From positions 281,001-345,000 of the forward strand of contig OY282373.1 in assembly GCA_958295805.1 (NCBI GenBank): DNA of 64,000 bases. Direction: 5' to 3'. Source of the DNA: an uncultured Nitrospirales bacterium (lineage in GTDB: Bacteria; Nitrospirota; Nitrospiria; Nitrospirales; UBA8639). The position numbers and the translations under genes were made by a program. The notes under the pieces are model-generated. The model worked only from the letters and a program-made list of their open reading frames with translations, searched no databases and was not told the DNA's origin. Below are positions 1 to 64,000 of this stretch, one piece after another. The first letter of the stretch is position 1, and the number at the start of each line of letters is the position of its first letter.

Positions 1-1334
1 GCGTACCCCTGGTTGGCAAAATACCAGTGGTCTGTTTTCTCGTTGAGATAAAACTTGTGTCCGGTCACCTCAACGTGGCTGGCCTTGGTGGGACGCAGTT
101 GGAGGCTAAAAGAGAAATGCTTCATATTTTTCCAGGACATGAGGTCCATGTACCCAAAGTGAATGTGATTGGTGGGGTACAATTGATCAAACCCTCTCCA
201 TTCCCCTCCACATTGAGCTGCATCACCACCCACTCGGCACTGGTTTGAATTTTTCTGCCCGGATGCGACGTTGAATTCGCCGCCCAGCCGGGGCTGCATG
301 GGGACCGGAAGAGTCACCCCCGCATCGAAGTGCAGGGCATAGGCCCGGATATCCAAGTGCCTGCCTCTGGGGTCATTGTGCGCTCCTATCTTTCCAAATT
401 GGTAGTAACCTTCAAGCGTGGCGTCTAAGCGGGCGTTGCCGATGCCCACCTTCTTGACGGCTCGCCCCCCGACCGTATGCCGGGATTGATTGGCTGGACG
501 AGGGTCTTCGATTCTTTTTCCTTCACCCGTTCCGCCGCTGTGCCAGATGTAGGTGGGCTCCAGGGTCAGACCCATGACGTTCATGGGCGCGCGGACGTAG
601 ATCACCTCGGCATCCGATGTCGCCTTGTTGTCACCACCGGAACATCCGCCTGATGTCGCGGCCCCACAATTGGACTCAGCCGTCCGCACCCAGCCGACTT
701 CCAGGGAGGCGGTTTTGCCGAGCGTATAGTTCGCGGTCAATCCGTCGTGTGACCATCCCACGTTGTTCCAGTCAAAATGCCCGAACATCCGATGGTTGCC
801 CCAGACCACTAATTGCCGCCCGGCTTTCACGGTGAGGTTCGGCACCATAAAATTGCGCACCAGCATGAAAGCCTGACGGGCAAAGAGTGTGCCGCCAGTG
901 CCATTGGCATCGGTCCCCACGGTGTTGACCCCCCAGTTCTTGGAATATTGGGGCTGGAAGAAGAAGGTCACGTCCGGGGAAACGGCGTAATTGAAGCCCA
1001 ACCGCACCCATTGCTGCACAAAAAACGTGTTACTTTTCTCATTGACTTGTTGACCGTCAAGGTAATAGGGCTTCCCGAATTTCCAGTTCGTTCGGAATTC
1101 CGGCCGGACGCGCAGGTCGCCTGAAATGGTCAGCTTGTTGATGTCAAACAGGTTGCTTTTGGGCGGATCGAATTTGTGATACGGAATCAGATCCGGAATC
1201 GCGCGCGGCACTGCGGGCACGGCCGAGTTCATATCCGTGGCCGGCGTGTTTTTCTCGGCCAAAGCTGGAAGGGCCATGATGACCAGAGGCAGGAATGCCG
1301 TCGTCCATGTGAAAACGTCCCTCAATGCTTTCAT
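1..1334 (-). CDS. Alginate-export-family outer-membrane beta-barrel (3' end beyond window)
   Basis: Reading the minus strand from an ATG at 1334 gives an open frame to the window edge (about 444 codons), so the C-terminus is missing. It starts with a signal peptide (MKALRDVFTWTTAF..., ending near PALA). The body is rich in alternating aromatic strands. Near the window edge it contains GGEWRGFDQLYPTNHIHFGY, which matches the FDQLYPTNH motif of the alginate_exp (AlgE-like) porin family. A strong GGAGGAG ribosome site lies just upstream of the ATG. In related phyla this family is an outer-membrane channel of often unknown substrate, so alginate transport should not be assumed. Confidence 0.85.
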   Translation of the reverse strand, partial: MKALRDVFTWTTAFLPLVIMALPALAEKNTPATDMNSAVPAVPRAIPDLIPYHKFDPPKSNLFDINKLTISGDLRVRPEFRTNWKFGKPYYLDGQQVNEKSNTFFVQQWVRLGFNYAVSPDVTFFFQPQYSKNWGVNTVGTDANGTGGTLFARQAFMLVRNFMVPNLTVKAGRQLVVWGNHRMFGHFDWNNVGWSHDGLTANYTLGKTASLEVGWVRTAESNCGAATSGGCSGGDNKATSDAEVIYVRAPMNVMGLTLEPTYIWHSGGTGEGKRIEDPRPANQSRHTVGGRAVKKVGIGNARLDATLEGYYQFGKIGAHNDPRGRHLDIRAYALHFDAGVTLPVPMQPRLGGEFNVASGQKNSNQCRVGGDAAQCGGEWRGFDQLYPTNHIHFGYMDLMSWKNMKHFSFSLQLRPTKASHVEVTGHKFYLNEKTDHWYFANQGY

Positions 1335-1399
1335 TTGTACTCCTCCATTTGTGTGCCTTTCCTTCAACTTGGACACGTGTTGCCACGGCGTGAGAAAAC

Positions 1400-2032
1400 T
1401 CAGGAGGGCCGACTCGTATGGAGCAACACGTGTTGGAGTTCTTGGTAGACCTGCATCAATCGGGAGTCTTCGAGGCGATAGGCCAGGGAAACCATCATCA
1501 ATCCGAAGAGCAGGACCAGGACGCCGAATCCGGTGACGCCTAACGCGACGAGCAGCCCACCGGCCGAATAAAATCCACCGTCAATCGCAAACGTGATCAG
1601 AAACGCGACGGTTCCAAGTGACACCACGCCTAACCAGGCTATCGTGATCAGACTCGAAGACCAAGGCATCCGCTTGGTCAGCCGCAATTCCACGCCGGCA
1701 TTCGTGTCATGCAGTTCGATGATGCCTTTCAACGGCCATGCCGTGCGAAACCGCATGGAAAATAATTGGTAAGACGGACGTAGCACGACCACCGCTTGCT
1801 CATCAAACCAACGGGCGACGCCGTGCGGCAGTTCGATGGTCCCGTGTTTGCCGAATCGTTGGAGAAGGGAGTGAAGGGACAGGTGGTCCAGTCGGTCTTT
1901 CCGCCGAGCCACCGTGAACCCGTATTGTGCGGACAAGGGTTGCAGATTGCCGAACTGATACCAATCTCCAATGAGGAGGACGAGAAAAAGAATGCTGCCA
2001 AAAATCCCGGCCAATATCATGGACCCCACCAT
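1400..2032 (-). CDS. Hypothetical multi-pass membrane protein
   Basis: A 210-residue protein that I do not recognise. A hydrophobic segment lies at residues 4-21. A soluble stretch of about 100 residues follows, rich in basic residues and strands. Two more hydrophobic segments lie near residues 130-150 and 158-182, and the tail is amphipathic (MQVYQELQHVLLH). This suggests an inner-membrane protein with one cytoplasmic or periplasmic domain. It is transcribed toward the alginate-export-type gene, with a 65-base gap. No clear ribosome site was seen at the first ATG, and the ATG four codons later is an alternative start. Confidence 0.6.
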   Translation of the reverse strand: MVGSMILAGIFGSILFLVLLIGDWYQFGNLQPLSAQYGFTVARRKDRLDHLSLHSLLQRFGKHGTIELPHGVARWFDEQAVVVLRPSYQLFSMRFRTAWPLKGIIELHDTNAGVELRLTKRMPWSSSLITIAWLGVVSLGTVAFLITFAIDGGFYSAGGLLVALGVTGFGVLVLLFGLMMVSLAYRLEDSRLMQVYQELQHVLLHTSRPS

Positions 2033-2213
2033 AACACAATGGAACCTAATCCTGTGAATGCGTACTTTCCTTCAGTCAGTTATCACATTCGTTCAGAAAC
2101 AGGTGAAGTCGTCCCCGATTGCTAACAAGCTGGTTGTCCGGCTCAAACGCCTGGAAGTGCCAACTTTCCCGCCATTTCTTGACTTCTCTCGTTTCGCTTC
2201 GCTACTATCTCGT

Positions 2214-2565
2214 TGCGGGGTGGAGCAGTCTGGTAGCTCGTTGGGCTCAATACCGTAGGAGACAATATCCGCTGATTGCCGGAGAGATGCGCAATGAATC
2301 CTACGGTGGGCTGTACAGGAGGAAACTTCTGTACGATCACCTGTCAAATTCGGGGAAACCGGTAGCGGGGTAATCCCGAGCCAAGCTCTGATGGACGAAT
2401 CAGAGAAGGTGTAGAGACTTGACGGCAGGGTCCCTAACGGCGGCGATGAGCCGGTCCGCGGGAAAAGAGAAAGTCCAGACCACAAACTGGTTCATCCAGG
2501 CAGCGAAAGCTGTAGTGGCATGCATAACCCAAAGGTCGAGGGTTCAAATCCCTCCCCCGCAACCA
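2214..2565 (+). tRNA. Initiator tRNA-Met (CAT), interrupted by a group I intron
   Basis: The exons are 2214-2247 and 2523-2565. Joined, they form a complete cloverleaf: acceptor TGCGGGG/CCCCGCA, D-arm GAGC/GCTC, anticodon stem TTGGG/CCCAA with loop CTCATAA, T-arm GAGGG/CCCTC around TTCAAAT, discriminator A and an encoded CCA. Three consecutive G:C pairs in the anticodon stem are a hallmark of initiator tRNA. Position 1 is U opposite A72, so the mismatch used in E. coli (C1/A72) is replaced by a weak pair. The gene is broken inside the anticodon loop, between U33 and C34. The alternative junction C34/A35 reads equally well from sequence alone. Confidence 0.93.
2248..2522 (+). ncRNA. Group I self-splicing intron (IC3-like) in the initiator tRNA
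   Basis: The 275-nt insert carries group I core landmarks. P4 is TCGGG (about 2350) with CCCGAG (2375-2380). P6a is a perfect hairpin CTCTGAT/ATCAGAG (2386-2405). The P7 strands are AGACTT (2415-2420) and AAGTCC (2471-2476). A terminal GNRA hairpin CAGC-GAAA-GCTG lies near 2501-2512. The words GGGGAAACC, GAGCCAAGC and GTCCAGACCAC closely match those of tRNA-Leu introns in cyanobacteria. The intron follows U33 and ends in G, as group I chemistry requires. There is also an eight-base hairpin CCGTAGGA/TCCTACGG (2253-2306). No homing endonuclease is encoded. P1 could only be placed tentatively. Confidence 0.9.
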
Positions 2566-2585
2566 ACGAATCCCATGTCTGAATG

Positions 2586-2619
2586 AGGCCTTGTCGTGAC
2601 AAACGGCAGGGCCTTTTTG
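2586..2619 (+). terminator. Probable intrinsic terminator after the tRNA
   Basis: AGGCC (2586-2590) can pair with GGCCT (2610-2614), with a small inner TGT/ACA pairing. A run of five T follows. It begins 20 bases after the tRNA CCA end. Confidence 0.55.
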
Positions 2620-2716
2620 TTGGGTGGCAACGACTGGGATTCTGAGGAAGCGTTTCTGGTCGCATGACCCTGAAGCAGAGTTTTGGGAAGTCGTCGTGAC
2701 GTGGTGTGGAGAAAGC

Positions 2717-2962
2717 GTGGTCAACGTCAGATGGTTGTGGGTTCCCCTGATCGGGGCGAGCGTGGCGCTGGCGTTACCCGGCAACACGATGAGCGGCGTG
2801 CTGGGAGACGTGGTGGGACACTTTTTTTCTGCGGCACTCCTCGCCGTCGTGCCTATTGCAGGGTACCGCCTGATGTATAAACGGATTGGTGAAAAGGAAA
2901 TGACCTATATCTTTGCCGCGGCCTGGGCGTATCTCGTCGTGGCGCAATTGTTGAGTGCCTAG
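2717..2962 (+). CDS. Small hypothetical membrane protein
   Basis: The open frame extends upstream to 2624. A GTG at 2717 preceded by a GGAGA ribosome site is the more likely start, giving 81 residues. Three hydrophobic segments are visible: WLWVPLIGASVALAL, then residues about 30-50, and a final segment ending in VVAQLLSA. I do not recognise the family. It lies directly after the tRNA terminator and is not obviously in an operon. Confidence 0.5.
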   Translation: MVNVRWLWVPLIGASVALALPGNTMSGVLGDVVGHFFSAALLAVVPIAGYRLMYKRIGEKEMTYIFAAAWAYLVVAQLLSA

Positions 2963-3074
2963 ATCAACGCCCCGTCATTCGGGACTGGCAGGGCAAGGAC
3001 TCCGCGGAAACAAGACCAGAGTCTCCCCTCAGATCAAGGCTGGTAGGGCAGGAACGCGTTTGTTCAGCAATCTG

Positions 3075-3929
3075 TCAGGAAAAGCGGCGCAAAGAACTGG
3101 CGAGACCGACGCAGGAAAGGCCGTAGATGAGCCATTTTGAGGGATCGAAATTATACCACTTCGGCCCATTCCGGTAATCGCTTTGATACATGTGATGATA
3201 ATTATGATAGCCCTCTCCAAACGTGATGAGCGAGACCCACCAACTGTCACGACTGGAGTCGGAGGCTCCGTGAGGCTGGATACCCCACAGGTGGCAGATG
3301 GAGTTAATACAAAACGTGGAATTCAGGACAAAAAAGGTTCGTCCGAGTCCGGCGAGCAGGAAACATCCCAGTCCCCCGGTCCAGCCGTCGTACAACATTC
3401 CCACCACGAAGGGAAGCACCAAGCCGGAAATGACGATGGGGATATAGTAACGATGTTGCCACATCACGACCGGGTCCTGTTTCAGTTTGGTGGCATATTT
3501 TTCGTCTTTGTGCGGATCCTTCCAGAAGAGCCACCCACAATGGCTGTACCAGAAGCCGAGCTGGGCATTATACGGGTCCTCTTCACGGTCACACCGGGCG
3601 TGATGGCGAATGTGATCTGATGCCCATTTGAGTCCCGAGTTTTGAAGCGCCCATCCTCCTGCGACGAGAAACATCCCTTTTATCCAATCGGGACACGTGA
3701 AACTTCGATGCGCCAATAAGCGATGATACCCGACCGTGATGCCTAACCCGCTCATGATGTAGAGCATCACGAACATGGTCCAATCCACCCATGAATAATC
3801 ATAAAAATACGCATAGGCGGGTAAGCCGATGATGGCCCCGACCGTGACAAGAGAAAACAAGGTGATCGTCAACGGATCAATGGGGCGTGTTGGGGGGGAT
3901 GCCGTCCTGGAATCTATCAGCGTTGACAT
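3075..3929 (-). CDS. Membrane fatty-acid desaturase (stearoyl-CoA/acyl delta-9 type)
   Basis: This enzyme introduces a double bond in acyl chains using a di-iron centre and O2 at the cytoplasmic membrane. The three histidine boxes of the family are all present: HRLLAHR, HIRHH and HNYHH. They are separated by hydrophobic segments in the expected spacing, and the length (284 residues from the chosen ATG at 3929) fits bacterial members. A TTG eight codons upstream is open but a less likely start. An aerobic lifestyle is implied, since desaturation needs O2. The gene stands alone on the minus strand. Confidence 0.92.
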   Translation of the reverse strand: MSTLIDSRTASPPTRPIDPLTITLFSLVTVGAIIGLPAYAYFYDYSWVDWTMFVMLYIMSGLGITVGYHRLLAHRSFTCPDWIKGMFLVAGGWALQNSGLKWASDHIRHHARCDREEDPYNAQLGFWYSHCGWLFWKDPHKDEKYATKLKQDPVVMWQHRYYIPIVISGLVLPFVVGMLYDGWTGGLGCFLLAGLGRTFFVLNSTFCINSICHLWGIQPHGASDSSRDSWWVSLITFGEGYHNYHHMYQSDYRNGPKWYNFDPSKWLIYGLSCVGLASSLRRFS

Positions 3930-4126
3930 GACGTTATCGTCTCTTGCGATCAATCAAGATCGAATCAGCTAACCAGATTAACCTGCTCAAGGGAAGATGG
4001 GTAGAGACAGGGAATGATGAGCACTATCTTCAAAAAGAAGTCAGATGTCAAGGGAAGAACGCACCGACTTGGGGCCAAGATCTTCAACGAGACGTTCCGA
4101 CCAATGGAGTCAAGGCGTATGGGACG

Positions 4127-4435
4127 TTACAAACCGGGTTTTTCCCGAAATTTTTTGATTTCCGTCGTCGCAGCCCGGAAAGCGGCGCGAATTGCTTCCT
4201 CGAAACTCTTCGCTTCTTTGCGGGCGGTAATGGTATGGCGCGGCGGTAGATTCAAAAGAAGCAGGGCTTCGGCGTTGTCGACTCCCTTTTTATGATGTGG
4301 ATTTTTGGTGAGCGTCACTCGGGCATGGGTAATGTTGTCGTATTCTGCTTGGAGATTGGCTATCCGGGTTTCAATCTCCTGTTTCCATCGGGGCGTCATG
4401 CCCACGTGCCGACTTTCAATTTTGACATCCATCAT
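4127..4435 (-). CDS. hpf: Ribosome hibernation-promoting factor, short HPF/RaiA family
   Basis: A 102-residue protein matching the sigma-54-modulation/HPF fold: an N-terminal strand (VKIESRHVGMTP), a helix (KQEIETRIANLQ), a strand (ARVTLTKNP), and a C-terminal helix rich in Ala and Lys (FEEAIRAAFRAATTEIKKF). It lacks the C-terminal dimerisation domain of long HPF. These proteins bind the 30S decoding and tRNA channel in stationary phase. A GGAGGG ribosome site precedes the two adjacent ATG codons. Whether it is HPF or YfiA-like cannot be decided by eye. Confidence 0.8.
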   Translation of the reverse strand: MMDVKIESRHVGMTPRWKQEIETRIANLQAEYDNITHARVTLTKNPHHKKGVDNAEALLLLNLPPRHTITARKEAKSFEEAIRAAFRAATTEIKKFREKPGL

Positions 4436-4596
4436 TTCCCTCCCCGCTTGAGTTTATCAAGATCACGAGGTTGTAACGTCTTCCAGTAAGATTATCTCAT
4501 GGATGATCTTAGATTGCCACGACTCATTCCATTTCATTCTTGTGCGTTGAAAGGCTCCTACGGTAGTATACATTTTTTCATCGTAAAGGAGGCATC

Positions 4597-5364
4597 ATGG
4601 CCACAGCCAAAGGTTCTGCTCAAGAGAAAATCCCGATGCTTGACGGGCATATTGACCGATTTCGTCAACAAGTTGCGAATTTGAAAACGTTTATTGTGGG
4701 AAGTGCGTCTCATCTTTCGATTGAAGAATTCGACTTGGCCACGGAAGAACTCATTGCCGAGGTGTTGGGAAGTTCTTCGCGGATGGTGGAAGCCTATAAT
4801 TATGCGCAGTTGGGGGAGGCCGGCGGGCTGGTGAATCTCACAAAGGAAGCTCCGGAAGGGGCAGGGTTGGATAATGAACGGGAAGCCCTCCGACAACGTC
4901 AACGAGTGTTGGAAAGTTGTATTGCAGAATTGGAAACTCGAAGGGCTCAGGCGAATTCAGTGCCACGGAATAAGGAATTGGGTGGCCCCAAGGTGAGTGA
5001 CTTTATGTCCAGGGTGCTCCGGTCCGTGTCGCATGATGCAACCCTTCGTGAGGCCGGCATTTTCCTCCGTGATTGGAAAATCGGGTCACTGTTAGTGGAT
5101 AGCGGAGAGGAATTCATCGGATATATCACGGAAACCGAATTGAGTGGAGAAGTCGTCGTCAATGGTATTGATCCGACAAGCACGACGGTCAAAACCTGCA
5201 TGAGAGAACCGCTCCTGACGATTGAAAGTAGTGATACCGTGATCGAGGCCGTGCGGTTGATGAAAGAAAAAGCGACGCGCCATCTCTGCGTGACCGAAAG
5301 TGGAAAAATTATCGGACTGATTTCCGTGTCGGACATTCTGCGATATTATTCCGGCATCAAGTAA
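4597..5364 (+). CDS. Two-CBS-domain protein with helical N-terminus
   Basis: The N-terminal half (about residues 1-130) is helical and acidic, with coiled-coil-like stretches (REALRQRQRVLESCIAELE). The C-terminal half (about 130-255) has two CBS motifs. The first is around MSRVLRSVSHDATLREA with GSLLVDSGEEFIGYITE. The second is around MREPLLTIESSDTVIEA with HLCVTESGKIIGLISVSD. CBS pairs bind adenine nucleotides and gate a partner or fused domain. No catalytic domain is seen, so the partner is unknown. The AAAGGAGG ribosome site just upstream of the ATG is strong. Confidence 0.88.
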   Translation: MATAKGSAQEKIPMLDGHIDRFRQQVANLKTFIVGSASHLSIEEFDLATEELIAEVLGSSSRMVEAYNYAQLGEAGGLVNLTKEAPEGAGLDNEREALRQRQRVLESCIAELETRRAQANSVPRNKELGGPKVSDFMSRVLRSVSHDATLREAGIFLRDWKIGSLLVDSGEEFIGYITETELSGEVVVNGIDPTSTTVKTCMREPLLTIESSDTVIEAVRLMKEKATRHLCVTESGKIIGLISVSDILRYYSGIK

Positions 5365-5504
5365 GAGCATGTCCGCTTTCACGAGTAGAAGCTCGCTCAT
5401 GTGGCCTCCTGAACTGCCTCTGCCATTCTCGTCCTGAGTTCGAGGGCGAGATTCTTCCCCTCGCATTATCATGTTACTCCCTTGTCATGCTAACCCCCCA
5501 ACCC

Positions 5505-5532
5505 TGTCATGCTGAGCGAAGCGAAGCATCTG
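5505..5532. repeat. Dispersed repeat fragment of the TGCTGAGCGAAGCGAAGC type
   Basis: The stretch reads CTGTCATGCTGAGCGAAGCG followed by AAGCATCTG. It matches a widespread dispersed bacterial repeat whose spurious translation reads CHAERSEAS. Only one copy occurs here. It lies just upstream of the small gene starting at 5538. Confidence 0.5.
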
Positions 5533-5537
5533 CATCT

Positions 5538-5732
5538 ATGAAACACACCGGCATCATCCACGTGTTCGCCGAATGCGACGATTGCACCTTCAAGACCGAA
5601 GACCATCAACGCGGCATCGAGTCCGCCAGGCGACACGCCTGTCTGCCGGGGCACAGGCAGGCCAAGCGCCGGAGCCACCGCGTCAAAATCGACGTGGGCA
5701 AAATCGAAATCATCGATCACCGAAAAACGTAG
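5538..5732 (+). CDS. Small hypothetical protein with a possible Cys2-His2 metal site
   Basis: The 64-residue frame starts MKHTGIIHVFAECDDCTFKT. A CxxC pair is followed about 20 residues later by ARRHACLPGHR, giving a Cys2-His2 arrangement like small zinc-binding proteins of bacteria and archaea. The C-terminus is a basic strand region (HRVKIDVGKIEI). No strong ribosome site is visible. The frame continues upstream only through a dispersed repeat, so the ATG at 5538 is preferred. I cannot name the family. Confidence 0.4.
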   Translation: MKHTGIIHVFAECDDCTFKTEDHQRGIESARRHACLPGHRQAKRRSHRVKIDVGKIEIIDHRKT

Positions 5733-5733
5733 G

Positions 5734-5750
5734 GCGTGATCTCATCACGC
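5734..5750. repeat. Short palindromic repeat, copy 1
   Basis: GCGTGATCTCATCACGC can form a six-base stem around TCTCA. A second copy (GCGCGATCTCATCGCGC) is at 12748-12764. The one difference on each arm is compensatory (T:A versus C:G), which suggests a conserved hairpin. Both copies are preceded by GTAG. Confidence 0.45.
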
Positions 5751-5850
5751 TGAAAGGAGACTTACCTTGGCCGTCCTCTTACGCATGACCGGCGACAAGG
5801 AGTTCAGCTTGTTGCACTATCAGAGTTTCAAGTCCTTATTTCTGACGTAA

Positions 5851-6250
5851 GCAAAATTGAGGCCACGTGGAAAAATGTCTTTCCCCAGAATCTGTTGATA
5901 AATTGGTGAAAACTTTTTGGAAATCAAAATTTCTATCTCTAAGACATGTAAAACGAGCAGATTGACCATTTTTTGTGCATTGTAGCAAAGAAATTTTTAC
6001 CACTAAATATAGTATGAGAAAATTGTCTAGGTAGTATTTGAAGATGTTTGTCACGAATTCTTCAGAAAAACCAAGCAATTGTGTGGATTTCTATCATAAG
6101 ACTCCATTGGGGAAATTGAAGAATTTCACTTATCCACAAGGGGTGTTGAAAAGTACGGAGTCAGACGGGGCAATGTAGAATGAGAAATTTCACGCCGCCC
6201 ATCTGTTAAATATCGCGGTTGGTTTTGGATTCGATCATCCAGCTATCAAC
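5851..6250. other. AT-rich intergenic region with DnaA-box-like sites
   Basis: No supportable gene is seen. A very short frame at 5767-5850 (TTG start after GGAGA) ends at its left edge and is probably a remnant. The region is clearly AT-richer than its surroundings. It contains one perfect TTATCCACA (6130-6138), one TTATCAACA on the minus strand (near 5893) and a weaker TGTGGATTT near 6081. An origin-like function is possible, but no dnaA, rpmH or gidA neighbour is present. Confidence 0.3.
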
Positions 6251-6628
6251 ATGAGGGGAATTTCCACACTCGCCGCCATCATGTCGGTTTTCAGTTTTTC
6301 GTTCGTCTTTGTCACCTTGTTGTACCCGCAGTTATCGAGATTCAACAGTCGATGGAAGGGACCTGCGTTCTACGGAAGCATCTCAGGGACCACGTTACTG
6401 GTGGCGGCACTGACGTCCCCTGCCCCGAACGTGTCGGAGCAAGAATGGTCTTGGATTGATTGGGTCGTCATCGGGGTGGGTGGAGGGATAGGTCTTGCGG
6501 TGGTGACGAAGAGTGTATGGTGGCCTCGAAAAAAACAGGAGGACGACCCCGCTGTGCAGAAGCGTGAGGAAAAGCCCGTCAACGCCCGTGGGAAAAAGTC
6601 CATGTCTGCGAAGAAGCGATCACGGTAA
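6251..6628 (+). CDS. Hypothetical membrane protein with basic tail
   Basis: A 125-residue protein that I do not recognise. It has two or three hydrophobic segments: residues 5-28, about 42-56, and about 70-87 with a glycine-rich core (VVIGVGGGIGLAVV). A highly charged, lysine-rich C-terminus follows (KKQEDDPAVQKREEKP, then a run of Lys, Arg and Ser), probably cytoplasmic. It precedes the Lon-like protease gene by about 75 bases in the same direction, and no functional link is evident. Confidence 0.55.
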   Translation: MRGISTLAAIMSVFSFSFVFVTLLYPQLSRFNSRWKGPAFYGSISGTTLLVAALTSPAPNVSEQEWSWIDWVVIGVGGGIGLAVVTKSVWWPRKKQEDDPAVQKREEKPVNARGKKSMSAKKRSR

Positions 6629-6702
6629 CGCCCTTCCCGTGAACCCCTGATGGAAAGAGGAGAAATTTCAGCGTATACTCCATCATTGACGACGTGCAGG
6701 GC

Positions 6703-7404
6703 ATGGAAAACATGATGAGTGCGCGAGGCTCAACACCTAAGACGTTGGCGGTGATTCTTCTGATTGGGCTGTCGAGCGTGCCACGTGCCTTGCCGTATGA
6801 GATTGCGCCGCCGACGCAATTTCATCACCAGTCCGTTCCGATCCTGGGTGTGACCTTCACGCAGACGCATCAACCGGTTGGCATCGTGATGTACGTGATG
6901 ATTCACTTTCAGAACCGAACAGATCATGAAGGGCTCAAGGTACACTTTCGAAAAATCCCGGGTCGGTTCGGCACCATTGCGCGAAAAGCCGTGGCCACGG
7001 CCATAGCCCGTGCCGCACACTCTGCCAATCTCTCGACGGATTCGTGGACGGTGGTTCTCACGTTCCCATACTCAGGGTTGACCATGTACGGAGATAGTCT
7101 GTCGGCGATGGTGGCCTTAAGCGTCCTGGCTCTCGCCAAGGGCGACGCGGTGATGTATGGCCGAACCCTGACCGGCACCATTACCGAGGATGGTCAGATC
7201 GGGAGCGTCACCGGCGTTCCGTATAAAGTCTACGCGGCGCATTCAGAACGCTTGGACCGCGTGTTCATTCCGGACGAGCACGATCCACGGGATGACGAAT
7301 GGCAAATTCCCTTCCTCATGCACGTGTCGCACGTTGGGACGTTGGAAAAAGCCTATCAAGGATTAACGGGCCGTTCGTTGTTGACCACAACCTTTTCCCA
7401 ATAA
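6703..7404 (+). CDS. Exported Lon-like (S16) protease-domain protein
   Basis: The protein has an N-terminal signal-like segment (TLAVILLIGLSSVPRALP) and then a single domain resembling the proteolytic domain of Lon. The putative catalytic Ser is in YGDSLSA (about residue 133), in the position of the GPSAG motif. The putative Lys is in VPYKVYAA (about residue 175), after the TGTITEDGQIGSVTGV segment typical of S16. No AAA+ domain is attached, so any unfolding activity must come from elsewhere or is not needed. The frame is also open from a GTG at 6694, and ATGs at 6703, 6712 and 6715 are all possible starts. The catalytic assignment is by motif only. Confidence 0.75.
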   Translation: MENMMSARGSTPKTLAVILLIGLSSVPRALPYEIAPPTQFHHQSVPILGVTFTQTHQPVGIVMYVMIHFQNRTDHEGLKVHFRKIPGRFGTIARKAVATAIARAAHSANLSTDSWTVVLTFPYSGLTMYGDSLSAMVALSVLALAKGDAVMYGRTLTGTITEDGQIGSVTGVPYKVYAAHSERLDRVFIPDEHDPRDDEWQIPFLMHVSHVGTLEKAYQGLTGRSLLTTTFSQ

Positions 7405-7436
7405 GCTGGAGCGACGTTGTTCCATTTTGTGGTCTG

Positions 7437-8204
7437 ATGAGAAGTGGCGTGGCAGCAGGACAATCCCGTTCGTGGTGGATGACCGTGCTTCTCGGCATCC
7501 ACGTGGTGCTGCCCACGGCTGGGATGAGCATGGAATCCGAACTCTTCGCACACCCATACCCTCGACAACGTGAACGTGAGCGCATGGTCCAGGAACAACT
7601 CTTGGCGCGGGAAATCAGCGATCAAGCGGTCATTCAAGCCATGAGAGACGTGCCGCGGCATGAATTTGTGCCACTAGATGATTCAGCCGAAGCCTATGAC
7701 GATCATCCGCTGCCCATCGGCTATGGGCAAACCATTTCGCAACCCTACATCGTGGCCTATATGACCGAAGCCCTCCACGTCAAACGGCATCATCGCGTGT
7801 TGGAGATTGGAACGGGATCGGGCTATCAAGCCGCGGTATTGGCAAGGCTGGTCAATCAGGTGTGGACCATTGAGATCGTGGAAGCACTGGCCGAACGAGC
7901 GAGGCAGACGTTTCAGCAATTGGGGATTTCCAACGTCACGAATCGGGCAGGAGACGGCTATCAAGGTTGGCCGGAAGAGGCACCCTTTGACGCGATCATT
8001 CTCACGGCCGCGCCGGACCGTGTTCCTCAACCGTTACTGGATCAGCTTGCGGTAGGCGGCCGCATGATTCTGCCGCTGGGAAAGATGGTGCAACGACTCA
8101 TCCTCATCACCAAGACGGCGGACGGTGTGATACGCAAAGATTTACTACCGGTGGCGTTCGTGCCGATGACCGGTGAGGCGCAAAGCCCTTCGCCGCCGCC
8201 ATAG
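7437..8204 (+). CDS. pcm: Protein-L-isoaspartate O-methyltransferase
   Basis: Pcm repairs isoaspartyl residues by SAM-dependent methylation (EC 2.1.1.77). The SAM-binding motif VLEIGTGSGYQAAVLA, the substrate-side motif LPIGYGQTISQPYIVA and the late motif GGRMILPLG are all present. The open frame extends to 7299 inside the previous gene. The ATG at 7437 lies just after that gene stops and gives a hydrophobic N-terminus (WWMTVLLGIHVVLPTAGMSM) that looks like a signal or anchor. It may therefore act in the periplasm, as in some other bacteria. An ATG further in (MSMESELF) would give a normal cytoplasmic enzyme. Confidence 0.9.
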   Translation: MRSGVAAGQSRSWWMTVLLGIHVVLPTAGMSMESELFAHPYPRQRERERMVQEQLLAREISDQAVIQAMRDVPRHEFVPLDDSAEAYDDHPLPIGYGQTISQPYIVAYMTEALHVKRHHRVLEIGTGSGYQAAVLARLVNQVWTIEIVEALAERARQTFQQLGISNVTNRAGDGYQGWPEEAPFDAIILTAAPDRVPQPLLDQLAVGGRMILPLGKMVQRLILITKTADGVIRKDLLPVAFVPMTGEAQSPSPPP

Positions 8205-8266
8205 AAGTGACGGCGCGTTCACGGTGTGGGTGGACTCATCAAAAGAACGGGAGAGGGAAAAGACGA

Positions 8267-8437
8267 ATGGGAAAAGGACCCGTGCGTGATGATCGAAAAG
8301 CAGGATTGACACTCACAATAGGAGCAGTGGCGTTGAGCATCACAACCGGTGGGCTGGTTCCGGCGCAAGCTCAACCATTGCACAAGGAAACGGTCTTGCC
8401 CCTGGCTTTGGCCCAAAAAGCCGCGGCCGCGGGATAA
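8267..8437 (+). pseudogene. 5' fragment of a GlcG/HbpS-type (heme-binding-like) gene
   Basis: From the ATG at 8267 the product has a signal peptide (LTLTIGAVALSITTGGLVPAQAQ) followed by LHKETVLPLALAQKAAAAG and a stop. In exported GlcG/HbpS-family proteins the LPLALAQKAAAAA helix is followed by about 110 more residues. Here the frame ends as the sequence changes to a GC-rich insert. A matching C-terminal remnant is found at 12618-12730, so this is read as the left half of a split gene. Confidence 0.65.
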
Positions 8438-8592
8438 GCCGGCTTCCCCGAGGACAGGTGGATGACGAGATGTTGGCCGAGCGCACCGTCCGTCCGGAGC
8501 GTCGCGAGCCCGATCGGCTTTCCGATCCGGAATCTGCGGTAGATTGTAAGTGGATTGGGCCGGCTCGACGATCGGTCCGGAGGCGGAGCGTG

Positions 8593-8862
8593 ATGAACCG
8601 GTTGGAGCTGGCGGAGCCGATCCGCCACGGAAAGAGCTCGGGTGTCGAGCTCAAGCGTGCTGATGTCCGGCCGGAACGGTTGGCGCGCGAGACCGCCGTG
8701 CTCCTGAACCACGAAGGCGGACATGTCCTGCACGGCGTGGAGGACGACGGCGCCGTCACCGGTCCGGTGCATCCGCCGAAGCGGATCGGCGAGCAGGTCA
8801 TGGAGACCGTGCGCACCCACGGGCGCGAGCAATGGGACGGCGTCCACGATACCGTCCTCTGA
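8593..8862 (+). pseudogene. Truncated AlbA_2 (Schlafen-type) domain protein
   Basis: The frame MNRLELAEPIRHGKSSGVEL continues with KRADVRPERLARETAVLLNH and EGGHVLHGVEDDGAVTG. These match the N-terminal AlbA_2 signature: an ExK-type motif, ALLNxxGG, and GVEDDGxxxG. An AGGCGG ribosome site precedes the ATG at 8593. The product is only 89 residues, ends shortly after the domain core, and lacks the C-terminal part normally present. The frame also extends upstream to 8458 with less convincing content. It is probably a broken gene carried with the insert. A full-length relative is at 24992-26458. Confidence 0.6.
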
Positions 8863-8877
8863 CCGAGGTACTGTCGA

Positions 8878-10782
8878 ATGGGAACAGGGAAGAAGATCGG
8901 AAGAACAGGGGCCGGAGAGGGGGCAGCGGGGGACGACCCCGGCCGCGCGGCGGGCTCCGCCTGCGCCGATGGAGCCGTTTCCGAATCGTTCCTCAACCGG
9001 GTGCGAGCGCAGGTCGCGCCTCATGCGTACACGCTGGCGGTGGCCGGCGCGTTCCTGATCGCCGCCTGGCTGTGCCTCGTCAACCTCGACTACGCCGCCC
9101 TCTGGCACGACGAAGCTACTGCCGCCGCCCGCGGAAAAGCCCTGCTGCAGCAGGGGGACATCGTCGGCTGGGACGGGCGCAACCTGGTGGGCAGCACCAA
9201 CGGGCGGATGCTCAACGCAGAGTTGCGCGACGTGTGGCCGCCGCTCATGTACGTGCTCAACGCGGCCGGGTTCGCGGTCTTCGGCGTCAACGAGGTCGGC
9301 GCGCGCATCGTCCACGCGCTCATGGGCATCGCCGCCCTCGGCGTCTTCTACCTGCTGCTCCGCCAGCACCTGCCGCGCCACCCGCGGCTGGTGTTCTTCA
9401 TCTTCACGTTCGCCGCCGGATCGGCGCAGTTGCTGCTGTACTTCCGCCAGTCCCGTTACTTCTCGGTGATGGTGCTCACGCTGATCCTCACCTTCTACCT
9501 GTACGAACGCTACTGGCGGAGCAGACGTCTGGTGTATCTGGTGGCCTTCACCCTGGTGGCGGCGGCGGCGTTCTTCAACCACTACGCGGGCGGCGCGGCG
9601 ACGATGCTCTCACTGGCGGCGTGGCATCTCCTCTTTCGCGCCCGGGAGACGACATGGCGGGAGTGGAGGCGGTTCGCTGCCGGCGGCGCGTTCGTTACCG
9701 CCGCGGGAGCGGGTTATCTCGCCTGGCTCGGCATCCTCGGCGGCAGCTTTCTGGATTTTGCCGGGCAAACGCCTGGACAGCGGGACGTCTCGGCTTTCAG
9801 CCACTTCTTCTGGAAGCTGGGGGCGTACATGCGAGAGATGTTTACCGCCGACTGGATTTCCTGGCCGGTGTTTCTGTGGTTCGCGGGGGCGATGTTGCTC
9901 GTCAGGGCCGGCGTGCGAGGGAAGGCGAAGGCGCCGGCGCGACCGTCCGGGCGGCGAGAGCGGCACGCGCTGTCGGCCGGACGGCAGGAACGTCGCCAAC
10001 CTCGGCCGCCGGGCGCATCCGCCATCGCCAGGACGCTCGGGGACGACTTTCCCCTGGTGGCAACGGGGAAGGTCATCCTCATGGGCGCGCTGTTCGCCCT
10101 GTTCTCGGCCGTGCTGTCGCAGCAGCCCATGTGGGCGAATCCGGTCGCCGATCTGCGCTATTACGTCGGAGCGCTGCCGTTGCTGCTGGCGATGAAGGGA
10201 CTGTTCGTGGAATGGCTGTGGCGCCGGCACGTCGTCGCGGGCGTGGCGGCATTCGCCCTGCTGCTGTTGACCAGCGCGGGCGCGGCGCCCTTCAACCTCC
10301 GCAACGTGTTCACCGGCCAGGACACCCTTGGGACGCACCTCGTCCAGTTCGTCCGCGAGGTGCACCGGCCGTACCGCGACTCCATCTCCGTCGTCTCCGA
10401 TTATCTGCTGCGCAATGCCGAACGGGACGATCTGGTGTACGTCCCGGGCTTCGCCGACCGCGAGGCGCTGACGTTCTACACCGGCCACCACGTGCGGTTC
10501 TGCTGCCTCCTGGACCGCAACACACCGCTCCCGAAGGAAAAGGTGGCAGCGTTGCAGGCACCGCTCTACATCGAGGAGAATACGCCCGACTGGATTGTCG
10601 GCTTCGACGGATTGGCCCGGGGAACGCTGGAACGATTCGCCGCCCGCTACGAGGTTGCCGCCAAGCTGGACGTCCACCCCTATCCGACGCAGCGCCCGGA
10701 GCTGAACTTCCACGCCTTCACGCCGCTCAATGCCGGCAACAGCGGTGTGGTCGTCCTGCGGCGCATGGACGGAGAGCCTTGA
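8878..10782 (+). CDS. Polytopic membrane glycosyltransferase (GT39/ArnT-like, PMT_2 type)
   Basis: The 634-residue protein has about ten hydrophobic segments. Between the first two it carries WHDEATAAARGKALLQQGDI, the acidic first-loop motif of GT-C fold enzymes that use polyprenyl-phosphate sugars. A large soluble domain lies at the C-terminus (about 480-634). A basic, low-complexity insertion (about 345-385) interrupts the transmembrane region. The likely role is transfer of a lipid-linked sugar to a periplasmic acceptor; the sugar and acceptor are unknown. Codon use is strongly GC-biased, unlike the flanks. A second overlapping frame (8832-10814) is a shadow of this gene. Confidence 0.82.
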   Translation: MGTGKKIGRTGAGEGAAGDDPGRAAGSACADGAVSESFLNRVRAQVAPHAYTLAVAGAFLIAAWLCLVNLDYAALWHDEATAAARGKALLQQGDIVGWDGRNLVGSTNGRMLNAELRDVWPPLMYVLNAAGFAVFGVNEVGARIVHALMGIAALGVFYLLLRQHLPRHPRLVFFIFTFAAGSAQLLLYFRQSRYFSVMVLTLILTFYLYERYWRSRRLVYLVAFTLVAAAAFFNHYAGGAATMLSLAAWHLLFRARETTWREWRRFAAGGAFVTAAGAGYLAWLGILGGSFLDFAGQTPGQRDVSAFSHFFWKLGAYMREMFTADWISWPVFLWFAGAMLLVRAGVRGKAKAPARPSGRRERHALSAGRQERRQPRPPGASAIARTLGDDFPLVATGKVILMGALFALFSAVLSQQPMWANPVADLRYYVGALPLLLAMKGLFVEWLWRRHVVAGVAAFALLLLTSAGAAPFNLRNVFTGQDTLGTHLVQFVREVHRPYRDSISVVSDYLLRNAERDDLVYVPGFADREALTFYTGHHVRFCCLLDRNTPLPKEKVAALQAPLYIEENTPDWIVGFDGLARGTLERFAARYEVAAKLDVHPYPTQRPELNFHAFTPLNAGNSGVVVLRRMDGEP

Positions 10783-10992
10783 GGAGAACGGAGAACGCGT
10801 CCCTCATCCGTTGAGGACGGGGATCGTCGATTCGAAAAGACACGTATGGGCAGGACAAGCGGGAAAACCGAGAAGGCACGCCGCGAGAGCAAGTCGCGAC
10901 GGCCTAGCCGTCCTTCGGTCGCGCGCCGGGAGCCGCGCGAGCGCGGCTGAGCGCGCCTTCGTTCGGCGCTGAACGCCGCGCCGGGGGTCCTG

Positions 10993-12570
10993 TTGCACCC
11001 GCAAACGCCCGATGAACCGGTCTGGAAGTTCCTGTGGCCGGTGCTCGTGGCGGCGTTCGCGGTGCGTGCGGCCATCGCCCTCTCCGGCGACTTCATGCTG
11101 CACCCCGACGAGATCATGCAATACCTGGAGCCGGCGCACGATGCAGTCTTCGGCAACGGCGTCGTCTACTGGGAGATCTTCTACGGCGTGCGTTCGTGGC
11201 TGGTGCCCGGTTTGGCCGCCAGGGTGATCGCGTTGCTGGACGCCGCCGGTCTCGGTCATCCGATGTGGTACGTCGGCGGGGTTGAGTTGACGTTCTGCGC
11301 GGTTTCCTTGCTGATTCCCGCCGGAATGTACTTTTTTACGCGGCGGCACCTGGACGAGACCACGGCGCGGGTCGCGCTGATAGCCGGCGCGTTCTGGTAC
11401 GAGTTGGTCGGCTTTGCCCACAAGCCAATGACCGAGTTCGTCGCCACGGCCCTGTTGATGGTGTTGCTGGCCCTGTGCGTACGGCCATCGCCGAACCGGC
11501 CGGGGGTGGTCTGGTCGGTGGCTTTCTTCGCGGTGCTGGCCGCGGCGGTCCGGATACAGTATGCGCCCCTGCCGCTGGCCCTGCTCGGCCTGTTCTTGCT
11601 GCGCGTCGGAAAGGGCGCGAAGGCGCAACTCGCGCTCGCCGCGGGCGTGTTCTTCCTCGCGGTCGGCGTATTCGACGCGGTGACATGGGACGCCGGATTG
11701 TTCCACTCGTTCCGTTCGTATCTTGCCTTCAACCTCACCGTCGACAGAGAGGCCGCCGGCGCCGCGCGGCCGGTTTATGAATACTTCTGGTGGCTTCTGT
11801 TCACCTGCGGGGGGCTGAGTGCGCTCGGCATCGCCGCGGCCCTGCGCGACCCGCGCCGCTACGGCTTCCTGCTCCTGCTCATCGCCCTGCTCCTGTTCAC
11901 CCATTCCGCGCAGGCGCACAAGGACTACCGCTACGTCTTCGCCTTCATGCCGCTCTGGCTCCTTGTCGGCGCCGGCGTCGTGGCGCAGCTCGCCGCCCGC
12001 ACGGGCCGTCCGATTCAGGTGTATGGGCTGGCCGGCGCCGTATTCGCAACGGTCTCCCTGGCCGGGATCCTCAATGTGTTGCCCTTCCAGGAGAAGGTGT
12101 ACGCTTCAACCCATGCCTGGACCATCAAGTTCATCCGCGGCCAGGATCCCATTTTCGCCGCCTACCGCTACCTCGCCAGCGCGCCTGGCGTGGCCGGCGT
12201 GTGGCAGGTCGATCGTCTTTATCACGACACCCCCGGCTACTATCATCTGCACCGCAAGATACCGTTCTACGACTGGCGCACCGGGCGCGGCAACGATCTG
12301 CACAAGGACGCGGAAACGCTTCGGACCTCGGTCAGCCATATCGTGTCCCAAGACCCGAACCTCGCCGTTCCCGGCTACGTGACGGAGAAGGCGTTCGGCA
12401 ACGTCCGCATCCTGCGCCGCGAAGACAACCGATCTCCGGTGCGCCGGTGGCAGGGCTTCAATCCGACGATTACCGACAACATGTTCGACACGCGGTTCAG
12501 TAACCGCATATACCCGGACGCCGCGCCTCCACCGGCCGACAACAACATTCGCTTCATCGCACCGGAATGA
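10993..12570 (+). CDS. GT22-like membrane mannosyltransferase (ALG/PIG-B type fold)
   Basis: The 525-residue frame opens at a TTG (10993); no better start is obvious, though one further upstream cannot be excluded. Early on it has LHPDEIMQYLEPAH, matching the HPDE motif of GT22 (ALG9/ALG12/PIG-B). Later it has AQAHKDYRYVFAFMPLWLLV, matching the conserved HKxxRF motif of the same family. About ten transmembrane segments and a C-terminal soluble domain follow. It probably transfers mannose or another sugar from a polyprenyl carrier. With the preceding gene it forms a two-gene unit with no nearby sugar-nucleotide or carrier genes. Confidence 0.82.
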   Translation: MHPQTPDEPVWKFLWPVLVAAFAVRAAIALSGDFMLHPDEIMQYLEPAHDAVFGNGVVYWEIFYGVRSWLVPGLAARVIALLDAAGLGHPMWYVGGVELTFCAVSLLIPAGMYFFTRRHLDETTARVALIAGAFWYELVGFAHKPMTEFVATALLMVLLALCVRPSPNRPGVVWSVAFFAVLAAAVRIQYAPLPLALLGLFLLRVGKGAKAQLALAAGVFFLAVGVFDAVTWDAGLFHSFRSYLAFNLTVDREAAGAARPVYEYFWWLLFTCGGLSALGIAAALRDPRRYGFLLLLIALLLFTHSAQAHKDYRYVFAFMPLWLLVGAGVVAQLAARTGRPIQVYGLAGAVFATVSLAGILNVLPFQEKVYASTHAWTIKFIRGQDPIFAAYRYLASAPGVAGVWQVDRLYHDTPGYYHLHRKIPFYDWRTGRGNDLHKDAETLRTSVSHIVSQDPNLAVPGYVTEKAFGNVRILRREDNRSPVRRWQGFNPTITDNMFDTRFSNRIYPDAAPPPADNNIRFIAPE

Positions 12571-12617
12571 CGGAGGCGAATCGATTTCCTGTCGCCTCGC
12601 CGCACGCCTCGACGTCC

Positions 12618-12730
12618 GTGGTCGCCGCGAGATCGGTCAGCGGAGCCCCCGGTCACACCTTGATGAAGCCTGCGCCGCCGCTGGCCTCGCCAGTATCGGG
12701 GCGACACTCCGGGGAGCCAAGGCCGAATAA
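12618..12730 (+). pseudogene. 3' fragment of the GlcG/HbpS-type gene
   Basis: Read with frame corrections, the DNA encodes VVAA..VSGAPG.. then LDEACAAAGLASIGATLRGA and a stop at 12730. This resembles the IGVSGAPGGHLDEACAxAG C-terminus of GlcG/HbpS-family proteins. Small indels near 12630 and 12653 break the frame. It is the complement of the 5' fragment at 8267-8437, so the two are best explained as the ends of one gene split by the GC-rich insert. Confidence 0.6.
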
Positions 12731-12746
12731 TGGCCAGCCTTGTAGC

Positions 12747-12765
12747 GGCGCGATCTCATCGCGCC
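12747..12765. repeat. Short palindromic repeat, copy 2
   Basis: GGCGCGATCTCATCGCGCC forms a seven-base stem around TCTCA. It is the partner of 5734-5750 with compensatory changes, and lies just past the GlcG 3' fragment. Confidence 0.45.
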
Positions 12766-12860
12766 TTGAGAAATGATGTCACCGAAGGAGCCGTTGAAAT
12801 TTTAGCTATCATCCCAAAATCTGAGACTCAAGAGTGGCTCAAGCAATATGGAGAATCACC

Positions 12861-13106
12861 ATGAAGGAAGTTGCGGTATCAGAAGTCAAAGATGACCTGT
12901 CGAAATACTTACGACTTGCGGAAAAAGAGAAAATCGTGATCACAAGGCACGGAAAACCAGCAGGCGTGTTGATCGGGTTTGAATCAGAAGATGAATGGTT
13001 CGATTATCGACTGGAGCACGATCCTCGATTTCTACAACGCGTTAAGAAAGCCAGACAAAGTCTACGAGCCGGACGTGGTGTAACGCTCGAAGATAGCGAG
13101 AAGTAA
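12861..13106 (+). CDS. Phd/YefM-family antitoxin, no partner toxin seen
   Basis: The 81-residue product begins MKEVAVSEVKDDLSKYLRLA and contains VITRHGKPAGVLIGFE, the core of the Phd/YefM DNA-binding antitoxin domain. A basic tail (RFLQRVKKARQSLRAGRG) follows. A GGAGAAT ribosome site precedes the ATG at 12861, which is preferred to the open ATG at 12834. In this family the toxin (PIN, RelE or Doc) usually follows directly. The next 50 bases hold no gene on this strand, so this is an orphan antitoxin or a remnant beside the insert. Confidence 0.85.
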   Translation: MKEVAVSEVKDDLSKYLRLAEKEKIVITRHGKPAGVLIGFESEDEWFDYRLEHDPRFLQRVKKARQSLRAGRGVTLEDSEK

Positions 13107-13159
13107 GCCTAAGATTGTCCTGGTATGTCGTCATGACAATGGTCAATGCAGAAGAGACC

Positions 13160-14161
13160 TCACCCAATCGTCAAGACCCCCGCTCCGTTGATCTTCCCGG
13201 CCTTCAACGCTTGCAGCGCGTGATTGGCGTCCTCCAGTCGAAACGCCTGGGTATGCGTGCGAATGGGAATTTCTGTTGCGGCGTGGAATAAATCCAACCC
13301 ATCCTGCCTTGTGTTGGCCGTCACGCTTTGGAGCGTTCGTTCCTGAAACAGATCGCGGTCATACACGAGCGAGGGAACGTCAGACGAATAAATTCCCGCC
13401 ATCACGACGGTCCCGCCCCGTTCCAGGGCCTGAAGCGCCAAAGGGACAAGATGCCCGGCCGGCGCAAAAATAATTGACGCATGAAGTTTCTCGGGCGGCG
13501 ATTCCGTTGCCTGCCCCACCCACGTGGCGCCTAATCGTTGAGCGAGGGATTGATGCTCCGTTCGGTGCGAAAACACATAGACAGGGCAGCCCCAATGCCG
13601 TGCAATTTGAATGGTGACATGGGCGGACGCGCCAAACCCGTACAAGCCGAGTCGCTCCCCGGGCTTGAGCTGACTCCGCCGTAAGGCCCGATACCCGATC
13701 ATGCCGGCACAGAGAAGCGGCGCGGCTTCTGCGTCGGAAAACATCGAAGGAATGGGGTACGCAAAGCGTGCGAAGACCAGGGCGTATTCAGCAAAACCGC
13801 CATGAACGTGATAGCCGGAGAACGTTGCGGCCCGACACAGATTTTCACGGCCCGTCGTGCAAAACTCACACGTCTCGCACGTATCTTGCAGCCACGCAAT
13901 TCCCACGCGGTCCCCGAGTTTGAGCGTCGTTACGTCCGGCCCGAGGTGATCCACGACGCCGACGGCTTGATGTCCCGGAATAATGGGCCTCGTGGAAGGC
14001 GGCAATTCCCCTTCCACCACGTGCAAGTCCGTTCGACAGATGCCGCACACGTGGACTTTCACGCGCACTTGCCCAGGGCCTGGCTCCGGGGTCGGCAGAT
14101 CCCGAAGTTGCAACGGGGCAGTGCCGACGTCCGCATGGTGGTCAAGAAGCATCGCTTTCAC
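13160..14161 (-). CDS. Zinc-dependent alcohol dehydrogenase family protein
   Basis: A medium-chain dehydrogenase of 333 residues. Catalytic zinc ligands are in CGICRTDLH and PGHQAVG. The structural zinc site is CETCEFCTTGRENLC with all four Cys. The Rossmann motif is LGLYGFGASAHVTIQIA, with Ala in place of the last Gly. It should oxidise or reduce an alcohol/aldehyde pair with NAD(P); the substrate is not deducible. It stands alone on the minus strand. Confidence 0.9.
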   Translation of the reverse strand: MKAMLLDHHADVGTAPLQLRDLPTPEPGPGQVRVKVHVCGICRTDLHVVEGELPPSTRPIIPGHQAVGVVDHLGPDVTTLKLGDRVGIAWLQDTCETCEFCTTGRENLCRAATFSGYHVHGGFAEYALVFARFAYPIPSMFSDAEAAPLLCAGMIGYRALRRSQLKPGERLGLYGFGASAHVTIQIARHWGCPVYVFSHRTEHQSLAQRLGATWVGQATESPPEKLHASIIFAPAGHLVPLALQALERGGTVVMAGIYSSDVPSLVYDRDLFQERTLQSVTANTRQDGLDLFHAATEIPIRTHTQAFRLEDANHALQALKAGKINGAGVLTIG

Positions 14162-14228
14162 GGCAAATTCCCTTTCTCGGCATCAGGTTTTTTATCCTCC
14201 GCACCGAAGCCGTATGGAATAGAATAGG

Positions 14229-14761
14229 CAAGCATGAAACTGAAAAAATACTCTACCGCTCTTGAACATTTCTGTTGACATGCTCAGAAAAGAGGCCTAG
14301 GATTTTCGCCAGGCCATAAGACAATCGATATTTAACAAGAGGGGGTCAACCATGAATGACCTCAGCCCACCGAAAGCATAAGGCCCGTAGCGAGCGAAGG
14401 AGACACCTTCTTCGGAATGCGGGCGCACATGGTTGCCGAGAGGCTCCGCTCTCATCTCCGGACAGTGCTGAGAGGCACACGGTCGGACAGACCACGGAAA
14501 AGCCGGAACGTCGAGCCGGACAGCATTCCAAAAGAGAATGCTCCCCTTCGGTAACAGCCCTTCAGAGGAAGGCCGTCCTCGCCACTAGCGGGTCAATGAC
14601 AGTCGAGAAAACAGAACGCGCATCACGCGCACAACTCAGACGGGCCGGCTTTCGAAAGGAAGCGGGCCCGTCGTCGTTTTGGCCGATTTCGTAGGGAAAT
14701 ACGATGACACCAATGCAGTTTGGGAAAATATCTTGCTGTAGGGGACACGGGTTTGTGATGC
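14229..14761. other. 533-base region without a convincing gene
   Basis: An open frame at 14356-14694 reads as low-complexity basic sequence and is not credible as protein. The stretch 14345-14600 is rich in short complementary words such as TGCCGAGAGG/CTGAGAGGCA, so a structured RNA is possible, but I cannot match it to a known family. No repeat, tRNA or mobile-element end was recognised. Confidence 0.3.
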
Positions 14762-15763
14762 TCAATTAGACGAAGGCAATCGCGTCGGGACGCTCAGTTC
14801 CATATCCGCCACCACCCACTTCAACGCTTCTCCCCGCGCCAGACGCCCCAGATTCTCTAGAAAAAACTCAGTCGTCCGCTCAAACGACGCCTCCACGCAA
14901 CACGCATCGTGCGGCGTAATCAGACAATTCGGCAACTCCCACAGGGGTGACTCCGCACCCAGCGGCTCCTCCGGCGTCACGTCCAGCACCGCCCCCCCAA
15001 TCTCCCCAGCCCGTAGCGATGCCGCCAATGCCGCATGATCGACCACCCGCCCCCGTGCGACGTTGATCAACAGTGCCTCCGCCCGCATCACCGCCAACTC
15101 CTGCGCCCCGATCAACCCCACCGTCGCGTCCGTCAGCGGGACACACAGCACCACGTAGTCGCTTTCTGCCAGTAGATCTCTCAGTCGTTCCGGCACCAGA
15201 TGCACGTCCAGCCCACCATCCACGGCCGCGCGCCGCTTCGTTCCCATCGTCCTCATTTCGAAAGCTCTTGCCCGCGACGCAATGGCCGCTCCGATCCCCC
15301 CGTATCCCACGATCCCGATCGTCCGACCGGCCAACTCCATCGACTTCAATGGACGCCACTCCCGCCGCCGCATCTGCGTCCGATGCTTCTCTATCTGTTT
15401 CGCGTGCCCCAGCATGTGGGCAAACACATACTCCGCAATGGGTAGCCCATGCGCCCCCGGCGCGTTTGTCAGCACGCTTCCCGATGCCAGCAGATCGGCA
15501 TAAATTGAGAAATCCACCCCCGTCGAAGCCGTTTGAAGCCACCGCGGTGGAGCACGCCGCACCACGTCCGCCAACGCCCCCATCGCCTCCGTCGACACGT
15601 ACAAGTCTTCCGACAGAAAAAGTCCGTCCAGCCCCGCCGGCTCTCCCCGCCACTCGCCGTCCGACCCCAGGACCGCGATCTCCAACCCCGGCGCAGCCGA
15701 TGCCATGCGTTCGCCCCAACGCTCAACCACCGCCTCCGTCACTCCCACCCGAAGTTTCATCAT
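14762..15763 (-). CDS. D-isomer-specific 2-hydroxyacid dehydrogenase
   Basis: The 333-residue protein has an NAD-binding Rossmann motif IGIVGYGGIGAAIA. The catalytic set of the family is present: Arg in LINVARGRVVD, Glu in VTPEEPLG, and His in LITPHDACC. The family includes phosphoglycerate, glyoxylate and D-lactate dehydrogenases. The N-terminal domain is short and divergent, so the substrate is open. Two adjacent ATGs are possible starts. It lies 145 bases beyond the end of the defence island. Confidence 0.9.
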   Translation of the reverse strand: MMKLRVGVTEAVVERWGERMASAAPGLEIAVLGSDGEWRGEPAGLDGLFLSEDLYVSTEAMGALADVVRRAPPRWLQTASTGVDFSIYADLLASGSVLTNAPGAHGLPIAEYVFAHMLGHAKQIEKHRTQMRRREWRPLKSMELAGRTIGIVGYGGIGAAIASRARAFEMRTMGTKRRAAVDGGLDVHLVPERLRDLLAESDYVVLCVPLTDATVGLIGAQELAVMRAEALLINVARGRVVDHAALAASLRAGEIGGAVLDVTPEEPLGAESPLWELPNCLITPHDACCVEASFERTTEFFLENLGRLARGEALKWVVADMELSVPTRLPSSN

Positions 15764-15908
15764 TCCTCCATCCGATGTCTATTCCTTAACTCCCGTGCGT
15801 CCCCGATGCCAAAGTACGGCGACGCGGTCTCCATGGTCAGGGGCTTGCCAGTGATCGAGCGAACGTCAGTAGCAGGCCGCCGGAGTTGAGTCGCTGCTGC
15901 CATCGGCC

Positions 15909-18900
15909 TTATGCACGCTGTTCGGGCCGCGATTCCGTTCGGCGATACGTCAGAGTGAAGACGGCATCCGTCAGCCACCGCTTAAAACTCGCGTCGTCCG
16001 CGAAGTGCTTGAACAACTGAGTATCGTCGTTCACGATGGCGGTCATCACGCGCGACAGTGCCTTGTCGTGCTCGATCCGTGCGTTCTGCCGGTCGGAGTA
16101 CTTCTGCGCGTTGCGGTACGACGTATCGGCCTCCACCCGAGCCGGAATTTCTTCCGTGATGAGGCGATGCACGCGGTCGACATCCTCCCAGGGGACGTTG
16201 CCGAACCGCTCGTTGAACACCTTGACGATGTTCGAGAGCCGATCCAACTCCGGCTCGGGTTTGCCGCCGACGTTTGCCATCGGGACCGGCTCAATCTCGC
16301 CGTCCTCGTCGGGCAGTTGGATGTGCATCGCCACCTGCTTCTCGACGCGGTAGCTGTCCACGTCGATAGCTTCAAGAATGCCTCTCGACAGATCCTCTTC
16401 CCGAGGAGCGGGCAGCTTCGGTATCAGCAACGTGAGAAAAATCGAATGCGTCTCCCACTCCGCGTTGGTGTACGGCAGCACCATCGAGAGGAATCCGTAG
16501 GTGCGGATGAAAGTTTTCGCCTTCCCCTTGAACTCAATCTGACCATTCTCGTCCAACTCGGTTCGATACACCGCCACGCAAGCGTCAAGGATTGGATCGA
16601 GACGGTCGCGCGACTCGCCGTTCAGGTAACGCTTCGTCACGTCGTCCATTTGCGTCTTCGAGTAGACCTCATAGTTGTCCAGGTCGGCTTGTAAATCGTG
16701 CAGCTTGTCGGGATCGGTTTCGTCAGCCAGGACCGTGGTGCGGTAGTACGGTTCGAACGCCTCCCGAATGGTATCGGCGTCGTTCATGAAATCGAGTACG
16801 AACACGTCGTGCTTTTTCGGATGCGCCCGGTTGAGACGCGACAGCGTCTGCACCGCCTTGATGCCGGCAAGCATCTTGTCCACGTACATCGTGTGCAGAA
16901 GCGGCTCGTCGTATCCGGTCTGGAACTTGTCGGCGCAAATCAGAAACCGGTAAGGGTCCTCTCGAATGGCGTCGGCGATGCGTGAGGACGGAAAGCCGTT
17001 CAATGAGGCTTCACTCACCTTCGCTCCGTCGTATTCATGCTCGCCGGAGAAGGCGACGATTGCTCGGAACGGACTTTTGCGATCGGTCAGATAGCCGCTG
17101 ATAGTGTGGTAATAGTGTATCGCACGGTCAACGCTGCCGGTCACCACCATTGCCCGAGCATGCCCGCCGATTTTGCCGGACGCCAGCACCTGCTCGTGAA
17201 AGTGGTCCACCATGATCTCCGCCTTGAGTCGAATGGCGTAGTCGTGGTTCTCGACGTAGCGGCGCAACTTCTTCTGCGCCGTGTTGGGATCGAATTCAGG
17301 ATCGCCCTCCACCGTTTTGGCAAGACGGTAGTAACTCCGCACCGGCGTATAGCTGGCCAGTACGTCAAGGATGAAGCCTTCCTGGACCGCCTGCTTCATC
17401 GTGTAAGCGTGGAAAGGGAGATGCTTGACCGCGCCGTCGGCCTGGGGCGCCGCGGCCCCGAAAATCTCCAGCGTCTTGTTCTTAGGCGTGGCGGTGAACG
17501 CGAAGTAACTGGCGTTGGGCAGGAGTTTGCGCGTCTCCATGAGCCGGTTCATTGCGTCCTCAAAGGTCTCCTCTTCTGCTTCGTCCTCGGTTCTCATGCC
17601 GGCCTCCGAGAGCACCTGGGACATCGCCGCGGACGTTCTACCGCCCTGGCTTGAGTGTGCCTCGTCAATGATGATCGCGAACGTTCGACCGCGCTGGTGA
17701 TTGCCGATCTCCTCAAGGATGAACGGGAATTTCTGCACGGTAGAAATGATGATCTTCTTCCCGCTCTCAATGAACGTGCGCAGATCGCCCGAACGCTGCG
17801 CGTGGCCGACGGTCGCACCGACTTGAGCGAACTGCTTGATGGTATCGCGGATTTGCCGGTCAAGAATGCGCCGGTCGGTTACGACGATGATTGAATCGAA
17901 AAGCGGGGCGTCGTCTTTCGCCAAACCGATCAACTGGTGCGCGAGCCAGGCGATGGAGTTGGACTTCCCGCTGCCCGCCGAATGCTGAATCAGGTAGCGT
18001 TGACTCGGACCGTGCCGGCGCGCGTCGGCGAGGAGTGTGCGCACCACGTCGAGTTGGTGGTAGCGCGGCCAGATCTGGGTCCTGGTTTTGCAACCGGTTT
18101 TTTCGTCCTTCGTGGTGAGGATCTGTGCGTAGTTCTCCAGGACGTCGGTCAGGCTTTCACGGGTGAGAATCTCCCGCCACAAGTAATCGGTTTTAAGACC
18201 ATCGGGATTCGGTGGATTGCCCGCGCCGTCGTTCCACCCCTTGTTGAAGGGCAAAAACCAGGACGCCTTGCCCCGCAAGTGCGTGCAGAATTTCACCTCG
18301 TGTTCATCAACGGCGAAGTGGACCACGCACCGGCCCAACTCGAAGAGCTTCTCGCGCCGCGGATCACGGTCGCGTCGATACTGCTCCACCGCGTCGTCCA
18401 CTGTTTGCTTGGTGAGGTTGTTCTTCAACTCGAAAGTTGCGACCGGCAGACCATTGATGAACAGAGCGAGGTCCAGCGCAAGCCCCGTCTGCTCCAGGCT
18501 ATAACGCAACTGGCGCGTGACCGAGAACCGATTCGCCTTAAAGCGTGCCCGTGCCGTCTCGTTGCCGGCGGATGGCGTACCGAAGAACAGATCGACGAGA
18601 CGCGGCCCGTGCTTGACGCCCTTGCGCAAGACATCGACAATTCCGCGCTTGCCGATCTCACCCTGCAAGCGCGCCAGAAACTTCCGGCGAGTCGGGCCAT
18701 CTTCGGCCAAGGCGAGTATTTCGACCACCTCGGGTTGGGTATCCGACAAAAACGCCGCAAGCTGCACCAAGTCCACACAATATTCGCGGTCGTAATCGTT
18801 CGGATCGCCGGAGACCCAACCGACGTTGTAGGCAGCCGGCCGTTCCAGCGACTCCTCAGCCAGCGTGTCGTCCGGTTCACAAGGCGAGCCGGTCAGGGCC

Positions 18901-18947
18901 GTACAGATCAACCGTTCCAGCCCGCGTTCGGAGGTATCGGTGGTCAT
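15909..18947 (-). CDS. hsdR: Type I restriction enzyme, R subunit
   Basis: The 1012-residue motor and nuclease subunit of a type I restriction complex. The N-terminal PD-(D/E)xK nuclease motif is [18 protein letters not shown] (Asp about 159, Glu 173, Lys 175). The helicase has Walker A in [13 protein letters not shown] (about 322) and a DEAH box in [11 protein letters not shown]. Conserved SF2 motifs follow, such as [13 protein letters not shown] and [10 protein letters not shown]. The start ATGA overlaps the stop of the upstream dprA-like gene, so the two are translationally coupled. The coding frame looks intact. Activity would need HsdM and HsdS, and hsdM is frameshifted here as read. Confidence 0.96.
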
Positions 18948-20302
18948 TTTCCATGTCCCATTGGCTCAGCGTCGGCGGTGGTTTCCGTGGAACGTCTTTC
19001 GCCGAACAAGCTGTCCGGCCGGACGACGTACCTCACGGGTTTGGTGCATTTCTTCAGGACGCCTTCTGCAACAAGCCGATTTATCCATTGATCGGCTTGA
19101 CGCTTGTTGACCCCCAGTTCTTCTGCAACCTCCGAGGCTTTTTGGGGTTGTGCAAGGATGCCAACGATCAACGACCGCACGACTTGATACAGTTTCTCGG
19201 CGGGGCCGAGAGTTGGGTCACTGGACGTTTGTACTGCACGACCAATCATTTTGGTCGATGCCGGCGATGCGTCTCTCGGCAACGCCGGCTTCAGGGGTTT
19301 TTGTTGAACGTCGAACGACAGTTCGCTCTGGCTCGGCGAGGCGGGCGCCTTGGAGATCGTGGCCCGAAGGGTTTCTTCAAAGTCATCTGCATCTTTCGGA
19401 TTAGGCCACGGAATGGCTCCTTTGGTTTTCAATGCCTCAAGACCCTCGGATGGTGTACCGGTCGAACGGACATAGATGGAGACCAAGTGCAATTTTTCCA
19501 ATTGCTCCGCTGCACCTGCCCACGTTCCTCCTTTTTTCACGTCCGCGTTCACCACCAGAGCCGCATCCGCCAAAGCATAGATCACTTTGTTACGTTGCAT
19601 GGCGTGGCCTATGCTGAATCCCGCGTTCGGATCATAAGGTGAAATCAAGACGAGCGACCCTTCCAACAGAAGATTACGATGCTCACGATTCATGACGGTT
19701 CTTTCGAGGCTGTCCGCCAGCACGCCCGCGACCCTACCGCCCGCTTCCAGAGCAGCACGCATGGCCGCTTGGTCAATGCCTTGGGCAGCACCGGAGATCA
19801 GAGTTCGTCGAGCCTTTGCTGTCAGTCGCCCAATCTCATGAGTGTACTCAACTAACGAGTCATTGGCATTACGCGAACCGACAACCGCCAGCCCACCGGT
19901 ATTCAGGAGATCCCCGTCTCCACATCCATAGAGCAAGACCGGCGACTCCTTCTTCAGCCGCGTCTTGAGTTTCTGTGGATAAGAGTCATCAGCAACGCTC
20001 ACCACCCACATTGCCCGAGTCTGCCAGTGCTCAACTGCCTGACTCAACAGGAAACCGCGGTCCAGCAGGCGCTTAAGCCGGTCCTTATCAAATAGGTCAC
20101 GGCAACTATCGGGTAGTTGATCCACGTCCGACGTCAGCAAATCAGCCGGTTGTCTTCCCACCTCTTGAAGGGACAGGGCGAACTTGGTGTATTCCCCCGA
20201 AGCAAGCGGGGCGACGGGCTTTTCTCTTTTACCGCGTCCAGCGATCAAGGGCGCGGTTAGCAGCAGAATCGCTTTGGTGTTCAGAGAGAGCGGCTCACTC
20301 AT
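18944..20302 (-). CDS. DprA/Smf-like protein (SLOG fold) with C-terminal winged helix
   Basis: The central Rossmann-like domain shows the DprA signature [38 protein letters not shown], and [22 protein letters not shown]-terminal winged helix follows ([20 protein letters not shown]). At 452 residues it is longer than typical DprA, with an N-terminal helical extension and a linker near 320-370. Housekeeping DprA loads RecA on incoming ssDNA; the superfamily also includes nucleotide-binding immune proteins. It starts 8 bases after the recQ::PRT stop and overlaps hsdR by ATGA. The setting suggests a conflict-system role rather than transformation, which is an inference. Confidence 0.88.
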
Positions 20303-20310
20303 TGTTGACC

Positions 20311-22389
20311 TCACACCCGGGCAAGTGCCAACGGCCATACCTCGCCGCTTCCCTGCGAGCGAAGCAACCAAGCTGCAACGGTGACGGTCCACTGCGAATC
20401 AACCATGTCGTCCACGAGCAGCAGCGGCCCGTCGGGCAACGCCTCGCCGGTCAGATCCAACGAACCGTCAACGTTGCGTGCTTGCTGAGTGCTGTTCGCC
20501 ATAGTCTTCTGTTCTGGACGGTCCTCCGTCTTGAAGACCTGCTTGAATGGAAGCCCAAGGACTTTGGCCAAGCGTCCGGCAAAATCAGGGACCAAATCCG
20601 GCCATCGCCGTGAAGGAATGCAGGTCACCCATTTCGGTGACGGTTGCGGACTCCATTGGTCAATCAATTTTTGGCAAGCGACCACCAGATCGTCGGAGAA
20701 GTGCCCGTCGTGATATTTCCCTTGACGCACCAAATCACCCCAGCCGGCGTCGCCCCAAATGCAGAGTGCCTTACCGAATTGAGCCCGGAGATGGGGATCG
20801 ATAGTTCCAGACAGGCTATAGCGTGGCAGGCCTCCGGAAGGCCATCGTTTTCGCGGCTCGATCGAGACGCTGGCGCGACGCAGAAACGCCATCGCCTCCT
20901 GAACCAGAGTCGAGTCCGGTTCCGTTGGCAATGGTGGCACACTTGGCGGAGAGATATGCCCCTGCTCTCCATCCAGTGCTCGAATGAGGAACGCCATGTG
21001 ACCGGCGCTCAGCCTTACGTATTCCTGCATTTGCGCCTGCTCGACGCGTCGTAGTTCCGTGAGTCGCTCCGCTCGTTCCCAGAAGGTATCACTCAGGGTC
21101 GCGGCAGTCAGTTGCCACCGGCTCCCCTGCTTGGCAATCGGAGCCGGTGATTCTAAAGAAATGAGGTCTATGGTTTTCCGTATACGACCGTTGCTGACGT
21201 TGACTCTGGCTTCCATCTCGTGGATCGAGAGACCGGCCGGTGCGGCTTCCAACGCCGCGAGAATCGCCTTGACTTCGTCGCGAGTCGGGAACGCACTCTT
21301 GATAAAGTAGTCGGTGATCTCGGTTTCTTCCTGACCGCTCAGCAGCACCCCATAGGCGGCGTCAAGTGCCCTCCCGGCCCGACCAACCTGCTGATAATAC
21401 GCGACCGCGGACCCTGGTGTCTGGTAGTGAATGACGAAAGACAAGTCGGGTTTGTCGAACCCCATGCCCAAGGCCGTCGTTGCCACCAGCGCCTTCACGT
21501 TGTTTTGAAGCAGGGCATCTTCCAATTTTGCCCGCTGCTCGCCCGTCTGGTGGCTCGTATATGCCCTAACGTTCAGCCCACGGGACCTGAGCCATTCACT
21601 CACGTGTTCTGCATCACGGACCGTGAGTGTATAAATGATCCCATGACCCGGAAGCGCAGGTAATTGTTCCGCCAACCACGCGAGGCGTTGAGCCTGGTTC
21701 GGCAAATGGATCGTCTGAAGAGCAAGGGAAGGTCGGTTGAGATCACCGCGGGAGACGTTCAGGTTCGGGCCGAGTACCTCTTTCAAATCATGAATGACGC
21801 GGTTATTCGCCGTTGCCGTCGTTGCCAGTAAGCGAAGGTTCGGCGGCAAGATGCGGATGATACGTTCAATCAGTCGATATTGCGGACGGAAATCGTGACC
21901 CCAATCCGAAATACAGTGGGCCTCGTCAATCACGAACAGAGCGACCCTGTCAGCGATTGTCGCCAGCACCTCGTTGCGGAACCGTTCATTGGCCAGCCTT
22001 TCTGGTGAGATGAGCAGAATATCCACTTCATCACGATGGAGCGCCTCTTCTATTCCCACCCAGTCAGCCGTATTGTCGGAATTGATCGTCGTCGCACGAA
22101 CGCTCATCCGTTCCGCCGCGGCGATTTGATTACGCATAAGCGCCAATAACGGACTGACAAGAAGTGCGGGCCCCATCCCCGCCTCACGCAGCAGTTTTGT
22201 CGCAATGACGTAAACAAAGCTTTTGCCCCAACCGGTTTTCTGCACGACCAACAGCCGACCATCCCCGTTCACGATATGCCGAATGTCCTCTTCCTGGCCC
22301 TCACGGAACGCTGCATCGGGCTTGCCCGAGCCCACTCGCAGCAATTCCAAGGCACGAGCCGGTCTATATTCGCTGGTATCGGTGGTCAT
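20311..22389 (-). CDS. RecQ-type helicase fused to a C-terminal phosphoribosyltransferase domain
   Basis: The N-terminal 400 residues form an SF2 RecQ helicase. Walker A is in [13 protein letters not shown] (about 50-60), DEAH in [17 protein letters not shown] (about 154-170), and later motifs include [12 protein letters not shown]. No RecQ zinc cluster is evident. A winged-helix segment ([20 protein letters not shown]) comes next. The last 200 residues look like a phosphoribosyltransferase, ending in [20 protein letters not shown], the PRPP-binding motif. The start [10 protein letters not shown] overlaps the darG stop by ATGA. It probably unwinds DNA and couples this to nucleotide or base chemistry. 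The substrate of the PRT domain is unknown. Confidence 0.87.
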
Positions 22390-23447
22390 CGGGTATCGGG
22401 TGTGTTGAGATTGTTGATCCACCCTTTTCGGGAGAGTACTTCGACGGCAATCTTGAGTTGCCGTTGAGAAAACTGCTGCTTTCTTGGATTCCAGGCATAC
22501 GTGCGCTTCACGACGTCGTCAAAAGTCTGAGCCTGTTCCTTGCTGACAACCCAGTGAACCGTGGACAGAAGTTCCAGGCCGAAGGAAGACTCGAACCCTT
22601 CGACGAGATCAGCAACCCTGTTGAAACGCTTGTGCGCTTCCGGGTGGATCTCAAGAAAGGCGGTCGCATCCTCAATGGCACCCGGCACCAGTTCCAATTG
22701 CTTGTCTGGCGCATCGCCACCATCGGCGTATCCGGATACTAAGTATCCTTCAACGGCATTCAGCACGTGCCGAAGGTTCTCTGCGTACGGTCCATATCGG
22801 CCTTTGGCGAATCTCAGTTTCAACGGCTCGCCCGCGACTTGCATGAAATACATGAGTTTGTGGATTTCCAGCAGCGTCACAAACGGGTCCAGCAGGCCGA
22901 GAAGATAGCGGTACATCAGGCCGACCAGCGCGGCTCGGGCTGCCGTCATTTTTGGAACCTTGCTCAAACGATTGGCTCGTGCGTCCACCGGCCCGCCGCT
23001 CGGCTCGAATATGACCACCTTCACATCAGTCAATTTTTCCAAAGTCAACTGTATTCGTTCGCGCACTTCTGACCAGGACAAACCTCCGAGTCCGCTCCCA
23101 AGTGGAGGAATGGCGACCGACCGGATGCCGTGTGTCTGAATGACCTCTGCGAGTGACGCCAGACCGGATTCAATGTCTTCCATGCGGCTTTTGCCCCGCC
23201 AGTGCCGCTTGGTTGGGAAGTTGATAATGTAGCGCGGATGGATCGTTTCGCCCGTCTCGAAGACGAATACGTGGCCCGGCTTCATTTCATTGTGCTTGCA
23301 TCGGGCGGCATAAGCTTTGAAATTGTCGGGAAACGCGCGCTTGAATTGCAGCGAGAGGCCGCGTCCCATGACACCGATGCAGTTGACCGTGTTGACCAGG
23401 GCTTCGGCATCTTCCGTGAGGATGTCACCGGTCTTGTATTCGATCAT
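22386..23447 (-). CDS. darG: DarG macrodomain antitoxin
   Basis: DarG removes ADP-ribose from thymidine in DNA and also binds DarT. The N-terminal macrodomain (about 1-155) has the expected motifs: IEYKTGDILTEDAEALVNTV at the start, NCIGVMGRGLSLQFKRAFP, and IPPLGSGLGGLSW. The C-terminal part (about 175-353) is the helical domain typical of DarG (EIHKLMYFMQVAGEPLKLRF, KGRYGPYAENLRHVLN). The ATG at 23447 follows a good AAAGGAG site and lies 17 bases after the darT stop. The downstream overlap with recQ ties the antitoxin to the helicase gene. Confidence 0.95.
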   Translation of the reverse strand: MIEYKTGDILTEDAEALVNTVNCIGVMGRGLSLQFKRAFPDNFKAYAARCKHNEMKPGHVFVFETGETIHPRYIINFPTKRHWRGKSRMEDIESGLASLAEVIQTHGIRSVAIPPLGSGLGGLSWSEVRERIQLTLEKLTDVKVVIFEPSGGPVDARANRLSKVPKMTAARAALVGLMYRYLLGLLDPFVTLLEIHKLMYFMQVAGEPLKLRFAKGRYGPYAENLRHVLNAVEGYLVSGYADGGDAPDKQLELVPGAIEDATAFLEIHPEAHKRFNRVADLVEGFESSFGLELLSTVHWVVSKEQAQTFDDVVKRTYAWNPRKQQFSQRQLKIAVEVLSRKGWINNLNTPDTR

Positions 23448-23464
23448 GGTGGCACTCCTTTCCG

Positions 23465-24103
23465 TCAATAATACCACTCTGGCTTGATGTCGATTCGTGG
23501 TTGATGCACACCGGCTTCTATGGCCGATAGAGTCTGTTGGTAAACCTGTAGCGACCGCACGCCGATGCGCGAAACCAGTTTCCATGGGAACCGCTGCTCA
23601 ATGAGGAATTCTGCCTGTTTACCGTCTTTATGTTGTTGCCAGTCTCTGGTTTGCACGGCTTCCCAATCAATCTCGCTCAGATGCGTCAAGTCGCATCGGT
23701 CTTCGAAGTAGGAGGCACCGGCATTTGAAAGCGTGAACGCCCAACGCTGCTTATGTTCCTCCGCCCAGTCAATTGTCCGCCACAATTCTGCCTCCAGATG
23801 AACGATAGGATCCTGCCCGCCATGATAGGTCAATTCCGGGTGATTCGCCTGCGAAATCACGTAGAGCATAACGGAGCGCGGACAGAAGTAGAACGGGACA
23901 CAGTCGCCCACGCACAAGTCTGGATGGCTGCTCAGGGCATTCGTGAGTCGTCGTTGTTTGATGCTGTTCATGCCAATTGTCGTGCCGGACGATTCGCGCT
24001 GAACGATCTCCGCGTCGCACCAAAGACAGTCGTCCGCGACGATGGAGGAGAGCCGGTCGACATGGACGATGTGGTATATCTTCGGTTCAGCCGGCACCGG
24101 CAT
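23465..24103 (-). CDS. darT: DarT ssDNA-thymidine ADP-ribosyltransferase toxin (DUF4433)
   Basis: DarT transfers ADP-ribose from NAD+ to thymidine in single-stranded DNA, blocking replication. The protein starts with the family motif PKIYHIVHVDRLSSIV. IKQRRLTN contains Arg at about 51, and GKQAEFLIEQRFPWKLVSRI contains Glu at about 165. These match the NAD-binding Arg and catalytic Glu of characterised DarT. Length (212 residues) fits. The ATG at 24103 is preferred over a TTG two codons earlier. Its start lies inside the remnant leader copy of hsdR (24087-24203). Immediate coupling to darG supports function. Confidence 0.93.
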   Translation of the reverse strand: MPVPAEPKIYHIVHVDRLSSIVADDCLWCDAEIVQRESSGTTIGMNSIKQRRLTNALSSHPDLCVGDCVPFYFCPRSVMLYVISQANHPELTYHGGQDPIVHLEAELWRTIDWAEEHKQRWAFTLSNAGASYFEDRCDLTHLSEIDWEAVQTRDWQQHKDGKQAEFLIEQRFPWKLVSRIGVRSLQVYQQTLSAIEAGVHQPRIDIKPEWYY

Positions 24104-24203
24104 GGTCAATCTTCAAATTCTCCAAGACCGCTCTGCATACTACGCCGGGTGAGGCGGCGCAGATCAACCGTTCCAGCCCGCGTTCAGTGGTGTCGGTAGT
24201 CAT
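24087..24203 (-). pseudogene. Duplicated 5' end of hsdR (leader remnant)
   Basis: A 38-codon frame begins [20 protein letters not shown], nearly identical to the start of hsdR ([20 protein letters not shown]). At DNA level a block of 26 bases covering codons 7-15 is identical to 18906-18931. After about 20 codons the similarity ends and the frame runs into darT. The recQ start ([10 protein letters not shown]) shares its first 15 bases exactly. The simplest reading is that the darT-darG-recQ-dprA cassette entered at the 5' end of hsdR and left one copy of that end on its far side. Confidence 0.75.
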
Positions 24204-24216
24204 CGGGGTTTTGCCT

Positions 24217-24594
24217 TCACCTGACTCTCCGCCACTCTCTCGCGGCATGCGTCAGAAAAACAACAATAAGGATGCCGTCAATGAAATGCCAGAGCCAGAA
24301 AAGTTCCAACAGGGCCAGATTGAGGATGCAGCCGACGACAACGATGGCGAATCCGGCGATCAGAAATCGGTTCATGCCCGTGCAGGGTTTGGCCAGCAGC
24401 CGGGCGAGGGAGAAACCGCAGAGCGCCGTATAGAGCGCATCGATCCAAACCCATGAATCCAGATATCCGCCCGGAGACCCGATGGTTTTGCCGTCCGGCG
24501 TTTCTATCAGGCCGACAATCCACATGTTCGCGGCGACGATACCGGCAGTAACCACAAGCGCCACGGCCATGACTTTGTGCCACAATCCCGACAT
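24217..24594 (-). CDS. Small four-helix membrane protein, unknown
   Basis: A 125-residue protein with four hydrophobic segments: about 7-27, 47-66, 75-97 and 98-115. The first loop (ETPDGKTIGSPGGYLDSWVW) is polar. I do not recognise the family. It lies immediately upstream of the hsdR leader remnant and the darT cassette on the same strand, so it may be cotranscribed. A membrane effector role is possible but unsupported by any motif. Confidence 0.55.
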   Translation of the reverse strand: MSGLWHKVMAVALVVTAGIVAANMWIVGLIETPDGKTIGSPGGYLDSWVWIDALYTALCGFSLARLLAKPCTGMNRFLIAGFAIVVVGCILNLALLELFWLWHFIDGILIVVFLTHAAREWRRVR

Positions 24595-24747
24595 TATTCT
24601 TCCTGTCTTCGAAATACTCCGCGAGCCGTGAGTTTCAATCAGATCCTCGGGAGCGCCCGTTGGTCAATCTCGATGTTCTCGTCGTTCGCTGAACCGATCC
24701 GGGCGGTGCAGAACCGCCGTCTCAGGTCACGCTCGGTGTCAATGCCA

Positions 24748-24977
24748 TCAATTACCCATCAATTAAAAAACATCTTTATATTCAGTATGTTACGATTCTT
24801 CTGGAAGATTTTTCGTGTTATCTGTCAATTAAAATTTGTCCCAAGGGGCGTATGCACCATTTTCCTGCAGGCATGTTCATTCACATTCTTCCGTCAATTA
24901 CCCATCAATTAAAAAACGTCTTTATATTCAGTATGTTACGATTCATCGCGCAGATTTTTCGTGTTATCTGTCAATTA
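24748..24977. repeat. Two 84-base direct repeats downstream of the AlbA_2 gene
   Basis: Copy 1 is 24748-24831 and copy 2 is 24894-24977, 146 bases apart and differing mainly in a short central patch. Each is bounded by TCAATTA, and TCAATTACCCA also appears at 24971-24981. The segment between the copies resembles the last codons of the AlbA_2 gene (GCATGTTC, CATTTTCCTGC and CATTTTTCTACC). The array therefore looks like tandem duplication of the 3' end of that gene plus downstream sequence. The region is AT-rich and has no gene. Confidence 0.75.
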
Positions 24978-24991
24978 CCCATGAACGAAAG

Positions 24992-26458
24992 TCAGGCCCA
25001 AAAAGGAACATATTTCATCATTTTTCTACCGGCATGTTCGTCAAAAGCTTTGATCATGCCCGCGTCGACCGTTTCTCGGATATAGCGAGAAACGGTAGCC
25101 TTGTTGTTCTGCCTGATGCCGAACCGTTCCCTCAGAGATGTGTTGGTCAGAAAGTCTCGCGTCACGTATTTCAAGCAAGCGTGCAGGTAACAGGCCCTCA
25201 CTCGCTCTATTCTGTCCATGTCGACTAGGGCCTTATGGGCAAAGAGAACGACTCGGGTGAAGTTCGGTTGCGTCTTGAAGAGGGGGGCGGGAAGCTGGTA
25301 TCGCTCGATCTCGGCTACCACCTTGTCGATTCCACTGCCGCGTTCCTCACAGATTTCAAAACGACGCATGAGCGAAGTAAGCGTTTCGTTGCGAGAGGCT
25401 GGTGGGTTGTCAAGGAAGCGACTGGTGTCCACCAGCGGTTCCCCGGGATTCGTAATCTCGATACGGCGTTCGAATATTTCCACCATCGGCCCGGCACCGG
25501 TCACGGAGAAGTCCTGATGGATGAGCGCGTTCGCGACCAGTTCACGTACCGCTGATTCAGGAAATTCCGGGATTGTCCGGCGAAACGCCTGCCCCATGAC
25601 CTCGTGCGTGGGCAGCCGGGCGTTGATGTAATCAATCAGTCCCTCAAAGTCGGCGGCGTATCCCTTCTTTCCTTCCTGCTCTCCGGACGCCTCAAGACGA
25701 CCGCTGCCGCGATACTCAACGACACGCAGAGCCTTGCGCTTCAGCCCAGGAAAATCACCAAGGTTTCTGGCGAACAGAATCGCCCCCAGATTCGTGATGT
25801 CGAAGCCTCCCGCTTCGCAGGGTGCAATCAGTCGATCGTGCCGTAACGCGTCAAGAATGGCGGCGCGACCGTCGGGCAGTGGTGTGTTGAGCAGGTCGAA
25901 GTACGCCGGATAGTCAAGCTTGAGCAGAACGTCCTCACCACGTAGCCGTTCGGCGGCGATGCCGTCTTCAAAATTCACCTGGTCGAACACGCGCCAGAGC
26001 GTTCGTTCTTTCTCGGGATAGTCCTTGAGTTTTCTCGTCGTGCTGCTCACGCGGATGTACTCGATGCTCTCGAACGCGACCGGATGGCGCGACGCGCGGT
26101 CAATCTCCAGGAGCACGACGCGCCCTCCGTCGGCCATGATTTCGTGAAAGTGAAAGTCGATACGAGGGTTCAGAAGCCGCAGCAGCCACGTCTCAAGCGG
26201 CTCGTTGCCCTTCTTCGCGGTGGCCGGCGAAAAGTCCGTGCCGGCGACGACGTGCGTTCCGTTCTCAATCCCCCAGAGCAGGTACGCATGGGCCTTGCCG
26301 TGGAGAGCCGCTGCATTGGCCAGTGCCGAGATGTACTTGCCGATAGCGTGCGGGTCACGGTAGTTGACTTTGAATTCAACCCAGTCGGTCTCGTGCGGCA
26401 GTTTGCACAATTCGTGCACCAAGCCAAGAAGATAATCATGATCTCGGTTGCTGTTCAT
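24992..26458 (-). CDS. AlbA_2 / ATP-binding (Schlafen-like, COG2865-type) protein
   Basis: The N-terminal AlbA_2 domain (about 15-150) has ETDWVEFKVNYRDPHAIGKY and ISALANAAALHGKAHAYLLW. The C-terminal half (about 300-420) has a GHKL-like ATPase set: AVRELVANALIHQDF, IEITNPGEP and EERGSGIDKVV. A helix-turn-helix-like tail follows (IRQNNKATVSRYIRETVDAG). These proteins act as regulators or as parts of defence systems. The ATG at 26458 is chosen because the AlbA_2 motif follows closely; it overlaps the upstream DUF1828/1829 gene by 23 bases. Its 3' end is partly duplicated downstream. Confidence 0.88.
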   Translation of the reverse strand: MNSNRDHDYLLGLVHELCKLPHETDWVEFKVNYRDPHAIGKYISALANAAALHGKAHAYLLWGIENGTHVVAGTDFSPATAKKGNEPLETWLLRLLNPRIDFHFHEIMADGGRVVLLEIDRASRHPVAFESIEYIRVSSTTRKLKDYPEKERTLWRVFDQVNFEDGIAAERLRGEDVLLKLDYPAYFDLLNTPLPDGRAAILDALRHDRLIAPCEAGGFDITNLGAILFARNLGDFPGLKRKALRVVEYRGSGRLEASGEQEGKKGYAADFEGLIDYINARLPTHEVMGQAFRRTIPEFPESAVRELVANALIHQDFSVTGAGPMVEIFERRIEITNPGEPLVDTSRFLDNPPASRNETLTSLMRRFEICEERGSGIDKVVAEIERYQLPAPLFKTQPNFTRVVLFAHKALVDMDRIERVRACYLHACLKYVTRDFLTNTSLRERFGIRQNNKATVSRYIRETVDAGMIKAFDEHAGRKMMKYVPFWA

Positions 26459-27233
26459 GGTTCGGTGTGCGCAGCACCTCGGCGAATTCATCCGGCCTTG
26501 ACCAGTGCGATACCGTGGACATCGGTTCGACCAAACGGAAATCCTCATCCCCCCAGACATCGGCTGTGTCATCGAATAGGGAGATGAAGTTCAGGGCCTC
26601 CGGTCCCGTTGCAAAATGATTCAGATCATGCCACGCAGCCAGCACGTGCTCGGTGATTCGACGTGCTGCAGAACGATTTCCCGTGCTCAGCACATAGACT
26701 AGAGAGCTACGTTGAGTACGAATATGAAAATCTACGGTCCACCCACGTCCTGAGCGTCCGGGCAGCCTTTTGGAACGGTCGAATGGCAGCTCGTGCTGGG
26801 TCAGGTAGTCGGCCACTTCATCGGTCATTGATTCGACCGCCCGCGTTCGGAACGTGAACCACAGGTCAGATATCCGTAACGCCGCTTGCGCCACGCGAGT
26901 AACCACCTCGGCCAGCGAGTCCCCAGGTCGGCACCGCGCCTGAAGCATTCCTCGGTAAAATTCGACTCCGTGTGTGACACAGGCGTCTCCGATAAGTTGG
27001 TTCTGCTTCAGAGAACGGCGTAACGACATCGACTGCATTCTGAGCCAACCCGTAGTCTCCGCAAGATCGGTCACCGTAAGCACGTCGCCGTCGGATTTGC
27101 AGAACAAGTCGATGGTATCGCCATCAGGATAAAGGTACGGCGTGCGAATTCGTTGATAGTCGCCGTGTTCCGTACAGGTGAACAGCACGCCGATTTCCTT
27201 CTGCATTGCCTTGCGGATATCGTTGTTGCTCAT
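26436..27233 (-). CDS. DUF1828/DUF1829 domain protein
   Basis: The 265-residue product from the ATG at 27233 has an N-terminal domain with RIRTPYLYPDGDTIDLF and VLTVTDLAETTGWLRMQS, the pattern of DUF1828. A C-terminal domain matching DUF1829 covers strands such as WTVDFHIRTQRSSLVYVLST. The function is unknown, and the family is often found in prophages and defence loci. It overlaps both neighbours: TGATG with the DUF6978-like frame upstream and 23 bases with the AlbA_2 gene downstream. This implies one translationally coupled unit. Confidence 0.75.
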   Translation of the reverse strand: MSNNDIRKAMQKEIGVLFTCTEHGDYQRIRTPYLYPDGDTIDLFCKSDGDVLTVTDLAETTGWLRMQSMSLRRSLKQNQLIGDACVTHGVEFYRGMLQARCRPGDSLAEVVTRVAQAALRISDLWFTFRTRAVESMTDEVADYLTQHELPFDRSKRLPGRSGRGWTVDFHIRTQRSSLVYVLSTGNRSAARRITEHVLAAWHDLNHFATGPEALNFISLFDDTADVWGDEDFRLVEPMSTVSHWSRPDEFAEVLRTPNHEQQPRS

Positions 27234-27684
27234 CAGCATGTCCCCACTCGTTGAAGTGGCAGCCGGTTCAGTCTGCCGCCGTGTTCAATACAAACTTCCG
27301 CGCAGAACTGCTTCCTAACCGCCGCAGGGTCCGAAATCGACGCGGTGATATCATCCGGCACATACGCTTCCTTGTCGCGATATTGCTCAGACCAACGGTG
27401 TTTATGTTTTTCTCCAATCTGATCGCATTGCGGGTTATGGTGGTCCTTGCCCAGGTCGAGTCCGTAGACATGCCCTTCGCCTCTCAGAATGATCACGTAG
27501 CTCAGGCTTTTGCCAACGGATTATAGCGACCTTGAACCAAAAGTGGCCAACCCGTGTCCGACTCAACCTCCGCCCGGAATTGCCAGGCAGGGGAATGGTC
27601 CTCGTCCCGGCTCCAGCCGATATGACCCTTGATATGTTTTGACGCATCCAGGATCGAAGCAAATTCAGTGTTAGTCAGCGACAT
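27233..27684 (-). pseudogene. DUF6978-like gene with a one-base frameshift
   Basis: Two frames make one protein. The first (27684 down to 27502) reads MSLTNTEFASILDASKHIKG ... PLLVQGRYNPLAKA and stops. The second (27496 down to 27233) continues with IILRGEGHVYGLDLGKDHHN ... GEKHKHRWSEQYRDKEAYVP. Adding one C near 27521 joins AKA to LSYVIILRGEG in frame. I associate the HVYGLDLGxDHHNP and EKHKHRW motifs with DUF6978. It may be a real mutation, programmed shifting or a sequencing error. Its start overlaps the hsdS stop by 10 bases. Confidence 0.7.
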
Positions 27685-29138
27685 GCTCCATATTCTCCGA
27701 CCTTGCTGATTCCGTATCCAAGTTTAGCATCATCGACGTCACATTCGTTAACCACGTGGTCATCAATACTGGCAAGATCGTCTGCTTCGTTGATTGGTTC
27801 GGTTCGCTTGGGTTCATCGGGCAGGTTCTCTGCCACCTCGCGCACGTCGAGTTTGCCGGTGACCACGTCGGCGATGAGGCGGGTACGGTATTCGCGCAGC
27901 AATTCGATGTGACGACGGGCACGGGCGATGTCGGCGTCAACGTCGGCGGTGGCCTTGTCGAGATACTCTACGATGGCGGTTTGTTCGGCGAGGGGCGGGA
28001 CAATCATAGGCTGATTTCCAACACCATCCACGCTGACAGCATCGTATGTTGAGCCAGTTGAAACCAATCTCAAACCATGTTCAAGTATTTCGAGTTGGTA
28101 ATGAGCAAATTTCGTTTGCAGAACTTCCTTGTGTGGGAGAATGGCGCAAAGTCCGCGGCCAATGCCGTATACTTGATTGGCGATGTTGAGCCGTCCAACA
28201 GGTGCGCGAACCGACAAAAGTATTGCACCAATCGGACTAATTTTCTGCGGAGCACGACAAAATTGCACAGGATTTGGATGCCTTTCTCCAAACTCCGCAC
28301 AGCCTTGCAGGAATGGCAGGCCGATAGGCTCATCGCTGCAATCACTTCCGGGTGGAGATTGCCCCATCACCAGCGTCACGGAGTGCTTCAGCCGCCTCAC
28401 CTCCCAATGCGCCGGCACGTCGCCGAGCCACTCGATGCCGGAGGGTTTGAGGCGCACATCGGGATCAAGCCCACGAGTAACGGCGCGGTGGATGACGGCC
28501 TGCCGCTGCTCCTCAAGCAGCCCGATGAGCCGCTCCTTGGCACTGATGTAACGGCGAATACGCCCATCAATGTGGTCAAGATAGCGCACAATGGCGGCCT
28601 GATCGGCGAGGGGTGGGAGGGGCAAAAGCGCGGATTTGATTGCATGATGAGACAGTCCATAACGAATTACTCCGTTGGCCGCTATGTGGAACTGATAAGC
28701 AACGGCCGAACTCTGTAAAGAACGAAAGAGATACGCACCGTTGAGCACGGCTTTCAATGGACGCAGCAATGCCAAATGATAACCGCAAATCAAGTCTTTT
28801 GCCGAATATTCAACTAACGCAGGCACTCCTATGTCGTTCCATACTTCCGAATCTTTGGTAATCAGAATGTCTTCGGGTTCTAATCGGAAGCGATCAATTT
28901 CGTCCGCATTAGCAGTTGCTTTCATAAACGGCACGCTGTCGGTAATGCGGTCGTTCTTATAAACGTCAACATAATTGCAAAGTCGGACAGGTAGTTCGCC
29001 GTCTTTGATATGCTTATCAACGTTACTCACTCTCATATTGACAGCGTGTCGTAGCCGCCGCACCTCCCAATGCCCAGGCACGTCGCCAAGCCACTCAAAG
29101 TTGGAGGGTTTGTATTTCAGGTAGGAAGCGAGTTTCAT
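27675..29138 (-). CDS. hsdS: Type I restriction enzyme, S (specificity) subunit
   Basis: The 487-residue protein has two target-recognition domains and two conserved helical spacers. Each half starts with a near-identical motif (FEWLGDVPGHWEVRRLRHAV and IEWLGDVPAHWEVRRLKHSV). Each domain ends with the PLPPLADQAAIVRYLD or VPPLAEQTAIVEYLD motif of HsdS. The end (about 430-487) is an acidic tail not usual in the family. It starts 5 bases after the KAP gene stop and overlaps the next gene. DNA repeats at the two conserved motifs could allow domain exchange. Confidence 0.95.
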   Translation of the reverse strand: MKLASYLKYKPSNFEWLGDVPGHWEVRRLRHAVNMRVSNVDKHIKDGELPVRLCNYVDVYKNDRITDSVPFMKATANADEIDRFRLEPEDILITKDSEVWNDIGVPALVEYSAKDLICGYHLALLRPLKAVLNGAYLFRSLQSSAVAYQFHIAANGVIRYGLSHHAIKSALLPLPPLADQAAIVRYLDHIDGRIRRYISAKERLIGLLEEQRQAVIHRAVTRGLDPDVRLKPSGIEWLGDVPAHWEVRRLKHSVTLVMGQSPPGSDCSDEPIGLPFLQGCAEFGERHPNPVQFCRAPQKISPIGAILLSVRAPVGRLNIANQVYGIGRGLCAILPHKEVLQTKFAHYQLEILEHGLRLVSTGSTYDAVSVDGVGNQPMIVPPLAEQTAIVEYLDKATADVDADIARARRHIELLREYRTRLIADVVTGKLDVREVAENLPDEPKRTEPINEADDLASIDDHVVNECDVDDAKLGYGISKVGEYGACR

Positions 29139-29143
29139 TCCTG

Positions 29144-30589
29144 CTATCGATGTTCCGACAATTTAGTCAATTCAATCAAGCTGGCAAGATACCGAATCGT
29201 GTTTATTGTAATATAATTATTACTAGATAAGACTATTTGTTGTATTGCTTTCGCTAACTCGCATAATCGTTCCGCTCTTTCCTTGCTTGAAGTTCTGGTT
29301 CTTTCAGATAAATACTCAGGGTGGGTCAACGGTTTGCCTTGTGACAAGAGTTCTAGTTGTCGAAAAGACACATTCTCCCTATCTATGAAGTTTTCTGGGT
29401 TATATGTGGCATAGAGAGAAATTTCCATCCAATTGAGATCGTGTTCTAATTGTTCACTCAGTTCCTCGTCACGGATCCACTGTTCAATACAGGTCATCAC
29501 TTCGGCACCAATACGTTCTCCTTGGACGGATCTTCGATAAAGCGTTTGATTTTTTAATTGCAAAGGAATAAGTGCGCTGAGAAGATACGGATACATGCGA
29601 TATCGTTCACGAAGGTTTTTACCGACGAAGACCATCGTTCTAAGACAATAATCAATGTCTCGAAGCGACAATCCTATAAGACCGCAGAAACGAGAAAAGA
29701 AATTGGAAAACTCTGAAAAGTTTTCACTGTGTATACTGTTTTCAGCGCACACACTCAGCGCAGAAAAAAATTCTTCTAGACGGTATCGCTCTATCAAGTG
29801 TTTGCAGAAAGTCTCCGAACTTGCTTCCGGCAACAGAAATTCCATGTCGAAGAAGCGACGAAGATAAACGTCTGAATCGATGTCTCCGTAGATTGACCGA
29901 ATTGACGAACACAGTTCATCACGGTTGATGCCGAAAACGAAAACCATGCCAGGAACGTCGAATACGTGCTTGACCCGCTCCAGCAGTTCAACGGCGAAAG
30001 TCGGCCGGCATCTATCAAGTTCATCTATTATGAAAATCAGTGGATGTTTGGACTTTTCCCACACTCCGTCGGATAGTTGTTTTAATCCCTTTATCAGTTC
30101 ATGTTTATTTGTTCTTTGATCTGCATACTCTTTGAGAATCTTGTCCCCGGATTCGGGCAGTATCACTCCTGCATGTTTTTTCAAGAGACTGCGAAAGTTT
30201 TGCTCAATAAATTTCCTAATTTGCTGACCTTTTTCTTCAAACCCTTTATTTTTTGAGAGATGATCCGAAAGTTGCCCGATAATCGCGACGAGAGGATCGT
30301 CGCAAAAGTCATCCTTCCACGCGTTGAAATAAATTGCTTGAAAACCATCCCGTTCCAATTGTTTTTGCCAACGCTTGAGGAAGAACGTCTTGCCTGTTCC
30401 CCAATGCCCGTTCAAACTGATGACGAAGGGGTTTGTCTGATCCCGAACTAAGTTCGTCAGGCTTTCGGCAACCTTCAATCGATCCAGCGCGTCATCAGCC
30501 CAGATATCGTCGGCCGAAATCTCCGGTTCGGTCAATTTTAGTGACATGCTTTTTTTCAAGTCTTCGGTTGTTGGTGAATTTTCGTTCAT
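29144..30589 (-). CDS. KAP-family P-loop NTPase
   Basis: The 481-residue protein has Walker A GHWGTGKTFFLKRW, a KAP-type YFNAWKDDF motif, Walker B in LIFIIDELDRCRPTFAVELL, and a downstream sensor region (VFVFGINRDELCSSI). No transmembrane insert is obvious. KAP NTPases are STAND-like signalling ATPases, and several act in anti-phage defence. A GGAGACG site precedes the ATG. Composition is clearly more AT-rich than the neighbouring hsdS and fic genes, suggesting separate acquisition. It sits 5 bases upstream of hsdS, so the two may be cotranscribed. Confidence 0.9.
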   Translation of the reverse strand: MNENSPTTEDLKKSMSLKLTEPEISADDIWADDALDRLKVAESLTNLVRDQTNPFVISLNGHWGTGKTFFLKRWQKQLERDGFQAIYFNAWKDDFCDDPLVAIIGQLSDHLSKNKGFEEKGQQIRKFIEQNFRSLLKKHAGVILPESGDKILKEYADQRTNKHELIKGLKQLSDGVWEKSKHPLIFIIDELDRCRPTFAVELLERVKHVFDVPGMVFVFGINRDELCSSIRSIYGDIDSDVYLRRFFDMEFLLPEASSETFCKHLIERYRLEEFFSALSVCAENSIHSENFSEFSNFFSRFCGLIGLSLRDIDYCLRTMVFVGKNLRERYRMYPYLLSALIPLQLKNQTLYRRSVQGERIGAEVMTCIEQWIRDEELSEQLEHDLNWMEISLYATYNPENFIDRENVSFRQLELLSQGKPLTHPEYLSERTRTSSKERAERLCELAKAIQQIVLSSNNYITINTIRYLASLIELTKLSEHR

Positions 30590-30730
30590 TCTTCGTCTCC
30601 TATAATCTCATCCAGTAATCTTTCCGTTTTTCGCTCCAACACCAAAATACTCATGAATTTCTCGTCGGCTGCGGCTTGTAGGAGTTGGGGTAGTTACGGT
30701 TGCTCTGGTCAGTCATCGTGCGCTTTTTGG

Positions 30731-31117
30731 TCAGGCCGTGTTGACGACTGCTTGGAGGGATTGGTCGAACGTCATAATTTTGCTGATGCCCCGCCTGCGG
30801 CAGCTTGCGAGGTGGCAGAGGTCCCGTGCCTTTAGCATGGGATGTTGTTCATGGAGTTGCCGAGCCAGCGTGACGTCCCTGTCTTCCAGCGGCCACACTT
30901 CCACTCCCGATCTGACGGCCAACGATAGTGCCGCGTCAAGGGTCTCCAGTCTCCCGACGGGGATATAGGCATGCGCCAATTCTTGTAGCACTTCCGCTGA
31001 CGTGCATAAAGGAGTGCGGGTGCGGTTGGACTCGACGAAGAATTTTCGGGCAGGTTCTCGAAGGGGGTGCGGCCGTCCCACCGCGTACATGAAGACGTTC
31101 GTGTCAACGAAGATCAC
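30731..31117 (-). CDS. PIN-domain (VapC-like) toxin
   Basis: The 128-residue product begins at a GTG (31117) with MIFVDTNVFMYAVGRPHP. Acidic residues match the PIN active site: Asp in FVDTN, Glu in VLQELAHAY, Asp in KARDLCHLA, and Asp in IMTFDQSL. It is probably a metal-dependent ribonuclease that cleaves tRNA or other RNA. The start codon overlaps the stop of the upstream antitoxin (GTGA), a usual toxin-antitoxin arrangement. The frame also extends upstream to 31303, overlapping the antitoxin, which is implausible. Confidence 0.87.
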   Translation of the reverse strand: MIFVDTNVFMYAVGRPHPLREPARKFFVESNRTRTPLCTSAEVLQELAHAYIPVGRLETLDAALSLAVRSGVEVWPLEDRDVTLARQLHEQHPMLKARDLCHLASCRRRGISKIMTFDQSLQAVVNTA

Positions 31118-31389
31118 GTGTTGGATGCGCCTCGTCTTTGCGAGTGGTTGATGACGTCGAGGTGCTTGTTCCATTCCGGTTCCACCTCGGGGCCTTCCAT
31201 CGCGTCGCACGCCTGGAAGAATCGTTTGATCTCCGCCGATGACTTGAAAGGATTTGAGTGCTGTTGTTCTTCGAGACGCTCGCGGGCAGCGGTCCTCAGC
31301 CATGCACTCAACGTCATGCCCTCTCTTCGCGCTTGGTGGAAGAAACGGTCGCGGTCCTCATCGGGTATCACGAGTTGAACTCTAGCCAT
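31114..31389 (-). CDS. Antitoxin partner of the PIN toxin (ribbon-helix-helix-like)
   Basis: The 91-residue product begins MARVQLVIPDEDRDRFFHQA and continues REGMTLSAWLRTAARERLEE, the strand-helix-helix pattern of ribbon-helix-helix antitoxins. The C-terminus (FFQACDAMEGPEVEPEWNKH) would wrap the toxin. A GAGAGGAA ribosome site precedes the ATG at 31389, so the open ATG 13 codons earlier is not preferred. The pair probably represses its own promoter; no operator was identified. Confidence 0.85.
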   Translation of the reverse strand: MARVQLVIPDEDRDRFFHQARREGMTLSAWLRTAARERLEEQQHSNPFKSSAEIKRFFQACDAMEGPEVEPEWNKHLDVINHSQRRGASNT

Positions 31390-31489
31390 GGCATTCCTCT
31401 CTCCGTGATGTGTATGAACTTTACACAACTTTTCCCTGAGAGATCAAATTTTTCGCTACAAATGATCGCAGGAAAAAGTCAGGCCGACA

Positions 31490-32677
31490 TCACGGCACCT
31501 CCGTTCCTTCGTTCAGGATGGAAAGATACTGGTCATAGACGAAGAGTCGGTTTCGGCGTTTGCCCGTGATCTCGCGGGCGATGCCGTGGTTGACGAGCCG
31601 TTCCATTGCTGATGAGGCGGTGGGAAAGGAGAGCGTCGTGCGTTTGCGTATTTCGGACAGGGACAGAATCGGTTGCTCCTTCAGTGCTTCATGCACGCGC
31701 AATGCGGAATCAGTGCGGCGGCCTTGTTGCTCTATGGTTGCCCGGTCCGATGCGAAGATCTGCGACAAGCGGAGGGACATGGCGGCGGCGCCTTCAGCCG
31801 TGACGCGCACGCCTTCAAGAAAGAACGCGAGCCATGCCTCCCAATCACCGGTGCGGCGCACGTGCGTCAGCAGGTCGTAGTAGGCGTTTCTGTGTTGCTT
31901 GAAGTACAGGCTCAAATACAGGAGCGGTTCCCGCAGCACTCTGGCTTGACACAACAGGAACGTGATGAGCAGCCTTCCTACACGTCCGTTCCCGTCAAGG
32001 AAGGGGTGAATGGTCTCAAACTGTACGTGCGCAAGTCCCGCCCGAATCAGCACGGGCAGCCTGCCGGCGCCGTCCCGCGATACGGGGTCATCGCCGGCGT
32101 GAAGGAATCGCTCAAGTGCGGTCATGCAGTCAGGCACGGCAGCGGGTGACGGTGGCACGAAGACGGCGTTGCCGGGTCGGGATCCGCCGACCCAGTTCTG
32201 GGACACACGAAATTCTCCGGGCGTTTTGCCGTGGCCTCGTCCCTTTGACAACAGCACGCCGTGAATCTCGCGGATCAGTCGATTGCACAATGGGAAGCCG
32301 TCTGCCAGACGATGCAGGCCATGTTTCAGCGCAGCCACGTAGTTGGAGACTTCGACAACGTCACCAAGCGGGACTCCGGGCGCCTCCTCCAACTCAAAAA
32401 GCAAGAGGTCGGACAGCGTGGATTGCGTCCCTTCTATTTGCGATGAGAGTACGGCTTCTTTGCGGACGTAGGTATGGAGAAAGAGTGCCTGATCCGGCAG
32501 GATGGTCGAGATACCGTCAAGGCGTCCAAGGGCAAGTACGGCCGATTCGAGTGCTTGTTGCAACGGGCCGTCCAGTGCCAATGGGGGGGTCGGCGGTAAT
32601 GGGGCAGGGATGAACGCGCGGACCTGTTCGCCTCCGACGCTTGTCACCTGGTATCGACCGCTTTCTCCGCGTTGCAT
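31490..32677 (-). CDS. Fic-family protein with N-terminal inhibitory motif and winged helix
   Basis: The Fic motif HPFLDGNGRVGR (residues 224-235) is complete, with catalytic His224, so AMPylation or a related nucleotide transfer is expected. SSQIEG (78-83) matches the (S/T)xxxE(G/N) inhibitory motif, placed before the Fic core as in class II proteins. The C-terminus (about 330-380) holds a winged helix (LSEIRKRTTLSFPTASSAME). Such Fic proteins often lie inside type I restriction loci. It sits between the hsdM repeat region and the toxin-antitoxin pair, all on the same strand. Confidence 0.93.
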   Translation of the reverse strand: MQRGESGRYQVTSVGGEQVRAFIPAPLPPTPPLALDGPLQQALESAVLALGRLDGISTILPDQALFLHTYVRKEAVLSSQIEGTQSTLSDLLLFELEEAPGVPLGDVVEVSNYVAALKHGLHRLADGFPLCNRLIREIHGVLLSKGRGHGKTPGEFRVSQNWVGGSRPGNAVFVPPSPAAVPDCMTALERFLHAGDDPVSRDGAGRLPVLIRAGLAHVQFETIHPFLDGNGRVGRLLITFLLCQARVLREPLLYLSLYFKQHRNAYYDLLTHVRRTGDWEAWLAFFLEGVRVTAEGAAAMSLRLSQIFASDRATIEQQGRRTDSALRVHEALKEQPILSLSEIRKRTTLSFPTASSAMERLVNHGIAREITGKRRNRLFVYDQYLSILNEGTEVP

Positions 32678-32749
32678 GATGAGACCTTTGCAAAGATCGA
32701 ATGACGGCTTCCTGATACTTGCCGATTAGGTAAATAAATCAAATACTTC

Positions 32750-33480
32750 TGGATTCCCGCCTACGCGGGAATGACAGTGTAGCGTGGCCCGTGACTGGCT
32801 TATGGTCACCTGGCCCCCTCCAGCATTCCCCCAGCCTTCCCCCCTGTCATTCCCGCAGTTTTAAGCGGGAATCCAGCGTCGTTTTCTCCCCGCCCCACGG
32901 CAGCCCCACGGACCCAAGCCGCACCGGGTTCCGGCCTTCCCGAATTCCCTGCCCGTTCCCCTGGATTCCCGCCTACGCGGGAATGACAGAAATGGTCTCT
33001 TTCAGCCCTCCCCCTCAAATGGTCCTTCGTCACCTGCCCCTCCATCCTCCCGGCAGGTGTAAGCGGGAATCTAGAGCCCTCCCCTCTGTCATTCCCGCAG
33101 TTTTAAGCGGGAATCCAGCGTCGTTCTCCCTCCGCCCCACGGCAGCCACACGGACCCCGGCCAGACCGGGTTCCGGCCTTCCCGAATTCCCTGCCCGTTC
33201 CCCTGGATTCCCGCCTACGCGGGAATGACAGAAATGGTCTCTTTCAGCCCTCCCCCTCAAATGGTACTTCGTCACCTGCCCCTCCATCCTCCCGGCAGGT
33301 GTAAGCGGGAATCTAGAGCCCTCCCCTCTGTCATTCCCGCAGTTTTAAGCGGGAATCCAGCGTCGTTCTCCCTCCGCCCCACGGCAGCCCCACGTACCCC
33401 GGCCAGAACGGGTTCCGGCCCTCCCGAATTCCCTGCCCGTTCCCCTGGATTTCCGCCTACGCGGGAATGACAGATTAACT
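32750..33480. repeat. 242-bp tandem repeat, about 2.7 copies, built from dRS3-like palindromes
   Basis: The main array covers about 32818-33478 with a period of 242 bases (CTGTCATTCCCGCAG at 32844 and 33086; CTAGAGCCCT at 33071 and 33313). Each unit has two inverted elements. One is ATTCCC-GCAGTTTTAAGC-GGGAAT. The other is ATTCCC-GCCTACGC-GGGAAT, which matches the dRS3 formula known from Neisseria (ATTCCC-N8-GGGAAT). An isolated copy lies at 32753 and degenerate ones near 33450 and 33510. Open frames here are repeat translations and not genes. The rest of the gap to 33664 appears empty. Confidence 0.9.
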
Positions 33481-33664
33481 TCATCTGTTGTTGTCACTGG
33501 TACATCTGGATTTCTGCGTGCGTGGGAATGACAGTTTTGTAAAGGTCTCACAATGGGGCATCTTATTAAAAATGCCTGAATAACCCGCATGACTATTTAA
33601 TTTTTGGAGCCAACCTTAAATAGCAAGACGGATTGTTGCAAGGGGCAGGGTTTGAAGTCCGCGG

Positions 33665-35652
33665 TTATGGCCTGTTGCCATCCCCGATGATCTCATCCAA
33701 CAGTCCTTCGCTTTCTTTTTCCAGGGCCAGGATGTCGGTGCGGATTTCTTCCAGTGTGCGCATGGGCTGTGGCTTGTAGAAGTGGCGGGTGAAACTGATT
33801 TCGTAGCCGATTTTCACGTTGTCGGGGTTGGACCAGGCGTCAGGTGCGTAGGGGAGCACTTCGCGGCGCAGGAAACCGTCAATGCCGCCGTCGTTGAGCA
33901 ACGGTATTTGTTCGGTGTCGCGCAACTCGCCGTCGGGTTCGTATTCGACCACTGCGGGTTTGCCGGTGAGGGCCGTAGCGAACAGGCCGTGCAAGGGGTC
34001 GGGTTTGGTTCCTTTCTTGTGGACCTTGCGGATGACCGGTGGGGCTTCTTCGCCGCGCTCGTGTGTTTCTTTGAGGCGCTTGATTTCGGCTGTTTTGTAG
34101 GCGCGGTCGGGCGTGACCCCTTTCAGCCGTAGCGGCCGTTCGACCGTGACCTTCCAGTACCCGAATGCCTCGTTCGGGAAAATCTTCGAGTGCCGGGTTT
34201 CCTCGAACGCGAGAAAGGTGTCACAGATGCGCCGGATGTCGTCCTCAGACAATTCGCAGTTCTTCTTGCCGAGGTTCTTGCGGAGCGGCCTGAACCACTG
34301 GGTCGCGTCAATGAGTTGCACGTTGCCGCGCCGGTGTGTCGGCTTACGGTTGCTGAGTACCCAAATGTAGGTGGCGATGCCGGTGTTGTAGAACATGTTG
34401 AGCGGCAGGGCGATGATGGCTTCCAGCCAGTCGTTCTCAATGATCCAGCGTCGGATGTTGCTCTCACCCTGGCCGGCGTCGCCGGTGAAGAGAGAACTCC
34501 CGTTGTGGACTTCGGCGATGCGGCTGCCGAGTTTCGTGCGTTGCTTCATCTTGCTCAGCATGTTGGCGAGAAACAGCATCTGGCCGTCGCTGGAGCGGGT
34601 GACGAGTGAGTAGTCGGGGTCGCCGGCGTGTTTAATCAGAAAGCGCGGGTCGCGCATGTCATGCTTGCCGCCCATGCGGGCGAGGTCGCTCTTCCAGTCT
34701 TTGCCGTAGGGAGGATTGGAGAGCATGAAGTCGAATTCGCGGGACGCGAAGGCGTCGTTGAAGAGTGTGGAATGTTCCGGCCCGCCGACGATGTTGTCCG
34801 CTGAGTCGCCTTCGCCCTTGAGCAGCAGGTCGGCTTTGCAGATGGCGTAGGTTTCGGCGTTGATCTCCTGTCCGTACAGGTGTGGGTTGCGACTTCCTTG
34901 CCGTGCTCCCGGGCGAGTTCCTGCAACGTTTTTTCTGCAACGGTCAACATGCCGCCGGTACCGCATGCGCCGTCGTAGAGCAGGTAGGTGCCGGACTCGA
35001 TCTCATCGGCGACGGGCAGGAAAACAAGATTGGCCATCAGTTTGACGGCATCGCGTGGTGTCCAGTGTTCGCCGGCTTCCTCGTTGTTCGCCTCGTTGAA
35101 TCGCCGTACCAGTTCCTCGAAGATCGTGCCCATGCCGTGATTGTCGAGGCCTGGATGCTTGACGGAGCCATCGGCATTCTTCACCGGATAGGGGCTCAGG
35201 TTGACGTCGGGTGAGGTCAGTTTCTCGATCAGCGTGCCGAGCGCATCGGCTTTGGAGAGGCGTGGGATCTGGTTGTGAAATTCGAAGTGTTCGAGGATGT
35301 CCTTGACGTTGGGGGAGAAGCCGTCAAGGTACGCCTCGAAGTCTGCGCGAAGTTGCTGCTGATTGGCGCGGGCTTTCAGTCCCCGCAAGGTGAACGTCGA
35401 CGTGTTGTAGAAAGCGTGCTTCGCGGCGGCCCGCAAGGGCGCGTCCTGCTCAACCACGCCGACCTTGTCGAGATTATCCCGCATGGCCAGGACGTCCTCC
35501 TTGCTGTCTTCCAGCACTGCGTCCAGCCGGCGCAGCACGGTCATCGGCAGAATCACGTCGCGGTATTTGGTGGCGACGAACAGGTCTTTCAGAACCTCGT
35601 CCGCAATGCTCCAGATAAAATTGGCGATCCAGTGAAGGTCTCCGTTGCTCAT
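33665..35652 (-). pseudogene. hsdM: Type I restriction enzyme, M subunit, frameshifted as read
   Basis: The N-terminal part (35652 to about 34890) reads MSNGDLHWIANFIWSIADEV ... and includes the HWTPRDAVKLMANL segment and the SAM motif YDGACGTGGML. The remaining part (to 33665) is in another frame and includes the catalytic NPPYGKDW. The frames would join if two bases in CCCACACCTGTACGG (near 34892) were absent, giving ATH-LYGQEINAET. The whole protein would be about 660 residues, normal for HsdM. As read, the methyltransferase is broken; a sequencing error or programmed shift cannot be excluded. Confidence 0.9.
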
Positions 35653-35739
35653 GAGGGCTGAATGCTACCCGACCATTGGGAAAAAGGAAAGGTTCGAGTG
35701 AATGTGATAAGGTCGATACATGGGTTCATGGGCTGAGAT

Positions 35740-35815
35740 TCTTTCCTTCGAGGCCCTTCGAGGCTCAGGACAGGCGCTTCGCCCTTCGAGGCTCAGGGGA
35801 ACCTCAGAATGACAG
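35740..35815. repeat. Dispersed repeat fragments (CCTTCGAGGCTCAGG type)
   Basis: CCCTTCGAGGCTCAGG occurs twice, near 35752 and 35780, followed by GAACCTCAGAATGACAGG. This is another family of dispersed intergenic repeat, placed between hsdM and the ligase gene. Confidence 0.45.
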
Positions 35816-35862
35816 GTAGGTTCAGGATGAGGGTTGGTCTTAGGATGAGAGGTGGGTTCAGG

Positions 35863-36783
35863 ATGTTTTGTCTATTGCACGGGTTCTTTACGGCTCTTTT
35901 TGTTGCCGCGCTTTTGTTCGTCCCGTCTGGTGTCGAAGGGAAAAAGCCCGATCTTCTGCTCGCCGAAACATACAGGGAGAATATTGACCTGTCCGCCTAT
36001 TGGGTGAGCGAGAAGTTGGACGGGGTGCGGGCGTTCTGGGACGGCGAGCGGCTGATTTCTCGCGGCGGCAACCTGTTCGCGGCCCCGTCGTGGTTTACCG
36101 CCGGGTTTCCGTTGATCGCGCTGGACGGGGAATTGTGGGTCGGGCGCGGCCGGTTTGAAGAAACGGTTTCCATCGTCACGCGCGACGTCCCGCACGATGG
36201 GTGGTGCCGGGTGCGCTACATGGTCTTTGACTTGCCTGAAGCCTCCGGCGTGTTTGACGCGCGCCTGCACACGCTGCGTGCCGTCGTCGCTGCCTCGCCC
36301 AGCGAATTTCTCGTGGCCGTTGCCCAGGAAAAAGTCACTGACCACGAGGCGTTGCTGAACAAACTGGACGCCGTCGTCTTCGCCGGCGGTGAAGGGCTGA
36401 TGCTGCACCGCGGCCATTCACGCTACCGCGGCGGGCGTCGCATGGATTTGTTGAAACTGAAACGATTCGACGACGCTGAAGGCATCGTCATCGCCCATAA
36501 TCCCGGCAAGGGAAAGTTCGCCGGCCTGATGGGCAGCGTCACCGTGCGAACTGCTGACGGACTCACCGTCAAGGTCGGCAGCGGATTTTCCGACGCCGAA
36601 CGCCGAACGCCCCCGCCCATCGGCGCCACTATTACCTTCAAACACCAGGGATTCACCGTCACGGGCAAGCCGCGATTCCCCGTCTTTTTGCGAATCCGCG
36701 ACGATGAACCGCTTGGGAAAAAGAAGGATGAATCACCTGATTCCCGCCATGACGCCTTGAAGATTCAGCCTGCCCCTTCCTGA
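35863..36783 (+). CDS. ligE: LigE-type ATP-dependent DNA ligase, exported
   Basis: A signal peptide (MFCLLHGFFTALFVAALLFV) precedes a minimal ATP-dependent ligase. The adenylated Lys is in SEKLDGVRAFWDG (motif I, about residue 51). Motif III is near YMVFDLPEA, motif IV at GEGLMLHRG, and motif V at LLKLKRFDDAEG. The OB domain follows (GKFAGLMGSVTV). LigE enzymes act on DNA in the periplasm. The ATG at 35863 has a good AGAGGTGG site; upstream ATGs belong to a repetitive leader. It is divergent from the defence island edge. Confidence 0.87.
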   Translation: MFCLLHGFFTALFVAALLFVPSGVEGKKPDLLLAETYRENIDLSAYWVSEKLDGVRAFWDGERLISRGGNLFAAPSWFTAGFPLIALDGELWVGRGRFEETVSIVTRDVPHDGWCRVRYMVFDLPEASGVFDARLHTLRAVVAASPSEFLVAVAQEKVTDHEALLNKLDAVVFAGGEGLMLHRGHSRYRGGRRMDLLKLKRFDDAEGIVIAHNPGKGKFAGLMGSVTVRTADGLTVKVGSGFSDAERRTPPPIGATITFKHQGFTVTGKPRFPVFLRIRDDEPLGKKKDESPDSRHDALKIQPAPS

Positions 36784-36865
36784 GTAACGGGTTCAGGTCG
36801 GGACACGCGCAGTCGGCACGATGGGTTGATCCGGGGTTCTGTGAGGCGGATAGGCGTTCGTTCAC

Positions 36866-37741
36866 CTACGTCCTGCGTGAATTCTCATGTTTCTTTTGGA
36901 GCAAGCGGCCTGCCTGTTCACTCACTTCTTTGAGGAGGATTCCCATTTTGGGATGGGTGGGTTCAACGTCAACGGGGAATTGATGATGACTCAGCCGCCG
37001 GCTGGTCATGGGGCCGATCGAGGCGACGATGGTGCTCTGGAGGGCTTGACGGAAGGCCTCGACTTCGTTCGTGACCCGGAGCACGTCCACGACGTGATCG
37101 ATTTGAACGGCACTGGTAAAGCAGACCACGGCGACGTTTCCGTCCAACACGCTGCGAAGCGTCTTTTTCAATGGTTCCACGTCGTCGGGAAGGGACCATC
37201 GGTAGACGGGCACGGTGGTCACGGCTGCTCCACGCTGCACCAACCCCGCGACGAGGTCTTGATTCGGCAGACCGTATTCTTGCACGCCGACGTTCAAGCG
37301 GTGGAGGCCTTCAGGTTTGAAGGCATCAAGTGCGTGAAGGATGTCCTTCCACGTGTTCGGTTCGGGAACGACGAGGTGCGGTTTCACGCCCAATTCTTTT
37401 AAGACGGCAATGGGTTTAGGCCCGCGAGCGACGAGAGTTGTCCGCGTCAACGCGGGCTTGACGTCGTCCCATGGGAACCGGGTGTTCCATACGTCAAGCA
37501 GTGTCCTGGTCCCCACGCCCGTGAGCAGAATCAGCACGTCAATCTTTCCGGAAAGGAGTCGATGGCCGAAGTCCAGGGCCTCGACGTTGTTCTCCAGCGG
37601 AATCTCTTGCATGGATGGCCCCACGACGGGCTTGCCGCCGTAACGTGCAATAAGCGTCGCCATTTCCGTTGCCATCCGGCTTTCAAAGGCGGCAACGGTC
37701 ATCCCCGCGAATCCACGCTGTCCGTCGGATCTCTCGGTCAT
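36866..37741 (-). CDS. hemD: Uroporphyrinogen-III synthase
   Basis: Closes the tetrapyrrole ring for heme, siroheme and cobalamin synthesis. The protein shows the two-lobed pattern of HemD: AFESRMATEMATLIARYGG at the N-terminus, DVLILLTGVGTRTLLDVW, RTTLVARGPKPIAVLKELG, and VAVVCFTSAVQIDHVV with IVASIGPMTSRRL at the C-terminus. I chose MTERSDGQRG at 37741; the frame also extends to 37825. HemD sequences diverge strongly, but the order of these motifs is convincing. Confidence 0.82.
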   Translation of the reverse strand: MTERSDGQRGFAGMTVAAFESRMATEMATLIARYGGKPVVGPSMQEIPLENNVEALDFGHRLLSGKIDVLILLTGVGTRTLLDVWNTRFPWDDVKPALTRTTLVARGPKPIAVLKELGVKPHLVVPEPNTWKDILHALDAFKPEGLHRLNVGVQEYGLPNQDLVAGLVQRGAAVTTVPVYRWSLPDDVEPLKKTLRSVLDGNVAVVCFTSAVQIDHVVDVLRVTNEVEAFRQALQSTIVASIGPMTSRRLSHHQFPVDVEPTHPKMGILLKEVSEQAGRLLQKKHENSRRT

Positions 37742-37957
37742 GAATGGCAGGCCTCGGGAACGTGCGCGCAATGAGTCGTCCTCTCTGAAAGAGACGGGCA
37801 CGTCATGGTTTCTTGATGGTATCACAGCGAAAGCGTGATTCGAAATCCACTGTCACCGTCAGGGGAACATGACAAAGAGGGCGACGGATGCGAGAGGGTT
37901 GCCCCACGCCGTGGGCACCGCTAAGATGCCCGCTGGACGGCAGGACCCAAGGTGACC

Positions 37958-38392
37958 ATGTCTGCGAATGGCCGACGCGAAATTCCCACGGGAAAAGGTT
38001 TTCGACACGTGGCCTTGAAGGTGAGCGATCTTGCCGTCTCCAAGGCCTTTTATCAGACGTGGTTTCACATGGAAGTGGTATGGGAGCCTGACGCGGAGAA
38101 CGTCTATCTGAGTTCGGGCGTGGATAATCTGGCTCTTCATCAGATTCCTGAAGGAGACGGGCAGGATCGTCGGCCGGGTCGTGGACAGGTTCTGGATCAT
38201 CTCGGTTTTTTGATGGAGTCTCCGCAGCGGGTGGATCAACTGTATGCGCTGGCCGTGGAGCAAGGGGTGACCATCGTGCACCATCCCAAGCAACACCGTG
38301 ACGGGAGTTATTCCTTTTACTTGGCTGATCCCGATCAGATTGTCATCCAAATCCTCTACGAACCCACAATCAGCGGGATGGAGGTGGGGTGA
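37958..38392 (+). CDS. VOC-superfamily (glyoxalase/dioxygenase-like) protein
   Basis: A 144-residue single VOC module pair. Metal-ligand-type positions are visible in FRHVALKVSDL (His), DHLGFLME (His) and SFYLADPDQIVIQILYEP (Glu or a nearby residue). The substrate is unknown; glyoxalase I, fosfomycin-resistance and extradiol enzymes share this fold. The ATG at 37958 follows an AAGGTGA site. Confidence 0.82.
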   Translation: MSANGRREIPTGKGFRHVALKVSDLAVSKAFYQTWFHMEVVWEPDAENVYLSSGVDNLALHQIPEGDGQDRRPGRGQVLDHLGFLMESPQRVDQLYALAVEQGVTIVHHPKQHRDGSYSFYLADPDQIVIQILYEPTISGMEVG

Positions 38393-38483
38393 GAAGATGA
38401 CGCGTTCCTTTTGTTTGGAAGGCTGTCCTTGTTTGCATGACGGTCTTCTGCGGCCGATCTCGGCGAAAGCGTTAGGGTGACGA

Positions 38484-40106
38484 ATGGCGATTTGGGATCG
38501 CTTCGGCTCGAATCAATATCTGGGGTTTCAGCCGTGGGTGTGGGCGCAACTGGAGAGTGCCGACCCTCCTGGGCCGTTTCCCTTTATGGGGGGAGTGGAT
38601 CCTGCGGTGGTGGACAGTCTGCACGAAGTCCACGGCATTCTGATGAGTGCCATAGAAACTGCGATCAGTGACGTCTTTGCCCATCGAACTTCAGTGGATG
38701 ATCCGGCTCTCCGCGGACGTCTTGAGGATGCCTACGCCGAAGTGGTGGCGTCGCGGCCTCGATTAAAGAACCACATCCGGTGCGGGCGGAATCCTGACGG
38801 AACCTTCCTGTGGACGTTTCCATTTGATCGCCACCAATCTGCGGTCATGCAGTACGCGGGAGTGCGAATCTTTAACGCGGTGACCCGCCAGGCCTTTTCC
38901 TTTGCGTTTGATCGCCCTCTGTCTCCTGAGGTCGGACGCCTGCTCGGTTTTCTGGACGGGACACGCACGATAGCCGAAATTCGCACGGTGGCCACGGCCT
39001 CCGGGCGTGACGTTGAACGGCACCTCACGCGCCTTCTGGAACAACTCGTGACCCACGAGTGCCTTGCGGTTTCCGACGCGGCATCGGTGTGCTCGCGTTG
39101 GCAAACGGTGACGCACGATCAAGACGTGGTTCACCTCGGTCACGCGGCGTTGATGTATCGCCAACGCGAGCAGTTCCTGTGGTTTGATCCCTGGTTGATG
39201 CCGTGGTTTGCCGAATCTCCCGTTCCCTCGTTGTGGACCTCGTTGCTGCCGCCGCCGGCCGCGGTGTTCTTGACGCATGACCACGATGACCACGTTGACC
39301 CTCGCACCTTGTTGCACCTTCCCAAGCACGTGCCGGTGATCGTGCCGAGCCGGAAAAATCGGCAGTCCTTCTATTTCGATTATCTTTCCCTCATGCGGGA
39401 GCTTGGGTTTACCAACGTCATCGAACTCGCCCACGGCGAATCATGGAAATTTGACGGCGGCGCGGTGGTGTCGGTGCCTTTTTTTGGTGAAGATCCGTGC
39501 GACTTGGCGCTTCCACGGAATTGCTATCTGATTGCGGATCGCGGCCACAATACGTTGGTTCATGCCGATAGTGGTCCGACCAATGACGGCCGCTCCGCGA
39601 TCAAAGACGGCGTGATGACGCAACTCGTTGAGCAGTACGGCCCCATTACGACCATCTATGCGTCTCAACAACAGTTGAAGGAAATTCGTTCGTATGCGGC
39701 CCACGCTTGTTTGTCGCATCCCGGCAAATGGTTGGACGTTGGAGAAAACGGCTATTTGACGAATCAATATTTGTCGGAAGTCGCGGCGCACGCTCAGGCC
39801 AAGCTGTTCGTCTCGTATGCCACCGGTGGCGCGGATTGGTATCCGGACCATCTTTCGTTCATGTTCAGTCGTCGCAACCCTGCCCGCACCGCGTTGCTGA
39901 CCGCACACTGGGACCCGCCCGAATCTCTGAAGGATGGGTTAGCTCCTTTGGGCTGTGCGTATCATTACGGACAAGCGTTGGACGTCGTTCGCGTGTCGGG
40001 ACCCGGGCAGGTTCAGGTGATTCCCGGAAACGATGCCGTCGCGCCGCTCTCGCTGTATCAGCTCGATCATGAACTGCCGGCTTTCCTGAAAGGCGCTCCT
40101 CGCTAG
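38484..40106 (+). CDS. MBL-fold metallohydrolase with N-terminal PqqD-like region
   Basis: The central domain (about 220-480) has the metallo-beta-lactamase motif VFLTHDHDDHVDPRTL and further metal ligands such as LVHADSGP. The preceding segment (about 120-205) reads RPLSPEVGRLLGFLDGTRTI followed by a helical pair, resembling the PqqD-like fold used to recognise peptides in RiPP maturation. The N-terminal 110 residues are unplaced. The product or substrate cannot be named. The gene is followed closely by ricT on the same strand. Confidence 0.75.
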   Translation: MAIWDRFGSNQYLGFQPWVWAQLESADPPGPFPFMGGVDPAVVDSLHEVHGILMSAIETAISDVFAHRTSVDDPALRGRLEDAYAEVVASRPRLKNHIRCGRNPDGTFLWTFPFDRHQSAVMQYAGVRIFNAVTRQAFSFAFDRPLSPEVGRLLGFLDGTRTIAEIRTVATASGRDVERHLTRLLEQLVTHECLAVSDAASVCSRWQTVTHDQDVVHLGHAALMYRQREQFLWFDPWLMPWFAESPVPSLWTSLLPPPAAVFLTHDHDDHVDPRTLLHLPKHVPVIVPSRKNRQSFYFDYLSLMRELGFTNVIELAHGESWKFDGGAVVSVPFFGEDPCDLALPRNCYLIADRGHNTLVHADSGPTNDGRSAIKDGVMTQLVEQYGPITTIYASQQQLKEIRSYAAHACLSHPGKWLDVGENGYLTNQYLSEVAAHAQAKLFVSYATGGADWYPDHLSFMFSRRNPARTALLTAHWDPPESLKDGLAPLGCAYHYGQALDVVRVSGPGQVQVIPGNDAVAPLSLYQLDHELPAFLKGAPR

Positions 40107-40204
40107 CCGGCGAGATGGGGCCGGGTTGAGGAACGGCAAGCCTGTCTTGCTGTTCAGCGTTCAATATGATAGGACTAGCGGGCTGGTACGCAGGAGGATG
40201 AGGT

Positions 40205-40948
40205 ATGACCGATCAGTTGATGTCCGATGCCGAGATTGATCAGGAACCGTCGTTTCCTGAATGGGTCACGGTCGTGGGCGTGAAGGTTCGCGAGCGTGGT
40301 GAGGTCAAAACGGCTCGGACCGATGATCCCACCATACAGGTCGGCGACGCCGTGCTCATGGAATTAGACGACGATGTGACCTATGGCATCGTCTTTTCTC
40401 CTCCCCGTTCGCAACCGTTTACCCCCCCGATGCGAGTGATGCGGAGTCTTCTTCGAAAAGCCACCGAAGAAGATCACGCGGCGATTGACCATCAACAACA
40501 GTTGTCTTCGTCGGGCATGGAGTTCTGTCGGGAGCGAGCCGTGGCGTTGGGTTTGCAAATGAAGTTGGTGGAAGTCTACGGATCGCTTCATCGGAGAGTG
40601 TTGACGTTTTGCTACACGGCCGAATCTCGCGTGGATTTTCGGCAACTCGTGAAAGACTTGGCGCGCCACTTCAGTTGTCGGATTGAAATGCGGCAAATTT
40701 CCAGCAGGGAGGAGGCTCGTCGGCTGAGCGGGATTGATACGTGTGGGCTTGTCTTGTGTTGCGCGAGTTTTCTCACCGATTTTAAGGCGGTAAATCTGAG
40801 GCTCTCCCGTCGAGAAGCGGCGTGGTCCAATGATTCACATCGCGTCGGGGTCTGTGGCCGGCTGAAATGTTGCCTGATGTTTGAAACCGATGATTGGCCA
40901 ACTGCCAAGTCGCCCGGTCAACAACTCATTCAACCCAGTCGGTCATGA
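40205..40948 (+). CDS. ricT: RicT/YaaT-like PSP1 C-terminal domain protein
   Basis: The 247-residue protein contains the PSP1 domain: GVKVRERGEVKTARTDD, then FCRERAVALGLQMKLVEVYG and ESRVDFRQLVKDLARHF. The Cys-rich stretch DTCGLVLCCASFL ... GVCGRLKCCLMFE supplies ligands for the iron-sulfur cluster described in the B. subtilis Ric complex. In Firmicutes RicT partners RicA and RicF to assist RNase Y; no such partners are seen here. An AGGAGGATGAGGT region precedes the ATG. Confidence 0.9.
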   Translation: MTDQLMSDAEIDQEPSFPEWVTVVGVKVRERGEVKTARTDDPTIQVGDAVLMELDDDVTYGIVFSPPRSQPFTPPMRVMRSLLRKATEEDHAAIDHQQQLSSSGMEFCRERAVALGLQMKLVEVYGSLHRRVLTFCYTAESRVDFRQLVKDLARHFSCRIEMRQISSREEARRLSGIDTCGLVLCCASFLTDFKAVNLRLSRREAAWSNDSHRVGVCGRLKCCLMFETDDWPTAKSPGQQLIQPSRS

Positions 40949-40987
40949 TCGCGTCGGGTTGCCGTCCATCTGAACAGTCGTGTCGGT

Positions 40988-41407
40988 ATGAGTGCTTCAC
41001 CTCGGTTCATCATTTACGCCCATAACGCCACCTATGACAAACTCCACCAGGTGGCGACCCTGGCCCTCACGGCCTCGGCCATGGGCAAAGACGTGATGGT
41101 CGTGTTGTTGTTCTGGACCATCAAGAAGCTGGCCGAGGGCAAACTCAACGACGTCGATTTTCCCCCCGAGTATGAACCCTACCACGAGGAAGTGTCCCGT
41201 TTGCTTGCCGAACGAAAAGTTCCGCGTATTTCGGAAATGTTTGACGAGGCCGGAAAGGTGGGAAAATTTCGACTCATCGCGTGCAGTGCCGGGTTGGAAT
41301 ACATGGGCGTGGACCAGGACGCCGTTGCCAAACAAGTCGATGAGGTGATGGGCCTTCCCTCAATCCTGTCGTTGGCCTCCGGTGCGGAGACGACCCTGTT
41401 TATTTAG
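40988..41407 (+). CDS. DsrE-like family protein
   Basis: The 139-residue protein has a DsrE/F-type fold pattern: FIIYAHNATYDKLHQVATLA, then KDVMVVLLFWTIKKLAEGK, and FRLIACSAGLEYMGVD with a single conserved-type Cys (CSAG). DsrE-like proteins act as sulfur carriers or regulators; sulfur transfer is an inference here. It lies 40 bases after ricT, probably in one transcription unit. Confidence 0.83.
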   Translation: MSASPRFIIYAHNATYDKLHQVATLALTASAMGKDVMVVLLFWTIKKLAEGKLNDVDFPPEYEPYHEEVSRLLAERKVPRISEMFDEAGKVGKFRLIACSAGLEYMGVDQDAVAKQVDEVMGLPSILSLASGAETTLFI

Positions 41408-41474
41408 CCCGGAATTCCCACGTGGGAATTTGATGCCTCATGAGACCCGATGTGCTCGCTGATGAGGATCAGAC

Positions 41475-41918
41475 CTAGTTTCTTTTTCTGATAAAGCGAC
41501 CAACAAGCCCAATGGCACTTGCGCCAGCAAGAACACCAGCCACCCACTGATGGTCGTTCATCGCCAGAAAGACGGCTGACCCAATACAGATTGCGGCTAT
41601 CAACAACCCAAACCATTGACCAAGGAGAGTTTCTCGTGTCGCCACCGTGAGCGCGGCACGCTCCCAATGGATTCGGTGTTCTTGCTCCTTCTCTGCCATT
41701 GTTAGAATACGTTCCGCACTACCCGGTAGCACGGTTTCGTACCCTTGGAACATTGTTGGAGGTGGAAGCGGACCTGAAGATGAAGCGGATTCAACGATGG
41801 AAATACGGACATTCTCCGGAAGTTTGTCGAGAATCTCCTTTGGAGGCAGGGTGGGTGCCCCGATTTCTCGGGCTCTATCCTGACTTGGTTGTCTTGATTT
41901 CTTCACTGAGGCGCCCAA
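41475..41918 (-). CDS. DUF2335 membrane protein
   Basis: The 147-residue protein has the DUF2335 core LPGSAERILTMAEKEQEHRI followed by two hydrophobic segments (FGLLIAAICIGSAVFLAM and WVAGVLAGASAIGLVGRFI) and a basic end (RKRN). The family is unassigned in function. It overlaps the upstream small gene by 44 bases. Confidence 0.8.
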   Translation of the reverse strand: MGASVKKSRQPSQDRAREIGAPTLPPKEILDKLPENVRISIVESASSSGPLPPPTMFQGYETVLPGSAERILTMAEKEQEHRIHWERAALTVATRETLLGQWFGLLIAAICIGSAVFLAMNDHQWVAGVLAGASAIGLVGRFIRKRN

Positions 41919-42123
41919 AAGCTATAGACATATCGTGACCGATGTCGTTCAGATCAAAAGCCTGTGCGTCTCTTGGATAGCGTGGCGGGTTGAATTCAGT
42001 CGGGCCAACGACACCCAAAGAACTAAGCGTCAGCCACATGCCATGAGAAAACCTGCTTGAAAGCACATGGAGGACTCCTTGTGCTTGCGTCGATTGCCGG
42101 AGATCCTTTTTCGTGATATTCAT
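41875..42123 (-). CDS. Small hypothetical protein upstream of DUF2335
   Basis: An 82-residue product beginning MNITKKDLRQSTQAQGVLHV. I do not recognise it. The C-terminal segment (DLNDIGHDMSIAFGRLSEEI) is amphipathic and ends in basic residues. It overlaps the DUF2335 gene by 44 bases, so the pair is probably cotranscribed and may work together. Confidence 0.5.
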   Translation of the reverse strand: MNITKKDLRQSTQAQGVLHVLSSRFSHGMWLTLSSLGVVGPTEFNPPRYPRDAQAFDLNDIGHDMSIAFGRLSEEIKTTKSG

Positions 42124-42135
42124 CAGCAATGATCC

Positions 42136-42339
42136 TTAGAAGTTCGAGTGTCCCGGCGTGGTGTTGATACTTGTCACACGCTCGTCGGCATCGTATTCAA
42201 TGGACAGGGTGAACGTATTCCCACTAAATCCTTCAATCGGAGTTCCAACGACCTCCCATAAACCTATGGTATGATTATTCTTGTGAGGTGCCGTGAATGT
42301 CAAGCAACTATCAAACCAGGAAATTCCATCACCAATCAA
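42136..42339 (-). CDS. Short hypothetical protein, possibly truncated
   Basis: A 67-residue frame ending VTSINTTPGHSNF. The centre (GLWEVVGTPIEGFSGNTFTL) looks like part of a beta-rich domain and loosely resembles BamE/SmpA-like lipoproteins, but no signal peptide is present. It could be the remaining end of a larger gene. It is 12 bases from the next small gene on the same strand. Confidence 0.35.
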   Translation of the reverse strand: MIGDGISWFDSCLTFTAPHKNNHTIGLWEVVGTPIEGFSGNTFTLSIEYDADERVTSINTTPGHSNF

Positions 42340-42367
42340 TACAATAGCTCTCGGTCGCGGGCTAAGC

Positions 42368-43024
42368 TTACCGAGACGTTCGGACGCCGACCTGCTTGCA
42401 GTAGGTCCGCACCGGGCATTGACTGCAAAAAGGGGAAATCGGGCGGCAGAGATGTTGTCCGAAGGGAACCAGCCAGTCGTTTAACGTGATCCAGTATTTT
42501 CTGGGAAGCTTTTTTCGGAGAGCGAATTCGGTTGCCTCCGGCGTCGTCGTCTGCACGTATCCCAACCGGTTGCTGATTCGGTGAACGTGGATGTCCACGC
42601 AAATGCCCGGTTTCTGGTAGCCTATGGTCACCACCAGATTGGCCGTCTTGCGTCCGACGCCCTTCAAGGTGAGGAGTTCGTCAATGGTATCCGGCACCCG
42701 ACCACCAAAATCATGGAGCAGGCTTTGGCAAATCGCACGAATCTGTTTGGCTTTGTTTTTGTAAAACCCTACCGGATAGATGGCCTTCTCGATGGTTTTT
42801 GAGGAGAGTGCCCGCATGCGTTCCGGCGTGTCGGCTAACCTGAATAAACGTTGGCTGGCCTGGGCGGTGGTGTGATCTTTGGTCCGGAGACTCAGAAGGC
42901 AGGCAATCAGAATGCGGAAGGAGTCTTGCGTTTCTCGGGCCACGACGCCCACCACCGGTTCTTCCCAGCGGCGAATGGTGCGTGAGACTTCTGAGAGGAC
43001 CGCGTGAATGTCAGCATCACGCAT
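42368..43024 (-). CDS. nth: Endonuclease III (DNA glycosylase/AP lyase)
   Basis: Removes oxidised pyrimidines in base-excision repair. The helix-hairpin-helix motif LLTLKGVGRKTANLV carries the catalytic Lys, and ICVDIHVHRISNRLG carries the catalytic Asp. The C-terminal iron-sulfur motif CRPISPFCSQCPVRTYC has the C-x6-C-x2-C-x5-C spacing. The ATG at 43024 gives 218 residues, close to the family norm; the frame extends to 43111, overlapping rpsU. Confidence 0.93.
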   Translation of the reverse strand: MRDADIHAVLSEVSRTIRRWEEPVVGVVARETQDSFRILIACLLSLRTKDHTTAQASQRLFRLADTPERMRALSSKTIEKAIYPVGFYKNKAKQIRAICQSLLHDFGGRVPDTIDELLTLKGVGRKTANLVVTIGYQKPGICVDIHVHRISNRLGYVQTTTPEATEFALRKKLPRKYWITLNDWLVPFGQHLCRPISPFCSQCPVRTYCKQVGVRTSR

Positions 43025-43083
43025 GGAAGGGTGGTGTGAATCGTTGAATCCGAAGAGATGAAACGAGGACGTGCAGGGGTCAA

Positions 43084-43278
43084 CTATCGAAACGACCGCT
43101 TGGACAACCATTTCTGTCGTCGACGGGCGGCCTCTCGCTCTTTGGCTTTACGCTTCACACTCGGTTTTTCGTAAAACCGGCGACGCTTCAACTCACGGAA
43201 CAGCCCGTCGGCCGCGAGTTTCTTCTTTGCAACCCGAAGAGCTTTTTCGACGTTGTTATTGACGACTTTGATTTCCAT
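43084..43278 (-). CDS. rpsU: 30S ribosomal protein S21
   Basis: A 64-residue protein starting MEIKVVNNNVEKALRVAKKK with the RELKRRRFYEKPSVKRK motif of S21 and a basic tail. The length is normal. A promoter-like pair lies about 45-75 bases upstream. It precedes nth on the same strand. Confidence 0.96.
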   Translation of the reverse strand: MEIKVVNNNVEKALRVAKKKLAADGLFRELKRRRFYEKPSVKRKAKEREAARRRQKWLSKRSFR

Positions 43279-43321
43279 GTTGGCCCCTGATGTATAGAAC
43301 GTTTACGTTTCGCAAGGTTGC

Positions 43322-43351
43322 AATCTAGCATACTCTTTTCATTTGAGACAA
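43322..43351 (-). promoter_or_regulatory. Putative sigma-70 promoter for rpsU
   Basis: On the minus strand TTGTCT (43346-43351) and TAGATT (43322-43327) are separated by 18 bases, about 45 bases before the rpsU ATG. The region upstream to 43500 is AT-rich and has no gene. Confidence 0.4.
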
Positions 43352-43511
43352 GTTTGCCGATGAACCCGAGATAAAATAAAAAATCACAATATATTCAATA
43401 GTTTATGAGAAAATTCTCCATGGAATCTTGATTGAAGTCAAATATGTTGTGAAGAGTTTTTGTCTAGGTAAAAATACTTTTTATCGAGGTGGTACGACGA
43501 GGAGGATGAAC

Positions 43512-44900
43512 TCAGGCTTCTTTTAAGGCGGTAATAATATCCAACACCATTTTTTTCCCGTCTCCGAAAAGCATGAGGGAATTATCCAAGGCAAAAAGCG
43601 GATTCGGGATCCCGGCAAACCCGGGGCTTAAACTCCGTTTGATAATGACCACGGTTTTCGCCTTGTCCACGTCAATGATCGGCATCCCGGCAATGGGGCT
43701 CGTGGGGTCGGTTCTGGCCATGGGATTGACCACGTCATTGGCCCCAATGATCAGGGCCACGTCAATTTGATCGATGTAAGGGTTAATGTCGTCCATGTCC
43801 TTGAGGGATTCGTAGGGAACGTCAGCCTCGGCTAACAGCACGTTCATGTGTCCGGGCATCCGACCGGCCACGGGATGGACGGCATATTCAACCTGAATGC
43901 CTCGGTCGGTGAGTAAGGACGCAAGGTTGGCTACGGGATGCTGAGCCTGGGACACCGCCATGCCGTATCCTGGAACAATGGCTACCCTGCGAGCCGCATC
44001 GAACAGCAGGGCGACTTCTTCCGGCGAAGCAGACTTCACCCGTCCCGCGTACACTTCATCGGCGCTGGCTCCCCCTCCCGTTGGAGCCAACACTCCAAAA
44101 AGGACGTTGGTTAGGGAACGGTTCATGGCTTTGCACATGATATTCGTCAAAATGAGTCCTGATGCCCCGACCAGGGACCCGGTAATGATGAGGACGTTAT
44201 TGGACAAGACGAACCCGGTTGCGGCAGCCGCTAACCCTGAATAGGAGTTTAAGAGCGCCACGACCACGGGCATATCGGCACCACCGATGGGGATGACGAG
44301 CAGCACGCCCAGGATAGACGCCACCGTCACCAGCGCCCAGTAGAGGAGGACGTTGGTCGGGTCCATGACGACGCCCGCACTGAGAGCCAAGGCAATGAGG
44401 GCCAACGCGGCATTGATGACCTGTTGCCCGGAAAACAGCATGGCATTTTCGCTGATGATTCCCTTGAGTTTTCCGAAGGCCACCAGACTTCCCCAAAACG
44501 TGACGGCTCCAATCAATCCGGAGGCAGCCGTGGCTACCGTGGTCTGCACGAAGGAACTGCCTCCGCCGAGCGTGCTTTCGATCAAGGCGGCTCCCGCCAC
44601 CAACACCGAGGCAATCCCACCGAAGCCGTTGAACAGGGCCACGAGTTCGGGCATGGCCGTCATTTCAATCTTCAGGGCCAGGACGGCCCCGATTGCTGCC
44701 CCGAGAATGACGCCGGCGATGATGACCTCAAAGCCGACGATGCGTTGATCCGTCAACGTAATGACGATGGCGAGCAACATGCCGCATGCGCCGAGCAAAT
44801 TGCCGCGAACGGCGGTACGAGGATGAGTCAGCCCCTTCAGACCGAAAATAAAGAGGATGGCCGCAATCAAGTATCCTATGTTTATGAAGAATTCCGTCAT
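43512..44900 (-). CDS. pntB: NAD(P) transhydrogenase, beta subunit
   Basis: Membrane subunit plus NADP-binding domain III. About eight to nine hydrophobic helices fill residues 1-270. The C-terminal domain has VAIVPGYGMAVSQAQHPVAN, MPGHMNVLLAEADVPYESL and INPYIDQIDVALIIGANDVV, all hallmarks of PntB. With PntAA and PntAB it couples proton flow to hydride transfer from NADH to NADP. It lies 3 bases after pntAB. Length (462 residues) is normal. Confidence 0.97.
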   Translation of the reverse strand: MTEFFINIGYLIAAILFIFGLKGLTHPRTAVRGNLLGACGMLLAIVITLTDQRIVGFEVIIAGVILGAAIGAVLALKIEMTAMPELVALFNGFGGIASVLVAGAALIESTLGGGSSFVQTTVATAASGLIGAVTFWGSLVAFGKLKGIISENAMLFSGQQVINAALALIALALSAGVVMDPTNVLLYWALVTVASILGVLLVIPIGGADMPVVVALLNSYSGLAAAATGFVLSNNVLIITGSLVGASGLILTNIMCKAMNRSLTNVLFGVLAPTGGGASADEVYAGRVKSASPEEVALLFDAARRVAIVPGYGMAVSQAQHPVANLASLLTDRGIQVEYAVHPVAGRMPGHMNVLLAEADVPYESLKDMDDINPYIDQIDVALIIGANDVVNPMARTDPTSPIAGMPIIDVDKAKTVVIIKRSLSPGFAGIPNPLFALDNSLMLFGDGKKMVLDIITALKEA

Positions 44901-44903
44901 GAG

Positions 44904-45185
44904 CTACGATTTCTTTTTGAACATTTCCAACATGCGATTGGTGACCATGAACCCACCGACGACGTTGAGGGTCGCGAAGACCACGGCCAGAAACCCCAAC
45001 GTGGTGGTGAGCACGGTTTGTTGGGCGCCTGCCGAAAGAATGGCTCCGACGAGCGTGATGCCTGAAATGGCGTTTGACCCCGACATCAGCGGCGTATGCA
45101 GGGTGGGAGGAATTTTGGTGATAATCTCAAAGCCCACAAAGATGGCCAGGACGAAAATCGTAATGCCGGAAATCAACAGCTCCAT
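44904..45185 (-). CDS. pntAB: NAD(P) transhydrogenase, alpha subunit part 2 (membrane)
   Basis: A 93-residue protein with three hydrophobic segments matching domain II of split alpha subunits: LISGITIFVLAIFVGFEIIT, PTLHTPLMSGSNAISGIT, and TLGFLAVVFATLNVVGGFMV. The HTPLMSGSNAISG motif is diagnostic. It lies between pntAA (14 bases) and pntB (3 bases). Confidence 0.95.
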   Translation of the reverse strand: MELLISGITIFVLAIFVGFEIITKIPPTLHTPLMSGSNAISGITLVGAILSAGAQQTVLTTTLGFLAVVFATLNVVGGFMVTNRMLEMFKKKS

Positions 45186-45199
45186 GGTTTTGCTTTCCT

Positions 45200-46366
45200 C
45201 TATTCGGGGGTCTGCGAAAGTCCCAACAGTGTTCGGACGTGGGGATGCACAATTTCTCCATCACGGGTCAAAAGCGTTTCCTTCGTGATTTCGTCTTCCA
45301 TATCAAGCGTGATCTCACCTTTTTTCACCAGGTGCAACAAGAACGTGGCAATATTTTTGCTGTACATCTGGCTCGCATGATACGGAACCAGCGAGGCTGG
45401 ATTTTCAGGCCCGATAATGGTCACGCCATGCTCAACCACCGTCTGATTTAATCTGGTTAATTCACAATTTCCGCCCCGTTCTGCGGCTAAATCAACAATC
45501 ACTGACCCCGGAGACATGCCGGCCACCATGTCGGCCGTAATCAGGATGGGAGCCTTTTTCCCCGGGATGGCCGCGGTGGTAATGACCACGTCACTGGAGG
45601 TCAGCACTTTGGTCAGCAGGTCTCGCTGACGCCGATAAAATTCTTCATCCTGAGCTTTGGCGTATCCGCCTTTGTCTTGGGCATCGCCCGCGTCCAAGGG
45701 TAAATCCACAAATTTGGCTCCAAGACTCAGCACTTGTTCTTTGACGGCGGGTCTTACGTCATACGCCTCAACCGCGGCCCCCAGGCGGCGGGCCATGGAA
45801 ATCGCTTGAAGCCCTGAGACGCCGGCGCCAATGATAAAGACCTTCGCGGGCGTCACGGTGCCCGCGGCCGTCATGAGCATCGGCAGCATTTTCGGAAGTG
45901 CATTTGCGGCCATGAGCACGGCCTTGTAACCCGAGACGGTTCCCATTGAGGAGAGGACGTCCATACTTTGCGCACGGGTGATCCGAGGCATCAATTCCAT
46001 GGCAAAGGCTCGAACGTGTTGCGTCTTCAATTCCTGGATGGCCTGAGGATTGGAAAGGGCCTCGGCTATCCCGACAATGACCTGATCGCGTTGCATCATG
46101 GAAAGGTCGGCTCTCCCTTGTTCAGGGTTCGCTCCCAACGTTCGGACTTGCACAAGAATCCGGGCGTGTTCAAACACTTGCCGGCGCGAGGCGACAATGG
46201 TGCCCCCTTTCTCGGTATAGGCCGCATCAGGGTATCCGGATTCGACCCCGGCTCCGCTTTCAATATGGACCTCCATCCCTCCTTTCTGGAGAGACGGAAT
46301 GACGGCGGGAATTAAGGCAACCCGCTTTTCACAAGAAGCGGTCTCTTTGGGGACACCGATGATCAT
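45200..46366 (-). CDS. pntAA: NAD(P) transhydrogenase, alpha subunit part 1 (NAD-binding)
   Basis: The 388-residue soluble domain I resembles alanine dehydrogenase. It starts MIIGVPKETASCEKRVALIP and has the Rossmann motif VFIIGAGVSGLQAISMARRLG, then VITTAAIPGKKAPILITADM and GSVIVDLAAERGGNCELT. First gene of the pntAA-pntAB-pntB operon. Confidence 0.97.
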   Translation of the reverse strand: MIIGVPKETASCEKRVALIPAVIPSLQKGGMEVHIESGAGVESGYPDAAYTEKGGTIVASRRQVFEHARILVQVRTLGANPEQGRADLSMMQRDQVIVGIAEALSNPQAIQELKTQHVRAFAMELMPRITRAQSMDVLSSMGTVSGYKAVLMAANALPKMLPMLMTAAGTVTPAKVFIIGAGVSGLQAISMARRLGAAVEAYDVRPAVKEQVLSLGAKFVDLPLDAGDAQDKGGYAKAQDEEFYRRQRDLLTKVLTSSDVVITTAAIPGKKAPILITADMVAGMSPGSVIVDLAAERGGNCELTRLNQTVVEHGVTIIGPENPASLVPYHASQMYSKNIATFLLHLVKKGEITLDMEDEITKETLLTRDGEIVHPHVRTLLGLSQTPE

Positions 46367-46481
46367 GATTCACGTCGAGTCAATGCACCTGAGGCAAAGC
46401 GAGAATCAATACCATAAATATTCCATGAGAATCAATGGGCTTGGGTGAGCGGGTCGGGCGGGACACATTCAGCAGTGCCTC

Positions 46482-47747
46482 TCAGTCCCCGTAGAGAGTA
46501 TCGACCACGTGGCTGATTTGAAAAAGCAAGGCGTCAAGCCGCGTATAGCACGCGTGGCCATAGAGATGCTCGTCAGGGGAGCCGTTCGGGGTTCCATAAT
46601 CAATGAAGAGACACTCCCCATCGTTGGGGCAACGGGTCACTCGTCGGGCGCACTCCAACCAACGTTCAAATCCGTCATACGGCTCAAGATTTTCACATAA
46701 GGCCTGGTTCAATTCCTCTTCCCATGGTGTCGCGGGCACGGCATCGGTTCCCGCGACGGCAAGTTGGTGAACGTAGTCGCCGCCGGAAGCCATGGGCATT
46801 TCCATGACAATTTGAGGCAGGTCCATTTTGGCCAGCCAACGTTTTCCATCTTGTCGGATGGGTCGATGATTCACGACGTGGAGGAGTGTGCCCAGGCCCG
46901 CCGTGTCCCATCCATACCGAATGGGCGTACCAAGCGTCACCACGTCAAGGGATGGCCACGCTTCAAATTGGTTCTCGGCTAACAATCGGTCCAGTTCCTG
47001 CAAATGTTGCATCGACGTCGCCGGAGGGTCCCGTTGCTCGTAAGACGCGGCCAATGTTTCAAACACGACGTCTCGAACCGATGATTCGCCCGGGGCAATC
47101 AAGTTGGACAAGAGAGCCGGTAATTGGCCGGCATGGCCGTAGGCCACAATCAACACGCGTTCGTTGGCCTGTACGGGTGTGTGTGTTCTGAGGTGATGGA
47201 GTTCGTGCAAGAGAGCCAGCGCCCCTTCCATGCGACCCAGATGATGGTGACGGGAAGACCACAGATAGCGTTGCACCGTCAAAGGAAGCGCGTGGGAACC
47301 GGAGAGGCCGTTCTGGAGGCCACGGACGTATTGCTCAGAAAAATTTCCTTTATCATTGAGCAGGCCGTCCAGTTTGGTTTTCACGGCTTCGTCGTTGGCA
47401 AAAGGCGGTTTGCAGGAAGGATTTCGGGCCGAGAGTGGATCGTCCTTGTGGCGGATTGCAGCAAGGAGCGATTCGACACCTGGAATACCGCGGGAATAGC
47501 CACGTTTGAGTCCCCCGACTTCATCAAGACGGCCTGCTCCAAACAGGTCTGCTCCCAAATAGGAGCCATAGACCAGGACGACTCTACGGACCCCCGCGTC
47601 CCACATGCGCTTCCCCAGATGCCCGAGAGCATCTTGCCATGGGGGAGAAAACGCAGGCGCCCCGGGTTCAAACGTCAAATATTTGACCCGATGACCCGGA
47701 TCCGACCGGGAATATTTGGCATGAAGAAAATTATTGTCCTTGGGCAC
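46482..47747 (-). CDS. Hypothetical protein, possible alpha/beta-hydrolase fold
   Basis: A 421-residue protein I do not recognise. It starts MPKDNNFLHAKYSRSDPGHR. Strand-like segments with small residues (RRVVLVYGSYLGADLFGAGR and VLIVAYGHAGQLPALLSNLI) resemble lipase-like oxyanion and nucleophile turns, but the nucleophile position reads GHAG and not GHSxG. A late segment (LDVVTLGTPIRYGWDTAGLG) also looks lipase-like. It may be an inactive or unusual hydrolase, and this is weakly supported. Confidence 0.6.
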   Translation of the reverse strand: MPKDNNFLHAKYSRSDPGHRVKYLTFEPGAPAFSPPWQDALGHLGKRMWDAGVRRVVLVYGSYLGADLFGAGRLDEVGGLKRGYSRGIPGVESLLAAIRHKDDPLSARNPSCKPPFANDEAVKTKLDGLLNDKGNFSEQYVRGLQNGLSGSHALPLTVQRYLWSSRHHHLGRMEGALALLHELHHLRTHTPVQANERVLIVAYGHAGQLPALLSNLIAPGESSVRDVVFETLAASYEQRDPPATSMQHLQELDRLLAENQFEAWPSLDVVTLGTPIRYGWDTAGLGTLLHVVNHRPIRQDGKRWLAKMDLPQIVMEMPMASGGDYVHQLAVAGTDAVPATPWEEELNQALCENLEPYDGFERWLECARRVTRCPNDGECLFIDYGTPNGSPDEHLYGHACYTRLDALLFQISHVVDTLYGD

Positions 47748-47781
47748 GTTCAGACATCCTTGTTGAGAAAATGACGGGACT

Positions 47782-47973
47782 TTACATCATCTCCCATCCT
47801 AGAATCTCAGTCTTAAGCTCTTCGTGCGGAATTGTGTGACCGGCCTCAATATCCGCCAATCCTTCCTCCATCTTTTGTTTGACGTACAACTCATACATAA
47901 TGTCATTCCACGTTGCCTGGTCCGGGAGATGTTCAATGATTTGCCTTGCAACTTCTTTCGCGGTCGCAGCCAT
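47782..47973 (-). CDS. Small antitoxin-like protein without a visible toxin
   Basis: A 63-residue protein reading VARQIIEHLPDQATWNDIMY followed by ELYVKQKMEEGLADIEAGHT and IPHEEL. This is the pattern of short antitoxin-like partners of RelE/ParE toxins (helical, with LADxEAGxxxPHEE). No RelE/ParE-like frame is found on either side within 100 bases. It may be an orphan regulator or a remnant. Confidence 0.65.
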   Translation of the reverse strand: MAATAKEVARQIIEHLPDQATWNDIMYELYVKQKMEEGLADIEAGHTIPHEELKTEILGWEMM

Positions 47974-47989
47974 GCGAAGACCTCTTTAA

Positions 47990-48130
47990 CTAGGCAGTTA
48001 TAGACTCGCCATCTTCTAAATTATTGTCGTTGTCGTTCTCAAGCGTTACCTTCCACGCATCGCCAACGACTTGCTTGATCCTCTCAACTATCAGTTTGGC
48101 TCGATCGTTCTTCACGCCCCCATCCCGCAT
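47990..48130 (-). CDS. Very short hypothetical frame
   Basis: A 46-residue frame starting MRDGGVKNDRAKLIVERIKQ, with an acidic end (ENDNDNNLEDGES). No family was recognised and the ribosome site is weak. It lies 16 bases upstream of the antitoxin-like gene and could be part of the same unit or not coding at all. Confidence 0.25.
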   Translation of the reverse strand: MRDGGVKNDRAKLIVERIKQVVGDAWKVTLENDNDNNLEDGESITA

Positions 48131-48288
48131 TTCAGTGAGTTGACCATGGAAAAATGAGCATGATAAGTTTCTACTATGTCCTGAAACATGAGGTATTTCA
48201 AGTTTTTGAAATGCGAAAAGAAACAACTGGCTCGGTTGTCAGACGAATACCCATCCTCACCCTCACGGCAACAATCAGGAGTTCTCTT

Positions 48289-49299
48289 GTGAAAACCTGT
48301 CTCCGCGTCACTCTTTTGCTTCTGGGACTCTCGTGTCTCGGACTTCTTGAAGAACGTTCCGTCTTGGCGGCATCCTCAGCCCGGACGGACCACGTGCTGC
48401 TTTTTGTCCTGGAGGGCGTGGGAAATGACGTCATTCAGAATGGCGACATGCCGGTTCTTCAGAAACTTGCGAACGAAGGGGCGGTGACGTGGAACGCCCA
48501 ATCGTTATCGCCGCCTCTCACGGTGCCGGCCATGGCGAGCCTGTTGACGGGGGTGCCCGTCAGCAAGCATCGGGTGAATCACGAATGGGAAACGTATGAT
48601 TTTTCCCGCTCGTTTCTCCGGGCGCCGACGATGTTCGATTATCTGGACCTCGCCGGCGGGGTCGATACGGCGCTCTTCATCATGGATGAGCGGTTTTATC
48701 AACTGGCCAGGCCGGAAATTTACGTGGACATGCAAACTTGTGGGAAGGCCAAACCGCAGTGTACGCCCGCCATCCTGGTCGAATATATTAAAGATTACCT
48801 CAAAAAAGTCACGAGTGAAGGCGGCTTTAATTTTCGTATCTTCACGGTCCCCGGGTTACTGGTCGCGCACCTTCCTGAACCCGCCGACGTTGCCACAAAA
48901 CGGGGATGGGCTTCGCGGCAGTATACAACGTCCCTCCGAACGGTTGATACGGCGGTCGCCGACGTTCTGGAGATTTATCAACACTACGGCGTGCTGGACA
49001 ACACCACGGTTATTGTGACCGGCCTGAACGGCGGGGAGGCGCGTCAAGCCTCAAAGGTAAACCGGGCGGTCGGAGCGAACGGGCAACGCCAAACGGTGGT
49101 GCCTTGGATTGCATGGGGTGCGAACGTGAAACCCGGGTATGAAATTTCTGATCCCGTGAGCATCATGGACACCGGCGCGACCGTGCTTGAGGCGCTGGGG
49201 CTGAACACGTACACGGAATGGGACAGTCGCGCGCTGGCAGACATTTTTCAAACCGTCCCCGAACGAAGGACCACCGGAAATGAAACGTTCGCTCCTTGA
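48289..49299 (+). CDS. Exported alkaline-phosphatase-superfamily phosphodiesterase-like protein
   Basis: A GTG at 48289 follows a clear AGGAG site and gives a signal peptide (MKTCLRVTLLLLGLSCLGLL). The first strand region HVLLFVLEGVGNDVIQNGDM and the segment SLSPPLTVPAMASLLTGVPV match the alkaline phosphatase/type I phosphodiesterase superfamily, with Thr as probable nucleophile in PPLTVPA. The usual metal-binding His/Asp motifs toward the C-terminus are weak (VTGLNGGE), so activity is uncertain. The frame is also open upstream to 48154. Confidence 0.75.
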   Translation: MKTCLRVTLLLLGLSCLGLLEERSVLAASSARTDHVLLFVLEGVGNDVIQNGDMPVLQKLANEGAVTWNAQSLSPPLTVPAMASLLTGVPVSKHRVNHEWETYDFSRSFLRAPTMFDYLDLAGGVDTALFIMDERFYQLARPEIYVDMQTCGKAKPQCTPAILVEYIKDYLKKVTSEGGFNFRIFTVPGLLVAHLPEPADVATKRGWASRQYTTSLRTVDTAVADVLEIYQHYGVLDNTTVIVTGLNGGEARQASKVNRAVGANGQRQTVVPWIAWGANVKPGYEISDPVSIMDTGATVLEALGLNTYTEWDSRALADIFQTVPERRTTGNETFAP

Positions 49300-49744
49300 T
49301 GTCATTCTCGCTTCACCCATAAGGACGCTCCTTGTGGCGAGCAGCCTCATGGGCAGTGTGCTTCTGGTCGACGCGGGTGAGGCACGGGAACCCGTGAACC
49401 CCTTAACGCGGGAGTATCCGATTACCATTGACCCGACGTCTCTTGATCCGCCGACGTGGTGGCACGTCCCCGGCGTGACCCCCTTAATCTGGACCAATGA
49501 TCCGCTGACCTTTGAATCCTATAAGACGACCGACGTGCGGGAAATTCAGTTAAAACCCGGGGAATATCGTTTTGGAACGTTTACGTTTGACTTTGCGTTT
49601 CGGATCACGTTGGACGGCAAGTTGGATTTTGCGCAATCCTTAACGCAATGCGTGGAGGGACGCGGTACGAGAACGCTGGTGATCCGGTGCAGCCATACGC
49701 AACCATATAAACAAGAACGGGATTACGATTACCCTTCTTATTAA
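49280..49744 (+). CDS. Exported hypothetical protein
   Basis: A 154-residue protein with an N-terminal signal segment (TLLVASSLMGSVLLVDAGEA). The mature part is beta-rich (YRFGTFTFDFAFRITLDGKL) and has two Cys near the C-terminus (TQCVEG and VIRCSH). It overlaps the end of the phosphodiesterase-like gene by 20 bases and lies 15 bases before a HEAT gene, so the three are likely one operon. The family was not recognised. Confidence 0.65.
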   Translation: MKRSLLDVILASPIRTLLVASSLMGSVLLVDAGEAREPVNPLTREYPITIDPTSLDPPTWWHVPGVTPLIWTNDPLTFESYKTTDVREIQLKPGEYRFGTFTFDFAFRITLDGKLDFAQSLTQCVEGRGTRTLVIRCSHTQPYKQERDYDYPSY

Positions 49745-49759
49745 GTCCTCAAGGATACC

Positions 49760-51145
49760 ATGTCGCAGAATGTGTCACATTGGCTGGAAGTGCTGGAAGA
49801 CGTTGATGACGCCACGCGGGAAGAAGCGGCGAAGGCCCTGGCTGAGTTGGGGGATCCGACGACCGTGGACGCCCTCGCGTCGGCCTTGGAGGATGAGTAT
49901 TGGGCCGTTCGCGTTCACGTAGGGTGGGCGTTTGCGAAAATCGGCGGGAACGCGGCCGTTGAAGCCCTGATTACCTTATTCAACGACAACATGATGGAGG
50001 TGCAACGTGAGGCCGTTGACGCGATGGCCTCAATGGGCAAAGGGCCACTCCCCAAACTCATCGTCTGTTTGAAGGACGACCGGTGGCGGGTTCGGGAACA
50101 AGCGGCAAAAACGTTGGGATGCCTCAAAGACCCGGAGGCCGTCCAACCATTGATGATCGCGTGTCGTGACCGTGACGGGGCCGTCAAAAGCGCGGCGGCG
50201 GAAGCACTCGGTCGCATTGGTGACGCAAGAGCCGTTCCGGGTTTAATCAAGTTATTTAAGGATACCTCAAAGATCGTCCGTGAGACCGCGGGGACCGCCC
50301 TGGTGTATATCGGGGAGACGGCCATCCCTGCTCTGCTGGAGACCTTGGCTGATCCCCACTTTGTGGTCCGTTGTCATGGGGTCCGGGCGTTGGGCGGTAT
50401 GACCACGGACTATCAAATGGGGCGAGCGTGGACGAAGGATCGCCGCGTCGTTGAGGCGTTGATCCAAGCGTTAAAAGATGAGGACCGAGCCGTTCGCGAA
50501 GACGCGACGATTGCGTTAGGAATTATCGGGGACCCGCTGGCCGTGGATGGGCTCATGGAAGCCATGAAAGACGGGGCGGTAAAGCGTCACGCGATTGCGT
50601 CGCTCGGGATGGTCGGCGATGCCCGCGCCTTGCCCGCGGTGCTGGATGCCTTGAAAGGCAAGGGCATTGCCCAACAAGGCAGGCCGACGCCAGGGTGCAT
50701 CATCAGCGAAGAACAACTCATCAAGGAAGCCGCGGCCACGGCCCTGGGCCATTTTCGTGACCCCAAGGTCATTCCCGACCTGATTCTGCTGTTGAAGGAC
50801 ATTGTGTTGCGGGACTATGCCGCTTCCTCGTTGGTGTTGATCGGGGACGTGGCCGTTGAACCGCTGGTGGCCTTTCTCCATGATCCGGACGCCTCGAAGG
50901 TCGAAAAAGAGAGTGAGCGGGTGCTCGCGTTTGCCTCGACCCGCCTGACGGCGTCCAGTGCGTTAAAGAAAACCGTTCTGGAAACCTTGGACAAACTCGG
51001 CTGGGATCTCCCCAAAGGGGAAGAACATCGGAACTTGAAGGATATGGAATATACCGACACGGACAACGTGCTGGGACAAGAAGGTCGTTTCGGTCCGTCG
51101 GGAGACTTTGCCCAACCAGCCAAACCCTACCGCATTGAACGCTGA
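49760..51145 (+). CDS. HEAT-repeat (PBS-lyase-like) scaffold protein
   Basis: The 461-residue protein consists of about ten short HEAT repeats of the type found in phycobilisome-lyase-like proteins (VRVHVGWAFAKIGGNAAVEA, VKSAAAEALGRIGDARAVPG, VREDATIALGIIGDPLAVDG). The last 60 residues are polar and unrelated. Such proteins are scaffolds or assembly factors; no enzyme residues are seen. Part of a set of five HEAT genes in this window. Confidence 0.88.
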   Translation: MSQNVSHWLEVLEDVDDATREEAAKALAELGDPTTVDALASALEDEYWAVRVHVGWAFAKIGGNAAVEALITLFNDNMMEVQREAVDAMASMGKGPLPKLIVCLKDDRWRVREQAAKTLGCLKDPEAVQPLMIACRDRDGAVKSAAAEALGRIGDARAVPGLIKLFKDTSKIVRETAGTALVYIGETAIPALLETLADPHFVVRCHGVRALGGMTTDYQMGRAWTKDRRVVEALIQALKDEDRAVREDATIALGIIGDPLAVDGLMEAMKDGAVKRHAIASLGMVGDARALPAVLDALKGKGIAQQGRPTPGCIISEEQLIKEAAATALGHFRDPKVIPDLILLLKDIVLRDYAASSLVLIGDVAVEPLVAFLHDPDASKVEKESERVLAFASTRLTASSALKKTVLETLDKLGWDLPKGEEHRNLKDMEYTDTDNVLGQEGRFGPSGDFAQPAKPYRIER

Positions 51146-51247
51146 TGCCGTGGTTCTTTTGAGGTTGGCCCGACTCTAAGTTCTAAGCGGCAACGCGAGC
51201 AGGCCGTGACTTCGGGGACACGCGGGCGTGAAGAAAGCCGGTCTTCC

Positions 51248-52900
51248 TCACCCCTTTTGGAAGTGGAGAATGCCCCAGGAGAGATGGCCGTTCGTCCCTC
51301 CATTGATCCAGTATTGCAGACCGGTCTTCATCCGTTCGATGTAGTCCTCGCTACAGACTTTCAGCAAATTCCATTGATTGGCGTGAACTTCTTCAAGGAC
51401 TCGTGCGTAATGGCGATGCAACTGTTCCGAGAGGTCAAAAATTTCAAGCTCTTTGAATCCCAAATCCAAGAGCATCTCTTTATAGAGCGCGACGGATCCC
51501 AGCGAGTCCAGGTGAATGCGATCCAGGATGGGTTGCAAGGCGTCCTTTGGGCATTGGTCGCTCTGCATCGGATCGGTAAAAATAAACTGTCCTCCCTGGG
51601 CGAGCACGCGTTTGACTTCTTTGAACACTTTCGCCCGGTCCCCACTGTGCAAAATGGCATCCTGTGACCACACCACGTCCACGCTCTCGTTCGGCGTAGG
51701 AATCTCTTCAAAATTTCCGTCAACCACGTTCACAACCAGAGAGTAATTGGATCTGGCGTTGAGTTCACGGTTTCTGGCGTTTTGCGTTTCGCTCAAATTC
51801 AAACAACTCACGTGGCAGCCGTAATGCTCAATCAGGTATCGGGCCGACCCGCCGTACCCCGAGCCGATATCCAGCACCCGCGTGGTGGGCCCAAGATTGT
51901 TGACCATTGAGGCCATTTTCATGACCGTTTTGCGGCTGGCGTCGAAAATCGTATCCGTATCGTGTTCATAAAGTCCGATGTGAATATCTTCCCCGCCCCA
52001 GACCGTGGCATAAAATCGATCGGCATCATTGCTGTTGTAATAGCTTCGGGCGGTTTCGACGGGCTGTGAATAATTGATCCCCACGGGAACCTTGATTGCC
52101 CGTTCTTCGTTCTTATAGAGCTTTTCAGCCACGTGGATAAAGAAATCCGGATCTTCGATTCGATGGGTCTCCTGGAAGTCCGCATAGGTTTTGACCTGCT
52201 GAAAGCCCACTTCTCCCATGAGTTTTCTGACGTAATCCTTCCGGAGGGGGAACATGTTCAGGTGATATTCCGAGTTGTCCGGGAATTGATACCGGAATCG
52301 GGCCAAGCCTTCATCCACGTATTCGGGCTCGGCGCGGACATTGTCCCCGCAGTAGTAATAGACGTGTTTTGAGGTGAATCCGTTATCCAGGATGCCGTCG
52401 TAATTCCGTTGATCCAGGATCAACACCCCGTCGTGGTGCAGAACCGAATAAAATTCAGCGAGAGCTTTCCGGCGGTCCTGTTCGGAAAACAGGTGCGTCA
52501 ACGAGTTCCCCAGGCAGATGACGGCGTCATATTGGGTGTGAATGTCTCGGCTCAGCCACCGCCAGTCAGCATGGAGGGTCTTCATGATAAAGCCGGCCCG
52601 TTTGGCGTTTTCAAAGGCCTGCACCAGCATTTCAGGGCTGCCGTCCGCACTGGTCACGTCGAATCCGGCTTTCAGGAGCCGAATCGAGTGGAATCCCGTT
52701 CCGGCCGCCACGTCCAGGACCCGTTGGACCCCACGTTCTTTGAGAATATTGATGAAAAAGTCTCCTTCGCTGGCAGCCCGTGCGTCCCAGTCGATGAGTT
52801 CATCCCACTTTCGGACAAAGCTATGGACGTATTCTCGTTTATATTGGTCGGTTTTGCGTTGGGCAATCGGATTATCACCGTACAACTGTTCTGTGCCCAT
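51248..52900 (-). CDS. Glycine/sarcosine and dimethylglycine N-methyltransferase fusion (betaine synthesis)
   Basis: Two SAM-methyltransferase domains in one 550-residue chain. The first (about 1-270) has VLDVAAGTGFHSIRLLKAGF and resembles glycine/sarcosine N-methyltransferase (ERKTDQYKREYV-type start, FVRKWDELIDWDARA). The second (about 275-550) has RSYYNSNDADRFYATVWGGE, VLDIGSGYGGSARYLIEHYG and the sarcosine/dimethylglycine-methyltransferase end. Together they convert glycine to the osmoprotectant betaine in three SAM-dependent steps. Fusion of the two is known in Actinopolyspora halophila. No SAM-recycling gene is adjacent. Confidence 0.93.
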   Translation of the reverse strand: MGTEQLYGDNPIAQRKTDQYKREYVHSFVRKWDELIDWDARAASEGDFFINILKERGVQRVLDVAAGTGFHSIRLLKAGFDVTSADGSPEMLVQAFENAKRAGFIMKTLHADWRWLSRDIHTQYDAVICLGNSLTHLFSEQDRRKALAEFYSVLHHDGVLILDQRNYDGILDNGFTSKHVYYYCGDNVRAEPEYVDEGLARFRYQFPDNSEYHLNMFPLRKDYVRKLMGEVGFQQVKTYADFQETHRIEDPDFFIHVAEKLYKNEERAIKVPVGINYSQPVETARSYYNSNDADRFYATVWGGEDIHIGLYEHDTDTIFDASRKTVMKMASMVNNLGPTTRVLDIGSGYGGSARYLIEHYGCHVSCLNLSETQNARNRELNARSNYSLVVNVVDGNFEEIPTPNESVDVVWSQDAILHSGDRAKVFKEVKRVLAQGGQFIFTDPMQSDQCPKDALQPILDRIHLDSLGSVALYKEMLLDLGFKELEIFDLSEQLHRHYARVLEEVHANQWNLLKVCSEDYIERMKTGLQYWINGGTNGHLSWGILHFQKG

Positions 52901-53107
52901 GGTGCACCTCCTCGGCTGTAGGGCTCACGGTACCATTCCCCGTGCGAATCAACCTTCCCGGTATGACGTCTGGTTGAATGAAAAGCAGGAAAGGATCACT
53001 GAGTTTTCCCGACTCTAACGATTTGGGCCTGCCTGAGCAACCTTTGGTCATGTAATTCTCCGGCGGATTCATCGCTGCGGTTTGGCCCCTCGCTCCCCTC
53101 ACCCCAG

Positions 53108-53205
53108 CCCCTCTCCCAGCGGGAGAGGGGTTAGGCGGTGTCTTCCCTCTCCCAGGGGGAAAGGGGTTGGCCGGTGTTTTCCCTCTCCCTCTGGGAGAGG
53201 GTGAG
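53108..53205. repeat. CCCTCTCCC-type inverted repeats between porin and betaine genes
   Basis: CCCCTCTCCC-AGC-GGGAGAGGGG (53108-53130) is a perfect ten-base stem with a three-base loop. Two degenerate copies of the unit follow to about 53205. They may terminate transcription from the porin gene (minus strand), or be mobile repeats. The remainder of 52901-53539 holds no gene that I can support. Confidence 0.6.
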
Positions 53206-53539
53206 AGCTTGCCCCGGACATGATCCGGGGGTGAGGGAAATTCTCAAACTGAGACACGACCAACCTTCAATCTGCCCGACGGACCCCGACTCAATGGCTC
53301 CCGATGTTTCCGTTGTGCGGTCAGGACGACGGCGTTGACGATGCGCTTTCAGGATTCAGGCCATCGAATGTTTTTGTAACTACTTGATTGTAAAGAATTT
53401 TTAGAGTGTGTGGGCAGAGATTCGGAGCAGAGAGGCCGGAATCAGAGAGCGGGATGAGATGGGGGGCGTCAGCCCCCGGCGACAGATCACTCTGTGCCGG
53501 GGGACCGCGGGTCAGATGCAGAGATGGCCGGAGCCGTTC

Positions 53540-55045
53540 CTAAAAATAATACCCGAAGTTGACATTAAAACGTTGTTTCATGTCGTCACGGCCACTGGCC
53601 CCGTTGGCCGCGCCGGTATCATAGATGTTCCCGAAGTTATTAGGGTAGCTGCCGACAAAGATGTTGCCGGTGGACAATACCCAATCGGTATAAATATACC
53701 ACCCTCCCTTGGCCCAGGCAGCCCCGAGGGTCAACAACGAATTGTCGTTGAAGGCATTTCCCGCGTTGGGGATTTTGTCTCCCATTGGCACATGGGCCAG
53801 TTTCATGATGGAACTCCACTCGATATACGGCGTAATACTTTCAGGCTGAATGCTGGACAACAGGCTCGGCCATATTGCCGGCACGTCCAGGCCGTTGTAC
53901 CGAAGATTGACCGCGGGAATCCATCCCCTGGATGCCGTCAGCCAGGCAAAGTTATATCCACCCATCGGAATAAGGTCTCCGGTCCCCCATGGCGTATTAT
54001 CCGTAATGTCATACTCGTAGTATGTCATTTGTGAGTAGAACGTGAAATCGCCGATAGGGTTCTTCGTGTGCGCGGAAAAGGCATAGTGCTTGCCGTCGTC
54101 ATCAACACCACGGGTAGCATTTCCCTTCCTTCCATCCAGCATTCCGTACTGAATTGACGCGCCGAACTCTCCGATGTCCTCCACCGCGTAGATCGCCCGC
54201 AGGTTGAATTGATGCTGTTCCTGATAACCGCAATTGCAAGGGATGGACGGAGTCCCTTTCTTATAAGGCTGGCCAACCTTTTTCATCTCACCAACAGCTT
54301 CGCCAGCGTATCTCGCCGTCCCGTCGGACTCTACCATATAGTCCCACTTGGCCACATCATAGTCGTATCGGATGGCGTCCCGGGTGGTGCCTCCTTCCCC
54401 ATTGGGTTGGGCTTGAAGGAAGTAGGCCAGATCAAGCGTCAGGTTATCGAAGGTATTTGTCCACCTGATGCCCGTGTCCCTGTCGTCGGACAGCCCGACG
54501 TAAAAATGCTGGTCATAAAACCAACTGCTGGAAATTCCATAGGGTCCCGGTCCGAAAGGCACGCGCACGATCCCGGCCTTGAGCGTGCCGGCGTCACCGA
54601 ACTCGTATCCCAGCCACGCCCTGGACAGGGAACCGTATCCGGGGTCTTTCACATACCACCACCATCGGTATTCGAAGGACCCGATCACGTTGTCATAGGT
54701 GAAATCAACGTTCCCGCGGAGGGTATCAAACATAACCGCTCCGAAATTTCTGCCTCGACGGTCGTTCGGTTGGTAATCACCATAGATATAGCTTGCCCGT
54801 ATGGCCCCCCCGATGTTCAATTCTCTTTTTTTGGAATCCACAGGTTCAGCTTTTTGGGGCTCCGGCTCCACTCCCGTCTCCGTCGTGGCAAGTTCTTTTC
54901 GAGCCTCTGCCAGCTCTTTTTCCAATGCCTCAATGCGTTGTTGAATCTCCGACGCCGTATCAGCCAGAGCCGAAGGAGCAAAGAGTACGACGGCCATGCT
55001 CGCGGTCAGAATGGTCAGTTCTAGAGTCCTTCGATTCACAATCAT
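53540..55045 (-). CDS. Outer-membrane porin with N-terminal coiled coil
   Basis: The 501-residue protein has a signal peptide (ILTASMAVVLFAPSALADTA), a coiled-coil segment (EIQQRIEALEKELAEARKEL) and then a beta-barrel with alternating aromatic strands. It ends RFNVNFGYYF, with the C-terminal aromatic typical of barrel insertion. The overall type is like phosphate-selective or trimeric carbohydrate porins with an N-terminal stalk. The substrate is unknown. Its 5' side faces the 17-copy tandem repeat, so that array lies in or near its promoter. Confidence 0.87.
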   Translation of the reverse strand: MIVNRRTLELTILTASMAVVLFAPSALADTASEIQQRIEALEKELAEARKELATTETGVEPEPQKAEPVDSKKRELNIGGAIRASYIYGDYQPNDRRGRNFGAVMFDTLRGNVDFTYDNVIGSFEYRWWWYVKDPGYGSLSRAWLGYEFGDAGTLKAGIVRVPFGPGPYGISSSWFYDQHFYVGLSDDRDTGIRWTNTFDNLTLDLAYFLQAQPNGEGGTTRDAIRYDYDVAKWDYMVESDGTARYAGEAVGEMKKVGQPYKKGTPSIPCNCGYQEQHQFNLRAIYAVEDIGEFGASIQYGMLDGRKGNATRGVDDDGKHYAFSAHTKNPIGDFTFYSQMTYYEYDITDNTPWGTGDLIPMGGYNFAWLTASRGWIPAVNLRYNGLDVPAIWPSLLSSIQPESITPYIEWSSIMKLAHVPMGDKIPNAGNAFNDNSLLTLGAAWAKGGWYIYTDWVLSTGNIFVGSYPNNFGNIYDTGAANGASGRDDMKQRFNVNFGYYF

Positions 55046-55093
55046 TGCTTTGCTCCTTCTAAGAGTAAAGATGAATCACTTTCAATGACCATA

Positions 55094-55331
55094 AGTCAAT
55101 GACGAAAAGTCAATGACGAAAAGTCAATGACGAAAAGTCAATGACGAAAAGTCAATGACGAAAAGTCAATGACGAAAAGTCAATGACGAAAAGTCAATGA
55201 CGAAAAGTCAATGACGAAAAGTCAATGACGAAAAGTCAATGACGAAAAGTCAATGACGAAAAGTCAATGACGAAAAGTCAATGACGAAAAGTCAATGACG
55301 AAAAGTCAATGACGAAAAGTCAATGACGAAA
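55094..55331. repeat. 17 perfect copies of a 14-bp tandem repeat
   Basis: The unit AGTCAATGACGAAA repeats 17 times without a mismatch over 238 bases. Each unit contains GTCAATGAC, a palindrome of two GTCA/TGAC half-sites around one base. The array starts 48 bases beyond the porin ATG and ends 302 bases before the potA-like ATG, so it occupies the divergent promoter region. No short spacers separate the units, so it is not a CRISPR array. It could be a binding-site array or a copy-number-variable switch. Confidence 0.97.
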
Positions 55332-55633
55332 AAGTCCAACTTCAATATCATATTTATCTCATTTAGTAAAGTCATCCCTGAATTTTTCTTTGATTATCAG
55401 AGTGGCCACTGAGGAGACGTGGGATTGGAAAATGCAGGGGAAGAGCTTGGTAGGGCGGGCAAGCGGGGACGTTCGGCAGCGGTCTCCAGTGGATGTTGTC
55501 CTCAATCCGGCACAAGGGAAGTTGACACGATTCCTTCGCTGTGTCATTTATAGTCGTGGCGAGAAGAGATTCGCTCCCCCCTTGATCCCTCTCAACCTAT
55601 GACGGGACAAGGGGCTTGGGAAGGTGGAGAACG
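55332..55633. other. Leader between tandem repeat and ABC operon
   Basis: The first 70 bases are AT-rich and could hold a promoter for the ABC operon; no confident -35/-10 pair is assigned. A weak open frame at 55390-55602 has no family-like features and is not called. A GGTGGAG ribosome site lies at 55624-55630. Confidence 0.3.
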
Positions 55634-56722
55634 ATGAACGCTCATGATCCTCTGGTTCGCTTCGTCAATATCCAAAAGAGCTATGATGGGGAGACGCTTA
55701 TTGTCAAGGACCTCAATCTGAGCGTCGCAAAGGGTGAATTTCTGACCATGCTCGGACCATCAGGGTCCGGTAAAACGACGTGTCTGATGATGCTGGCTGG
55801 TTTCGAACCGGCCACCCACGGTGAGATCTATTTGGAGGATCAGCCGATTAATCGGGTGCCGCCGCACAAACGCGGCATCGGCATGGTGTTCCAGAACTAT
55901 GCGTTGTTCCCCCACATGACCGTTGCAGAAAATCTCGCCTTTCCCCTGGACGTGCGGGGCATGAGCAAGTCGGAAAAGATGCAACGGGTCAAGCGCGCCC
56001 TGGATATGGTGCAACTGGGGGAGTTCGGTGACCGGCGGCCGGTGCAGCTCTCCGGCGGCCAGCAACAGCGCGTGGCGGTGGCGCGGTCCCTGGTCTTCGA
56101 TCCCGCTCTGGTGTTGATGGACGAGCCCTTGGGAGCCCTTGACAAGAATCTGCGCGAACAGATGCAATATGAAATCAAGTCCATTCACGAAAATCTCGGG
56201 ATCACGGTGGTCTACGTCACCCACGACCAGAGTGAAGCCTTGACGTTGTCCAACCGCATCGCGGTGTTCGACGACGGCGTCATTCAGCAGTGCGCCCCGC
56301 CGGACATGCTGTACGAAGAACCCGAAAATGCGTTCGTCGCCAACTTTATCGGTGAAAACAATCGACTGATGGGCACCGTGGCCGAAGACAACGGCAACAC
56401 CGTCAAGGTGAACGTCAACAACGGCCACGTCGTTGAGGCGAAAAAGGTCAAGGTGGAGGGGGTCGGCTCGCCGTCCACGTTGTCGTTGCGACCGGAGCGC
56501 GTGGTCGTGGCTCCCGAGCCGGCCAGCTTGCCGAACATCTTCCTGGCGAAGACCGAAGAGTTGATCTATCTGGGCGATCATATCCGTACAAGGTTTTCTG
56601 TGTGCGGAACGGATGATTTTGTCGTCAAGATTCCGAATTCTTCCGTCCACGTTTGTCTCTCTGAGGGAGACGAAGTGAACGTCGGGTGGAAGGTAGAAGA
56701 TTGTCGGGCGTTGGATGCGTGA
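55634..56722 (+). CDS. potA: ABC transporter ATP-binding protein, PotA type
   Basis: Walker [12 protein letters not shown]-loop [12 protein letters not shown], signature [15 protein letters not shown], Walker [12 protein letters not shown] and the switch His in [10 protein letters not shown] are all present. A C-terminal TOBE domain (about 280-360) places it with spermidine/putrescine or iron-type importers. The ATG at 55634 follows GGTGGAG. It heads a four-gene operon with substrate-binding and two permease genes. The potA symbol is by class; the ligand is not proven. Confidence 0.9.
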
Positions 56723-56796
56723 CCCTGCCCGGCTGTTCATTCGCAGATCGTGCGAATGCACGTGGAACAACTAACTTTGTGGGAAAAGGAGAAAAG

Positions 56797-57882
56797 ATGA
56801 TGCACAATTATTTACGCAACGCCTTCTTATGCGCCGCCGTTGTCGTGGGAACGTTGGGCACCGCTCAAGCCGAGGTCAACATGGTGACGTGGGGAGGTGC
56901 CTACGCCGTGTCGCAACAGAAGGCCTACGGCGACACGTGGAAGGGAGACAAGATCAATTGGATCAACTACAACGGCGGTCTCGGCGAGATTCGCACACAG
57001 GTTGAATCCGGCGCCGTGACGTGGGACGTCGTTGACGTGCTGCCCGATCAAGCCCGCACGGGTTGTGATGAAGGCTTATTCGAGCCGCTTGATCGCGGCA
57101 TGTTCGTTCCCGCCCCGGACGGGACGCCGATGGATCAAGACACCATGAGGGCGTTGCCGAACGACTGCGTGGTGCCGAATATCTTCTGGTCGTACCTCGC
57201 GTTCTATGAGGAAGGAACGTTCAAGGGCGAGCAACCGTCAACCATTGCGGATTTCTTCGACGTGAAGAAGTTCCCGGGCAAACGCGGCATTCATACCTGG
57301 CCCAATGCGTTGATTGAAATGGCGCTGTTGGCCGACGGCGTTCCCGTTGACCAGATTTATGAAGTCATGAGCACCGAGAAAGGCATTGATCGCGCGTTTG
57401 CCAAACTGGATCAGATTAAGGAGCACGCAGTGTTCTGGTCGTCCGGCTCGAAACCCATCGAACTCGTCAAGAGCGGCGAAACGTCGATGTCCTTGGCCTA
57501 CAACGGCCGGGTCGGTGCCGCGATCCTGAGCCAAGGCGAAAAGTTGGTGCCGATCTGGGATGGACAGGTGCTGGAAGAACAATGGTTTACGCTGATGAAA
57601 GGAGCCCCGAATGCCGAGGCGGCCAAGAAGTTCCTCGTCCATATCTCTGCTCCCCAACAGCAGGCCGGCCAAGCCAAGTGGATCAACTATGGCCCGATGC
57701 GGAAGTCCGCCATGGAGATTATCAAAGCCAATGAGCCATGGCATAACACCGGCGTCAACGTCATGCCCCACATGCCGAATCGGGACGACGTTCTGGCGAC
57801 CTCCATTTTCTCCAACGCGGCTTGGTGGGCCGACTACGGTGGAGAGCTCAAAGAACGCTATACGGCATGGATGAGCCAATAA
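56797..57882 (+). CDS. ABC transporter substrate-binding protein, PotD/PotF type
   Basis: A signal peptide (LRNAFLCAAVVVGTLGTAQA) precedes a family-1 solute-binding protein: VNMVTWGGAYAVSQQKAYGD, then WDVVDVLPDQARTGCDEGLF, and TLMKGAPNAEAAKKFLVHIS. The ATG at 56797 has a clear AAGGAG site. The closest class is spermidine/putrescine-binding-like, but ligand residues were not checked, and betaine or another organic cation cannot be ruled out. Confidence 0.88.
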   Translation: MMHNYLRNAFLCAAVVVGTLGTAQAEVNMVTWGGAYAVSQQKAYGDTWKGDKINWINYNGGLGEIRTQVESGAVTWDVVDVLPDQARTGCDEGLFEPLDRGMFVPAPDGTPMDQDTMRALPNDCVVPNIFWSYLAFYEEGTFKGEQPSTIADFFDVKKFPGKRGIHTWPNALIEMALLADGVPVDQIYEVMSTEKGIDRAFAKLDQIKEHAVFWSSGSKPIELVKSGETSMSLAYNGRVGAAILSQGEKLVPIWDGQVLEEQWFTLMKGAPNAEAAKKFLVHISAPQQQAGQAKWINYGPMRKSAMEIIKANEPWHNTGVNVMPHMPNRDDVLATSIFSNAAWWADYGGELKERYTAWMSQ

Positions 57883-57971
57883 TCCGATAACCTGAACGGC
57901 TGATGGCGGGGCTGGTTTTCACAGACCAGTCCCGCCTTCCACCTTCGCCGTTCCTCAATAACGTTTCAACG

Positions 57972-59234
57972 ATGCCCACGGCTTCCGCCAACCCCGCCGG
58001 TCCCATCCTGACCGTTGACGGGACCCCCTTGAAAACCAGCCTGGAGCGTTCCCTGAAGCTCAGCAAACTCCGGGCCGTCGGGCTGGTCTTTCCACCTCTG
58101 GTGTTTCTGATTTTCCTCTTTGTCATTCCCATCGGGAGTTTGTTGACGCGCAGCGTTGACGATAGTTTGAGCAATAAGGTGTTGCCGAGGACCCTGGCGG
58201 CATTCGAGCGGTGGGATAAGACTTCGGAACCCGATGAGGCCATGTTCGAGGCCCTCTATCTGGACATGAAGGCGGCGGAAAAGCTTGATCTCAGCAAACT
58301 CGGCACCCGCATGAATTACGAAAAATCCGGATGGCGCAGCCTGGTCAAAATTACGACGCGTGGGTTGAAACGCATTGAAGGGCCGCCGTACAAGCCGGCG
58401 ATGCTGAAGCTCAACAAGCGATGGGGAGATATCGCGTTCTGGCAATCGCTCGGCGCGATGAAAGACCCTGTCACCTTTGGATATTACCTGAACGCCGTCG
58501 ATCTCAAATATGATGGAAACAAGAACGTCATGCGGGTCAACAAACACCGCAGGATTTATCAGTTACTGTGGTGGCGCACGCTCCTGGTGAGCACGATTGT
58601 CACCATCGGGTGTCTTATCCTGGCCTATCCGGTGGCCCACCTGTTGGCGACCCTGCCGCTTCGGATATCCAACCTGTTGATGATCTGCGTGCTGATGCCG
58701 TTCTGGACGTCGCTGCTGGTGCGTATCGTGGCCTGGATGATCATGCTGCAACAGAACGGGGTCATCAATGATTCGCTGGTGTCCCTGGGTCTTCTCCACG
58801 ACGACAACCGGTTGGAGATGATGTACAACTTCACCGGCACGGTCATCGTCATGATTCAGATTCTCCTGCCGTTCATGATTCTGCCGATTTACAGCGTGAT
58901 GAAAACCATTCCGCCGAGCTACATGAAGGCGGCTCAGAATCTGGGCGCCACGCCGGCTCTGGCTTTTCTCAAGGTTTATCTGCCGCAAACGATTCCCGGC
59001 GTCGGGGCGGGATGTATTCTGGTGTTCATTGTCGCCATCGGGTACTACATCACGCCCGAACTGGTCGGCGGCAAAGACGGGCGATTAATCGGCAACCTCA
59101 TCGCCCATCACATGCAGCACTCACTGAACTGGGGGCTGGCTGCGGCCATGGGGGCGACCCTGTTGGCCGCGATCCTTATCCTGTATTGGGTCTATGATAA
59201 GTTGATCGGCGTCGATAACATGAAGATGGGTTGA
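57972..59234 (+). CDS. ABC transporter permease, PotB type
   Basis: Six hydrophobic segments with the EAA-type loop YMKAAQNLGATPALAFLKVY followed by LPQTIPG. A large soluble insert (about 60-190) lies between the first helix and the rest, longer than in E. coli PotB. The ATG at 57972 (MPTASANPAG) is preferred to the ATG at 57903. It lies 4 bases before the second permease start. Confidence 0.88.
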   Translation: MPTASANPAGPILTVDGTPLKTSLERSLKLSKLRAVGLVFPPLVFLIFLFVIPIGSLLTRSVDDSLSNKVLPRTLAAFERWDKTSEPDEAMFEALYLDMKAAEKLDLSKLGTRMNYEKSGWRSLVKITTRGLKRIEGPPYKPAMLKLNKRWGDIAFWQSLGAMKDPVTFGYYLNAVDLKYDGNKNVMRVNKHRRIYQLLWWRTLLVSTIVTIGCLILAYPVAHLLATLPLRISNLLMICVLMPFWTSLLVRIVAWMIMLQQNGVINDSLVSLGLLHDDNRLEMMYNFTGTVIVMIQILLPFMILPIYSVMKTIPPSYMKAAQNLGATPALAFLKVYLPQTIPGVGAGCILVFIVAIGYYITPELVGGKDGRLIGNLIAHHMQHSLNWGLAAAMGATLLAAILILYWVYDKLIGVDNMKMG

Positions 59235-59237
59235 CAC

Positions 59238-60128
59238 GTGGGACTTCCGGTCTATGCCACCCCCGGCCAGCGAATCTGGCACTACTCCTACTTGGCGTTC
59301 TGTGCGCTGGTGCTGTTTTTTCTGGTTTCACCGTTGATCGTTGTCATTCCGCTGTCGTTCAATGCGTCGCCCTTTTTGCACTTTACTCAGGACATGCTGG
59401 CGCTTGACCCGAAAGGGTACTCCACGCTCTGGTATAAATCCCTGTTCGGCATGTGCGACGCGGAAGAGGCTTCGCTGTGGACTTCGTGTACGGACAAGTG
59501 GAAAGTGGGGACCATCAACAGTTTCATTATCGCCATCGCAGCGACGGGACTCGCCACCACGCTTGGAACGCTCGCGGCCCTGGGCTTGAGTCGGGAGCAC
59601 GTGCCCTTTCGTCGAACCATCATGGCCGTGATGATTTCCCCGCTTATCGTGCCGTTCGTCATCACGGCGTCGGGCATGTTCTTTTTCTTCGCCAAGGTCA
59701 ATCTGGTCTCGACGATGTCCGGAATCGTGTTGGCCCATACGATTCTGGGGCTTCCGTTCGTCGTGATTACCGTGACCTCGACGCTGGTCGGGTTCGACAA
59801 TAACCTGATGAAGGCGGCGGCAAACCTTGGCGGAACCCCATTCTATAATTTTTTCAAGATCCAAATGCCTCTGATTGCGCCGGGCGTCATCTCCGGAGCC
59901 TTGTTTGCGTTTATCACCTCATTCGACGAGGTCGTGATTGTCCTGTTCGTCGGTGGACCCGATCAATATACGCTGCCGCGACAGATGTGGTCAGGGCTGC
60001 GTGAAGAAATCAGTCCGACGATTCTTGCCGCGGCCACGATTCTCGTGTTGTTGTCGATCGTGTTATTGACGACGCTCGAGTTGTTGCGCCGACGCAACGA
60101 ACGCCTGCGCGGCATCTCGCCGGCGTAG
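59238..60128 (+). CDS. ABC transporter permease, PotC type
   Basis: The 296-residue protein starts at a GTG three bases after the previous stop. Hydrophobic segments surround the loop LMKAAANLGGTPFYNFFKIQ followed by MPLIAPG, the permease EAA motif. The first periplasmic loop is extended (MCDAEEASLWTSCTDKWKVG). It is the last gene of the four-gene importer operon. Confidence 0.9.
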   Translation: MGLPVYATPGQRIWHYSYLAFCALVLFFLVSPLIVVIPLSFNASPFLHFTQDMLALDPKGYSTLWYKSLFGMCDAEEASLWTSCTDKWKVGTINSFIIAIAATGLATTLGTLAALGLSREHVPFRRTIMAVMISPLIVPFVITASGMFFFFAKVNLVSTMSGIVLAHTILGLPFVVITVTSTLVGFDNNLMKAAANLGGTPFYNFFKIQMPLIAPGVISGALFAFITSFDEVVIVLFVGGPDQYTLPRQMWSGLREEISPTILAAATILVLLSIVLLTTLELLRRRNERLRGISPA

Positions 60129-60389
60129 TGTGTCGTGCATCCATTCGCCCCCGTCATCGGTTCCCGAGACCTGTGCAAACACTGACATTTGGCAAAGGTC
60201 TCTCTCCGCGTCAGCGATTTCATTGACCCTCAAAAAATCGCTGTGGTAAGTTGCCACGGCGATGCGTTGTGAACGTGTGCCGGCGTTCTGAGAGAGGGCG
60301 GAACACGTTGCTTGACGATGTGCCGATGGGGAATCGTGGCGGTCTTCCGTCGTGCTCGGGTTCGACGTTCCAAAGAGGAGAAACGGCCC

Positions 60390-61487
60390 ATGGCCGATGT
60401 CGTGATGGAGCACATTGCGGCCTTGAAAGACGAGGATTGGGGTATTCGGGAGGATGCGGCCATGGCGCTCGGGGAATCGCGGGACCCCAGGGGCGTGCGT
60501 CCCTTGATTGAAGCGTTACGCGATTCAGATCGAGCCGTGAAAACGACGGCCGCTAATGCGTTGACCGCGATTGGAGACCCGGCCGTGGAGGAGGTAGGCC
60601 GGTGTTTGCAGGACCCTGATCTGTCGGTGCAGGAGGCTGCGGCTTCCATTTTGTCGATGATCGGCGATGAGCGCGTCATTGAACCGCTCCATTCGGCGCT
60701 TCTGAATCAAGATTGGGTCGTCCGCATGCACGCCGCGCGCGCGGTCGCACGATTGGCTGACCCGCGTTCCGTCGAGACCCTGATACTTCTTTTGCACGAT
60801 AACGTTCCAGCGGTTCGTGATGAGGCCATTGCAGCCCTTCGGGCCATTGGTGAACTGGCTTCAGGGCCGTTGGTGGAGGCGCTGAAGCATCAAGATTGGC
60901 GGATACGCCTGCGAGCCACGGAAGCGTTGTGTGTCGTGAAGTCCCAAACGGCCATCATGCCGTTGGTGAAGCTGTTGAAACATGACCACGATACGGCCGT
61001 GCGGCAGGAGGCCGCGCGCGCACTGGGCAATATTGGCGACCCCGTGGCCGTTGACGCGCTCTTGGAGGTCGTGAAAGATCCCCTGCTTCAGGTGCGCGCC
61101 ATAGAGGCGTTAGGGAAAATCGGGGACCGTCGGGTTCTCCCTTTTCTGTTTCAGTTGATCGGCGAGTTGAAGACCGGTGACTATCGAGATCGTACCCCGG
61201 CCTGTGAGGATAATCGGTATGAACAGGAATTGGTCGGTGTGGAGGAGGCCATTCGGGCGCTGGCACGCATTCAGGACGATGAGGCCGTTCCCGTGTTGAT
61301 CAAGGCTCTGCAAAGTACGCTCATCCGAAAGGAAGCCGGTGACGCCTTGATCCAATTCGGGCAAAAGGCCGTGGCACCCCTGGTCAGTCAACTGAAACAC
61401 GAACAGGATGAAAACATTCGCTACCACGTCACGGACACGTTACAACAATTGGGCTGGAACCCCAACCGGGTTCGTTTCCAGCCCTAG
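60390..61487 (+). CDS. HEAT-repeat protein 2
   Basis: The 365-residue product from the ATG at 60390 (AGAGGAG site) has about nine HEAT repeats such as IREDAAMALGESRDPRGVRP and VRQEAARALGNIGDPVAVDA. The last unit ends QQLGWNPNRVRF, similar to the ends of the neighbouring HEAT genes (SLGWTP, DKLGWDLP). It starts the run of four HEAT genes that continues to the window edge. The 260 bases between the ABC operon and this gene hold no other feature. Confidence 0.87.
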   Translation: MADVVMEHIAALKDEDWGIREDAAMALGESRDPRGVRPLIEALRDSDRAVKTTAANALTAIGDPAVEEVGRCLQDPDLSVQEAAASILSMIGDERVIEPLHSALLNQDWVVRMHAARAVARLADPRSVETLILLLHDNVPAVRDEAIAALRAIGELASGPLVEALKHQDWRIRLRATEALCVVKSQTAIMPLVKLLKHDHDTAVRQEAARALGNIGDPVAVDALLEVVKDPLLQVRAIEALGKIGDRRVLPFLFQLIGELKTGDYRDRTPACEDNRYEQELVGVEEAIRALARIQDDEAVPVLIKALQSTLIRKEAGDALIQFGQKAVAPLVSQLKHEQDENIRYHVTDTLQQLGWNPNRVRFQP

Positions 61488-61513
61488 AAAGCCGTCAGGA
61501 AGGCCGCGTTGCC

Positions 61514-62611
61514 ATGCCGAAAGAATCTCTTGACGTAATCGTCTCCGAACTCGCTCATGAAGAAGATTGGCGTCGTATGCGTGCCATGGCCACGTGTCTC
61601 AAGGGAGGGCCGCAAGTCGTTGATCTGATCATCGTGGCCATGCAAACCGGGGCCCCGTCCTATAAAGTTGAAGCGGCCAGCATGTTGGCGCGAATCCGGG
61701 ATCCTCGAGCGGGCGTGCCCCTGGTCCAGTTGATGGAAGGCGAAGAAGAGAGCGTCCGTGAAGCGGTGGTCCTCTCGTTGGAACAAATGGCCGGCATTGT
61801 GAATGACGAGGCCGCGGCCACGCTGGTTGAGTTGTTGAAGAATGACACGCTTCGGCCTTCGGTGACCAGATTGCTGGGAATGATTCCGACCTCCATCGGC
61901 CCTTTGACCGCGATGCTGAAAGATCCTGATGAGTCGGCCCGGGTGAATGCCGCTCAAATTCTGGACCATCTCCTTGACCCGCGTTCCGCGGATGCCCTGG
62001 TTGACGCCATGGGGGAGCCCGCCATCAGCGAGATGGCGATTCAAACCCTGAAAAAGCTTGGAGCCATCCGGGATCGCGTTGATGCGATCATGGATGAATT
62101 GCGTGACGTGGAACAATCTGAACTCCGGGAAGGCGCCCGTCAGGAAGCGGTGCATAAGCTTCATCCGATTGGCCGTCCCATCGTCGAGATCTTGATTGAA
62201 TACCTTGAAGATGATGATTGGGTGGTGCGTGAGGCCGCCGCAGACGTGTTGGGAAAAATCGGAGACGTGCGAGCGGTGGAGCCGTTGATTGAGCGACTGA
62301 AGCGGGACAAAGATACGGGAGTCAAAGAACTGGCCACCAAGGGGTTGGGCTTAATCGGAGACGCCAGGCCCGTTGATCTCCTGATTGACATGATTCCGAT
62401 TAAACCGTTGCGCGTCTTGGCGGTGGAAGCCTTGGAGAAAATCAAAGACGTGGAAGCCTTGCGCCCCCACGCGGAGTTGTTTAAGAAGATGAAGGATGAC
62501 CGTGACGGTCTGGTCTCGTATAATTCGGGCGTCATCCTTGATAAGTTGGCAGCGGCGGAGGCGCAGATGGATGAAGAGCTGTGGGCCGATCAGGAGAAAG
62601 TGAATGGCTGA
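61514..62611 (+). CDS. HEAT-repeat protein 3
   Basis: The 365-residue protein has about eight divergent repeats (YKVEAASMLARIRDPRAGVP, VREAAADVLGKIGDVRAVEP). The N-terminal repeats are less regular. It starts 26 bases after HEAT protein 2 and overlaps HEAT protein 4 by 8 bases. Confidence 0.86.
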   Translation: MPKESLDVIVSELAHEEDWRRMRAMATCLKGGPQVVDLIIVAMQTGAPSYKVEAASMLARIRDPRAGVPLVQLMEGEEESVREAVVLSLEQMAGIVNDEAAATLVELLKNDTLRPSVTRLLGMIPTSIGPLTAMLKDPDESARVNAAQILDHLLDPRSADALVDAMGEPAISEMAIQTLKKLGAIRDRVDAIMDELRDVEQSELREGARQEAVHKLHPIGRPIVEILIEYLEDDDWVVREAAADVLGKIGDVRAVEPLIERLKRDKDTGVKELATKGLGLIGDARPVDLLIDMIPIKPLRVLAVEALEKIKDVEALRPHAELFKKMKDDRDGLVSYNSGVILDKLAAAEAQMDEELWADQEKVNG

Positions 62612-63356
62612 GCATCATCGTCTCGAACAATTACTGTCCGCCCTTCGTGACGACAACGAAGGGTTACGCAATCACGCGGCCGCCGGACTGGGACAAATCG
62701 GCGAGTCGGCAATCCCTCGGTTGATCAACATGTTTGGGGATGATGATCTGGTGATTCGTGAGGCCGCGGTCAACGCCGTCGTTCACGTTGGGGACGCTGC
62801 GATTGATCCCTTGATTGAGGCGCTGACCGATGATGAATGGGCCATTCGAGAGCAGTCGGCTTCCGCGTTGGGCAAACTCAAGAGCCCGCGAGCCGTGGGC
62901 CCACTGGTGAAGGCGTTGACCGATAAAGATGGCGGCGTGCGGACCGCCGCGGTCTGGGCGTTGGAGAAGATCGGGGACCCCGAAGCCGTGCCGGCCTTGG
63001 TCGGCTGTTTGATGGACGCAGTGTTGCGAGAAGACGTCGCCCGCGTGTTGAAAAAAATCGGAGACACGCGAGCCACTGACGCCTTGATTGATGGCCTGAA
63101 AGGGTCTAATTGGATCGTTCGCCGTCACTCGGCCGAAGCCCTCGGAAAAATCGGGGATGCTAAAGGATTTTCTCCGTTGGTTGAGGCCTTGACGGATGAT
63201 GACTGGCTTGTTCGTCGGAATGCCGCTGAATCGTTGGCCAGGTTGGGTGACGCCCGAGCCATTCAGCCGGTGTCGGCCTTATTGGAAGATGAAAATGAAA
63301 TGGTGCGTGATACCGCGGAAGGGGTGTTGGCAAGCTTAGGCTGGACCCCTGAGTAG
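62604..63356 (+). CDS. HEAT-repeat protein 4
   Basis: The 250-residue protein is made almost entirely of HEAT repeats of about 31 residues (LRNHAAAGLGQIGESAIPRL, IREQSASALGKLKSPRAVGP, VRRNAAESLARLGDARAIQP). It ends SLGWTPE. The 8-base overlap with protein 3 indicates cotranscription. Confidence 0.87.
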   Translation: MAEHHRLEQLLSALRDDNEGLRNHAAAGLGQIGESAIPRLINMFGDDDLVIREAAVNAVVHVGDAAIDPLIEALTDDEWAIREQSASALGKLKSPRAVGPLVKALTDKDGGVRTAAVWALEKIGDPEAVPALVGCLMDAVLREDVARVLKKIGDTRATDALIDGLKGSNWIVRRHSAEALGKIGDAKGFSPLVEALTDDDWLVRRNAAESLARLGDARAIQPVSALLEDENEMVRDTAEGVLASLGWTPE

Positions 63357-63422
63357 CGTCTGGTGGACGGTGGCTGGTGTATCACGAGCCGCTCGCCACC
63401 TGCTTAAGAAGGAGAAGTCGTT

Positions 63423-64000
63423 ATGGCAGATGCAGGTCCGAGTCCCCTTGTTCAAATCAATCCCAAACGTGCCAAGAAGGATGGCTTTAATCTTGTCACG
63501 GAAAACGTCATTGCGGTCAACCTGGAGGCCAGACAACTTGAAGTGGAATTATTGGCCTATGACGGGAAAACCGTGTTATTGGACGTGGCTGAAGACGTGC
63601 TTGACGATCTTCAAAAAATTAAACCAGGTGACGGGGCGACCCTCCGCATCGTGGAGGAAGACGGAAAGCGGCTGGTCAAGCAGTTCCGCATTCGGGCGAA
63701 AGATCCGAACGTCGTCAAGGTTGATGCCGCGTTGATGGACCTAAAGGATTCTCACTGGCTGAATCGGAAATATGCCGTTGAAGTGTTGGGAGAACTCAAG
63801 GCCGCCTCTGCCGTGGATGACCTGGTGGAATGTCTGGACGATGAAGTGGGTGACGTGCGGCATCGCGCGTATGAAGCGTTGATTAAAATCGGCGCGCCCT
63901 CCGTTCCGCAAGTCATTCCTCTGTTGGTGTCGGAAGAAGATGAATTGCGTCAGTCCGCCACCGAGATTCTGCGAAAAATCGGTAAGCCGGCCGTGGAACC
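63423..64000 (+). CDS. HEAT-repeat protein 5 with N-terminal beta-rich domain (3' end beyond window)
   Basis: The ATG at 63423 follows AGAAGGAG. The first 95 residues are a beta-rich region with no HEAT pattern (VIAVNLEARQLEVELLAYDG, KPGDGATLRIVEEDGKRLVK). HEAT repeats then follow (LNRKYAVEVLGELKAASAVD, VRHRAYEALIKIGAPSVPQV) and continue to the window edge. The N-terminal domain distinguishes it from the other four. Confidence 0.83.
   Translation, partial: MADAGPSPLVQINPKRAKKDGFNLVTENVIAVNLEARQLEVELLAYDGKTVLLDVAEDVLDDLQKIKPGDGATLRIVEEDGKRLVKQFRIRAKDPNVVKVDAALMDLKDSHWLNRKYAVEVLGELKAASAVDDLVECLDDEVGDVRHRAYEALIKIGAPSVPQVIPLLVSEEDELRQSATEILRKIGKPAVE

Follow-up and report, generated by a model that had tools for sequence, protein, structure and literature searches.

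Sole initiator tRNA gene of a Nitrospirales bacterium interrupted by a small group I intron

Main finding

The window considered here (64 kb, positions 281001-345000 of a single-contig genome of 2.904 Mb that is 99.85 % complete) contains an initiator tRNA gene interrupted within its anticodon loop. Very probably, the insert is a small tRNA-type group I intron that is located between U33 and C34 of the sole initiator tRNA gene, splices itself out, descends from a mobile element whose ORF was lost and is now vertically transmitted within its genus.

The interrupted gene and its boundaries

All features of the gene are on the plus strand. The 5' exon (2214..2247) ends with U33 and was identical or nearly identical to intact genes of related genera, while the 3' exon (2523..2565) starts with anticodon base C34 and encodes the CCA end; both were delineated with ARAGORN and by comparison with intact genes. 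Joined, they form a perfect initiator tRNA-fMet(CAU), one base apart from intact genes of other genera in the same family (L057, L048). With introns allowed, ARAGORN reported a tRNA-Met(cat) at window positions 2214-2565 with an intron of 275 nt, and it also scored the joined exons alone as tRNA-Met(cat); in normal mode it found no tRNA in the 64-kb window. An earlier reading made from the letters alone (the sequence-only reading) had recognized a complete initiator tRNA in these exons; its coordinates and intron length were exact.

The bases CA are common to both ends of the window intron, which left two bases of ambiguous placement. Homologous introns start after GGGCT and display GCG, GTG, ACG, AGG or AAG as last bases, followed by CATAACCC. 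Because these ends differ before CATAACCC, the insertion site was fixed at U33|C34, a point that was constant across all aligned homologues; a splice site displaced by one or two bases was thereby ruled out.

A sigma-70-like promoter (TTGACT, 18 nt, TACTAT; 2179..2208) lies directly upstream of the gene, with nine of 12 consensus matches where 0.5 such sites were expected by chance in the region. On the 3' side, one terminator-like hairpin was found (2585..2615), against 0.6 expected. These sites may serve the gene and end its transcript, respectively, and their flanking positions are consistent with a single-gene transcript.

Architecture of the intron

The intron (2248..2522) starts with C and ends with G, as established by Rfam, covariation and the boundary shared among homologues. 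Its first part (2248..2307) forms an extended P1 hairpin and loop, where ~650-nt relatives carry an endonuclease ORF that was not encountered here. It is followed by the internal guide sequence GGGCT (2308..2312), which pairs with exon bases G30-U33 in P1 (GGCU with GGCU) and, together with bases just upstream, with C34-A35-U36 in P10. The 5' splice site is thus marked by a wobble between U33 and a guide G; this wobble and the terminal G were constant in every aligned homologue. In P10, the exon CAU faces GUG in the window copy and AUG in most relatives. The P2 hairpin (2313..2334) is capped by a GAAA tetraloop, and all nine of its pairs were changed on both sides across relatives. The catalytic core (2340..2426) comprises the P3 5' strand, P4, P5, P6/P6a, J6/7, the P7 5' strand and the P3 3' strand, and was recognized by Rfam; P8, the P7 3' strand, the P9 region with a second GAAA hairpin and the terminal G complete the intron (2427..2522), as seen from the alignment and the structure test described below. 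All helices from P2 to P9 were therefore present, with a single mismatched base pair in P8.

Rfam model RF00028 (Intron_gpI) matched positions 2292-2491 over its full length with 33.0 bits (E 1.1e-6) under permissive settings. A scan of the window at gathering cut-offs gave no match because this score lies under the 50-bit gathering score; same-site introns from three genomes of the genus (G004, G010, G006) reached 59-60 bits and exceeded it. The predicted fold of the whole gene was 3.2 sd more stable than those of shuffled sequences.

A hand-written group I structure was tested on an alignment of 37 homologues (mean column identity 68 %) from Nitrospirota, Cyanobacteria, Methylomirabilota, Rhodothermota, Omnitrophota, Planctomycetota, Chlamydiota, Elusimicrobiota, Bacteroidota, Actinomycetota, Pseudomonadota and one Uhrbacterium. 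Paired cells amounted to 96.4 %, against at most 41.6 % in slid versions of the structure; 36 out of 57 pairs displayed changes on both sides, and covariation was 0.359, compared with 0.160 for shuffled and at most 0.087 for slid versions. None of 500 shuffles reached the observed value by any measure. The P3 and P7 helices, which form the pseudoknot, were paired in every sequence (100 %) with compensatory changes, one P7 pair occurring as four types (UA, GC, AU and CG); P10 was paired in 86 % of cells. RNAalifold recovered P2, P3, P4, P5, P6, P8 and P9; the pseudoknotted P7 cannot be drawn by this program.

The window intron thus displays a group I core with P3-P7 pseudoknot, P4, P5, P6 and P8. 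The alignment also contains a short P5 devoid of P5abc and GNRA-capped P2 and P9 hairpins, and the intron probably belongs to the small tRNA-type introns of subgroup IC3. The sequence-only reading had assigned the insert to group I on account of P4, P6, P7 and GNRA elements. Each of these elements was retrieved, the assignment was borne out by the match to Rfam, by covariation and by the agreement with splice-site rules, and the covariance-model search that it suggested accepted the core, albeit below the gathering score.

A single initiator tRNA gene per genome

A BLAST search with the whole gene hit one place in the genome, and a pattern for the 5' half allowing up to three mismatches matched only the interrupted gene. 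RF00005 detected 43 uninterrupted tRNAs, of which two displayed anticodon CAT; these were of elongator or Ile2 type and had no GGG/CCC initiator stem. No second initiator tRNA was thus found in the single-contig genome by BLAST, pattern or covariance model, which answers the gene count proposed beforehand with one gene, interrupted, and agrees with the earlier suggestion that the intron is essential by position. Since there is no other initiator tRNA, failed splicing should be lethal, and all translation initiation in the cell should require the intron to splice itself out.

The intron was encountered in all 11 genomes of the genus in which the fMet gene was found; each had a single gene and none had an intact copy. 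Sister genera displayed intact genes. In three further genomes of the genus (G007, G008 and G013; 90-100 % completeness) the gene was not detected in the assemblies; its flanks lay on two different contigs in G013 and the flank differed in G007. An assembly artefact was excluded, the insert being present in 11 genomes with conserved flanks in those compared.

As judged from the architecture, splicing would follow the standard two-step group I pathway, presumably without protein helper. After transcription the ribozyme would fold, and exogenous guanosine bound in P7 would attack after U33; U33, now with a free 3' OH, would in turn attack after the terminal G, joining the exons into tRNA-fMet with anticodon CAU. 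Introns of cyanobacterial tRNA-Leu and tRNA-fMet and of Azoarcus tRNA-Ile self-splice in vitro.

Alternative readings

The interrupted gene might be a dead copy, and an intact counterpart might lie elsewhere. Extra copies are possible in principle, since some relatives (G017, G049) possess two intact fMet genes, but the three genome-wide searches, the interrupted copy being the only one in each of the ten other genomes of the genus in which the gene was found, and the covarying pairs retained in the core have largely refuted this reading, which we regard as hardly credible. A separate acquisition of the window intron, by an invasion independent of that in the other genus members, seems unlikely. 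In the free intron tree the window copy paired with the ORF-bearing intron of G026 (88 % identity), a genome that does not belong to the genus, while the other ten formed a strongly supported clade without it, as would be expected if it had been acquired separately. Yet holding the genus as one clade gave a slightly better likelihood (p-AU 0.56), the window's genome was the first branch of the genus in the RpoB tree (89/85 support), a position expected under vertical descent, and the flanking genes were syntenic among the genus genomes compared. The intron therefore looks fixed and vertically inherited in the genus, and a single gain in the genus stem followed by vertical descent would be the simplest reading; retention would be favored because only an exact loss would restore the gene.

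Two further alternatives concern splicing itself. The fold may be right and splicing in the cell may still need a host factor; helper proteins, CYT-18 for example, are required by some group I introns (PMC3984707), and the Rfam score of the window copy was weaker than those of most relatives. The intact core of the window intron and the in vitro self-splicing of small tRNA introns of similar type argue against such dependence, which appears rather improbable. Far more speculative is the idea that splicing of the initiator tRNA, and of the only tRNA-Asn of this genome (see last section), is used and not just tolerated: ribozyme activity set by GTP or Mg2+ would limit the supply of initiator tRNA, and translation initiation would thereby follow the cell's energy state. 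We give this idea very little credence, and autonomous self-splicing from a sole gene copy remains the preferred reading.

Endonuclease ORFs in relatives and their loss

Several same-site relatives of ~650 nt harbored an ORF in the P1 loop. Three such ORFs were tested and matched PF11645 with 161-181 bits, and one ORF matched 2ost (E 1e-65), which we take to be the structure of I-Ssp6803I; their homology to this endonuclease was thereby established. In Synechocystis, a 655-nt tRNA-fMet intron carries the 150-aa I-Ssp6803I ORF (PMC1995217). The window intron displayed no frame that was endonuclease-sized or homologous, and a PF11645 search of the genus genomes gave no match, as was also the case for control genomes.

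Various stages of decay were observed. The ORF of G026 (L082) displayed a shifted N-terminal reading frame and that of L084 an internal deletion; C-terminal remnants were found in L121, L067 and L064. Within the genus, a short remnant in the P1 loop of G002 was significant (none of 200 shuffles scored as high), while the P1 loop of the window copy contained nothing significant when tested alone (64 of 200 shuffles as high). We infer that the genus intron derives from an ORF-bearing mobile ancestor with an I-Ssp6803I-type PD-(D/E)XK homing endonuclease encoded in the P1 loop: the ancestor of the genus would have gained the intron, the ORF would have been lost and the intron would since have been kept vertically.

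In four relatives (L066, L069, L099, L128) the endonuclease frame runs through P2-P6 and stops at the invariant UAG of J6/7, so that coding and catalytic sequences would overlap.

Distribution among phyla

Alignable introns at the same site were found in Cyanobacteria and at least about a dozen other phyla among the matches listed. The U33|C34 position was shared by cyanobacterial loci L087, L091, L098, L107, L108, L114, L116, L122, L127, L137 and others. On sequence grounds, the ribozyme cores of the window intron and of the cyanobacterial tRNA-fMet introns share descent. The host itself is not a cyanobacterium, as the sequence-only reading had suspected; the relatives named are Nitrospirae/Nitrospirales MAGs, those of its own genus being Nitrospirales MAGs (OX638327.1, VXOF01000082.1, JAHRAQ010000016.1 and JAJEJG010000023.1).

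The intron tree intermixed phyla, grouping Methylomirabilota with Nitrospirota (97/89) and Actinomycetota with Pseudomonadota (99/95). This mixture of hosts makes lateral movement between phyla likely, although many of the matches are MAG contigs that may be mis-binned. The horizontal spread considered plausible beforehand thus agrees with the same-site introns of many phyla, some with I-Ssp6803I-type ORFs; within the genus, however, descent looks vertical. A phage or virus source was rejected: in the viral contigs searched, no fMet 3' exon was preceded by an intron-type G.

Acidobacteriota (L106, L136, L139, L158) harbored a clearly divergent intron that ends at the same fMet position and has a long tree branch; it is perhaps an independent lineage. 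Initiator tRNA genes in which position 33 is C rather than U (L088, L093, L094, L097, L132, L140, L109 and others) were noticed in Weissella, Leuconostoc, Fructobacillus, Convivina, some Patescibacteria and others. Several Clostridia MAGs (L085, L126, L129, L166, L185) displayed a ~200-nt segment 3' of the fMet gene; it contains a fMet-like piece in inverted orientation as well as a direct repeat of the gene's 3' half, and resembles a small element that has integrated at the tRNA.

Comparison with known introns

Group I introns of cyanobacterial tRNA-fMet genes were reportedly described by Biniszkiewicz et al. in 1994. They share the host gene and type of small ribozyme with the window intron, and the copies compared (Nostoc, Calothrix, Moorena, Oscillatoria and others) were likewise inserted at U33|C34 and had a core that could be aligned with it. 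The window intron differs in its Nitrospirota host, in the absence of an ORF such as that of the 655-nt intron of Synechocystis PCC 6803, and in its presence in every genus member in which the gene was found, in contrast to a distribution reported as sporadic in cyanobacteria. The initiator tRNA of Nodularia is described as intron-free, unlike in "some other cyanobacteria" (PMC3610870). I-Ssp6803I (PD-(D/E)XK; PF11645, 2ost) was matched by ORFs in the P1 loop of the ~650-nt introns of Nitrospirota, Methylomirabilota and others and was absent from the introns of the window and of the other genus members.

The group IC3 introns of Azoarcus tRNA-Ile(CAU) and of cyanobacterial and plastid tRNA-Leu(UAA) are also small, are located in the anticodon loop and have a comparable core; their host tRNAs and insertion points differ from those of the fMet intron. 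Group I introns in the T-loop of tmRNA occur in 21 phyla, mostly without endonuclease (PMC11915505). They resemble the fMet intron in their tRNA-like host gene, wide distribution and general lack of an endonuclease, and differ in host gene and site.

The tRNA-fMet intron family is thus known, and its host range, fixation and sole-copy status are new; a search of the open-licence literature yielded no paper that brings group I introns and tRNA together with Nitrospira, which does not prove priority. An intron so far described from cyanobacteria now appears at one exact position in many phyla, with the I-Ssp6803I endonuclease as the likely vehicle of its spread, and the genus offers a clear case of a mobile intron that is devoid of its endonuclease and fixed genus-wide in an essential gene that has no second copy. 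Since plain ARAGORN and the Rfam default cut-off miss the gene, such genomes look as if they had no initiator tRNA; standard annotation misses initiator tRNA genes split in this way.

Other group I introns in the genus

The window's genome has a single tRNA-Asn(GUU) gene (L212, C1:830389-830811), and this too is split by a group I intron (RF00028, 73 bits), which is 347 nt long, follows U35 and differs from the fMet intron. It was present in eight of 14 genus genomes, the gene being intact in the other six; open-licence papers gave no mention of a group I intron in a bacterial tRNA-Asn. Group I introns near the CCTAAGGT|AGCGAAATTCC site of the 23S rRNA gene were also noticed in the window's genome and in further genomes of the genus (L224, C1:90826-91076, minus strand; also L227, L233, L236). 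The tmRNA genes of G004 and G011 (L234, L235) apparently harbor a group I intron within the T-loop, and a LAGLIDADG-like reading frame follows immediately downstream.

Follow-up and report, generated by a model that had tools for sequence, protein, structure and literature searches.

The window analysed here, a stretch of 64,000 nucleotides from the genome of an uncultured Nitrospirales bacterium (a single contig of 2,904,372 bases, 2.90 Mb), contains a perfect 14-bp tandem array in a 588-bp intergenic gap. A porin-like gene starts on one side of the gap, on the minus strand (ATG at 55045), and a PotA-like operon starts on the other, on the plus strand (ATG at 55634). The features of the region, in window coordinates, are the following:

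53540–55045, minus strand: putative porin-like outer-membrane protein of 501 aa, with a signal-like start, a short coiled coil and a C-terminal YYF
55046–55081, minus strand: spacer of 36 nt between the array and the porin-like start codon, with the Shine-Dalgarno sequence AAGGAG
55082–55332, no strand: 14-bp tandem array of 18 units headed by TCAATGAC, of which 17 are perfect AGTCAATGACGAAA (55094–55331)
55082–55095, no strand: variant terminal unit TCAATGACCATAAG on the porin side of the array
55347–55375, minus strand: candidate promoter of the porin-like gene, ATGACT-17-TATGAT, on the far side of the array, a weak prediction
55523–55570, plus strand: pot promoter-like block TTGACAC...CATTTA..GTCGTGGC, similar in G004 and G005 and partly so in G001 and G011
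55634–56722, plus strand: PotA-like ABC ATPase, by family match
56797–57882, plus strand: extracellular solute-binding protein, SBP_bac_8, by family match
57903–59234, plus strand: PotB-like ABC permease, by family match
59238–60128, plus strand: PotC-like ABC permease, by family match

The ATPase passes the NCBIfam polyamine model TIGR01187 (369.3 bits against a cut-off of 355.6), and the PotB- and PotC-like permeases score under their equivalog cut-offs. At E ≤ 0.001 the porin-like protein had no match in Pfam or NCBIfam; among Pfam matches at E up to 5 the best was Sugarporin_N (E 0.13). Its matches in the PDB were weak and lay in the coiled-coil region only, and its structure model was unusable, with a mean pLDDT of 28.5. 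We infer the porin label from the signal-like start, the aromatic- and glycine-rich body and the terminal YYF. With that qualification on the porin, the ORF positions and family matches agree with the earlier note, which had placed the repeats between divergent porin and polyamine-type ABC genes. A search of 53000–56000 for RNA families returned a single match, to a miRNA family and below threshold. At 53109–53189, past the 3’ end of the porin-like gene, is a 36-bp tandem unit (CCCTCTCCCAGCGGGAAAGGGG..) in 2.2 copies. The gene is adjoined by another on the minus strand (51248–52900) for a protein with two methyltransferase domains, which we take to resemble glycine/sarcosine methyltransferases; an ORF in L006, apparently antisense to it, suggests that this neighbour is kept in G004.

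An exact search found 17 back-to-back copies of AGTCAATGACGAAA at 55094–55331, or C1:336094–336331 in genome coordinates. The TRF call extends from 55082 to 55332, with a period of 14, 17.9 copies, 99% matches, no indels and the consensus unit TCAATGACGAAAAG. From 55082 to 55320 there is a TCAATGAC every 14 bp, 18 in all; the first unit has the spacer CATAA where the others have GAAAA, and the last continues into GAAAAAG. A GTCA-A-TGAC dyad lies inside every unit. Both the seventeen-fold perfect array and the GTCA-N-TGAC palindrome in each unit, as first described from the sequence, are thus borne out, and chance cannot account for a 14-mer perfectly repeated 17 times. The dyad alone is weak evidence, because ca. 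10% of random 14-bp circular units carry one with 4-bp arms (calculated as ca. 14/256 for odd plus 14/256 for even dyads). A coding array is ruled out by stop codons in all six frames. On the plus strand the unit reads ATG ACG AAA AGT CAA TGA, so that 55082–55332 strings together mini-ORFs of five codons, each stop overlapping the next start in ATGA; this is probably accidental.

The array stands apart within its genome. There is no further exact match to AGTCAATGACGAAA, and two matches with one mismatch, so that a dispersed family of the unit was rejected. A systematic 800-kb sample of the genome gave 17 TRF rows with a period of at most 30 and at least four copies, the window array included; it was the only one above 90% identity, the runner-up having 88%. 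Two stretches (L022, C1:1450001–1470000, and L029, C1:2465001–2485000) contain very large genes or regions with tandem periods of ca. 330–350 bp, in up to 37 copies. The unit was not found in collections of genome contigs and viral contigs, from which the window's own record may be absent. Of 14 genomes of the genus, only the source genome has a 14-bp array with a TGAC core; the one other such array among the 14 is a TGAC-N10 run of the TGACCCGTGGCCGG type at C1:2630714–2630773 in the same genome. A literature search under GGGAATGAC, ATTCCCGC, Nitrospira tandem repeats and odd/even hairpins found no paper on this locus among those listed.

Homologues of the porin-like protein were sought in 59 genomes, including the source genome and 13 other members of the genus, and were found in six: the source genome and five of the 13. 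All five of these congeners keep the divergent potA-like neighbour, across gaps of 135–280 bp; the gap in the source genome is 337 bp once the array is subtracted (588 less 251). The array was not found in any of the five by TRF down to a score of 30, and the intergenic region of the source genome had no match as DNA in the other 58 genomes. The TTGACAC..CATTTA block before potA, which begins about 190 bp from the end of the array, is common to G004 and G005, and only its second half is present in G001 and G011. Because five congeners keep the gene pair without the array, the array is either young or confined to its own lineage, and the locus does not depend on it for its existence. The perfect copies, and the absence from five of five congeners that share the gene pair, support a recent origin, one of the two options given in the earlier note, and point to a recent, local expansion. 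The copy number, seen in one genome, is plausibly prone to slippage.

The reading that we prefer, at a little short of an even chance, is that the array is a young, lineage-specific minisatellite in the leader of the porin mRNA, and that its copy number tunes the porin-like gene. Replication slippage would have expanded the array locally, within the 5’ flank of that gene. The leader would run from an upstream promoter, with a candidate near 55347–55375, through the array to the Shine-Dalgarno sequence; if that promoter is used, the whole array lies inside the leader. The candidate is weak, because the two promoter-type sites found in the region hardly exceed chance (0.7 ± 0.9 expected), and we regard the array as probably transcribed. 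In the RNA, pairs of units would form hairpins of the form GUCAUUGAC-UUUUC-GUCAUUGAC, one per 28 nt. The predicted folding energy of the leader is −99.1 kcal/mol, against −64.4 ± 4.4 in 100 shuffles (z −7.9), a strength that is nearly guaranteed because the dyad is repeated. Gain or loss of a unit would alter the length and structure of the leader and in this way the level of the porin-like protein. The divergent pot operon would be little affected by the number of units: the porin side of the array is 37 nt from the ATG, and ca. 190 bp lie between the array and the block before potA that relatives share.

Repeats in comparable positions are known from other bacteria, and the array most plausibly works like those of hmw1A and uspA2 and the TAACTGA repeats. 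For hmw1A of Haemophilus influenzae, a functional promoter, P2, is reported upstream of a heptamer array that transcripts carry in their leader; more 7-bp repeats give less expression, by a mechanism described there as not settled (PMC8262952). Like the repeats of hmw1A and hmw2A, the array is perfect and tandem, and it precedes what is probably a surface protein gene, in a predicted leader. In those genes the unit is 7 bp and both variation and an effect on expression are demonstrated, whereas here the unit has 14 bp and contains a dyad, and variation and effect are predictions. In uspA2 of Moraxella catarrhalis, 6–23 copies of AGAT in the leader alter expression (Attia and Hansen 2006, cited in PMC4679880). 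In that system the repeats lie within the 5’ leader of the mRNA for a surface protein, a position that here is predicted; it differs in having a tetranucleotide unit and a shown effect on expression, and it belongs to another phylum. In Beggiatoaceae, Cyanobacteria and Bacteroidetes, TAACTGA repeats are found immediately 5’ of start codons, and a translational role has been proposed for them (PMC4679880). They too are short direct repeats close upstream of a start codon; they occur, however, at many loci per genome, with a shared heptamer and no predicted structure, whereas the 14-bp unit occurs here at one locus and has strong predicted hairpins. Assignment to the TAACTGA class was rejected, as the heptamer TAACTGA does not occur in the array of TCAATGACGAAAAG units. 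In sabA of Helicobacter pylori the length of an intergenic T-tract tunes a surface protein gene; this differs in being a mononucleotide tract that acts at the promoter, through the binding of RNA polymerase (PMC4081817). By anatomy alone, the array would be a member of the hmw1A/uspA2 type of leader repeat, a known arrangement in a new place.

The alternative with the best prospects, somewhat improbable yet a serious contender, is a neutral minisatellite, made by slippage, unselected, and with a copy number to which neither gene responds. Each of the five congeners that have the gene pair lacks the array, which may therefore be without any effect, and the 17 TRF rows in 800 kb (the window array included) show that the genome has other tandem arrays. 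The distance of only 37 nt from a start codon speaks against neutrality. So does the homogeneity of the array, 99% against at most 88% in the other sampled arrays, although recency alone could explain this.

The earlier note had proposed that a dimeric regulator binding the dyads tunes the porin and the importer together. That the array is a set of operators for a dimeric, GTCANTGAC-recognising regulator of both genes now appears very unlikely, even with a perfect GTCA-A-TGAC dyad in every unit. Joint tuning fits poorly with an array that is 37 nt from the porin-like gene and ca. 190 bp from the potA block. Genome-wide, GTCANTGAC has 110 forward matches; without the 17 in the array 93 are left, where the reversed control pattern has 12. 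The search for the dyad at other promoters, which the earlier note had called for, went against a regulon: in the 800-kb sample, 25 of the 29 sites outside the array are in ORFs and four are noncoding, with ORFs of at least 100 aa called mechanically, which overcalls coding sequence. The raw excess of 93 over 12 thus comes mostly from ORFs, and a GTCANTGAC regulon was rejected. The four noncoding sites compare with a mean of 1.5 for palindromes; 18 of the 256 palindromes of the same shape are commoner in noncoding DNA, and eight, GTCANTGAC included, tie. By these counts there is a slight excess and no regulon. The near-absence of AGTCAATGACGAAA elsewhere in the genome and the lack of the array in congeners also argue against operators.

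The genus also carries many hairpin elements that end in ATGAC and merit separate study. They consist of GGATTCCCGC-loop-GCGGGAATGAC, or of AGATTCTTCGCTTCGCTCAGAATGAC, and often have a one-sided tail of variable, purine-rich tandem units that each end in ATGAC. They are found genus-wide and are most abundant in G002 and the source genome; examples are at 32833–33474 of the window (minus strand, heads at 32846, 33088 and 33330) and in L125–L144. Matches to the triple pattern ATGACN{6,20}ATGACN{6,20}ATGAC, some of which are coding repeats, occur in all 14 genomes of the genus, at least two in each and most in G002 (142). In a sample of the phylum, 248 of 295 genomes have at least one match, mostly one to a few, with high counts in few genomes (e.g. 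85 in G228 and 71 in G287). Ranked by clusters, ATGAC is 16th of 512 as a 5-mer core, and 43rd after correction for abundance (38 of the 40 stretches of the 800-kb sample, leaving out two giant-repeat stretches and the window array); it is not outstanding by this ranking. The single Y1_Tnp (PF01797) match in the genome (L145, G000 C1:2633184–2633519, 28.8 bits) is a possible partner of the hairpin elements.

That the window array is a degenerate tail of such an element is very unlikely. Its unit has ATGAC followed by purines, as in the element tails, and the triple pattern has 127 matches in the source genome (16 of them in the window array) against none for the reversed pattern. The shared ATGAC core is nevertheless expected on either strand of a 14-bp unit by chance in ca. 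3% of cases (calculated). The linkers differ, being AT-rich in the array with TCA before ATGAC, and having GGA or AGA in the elements. In a survey of the source genome covering 21 stretches (20 plus L014), with matches up to 1.65 Mb only, 25 of 28 clusters start at a hairpin that ends in ATGAC and belongs to one of a few types, and the tails extend from one side only. The remaining three are a cluster with a variant head (judged by eye), one in an ORF, and the window array. No head of the form GGATTCCCG..CGGGAATGAC or AGATTCTTCGC..GCTCAGAATGAC was found at the start of the array, by regular expressions composed after inspection of the element sequences, and membership was dropped for want of the head.

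A bolder reading, to which we give very little credence, makes the array an odd/even switch, in which the parity of the unit number opens or shuts the porin start codon. The units of the leader would pair two by two, and a leftover unit, GUCAUUG, would be free or not, depending on parity, to pair with CAAUGAU of the start region, so that one unit gained or lost would flip the start codon and give phase variation by hairpin register, without a frameshift or a regulator. With local folding at a span of 60, the predicted access to the start codon alternates between ca. 0.9 and 0.02 with parity; the effect is 0.87–0.89, and when 200 other gene starts were put behind the same array none gave one as large (three to five exceeded 0.5). 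It is also strong with a short CDS. Global folding shows the effect at CDS lengths of 20, 30 and 60 nt, more weakly at 45 nt, and no longer at 75 nt or more. The direction of the effect is reversed for a 60-nt CDS at a span of 100 and for 45–60 nt at a span of 150, and moving the 5’ end to 55440 shrinks the contrast to 0.71 against 0.55. The energy of the array-to-start duplex is unremarkable, 11 of 77 other starts being as low. The switch is kept as a bold reading and not preferred, because the effect vanishes or reverses under other folding settings.

An assembly or consensus artefact is the least probable explanation: perfect tandem repeats can be miscounted, but a genome in one contig suggests long reads, which would easily span a 251-bp array, and the exact count is uncertain.

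A neutral array would be a young minisatellite of the ordinary sort and could still serve as a useful strain marker. If the copy number of the leader array does tune the porin-like protein, the control by leader repeats that is known in host-adapted pathogens would also operate in an uncultured Nitrospirales bacterium, with a unit that is longer than the pathogen repeats and that folds.
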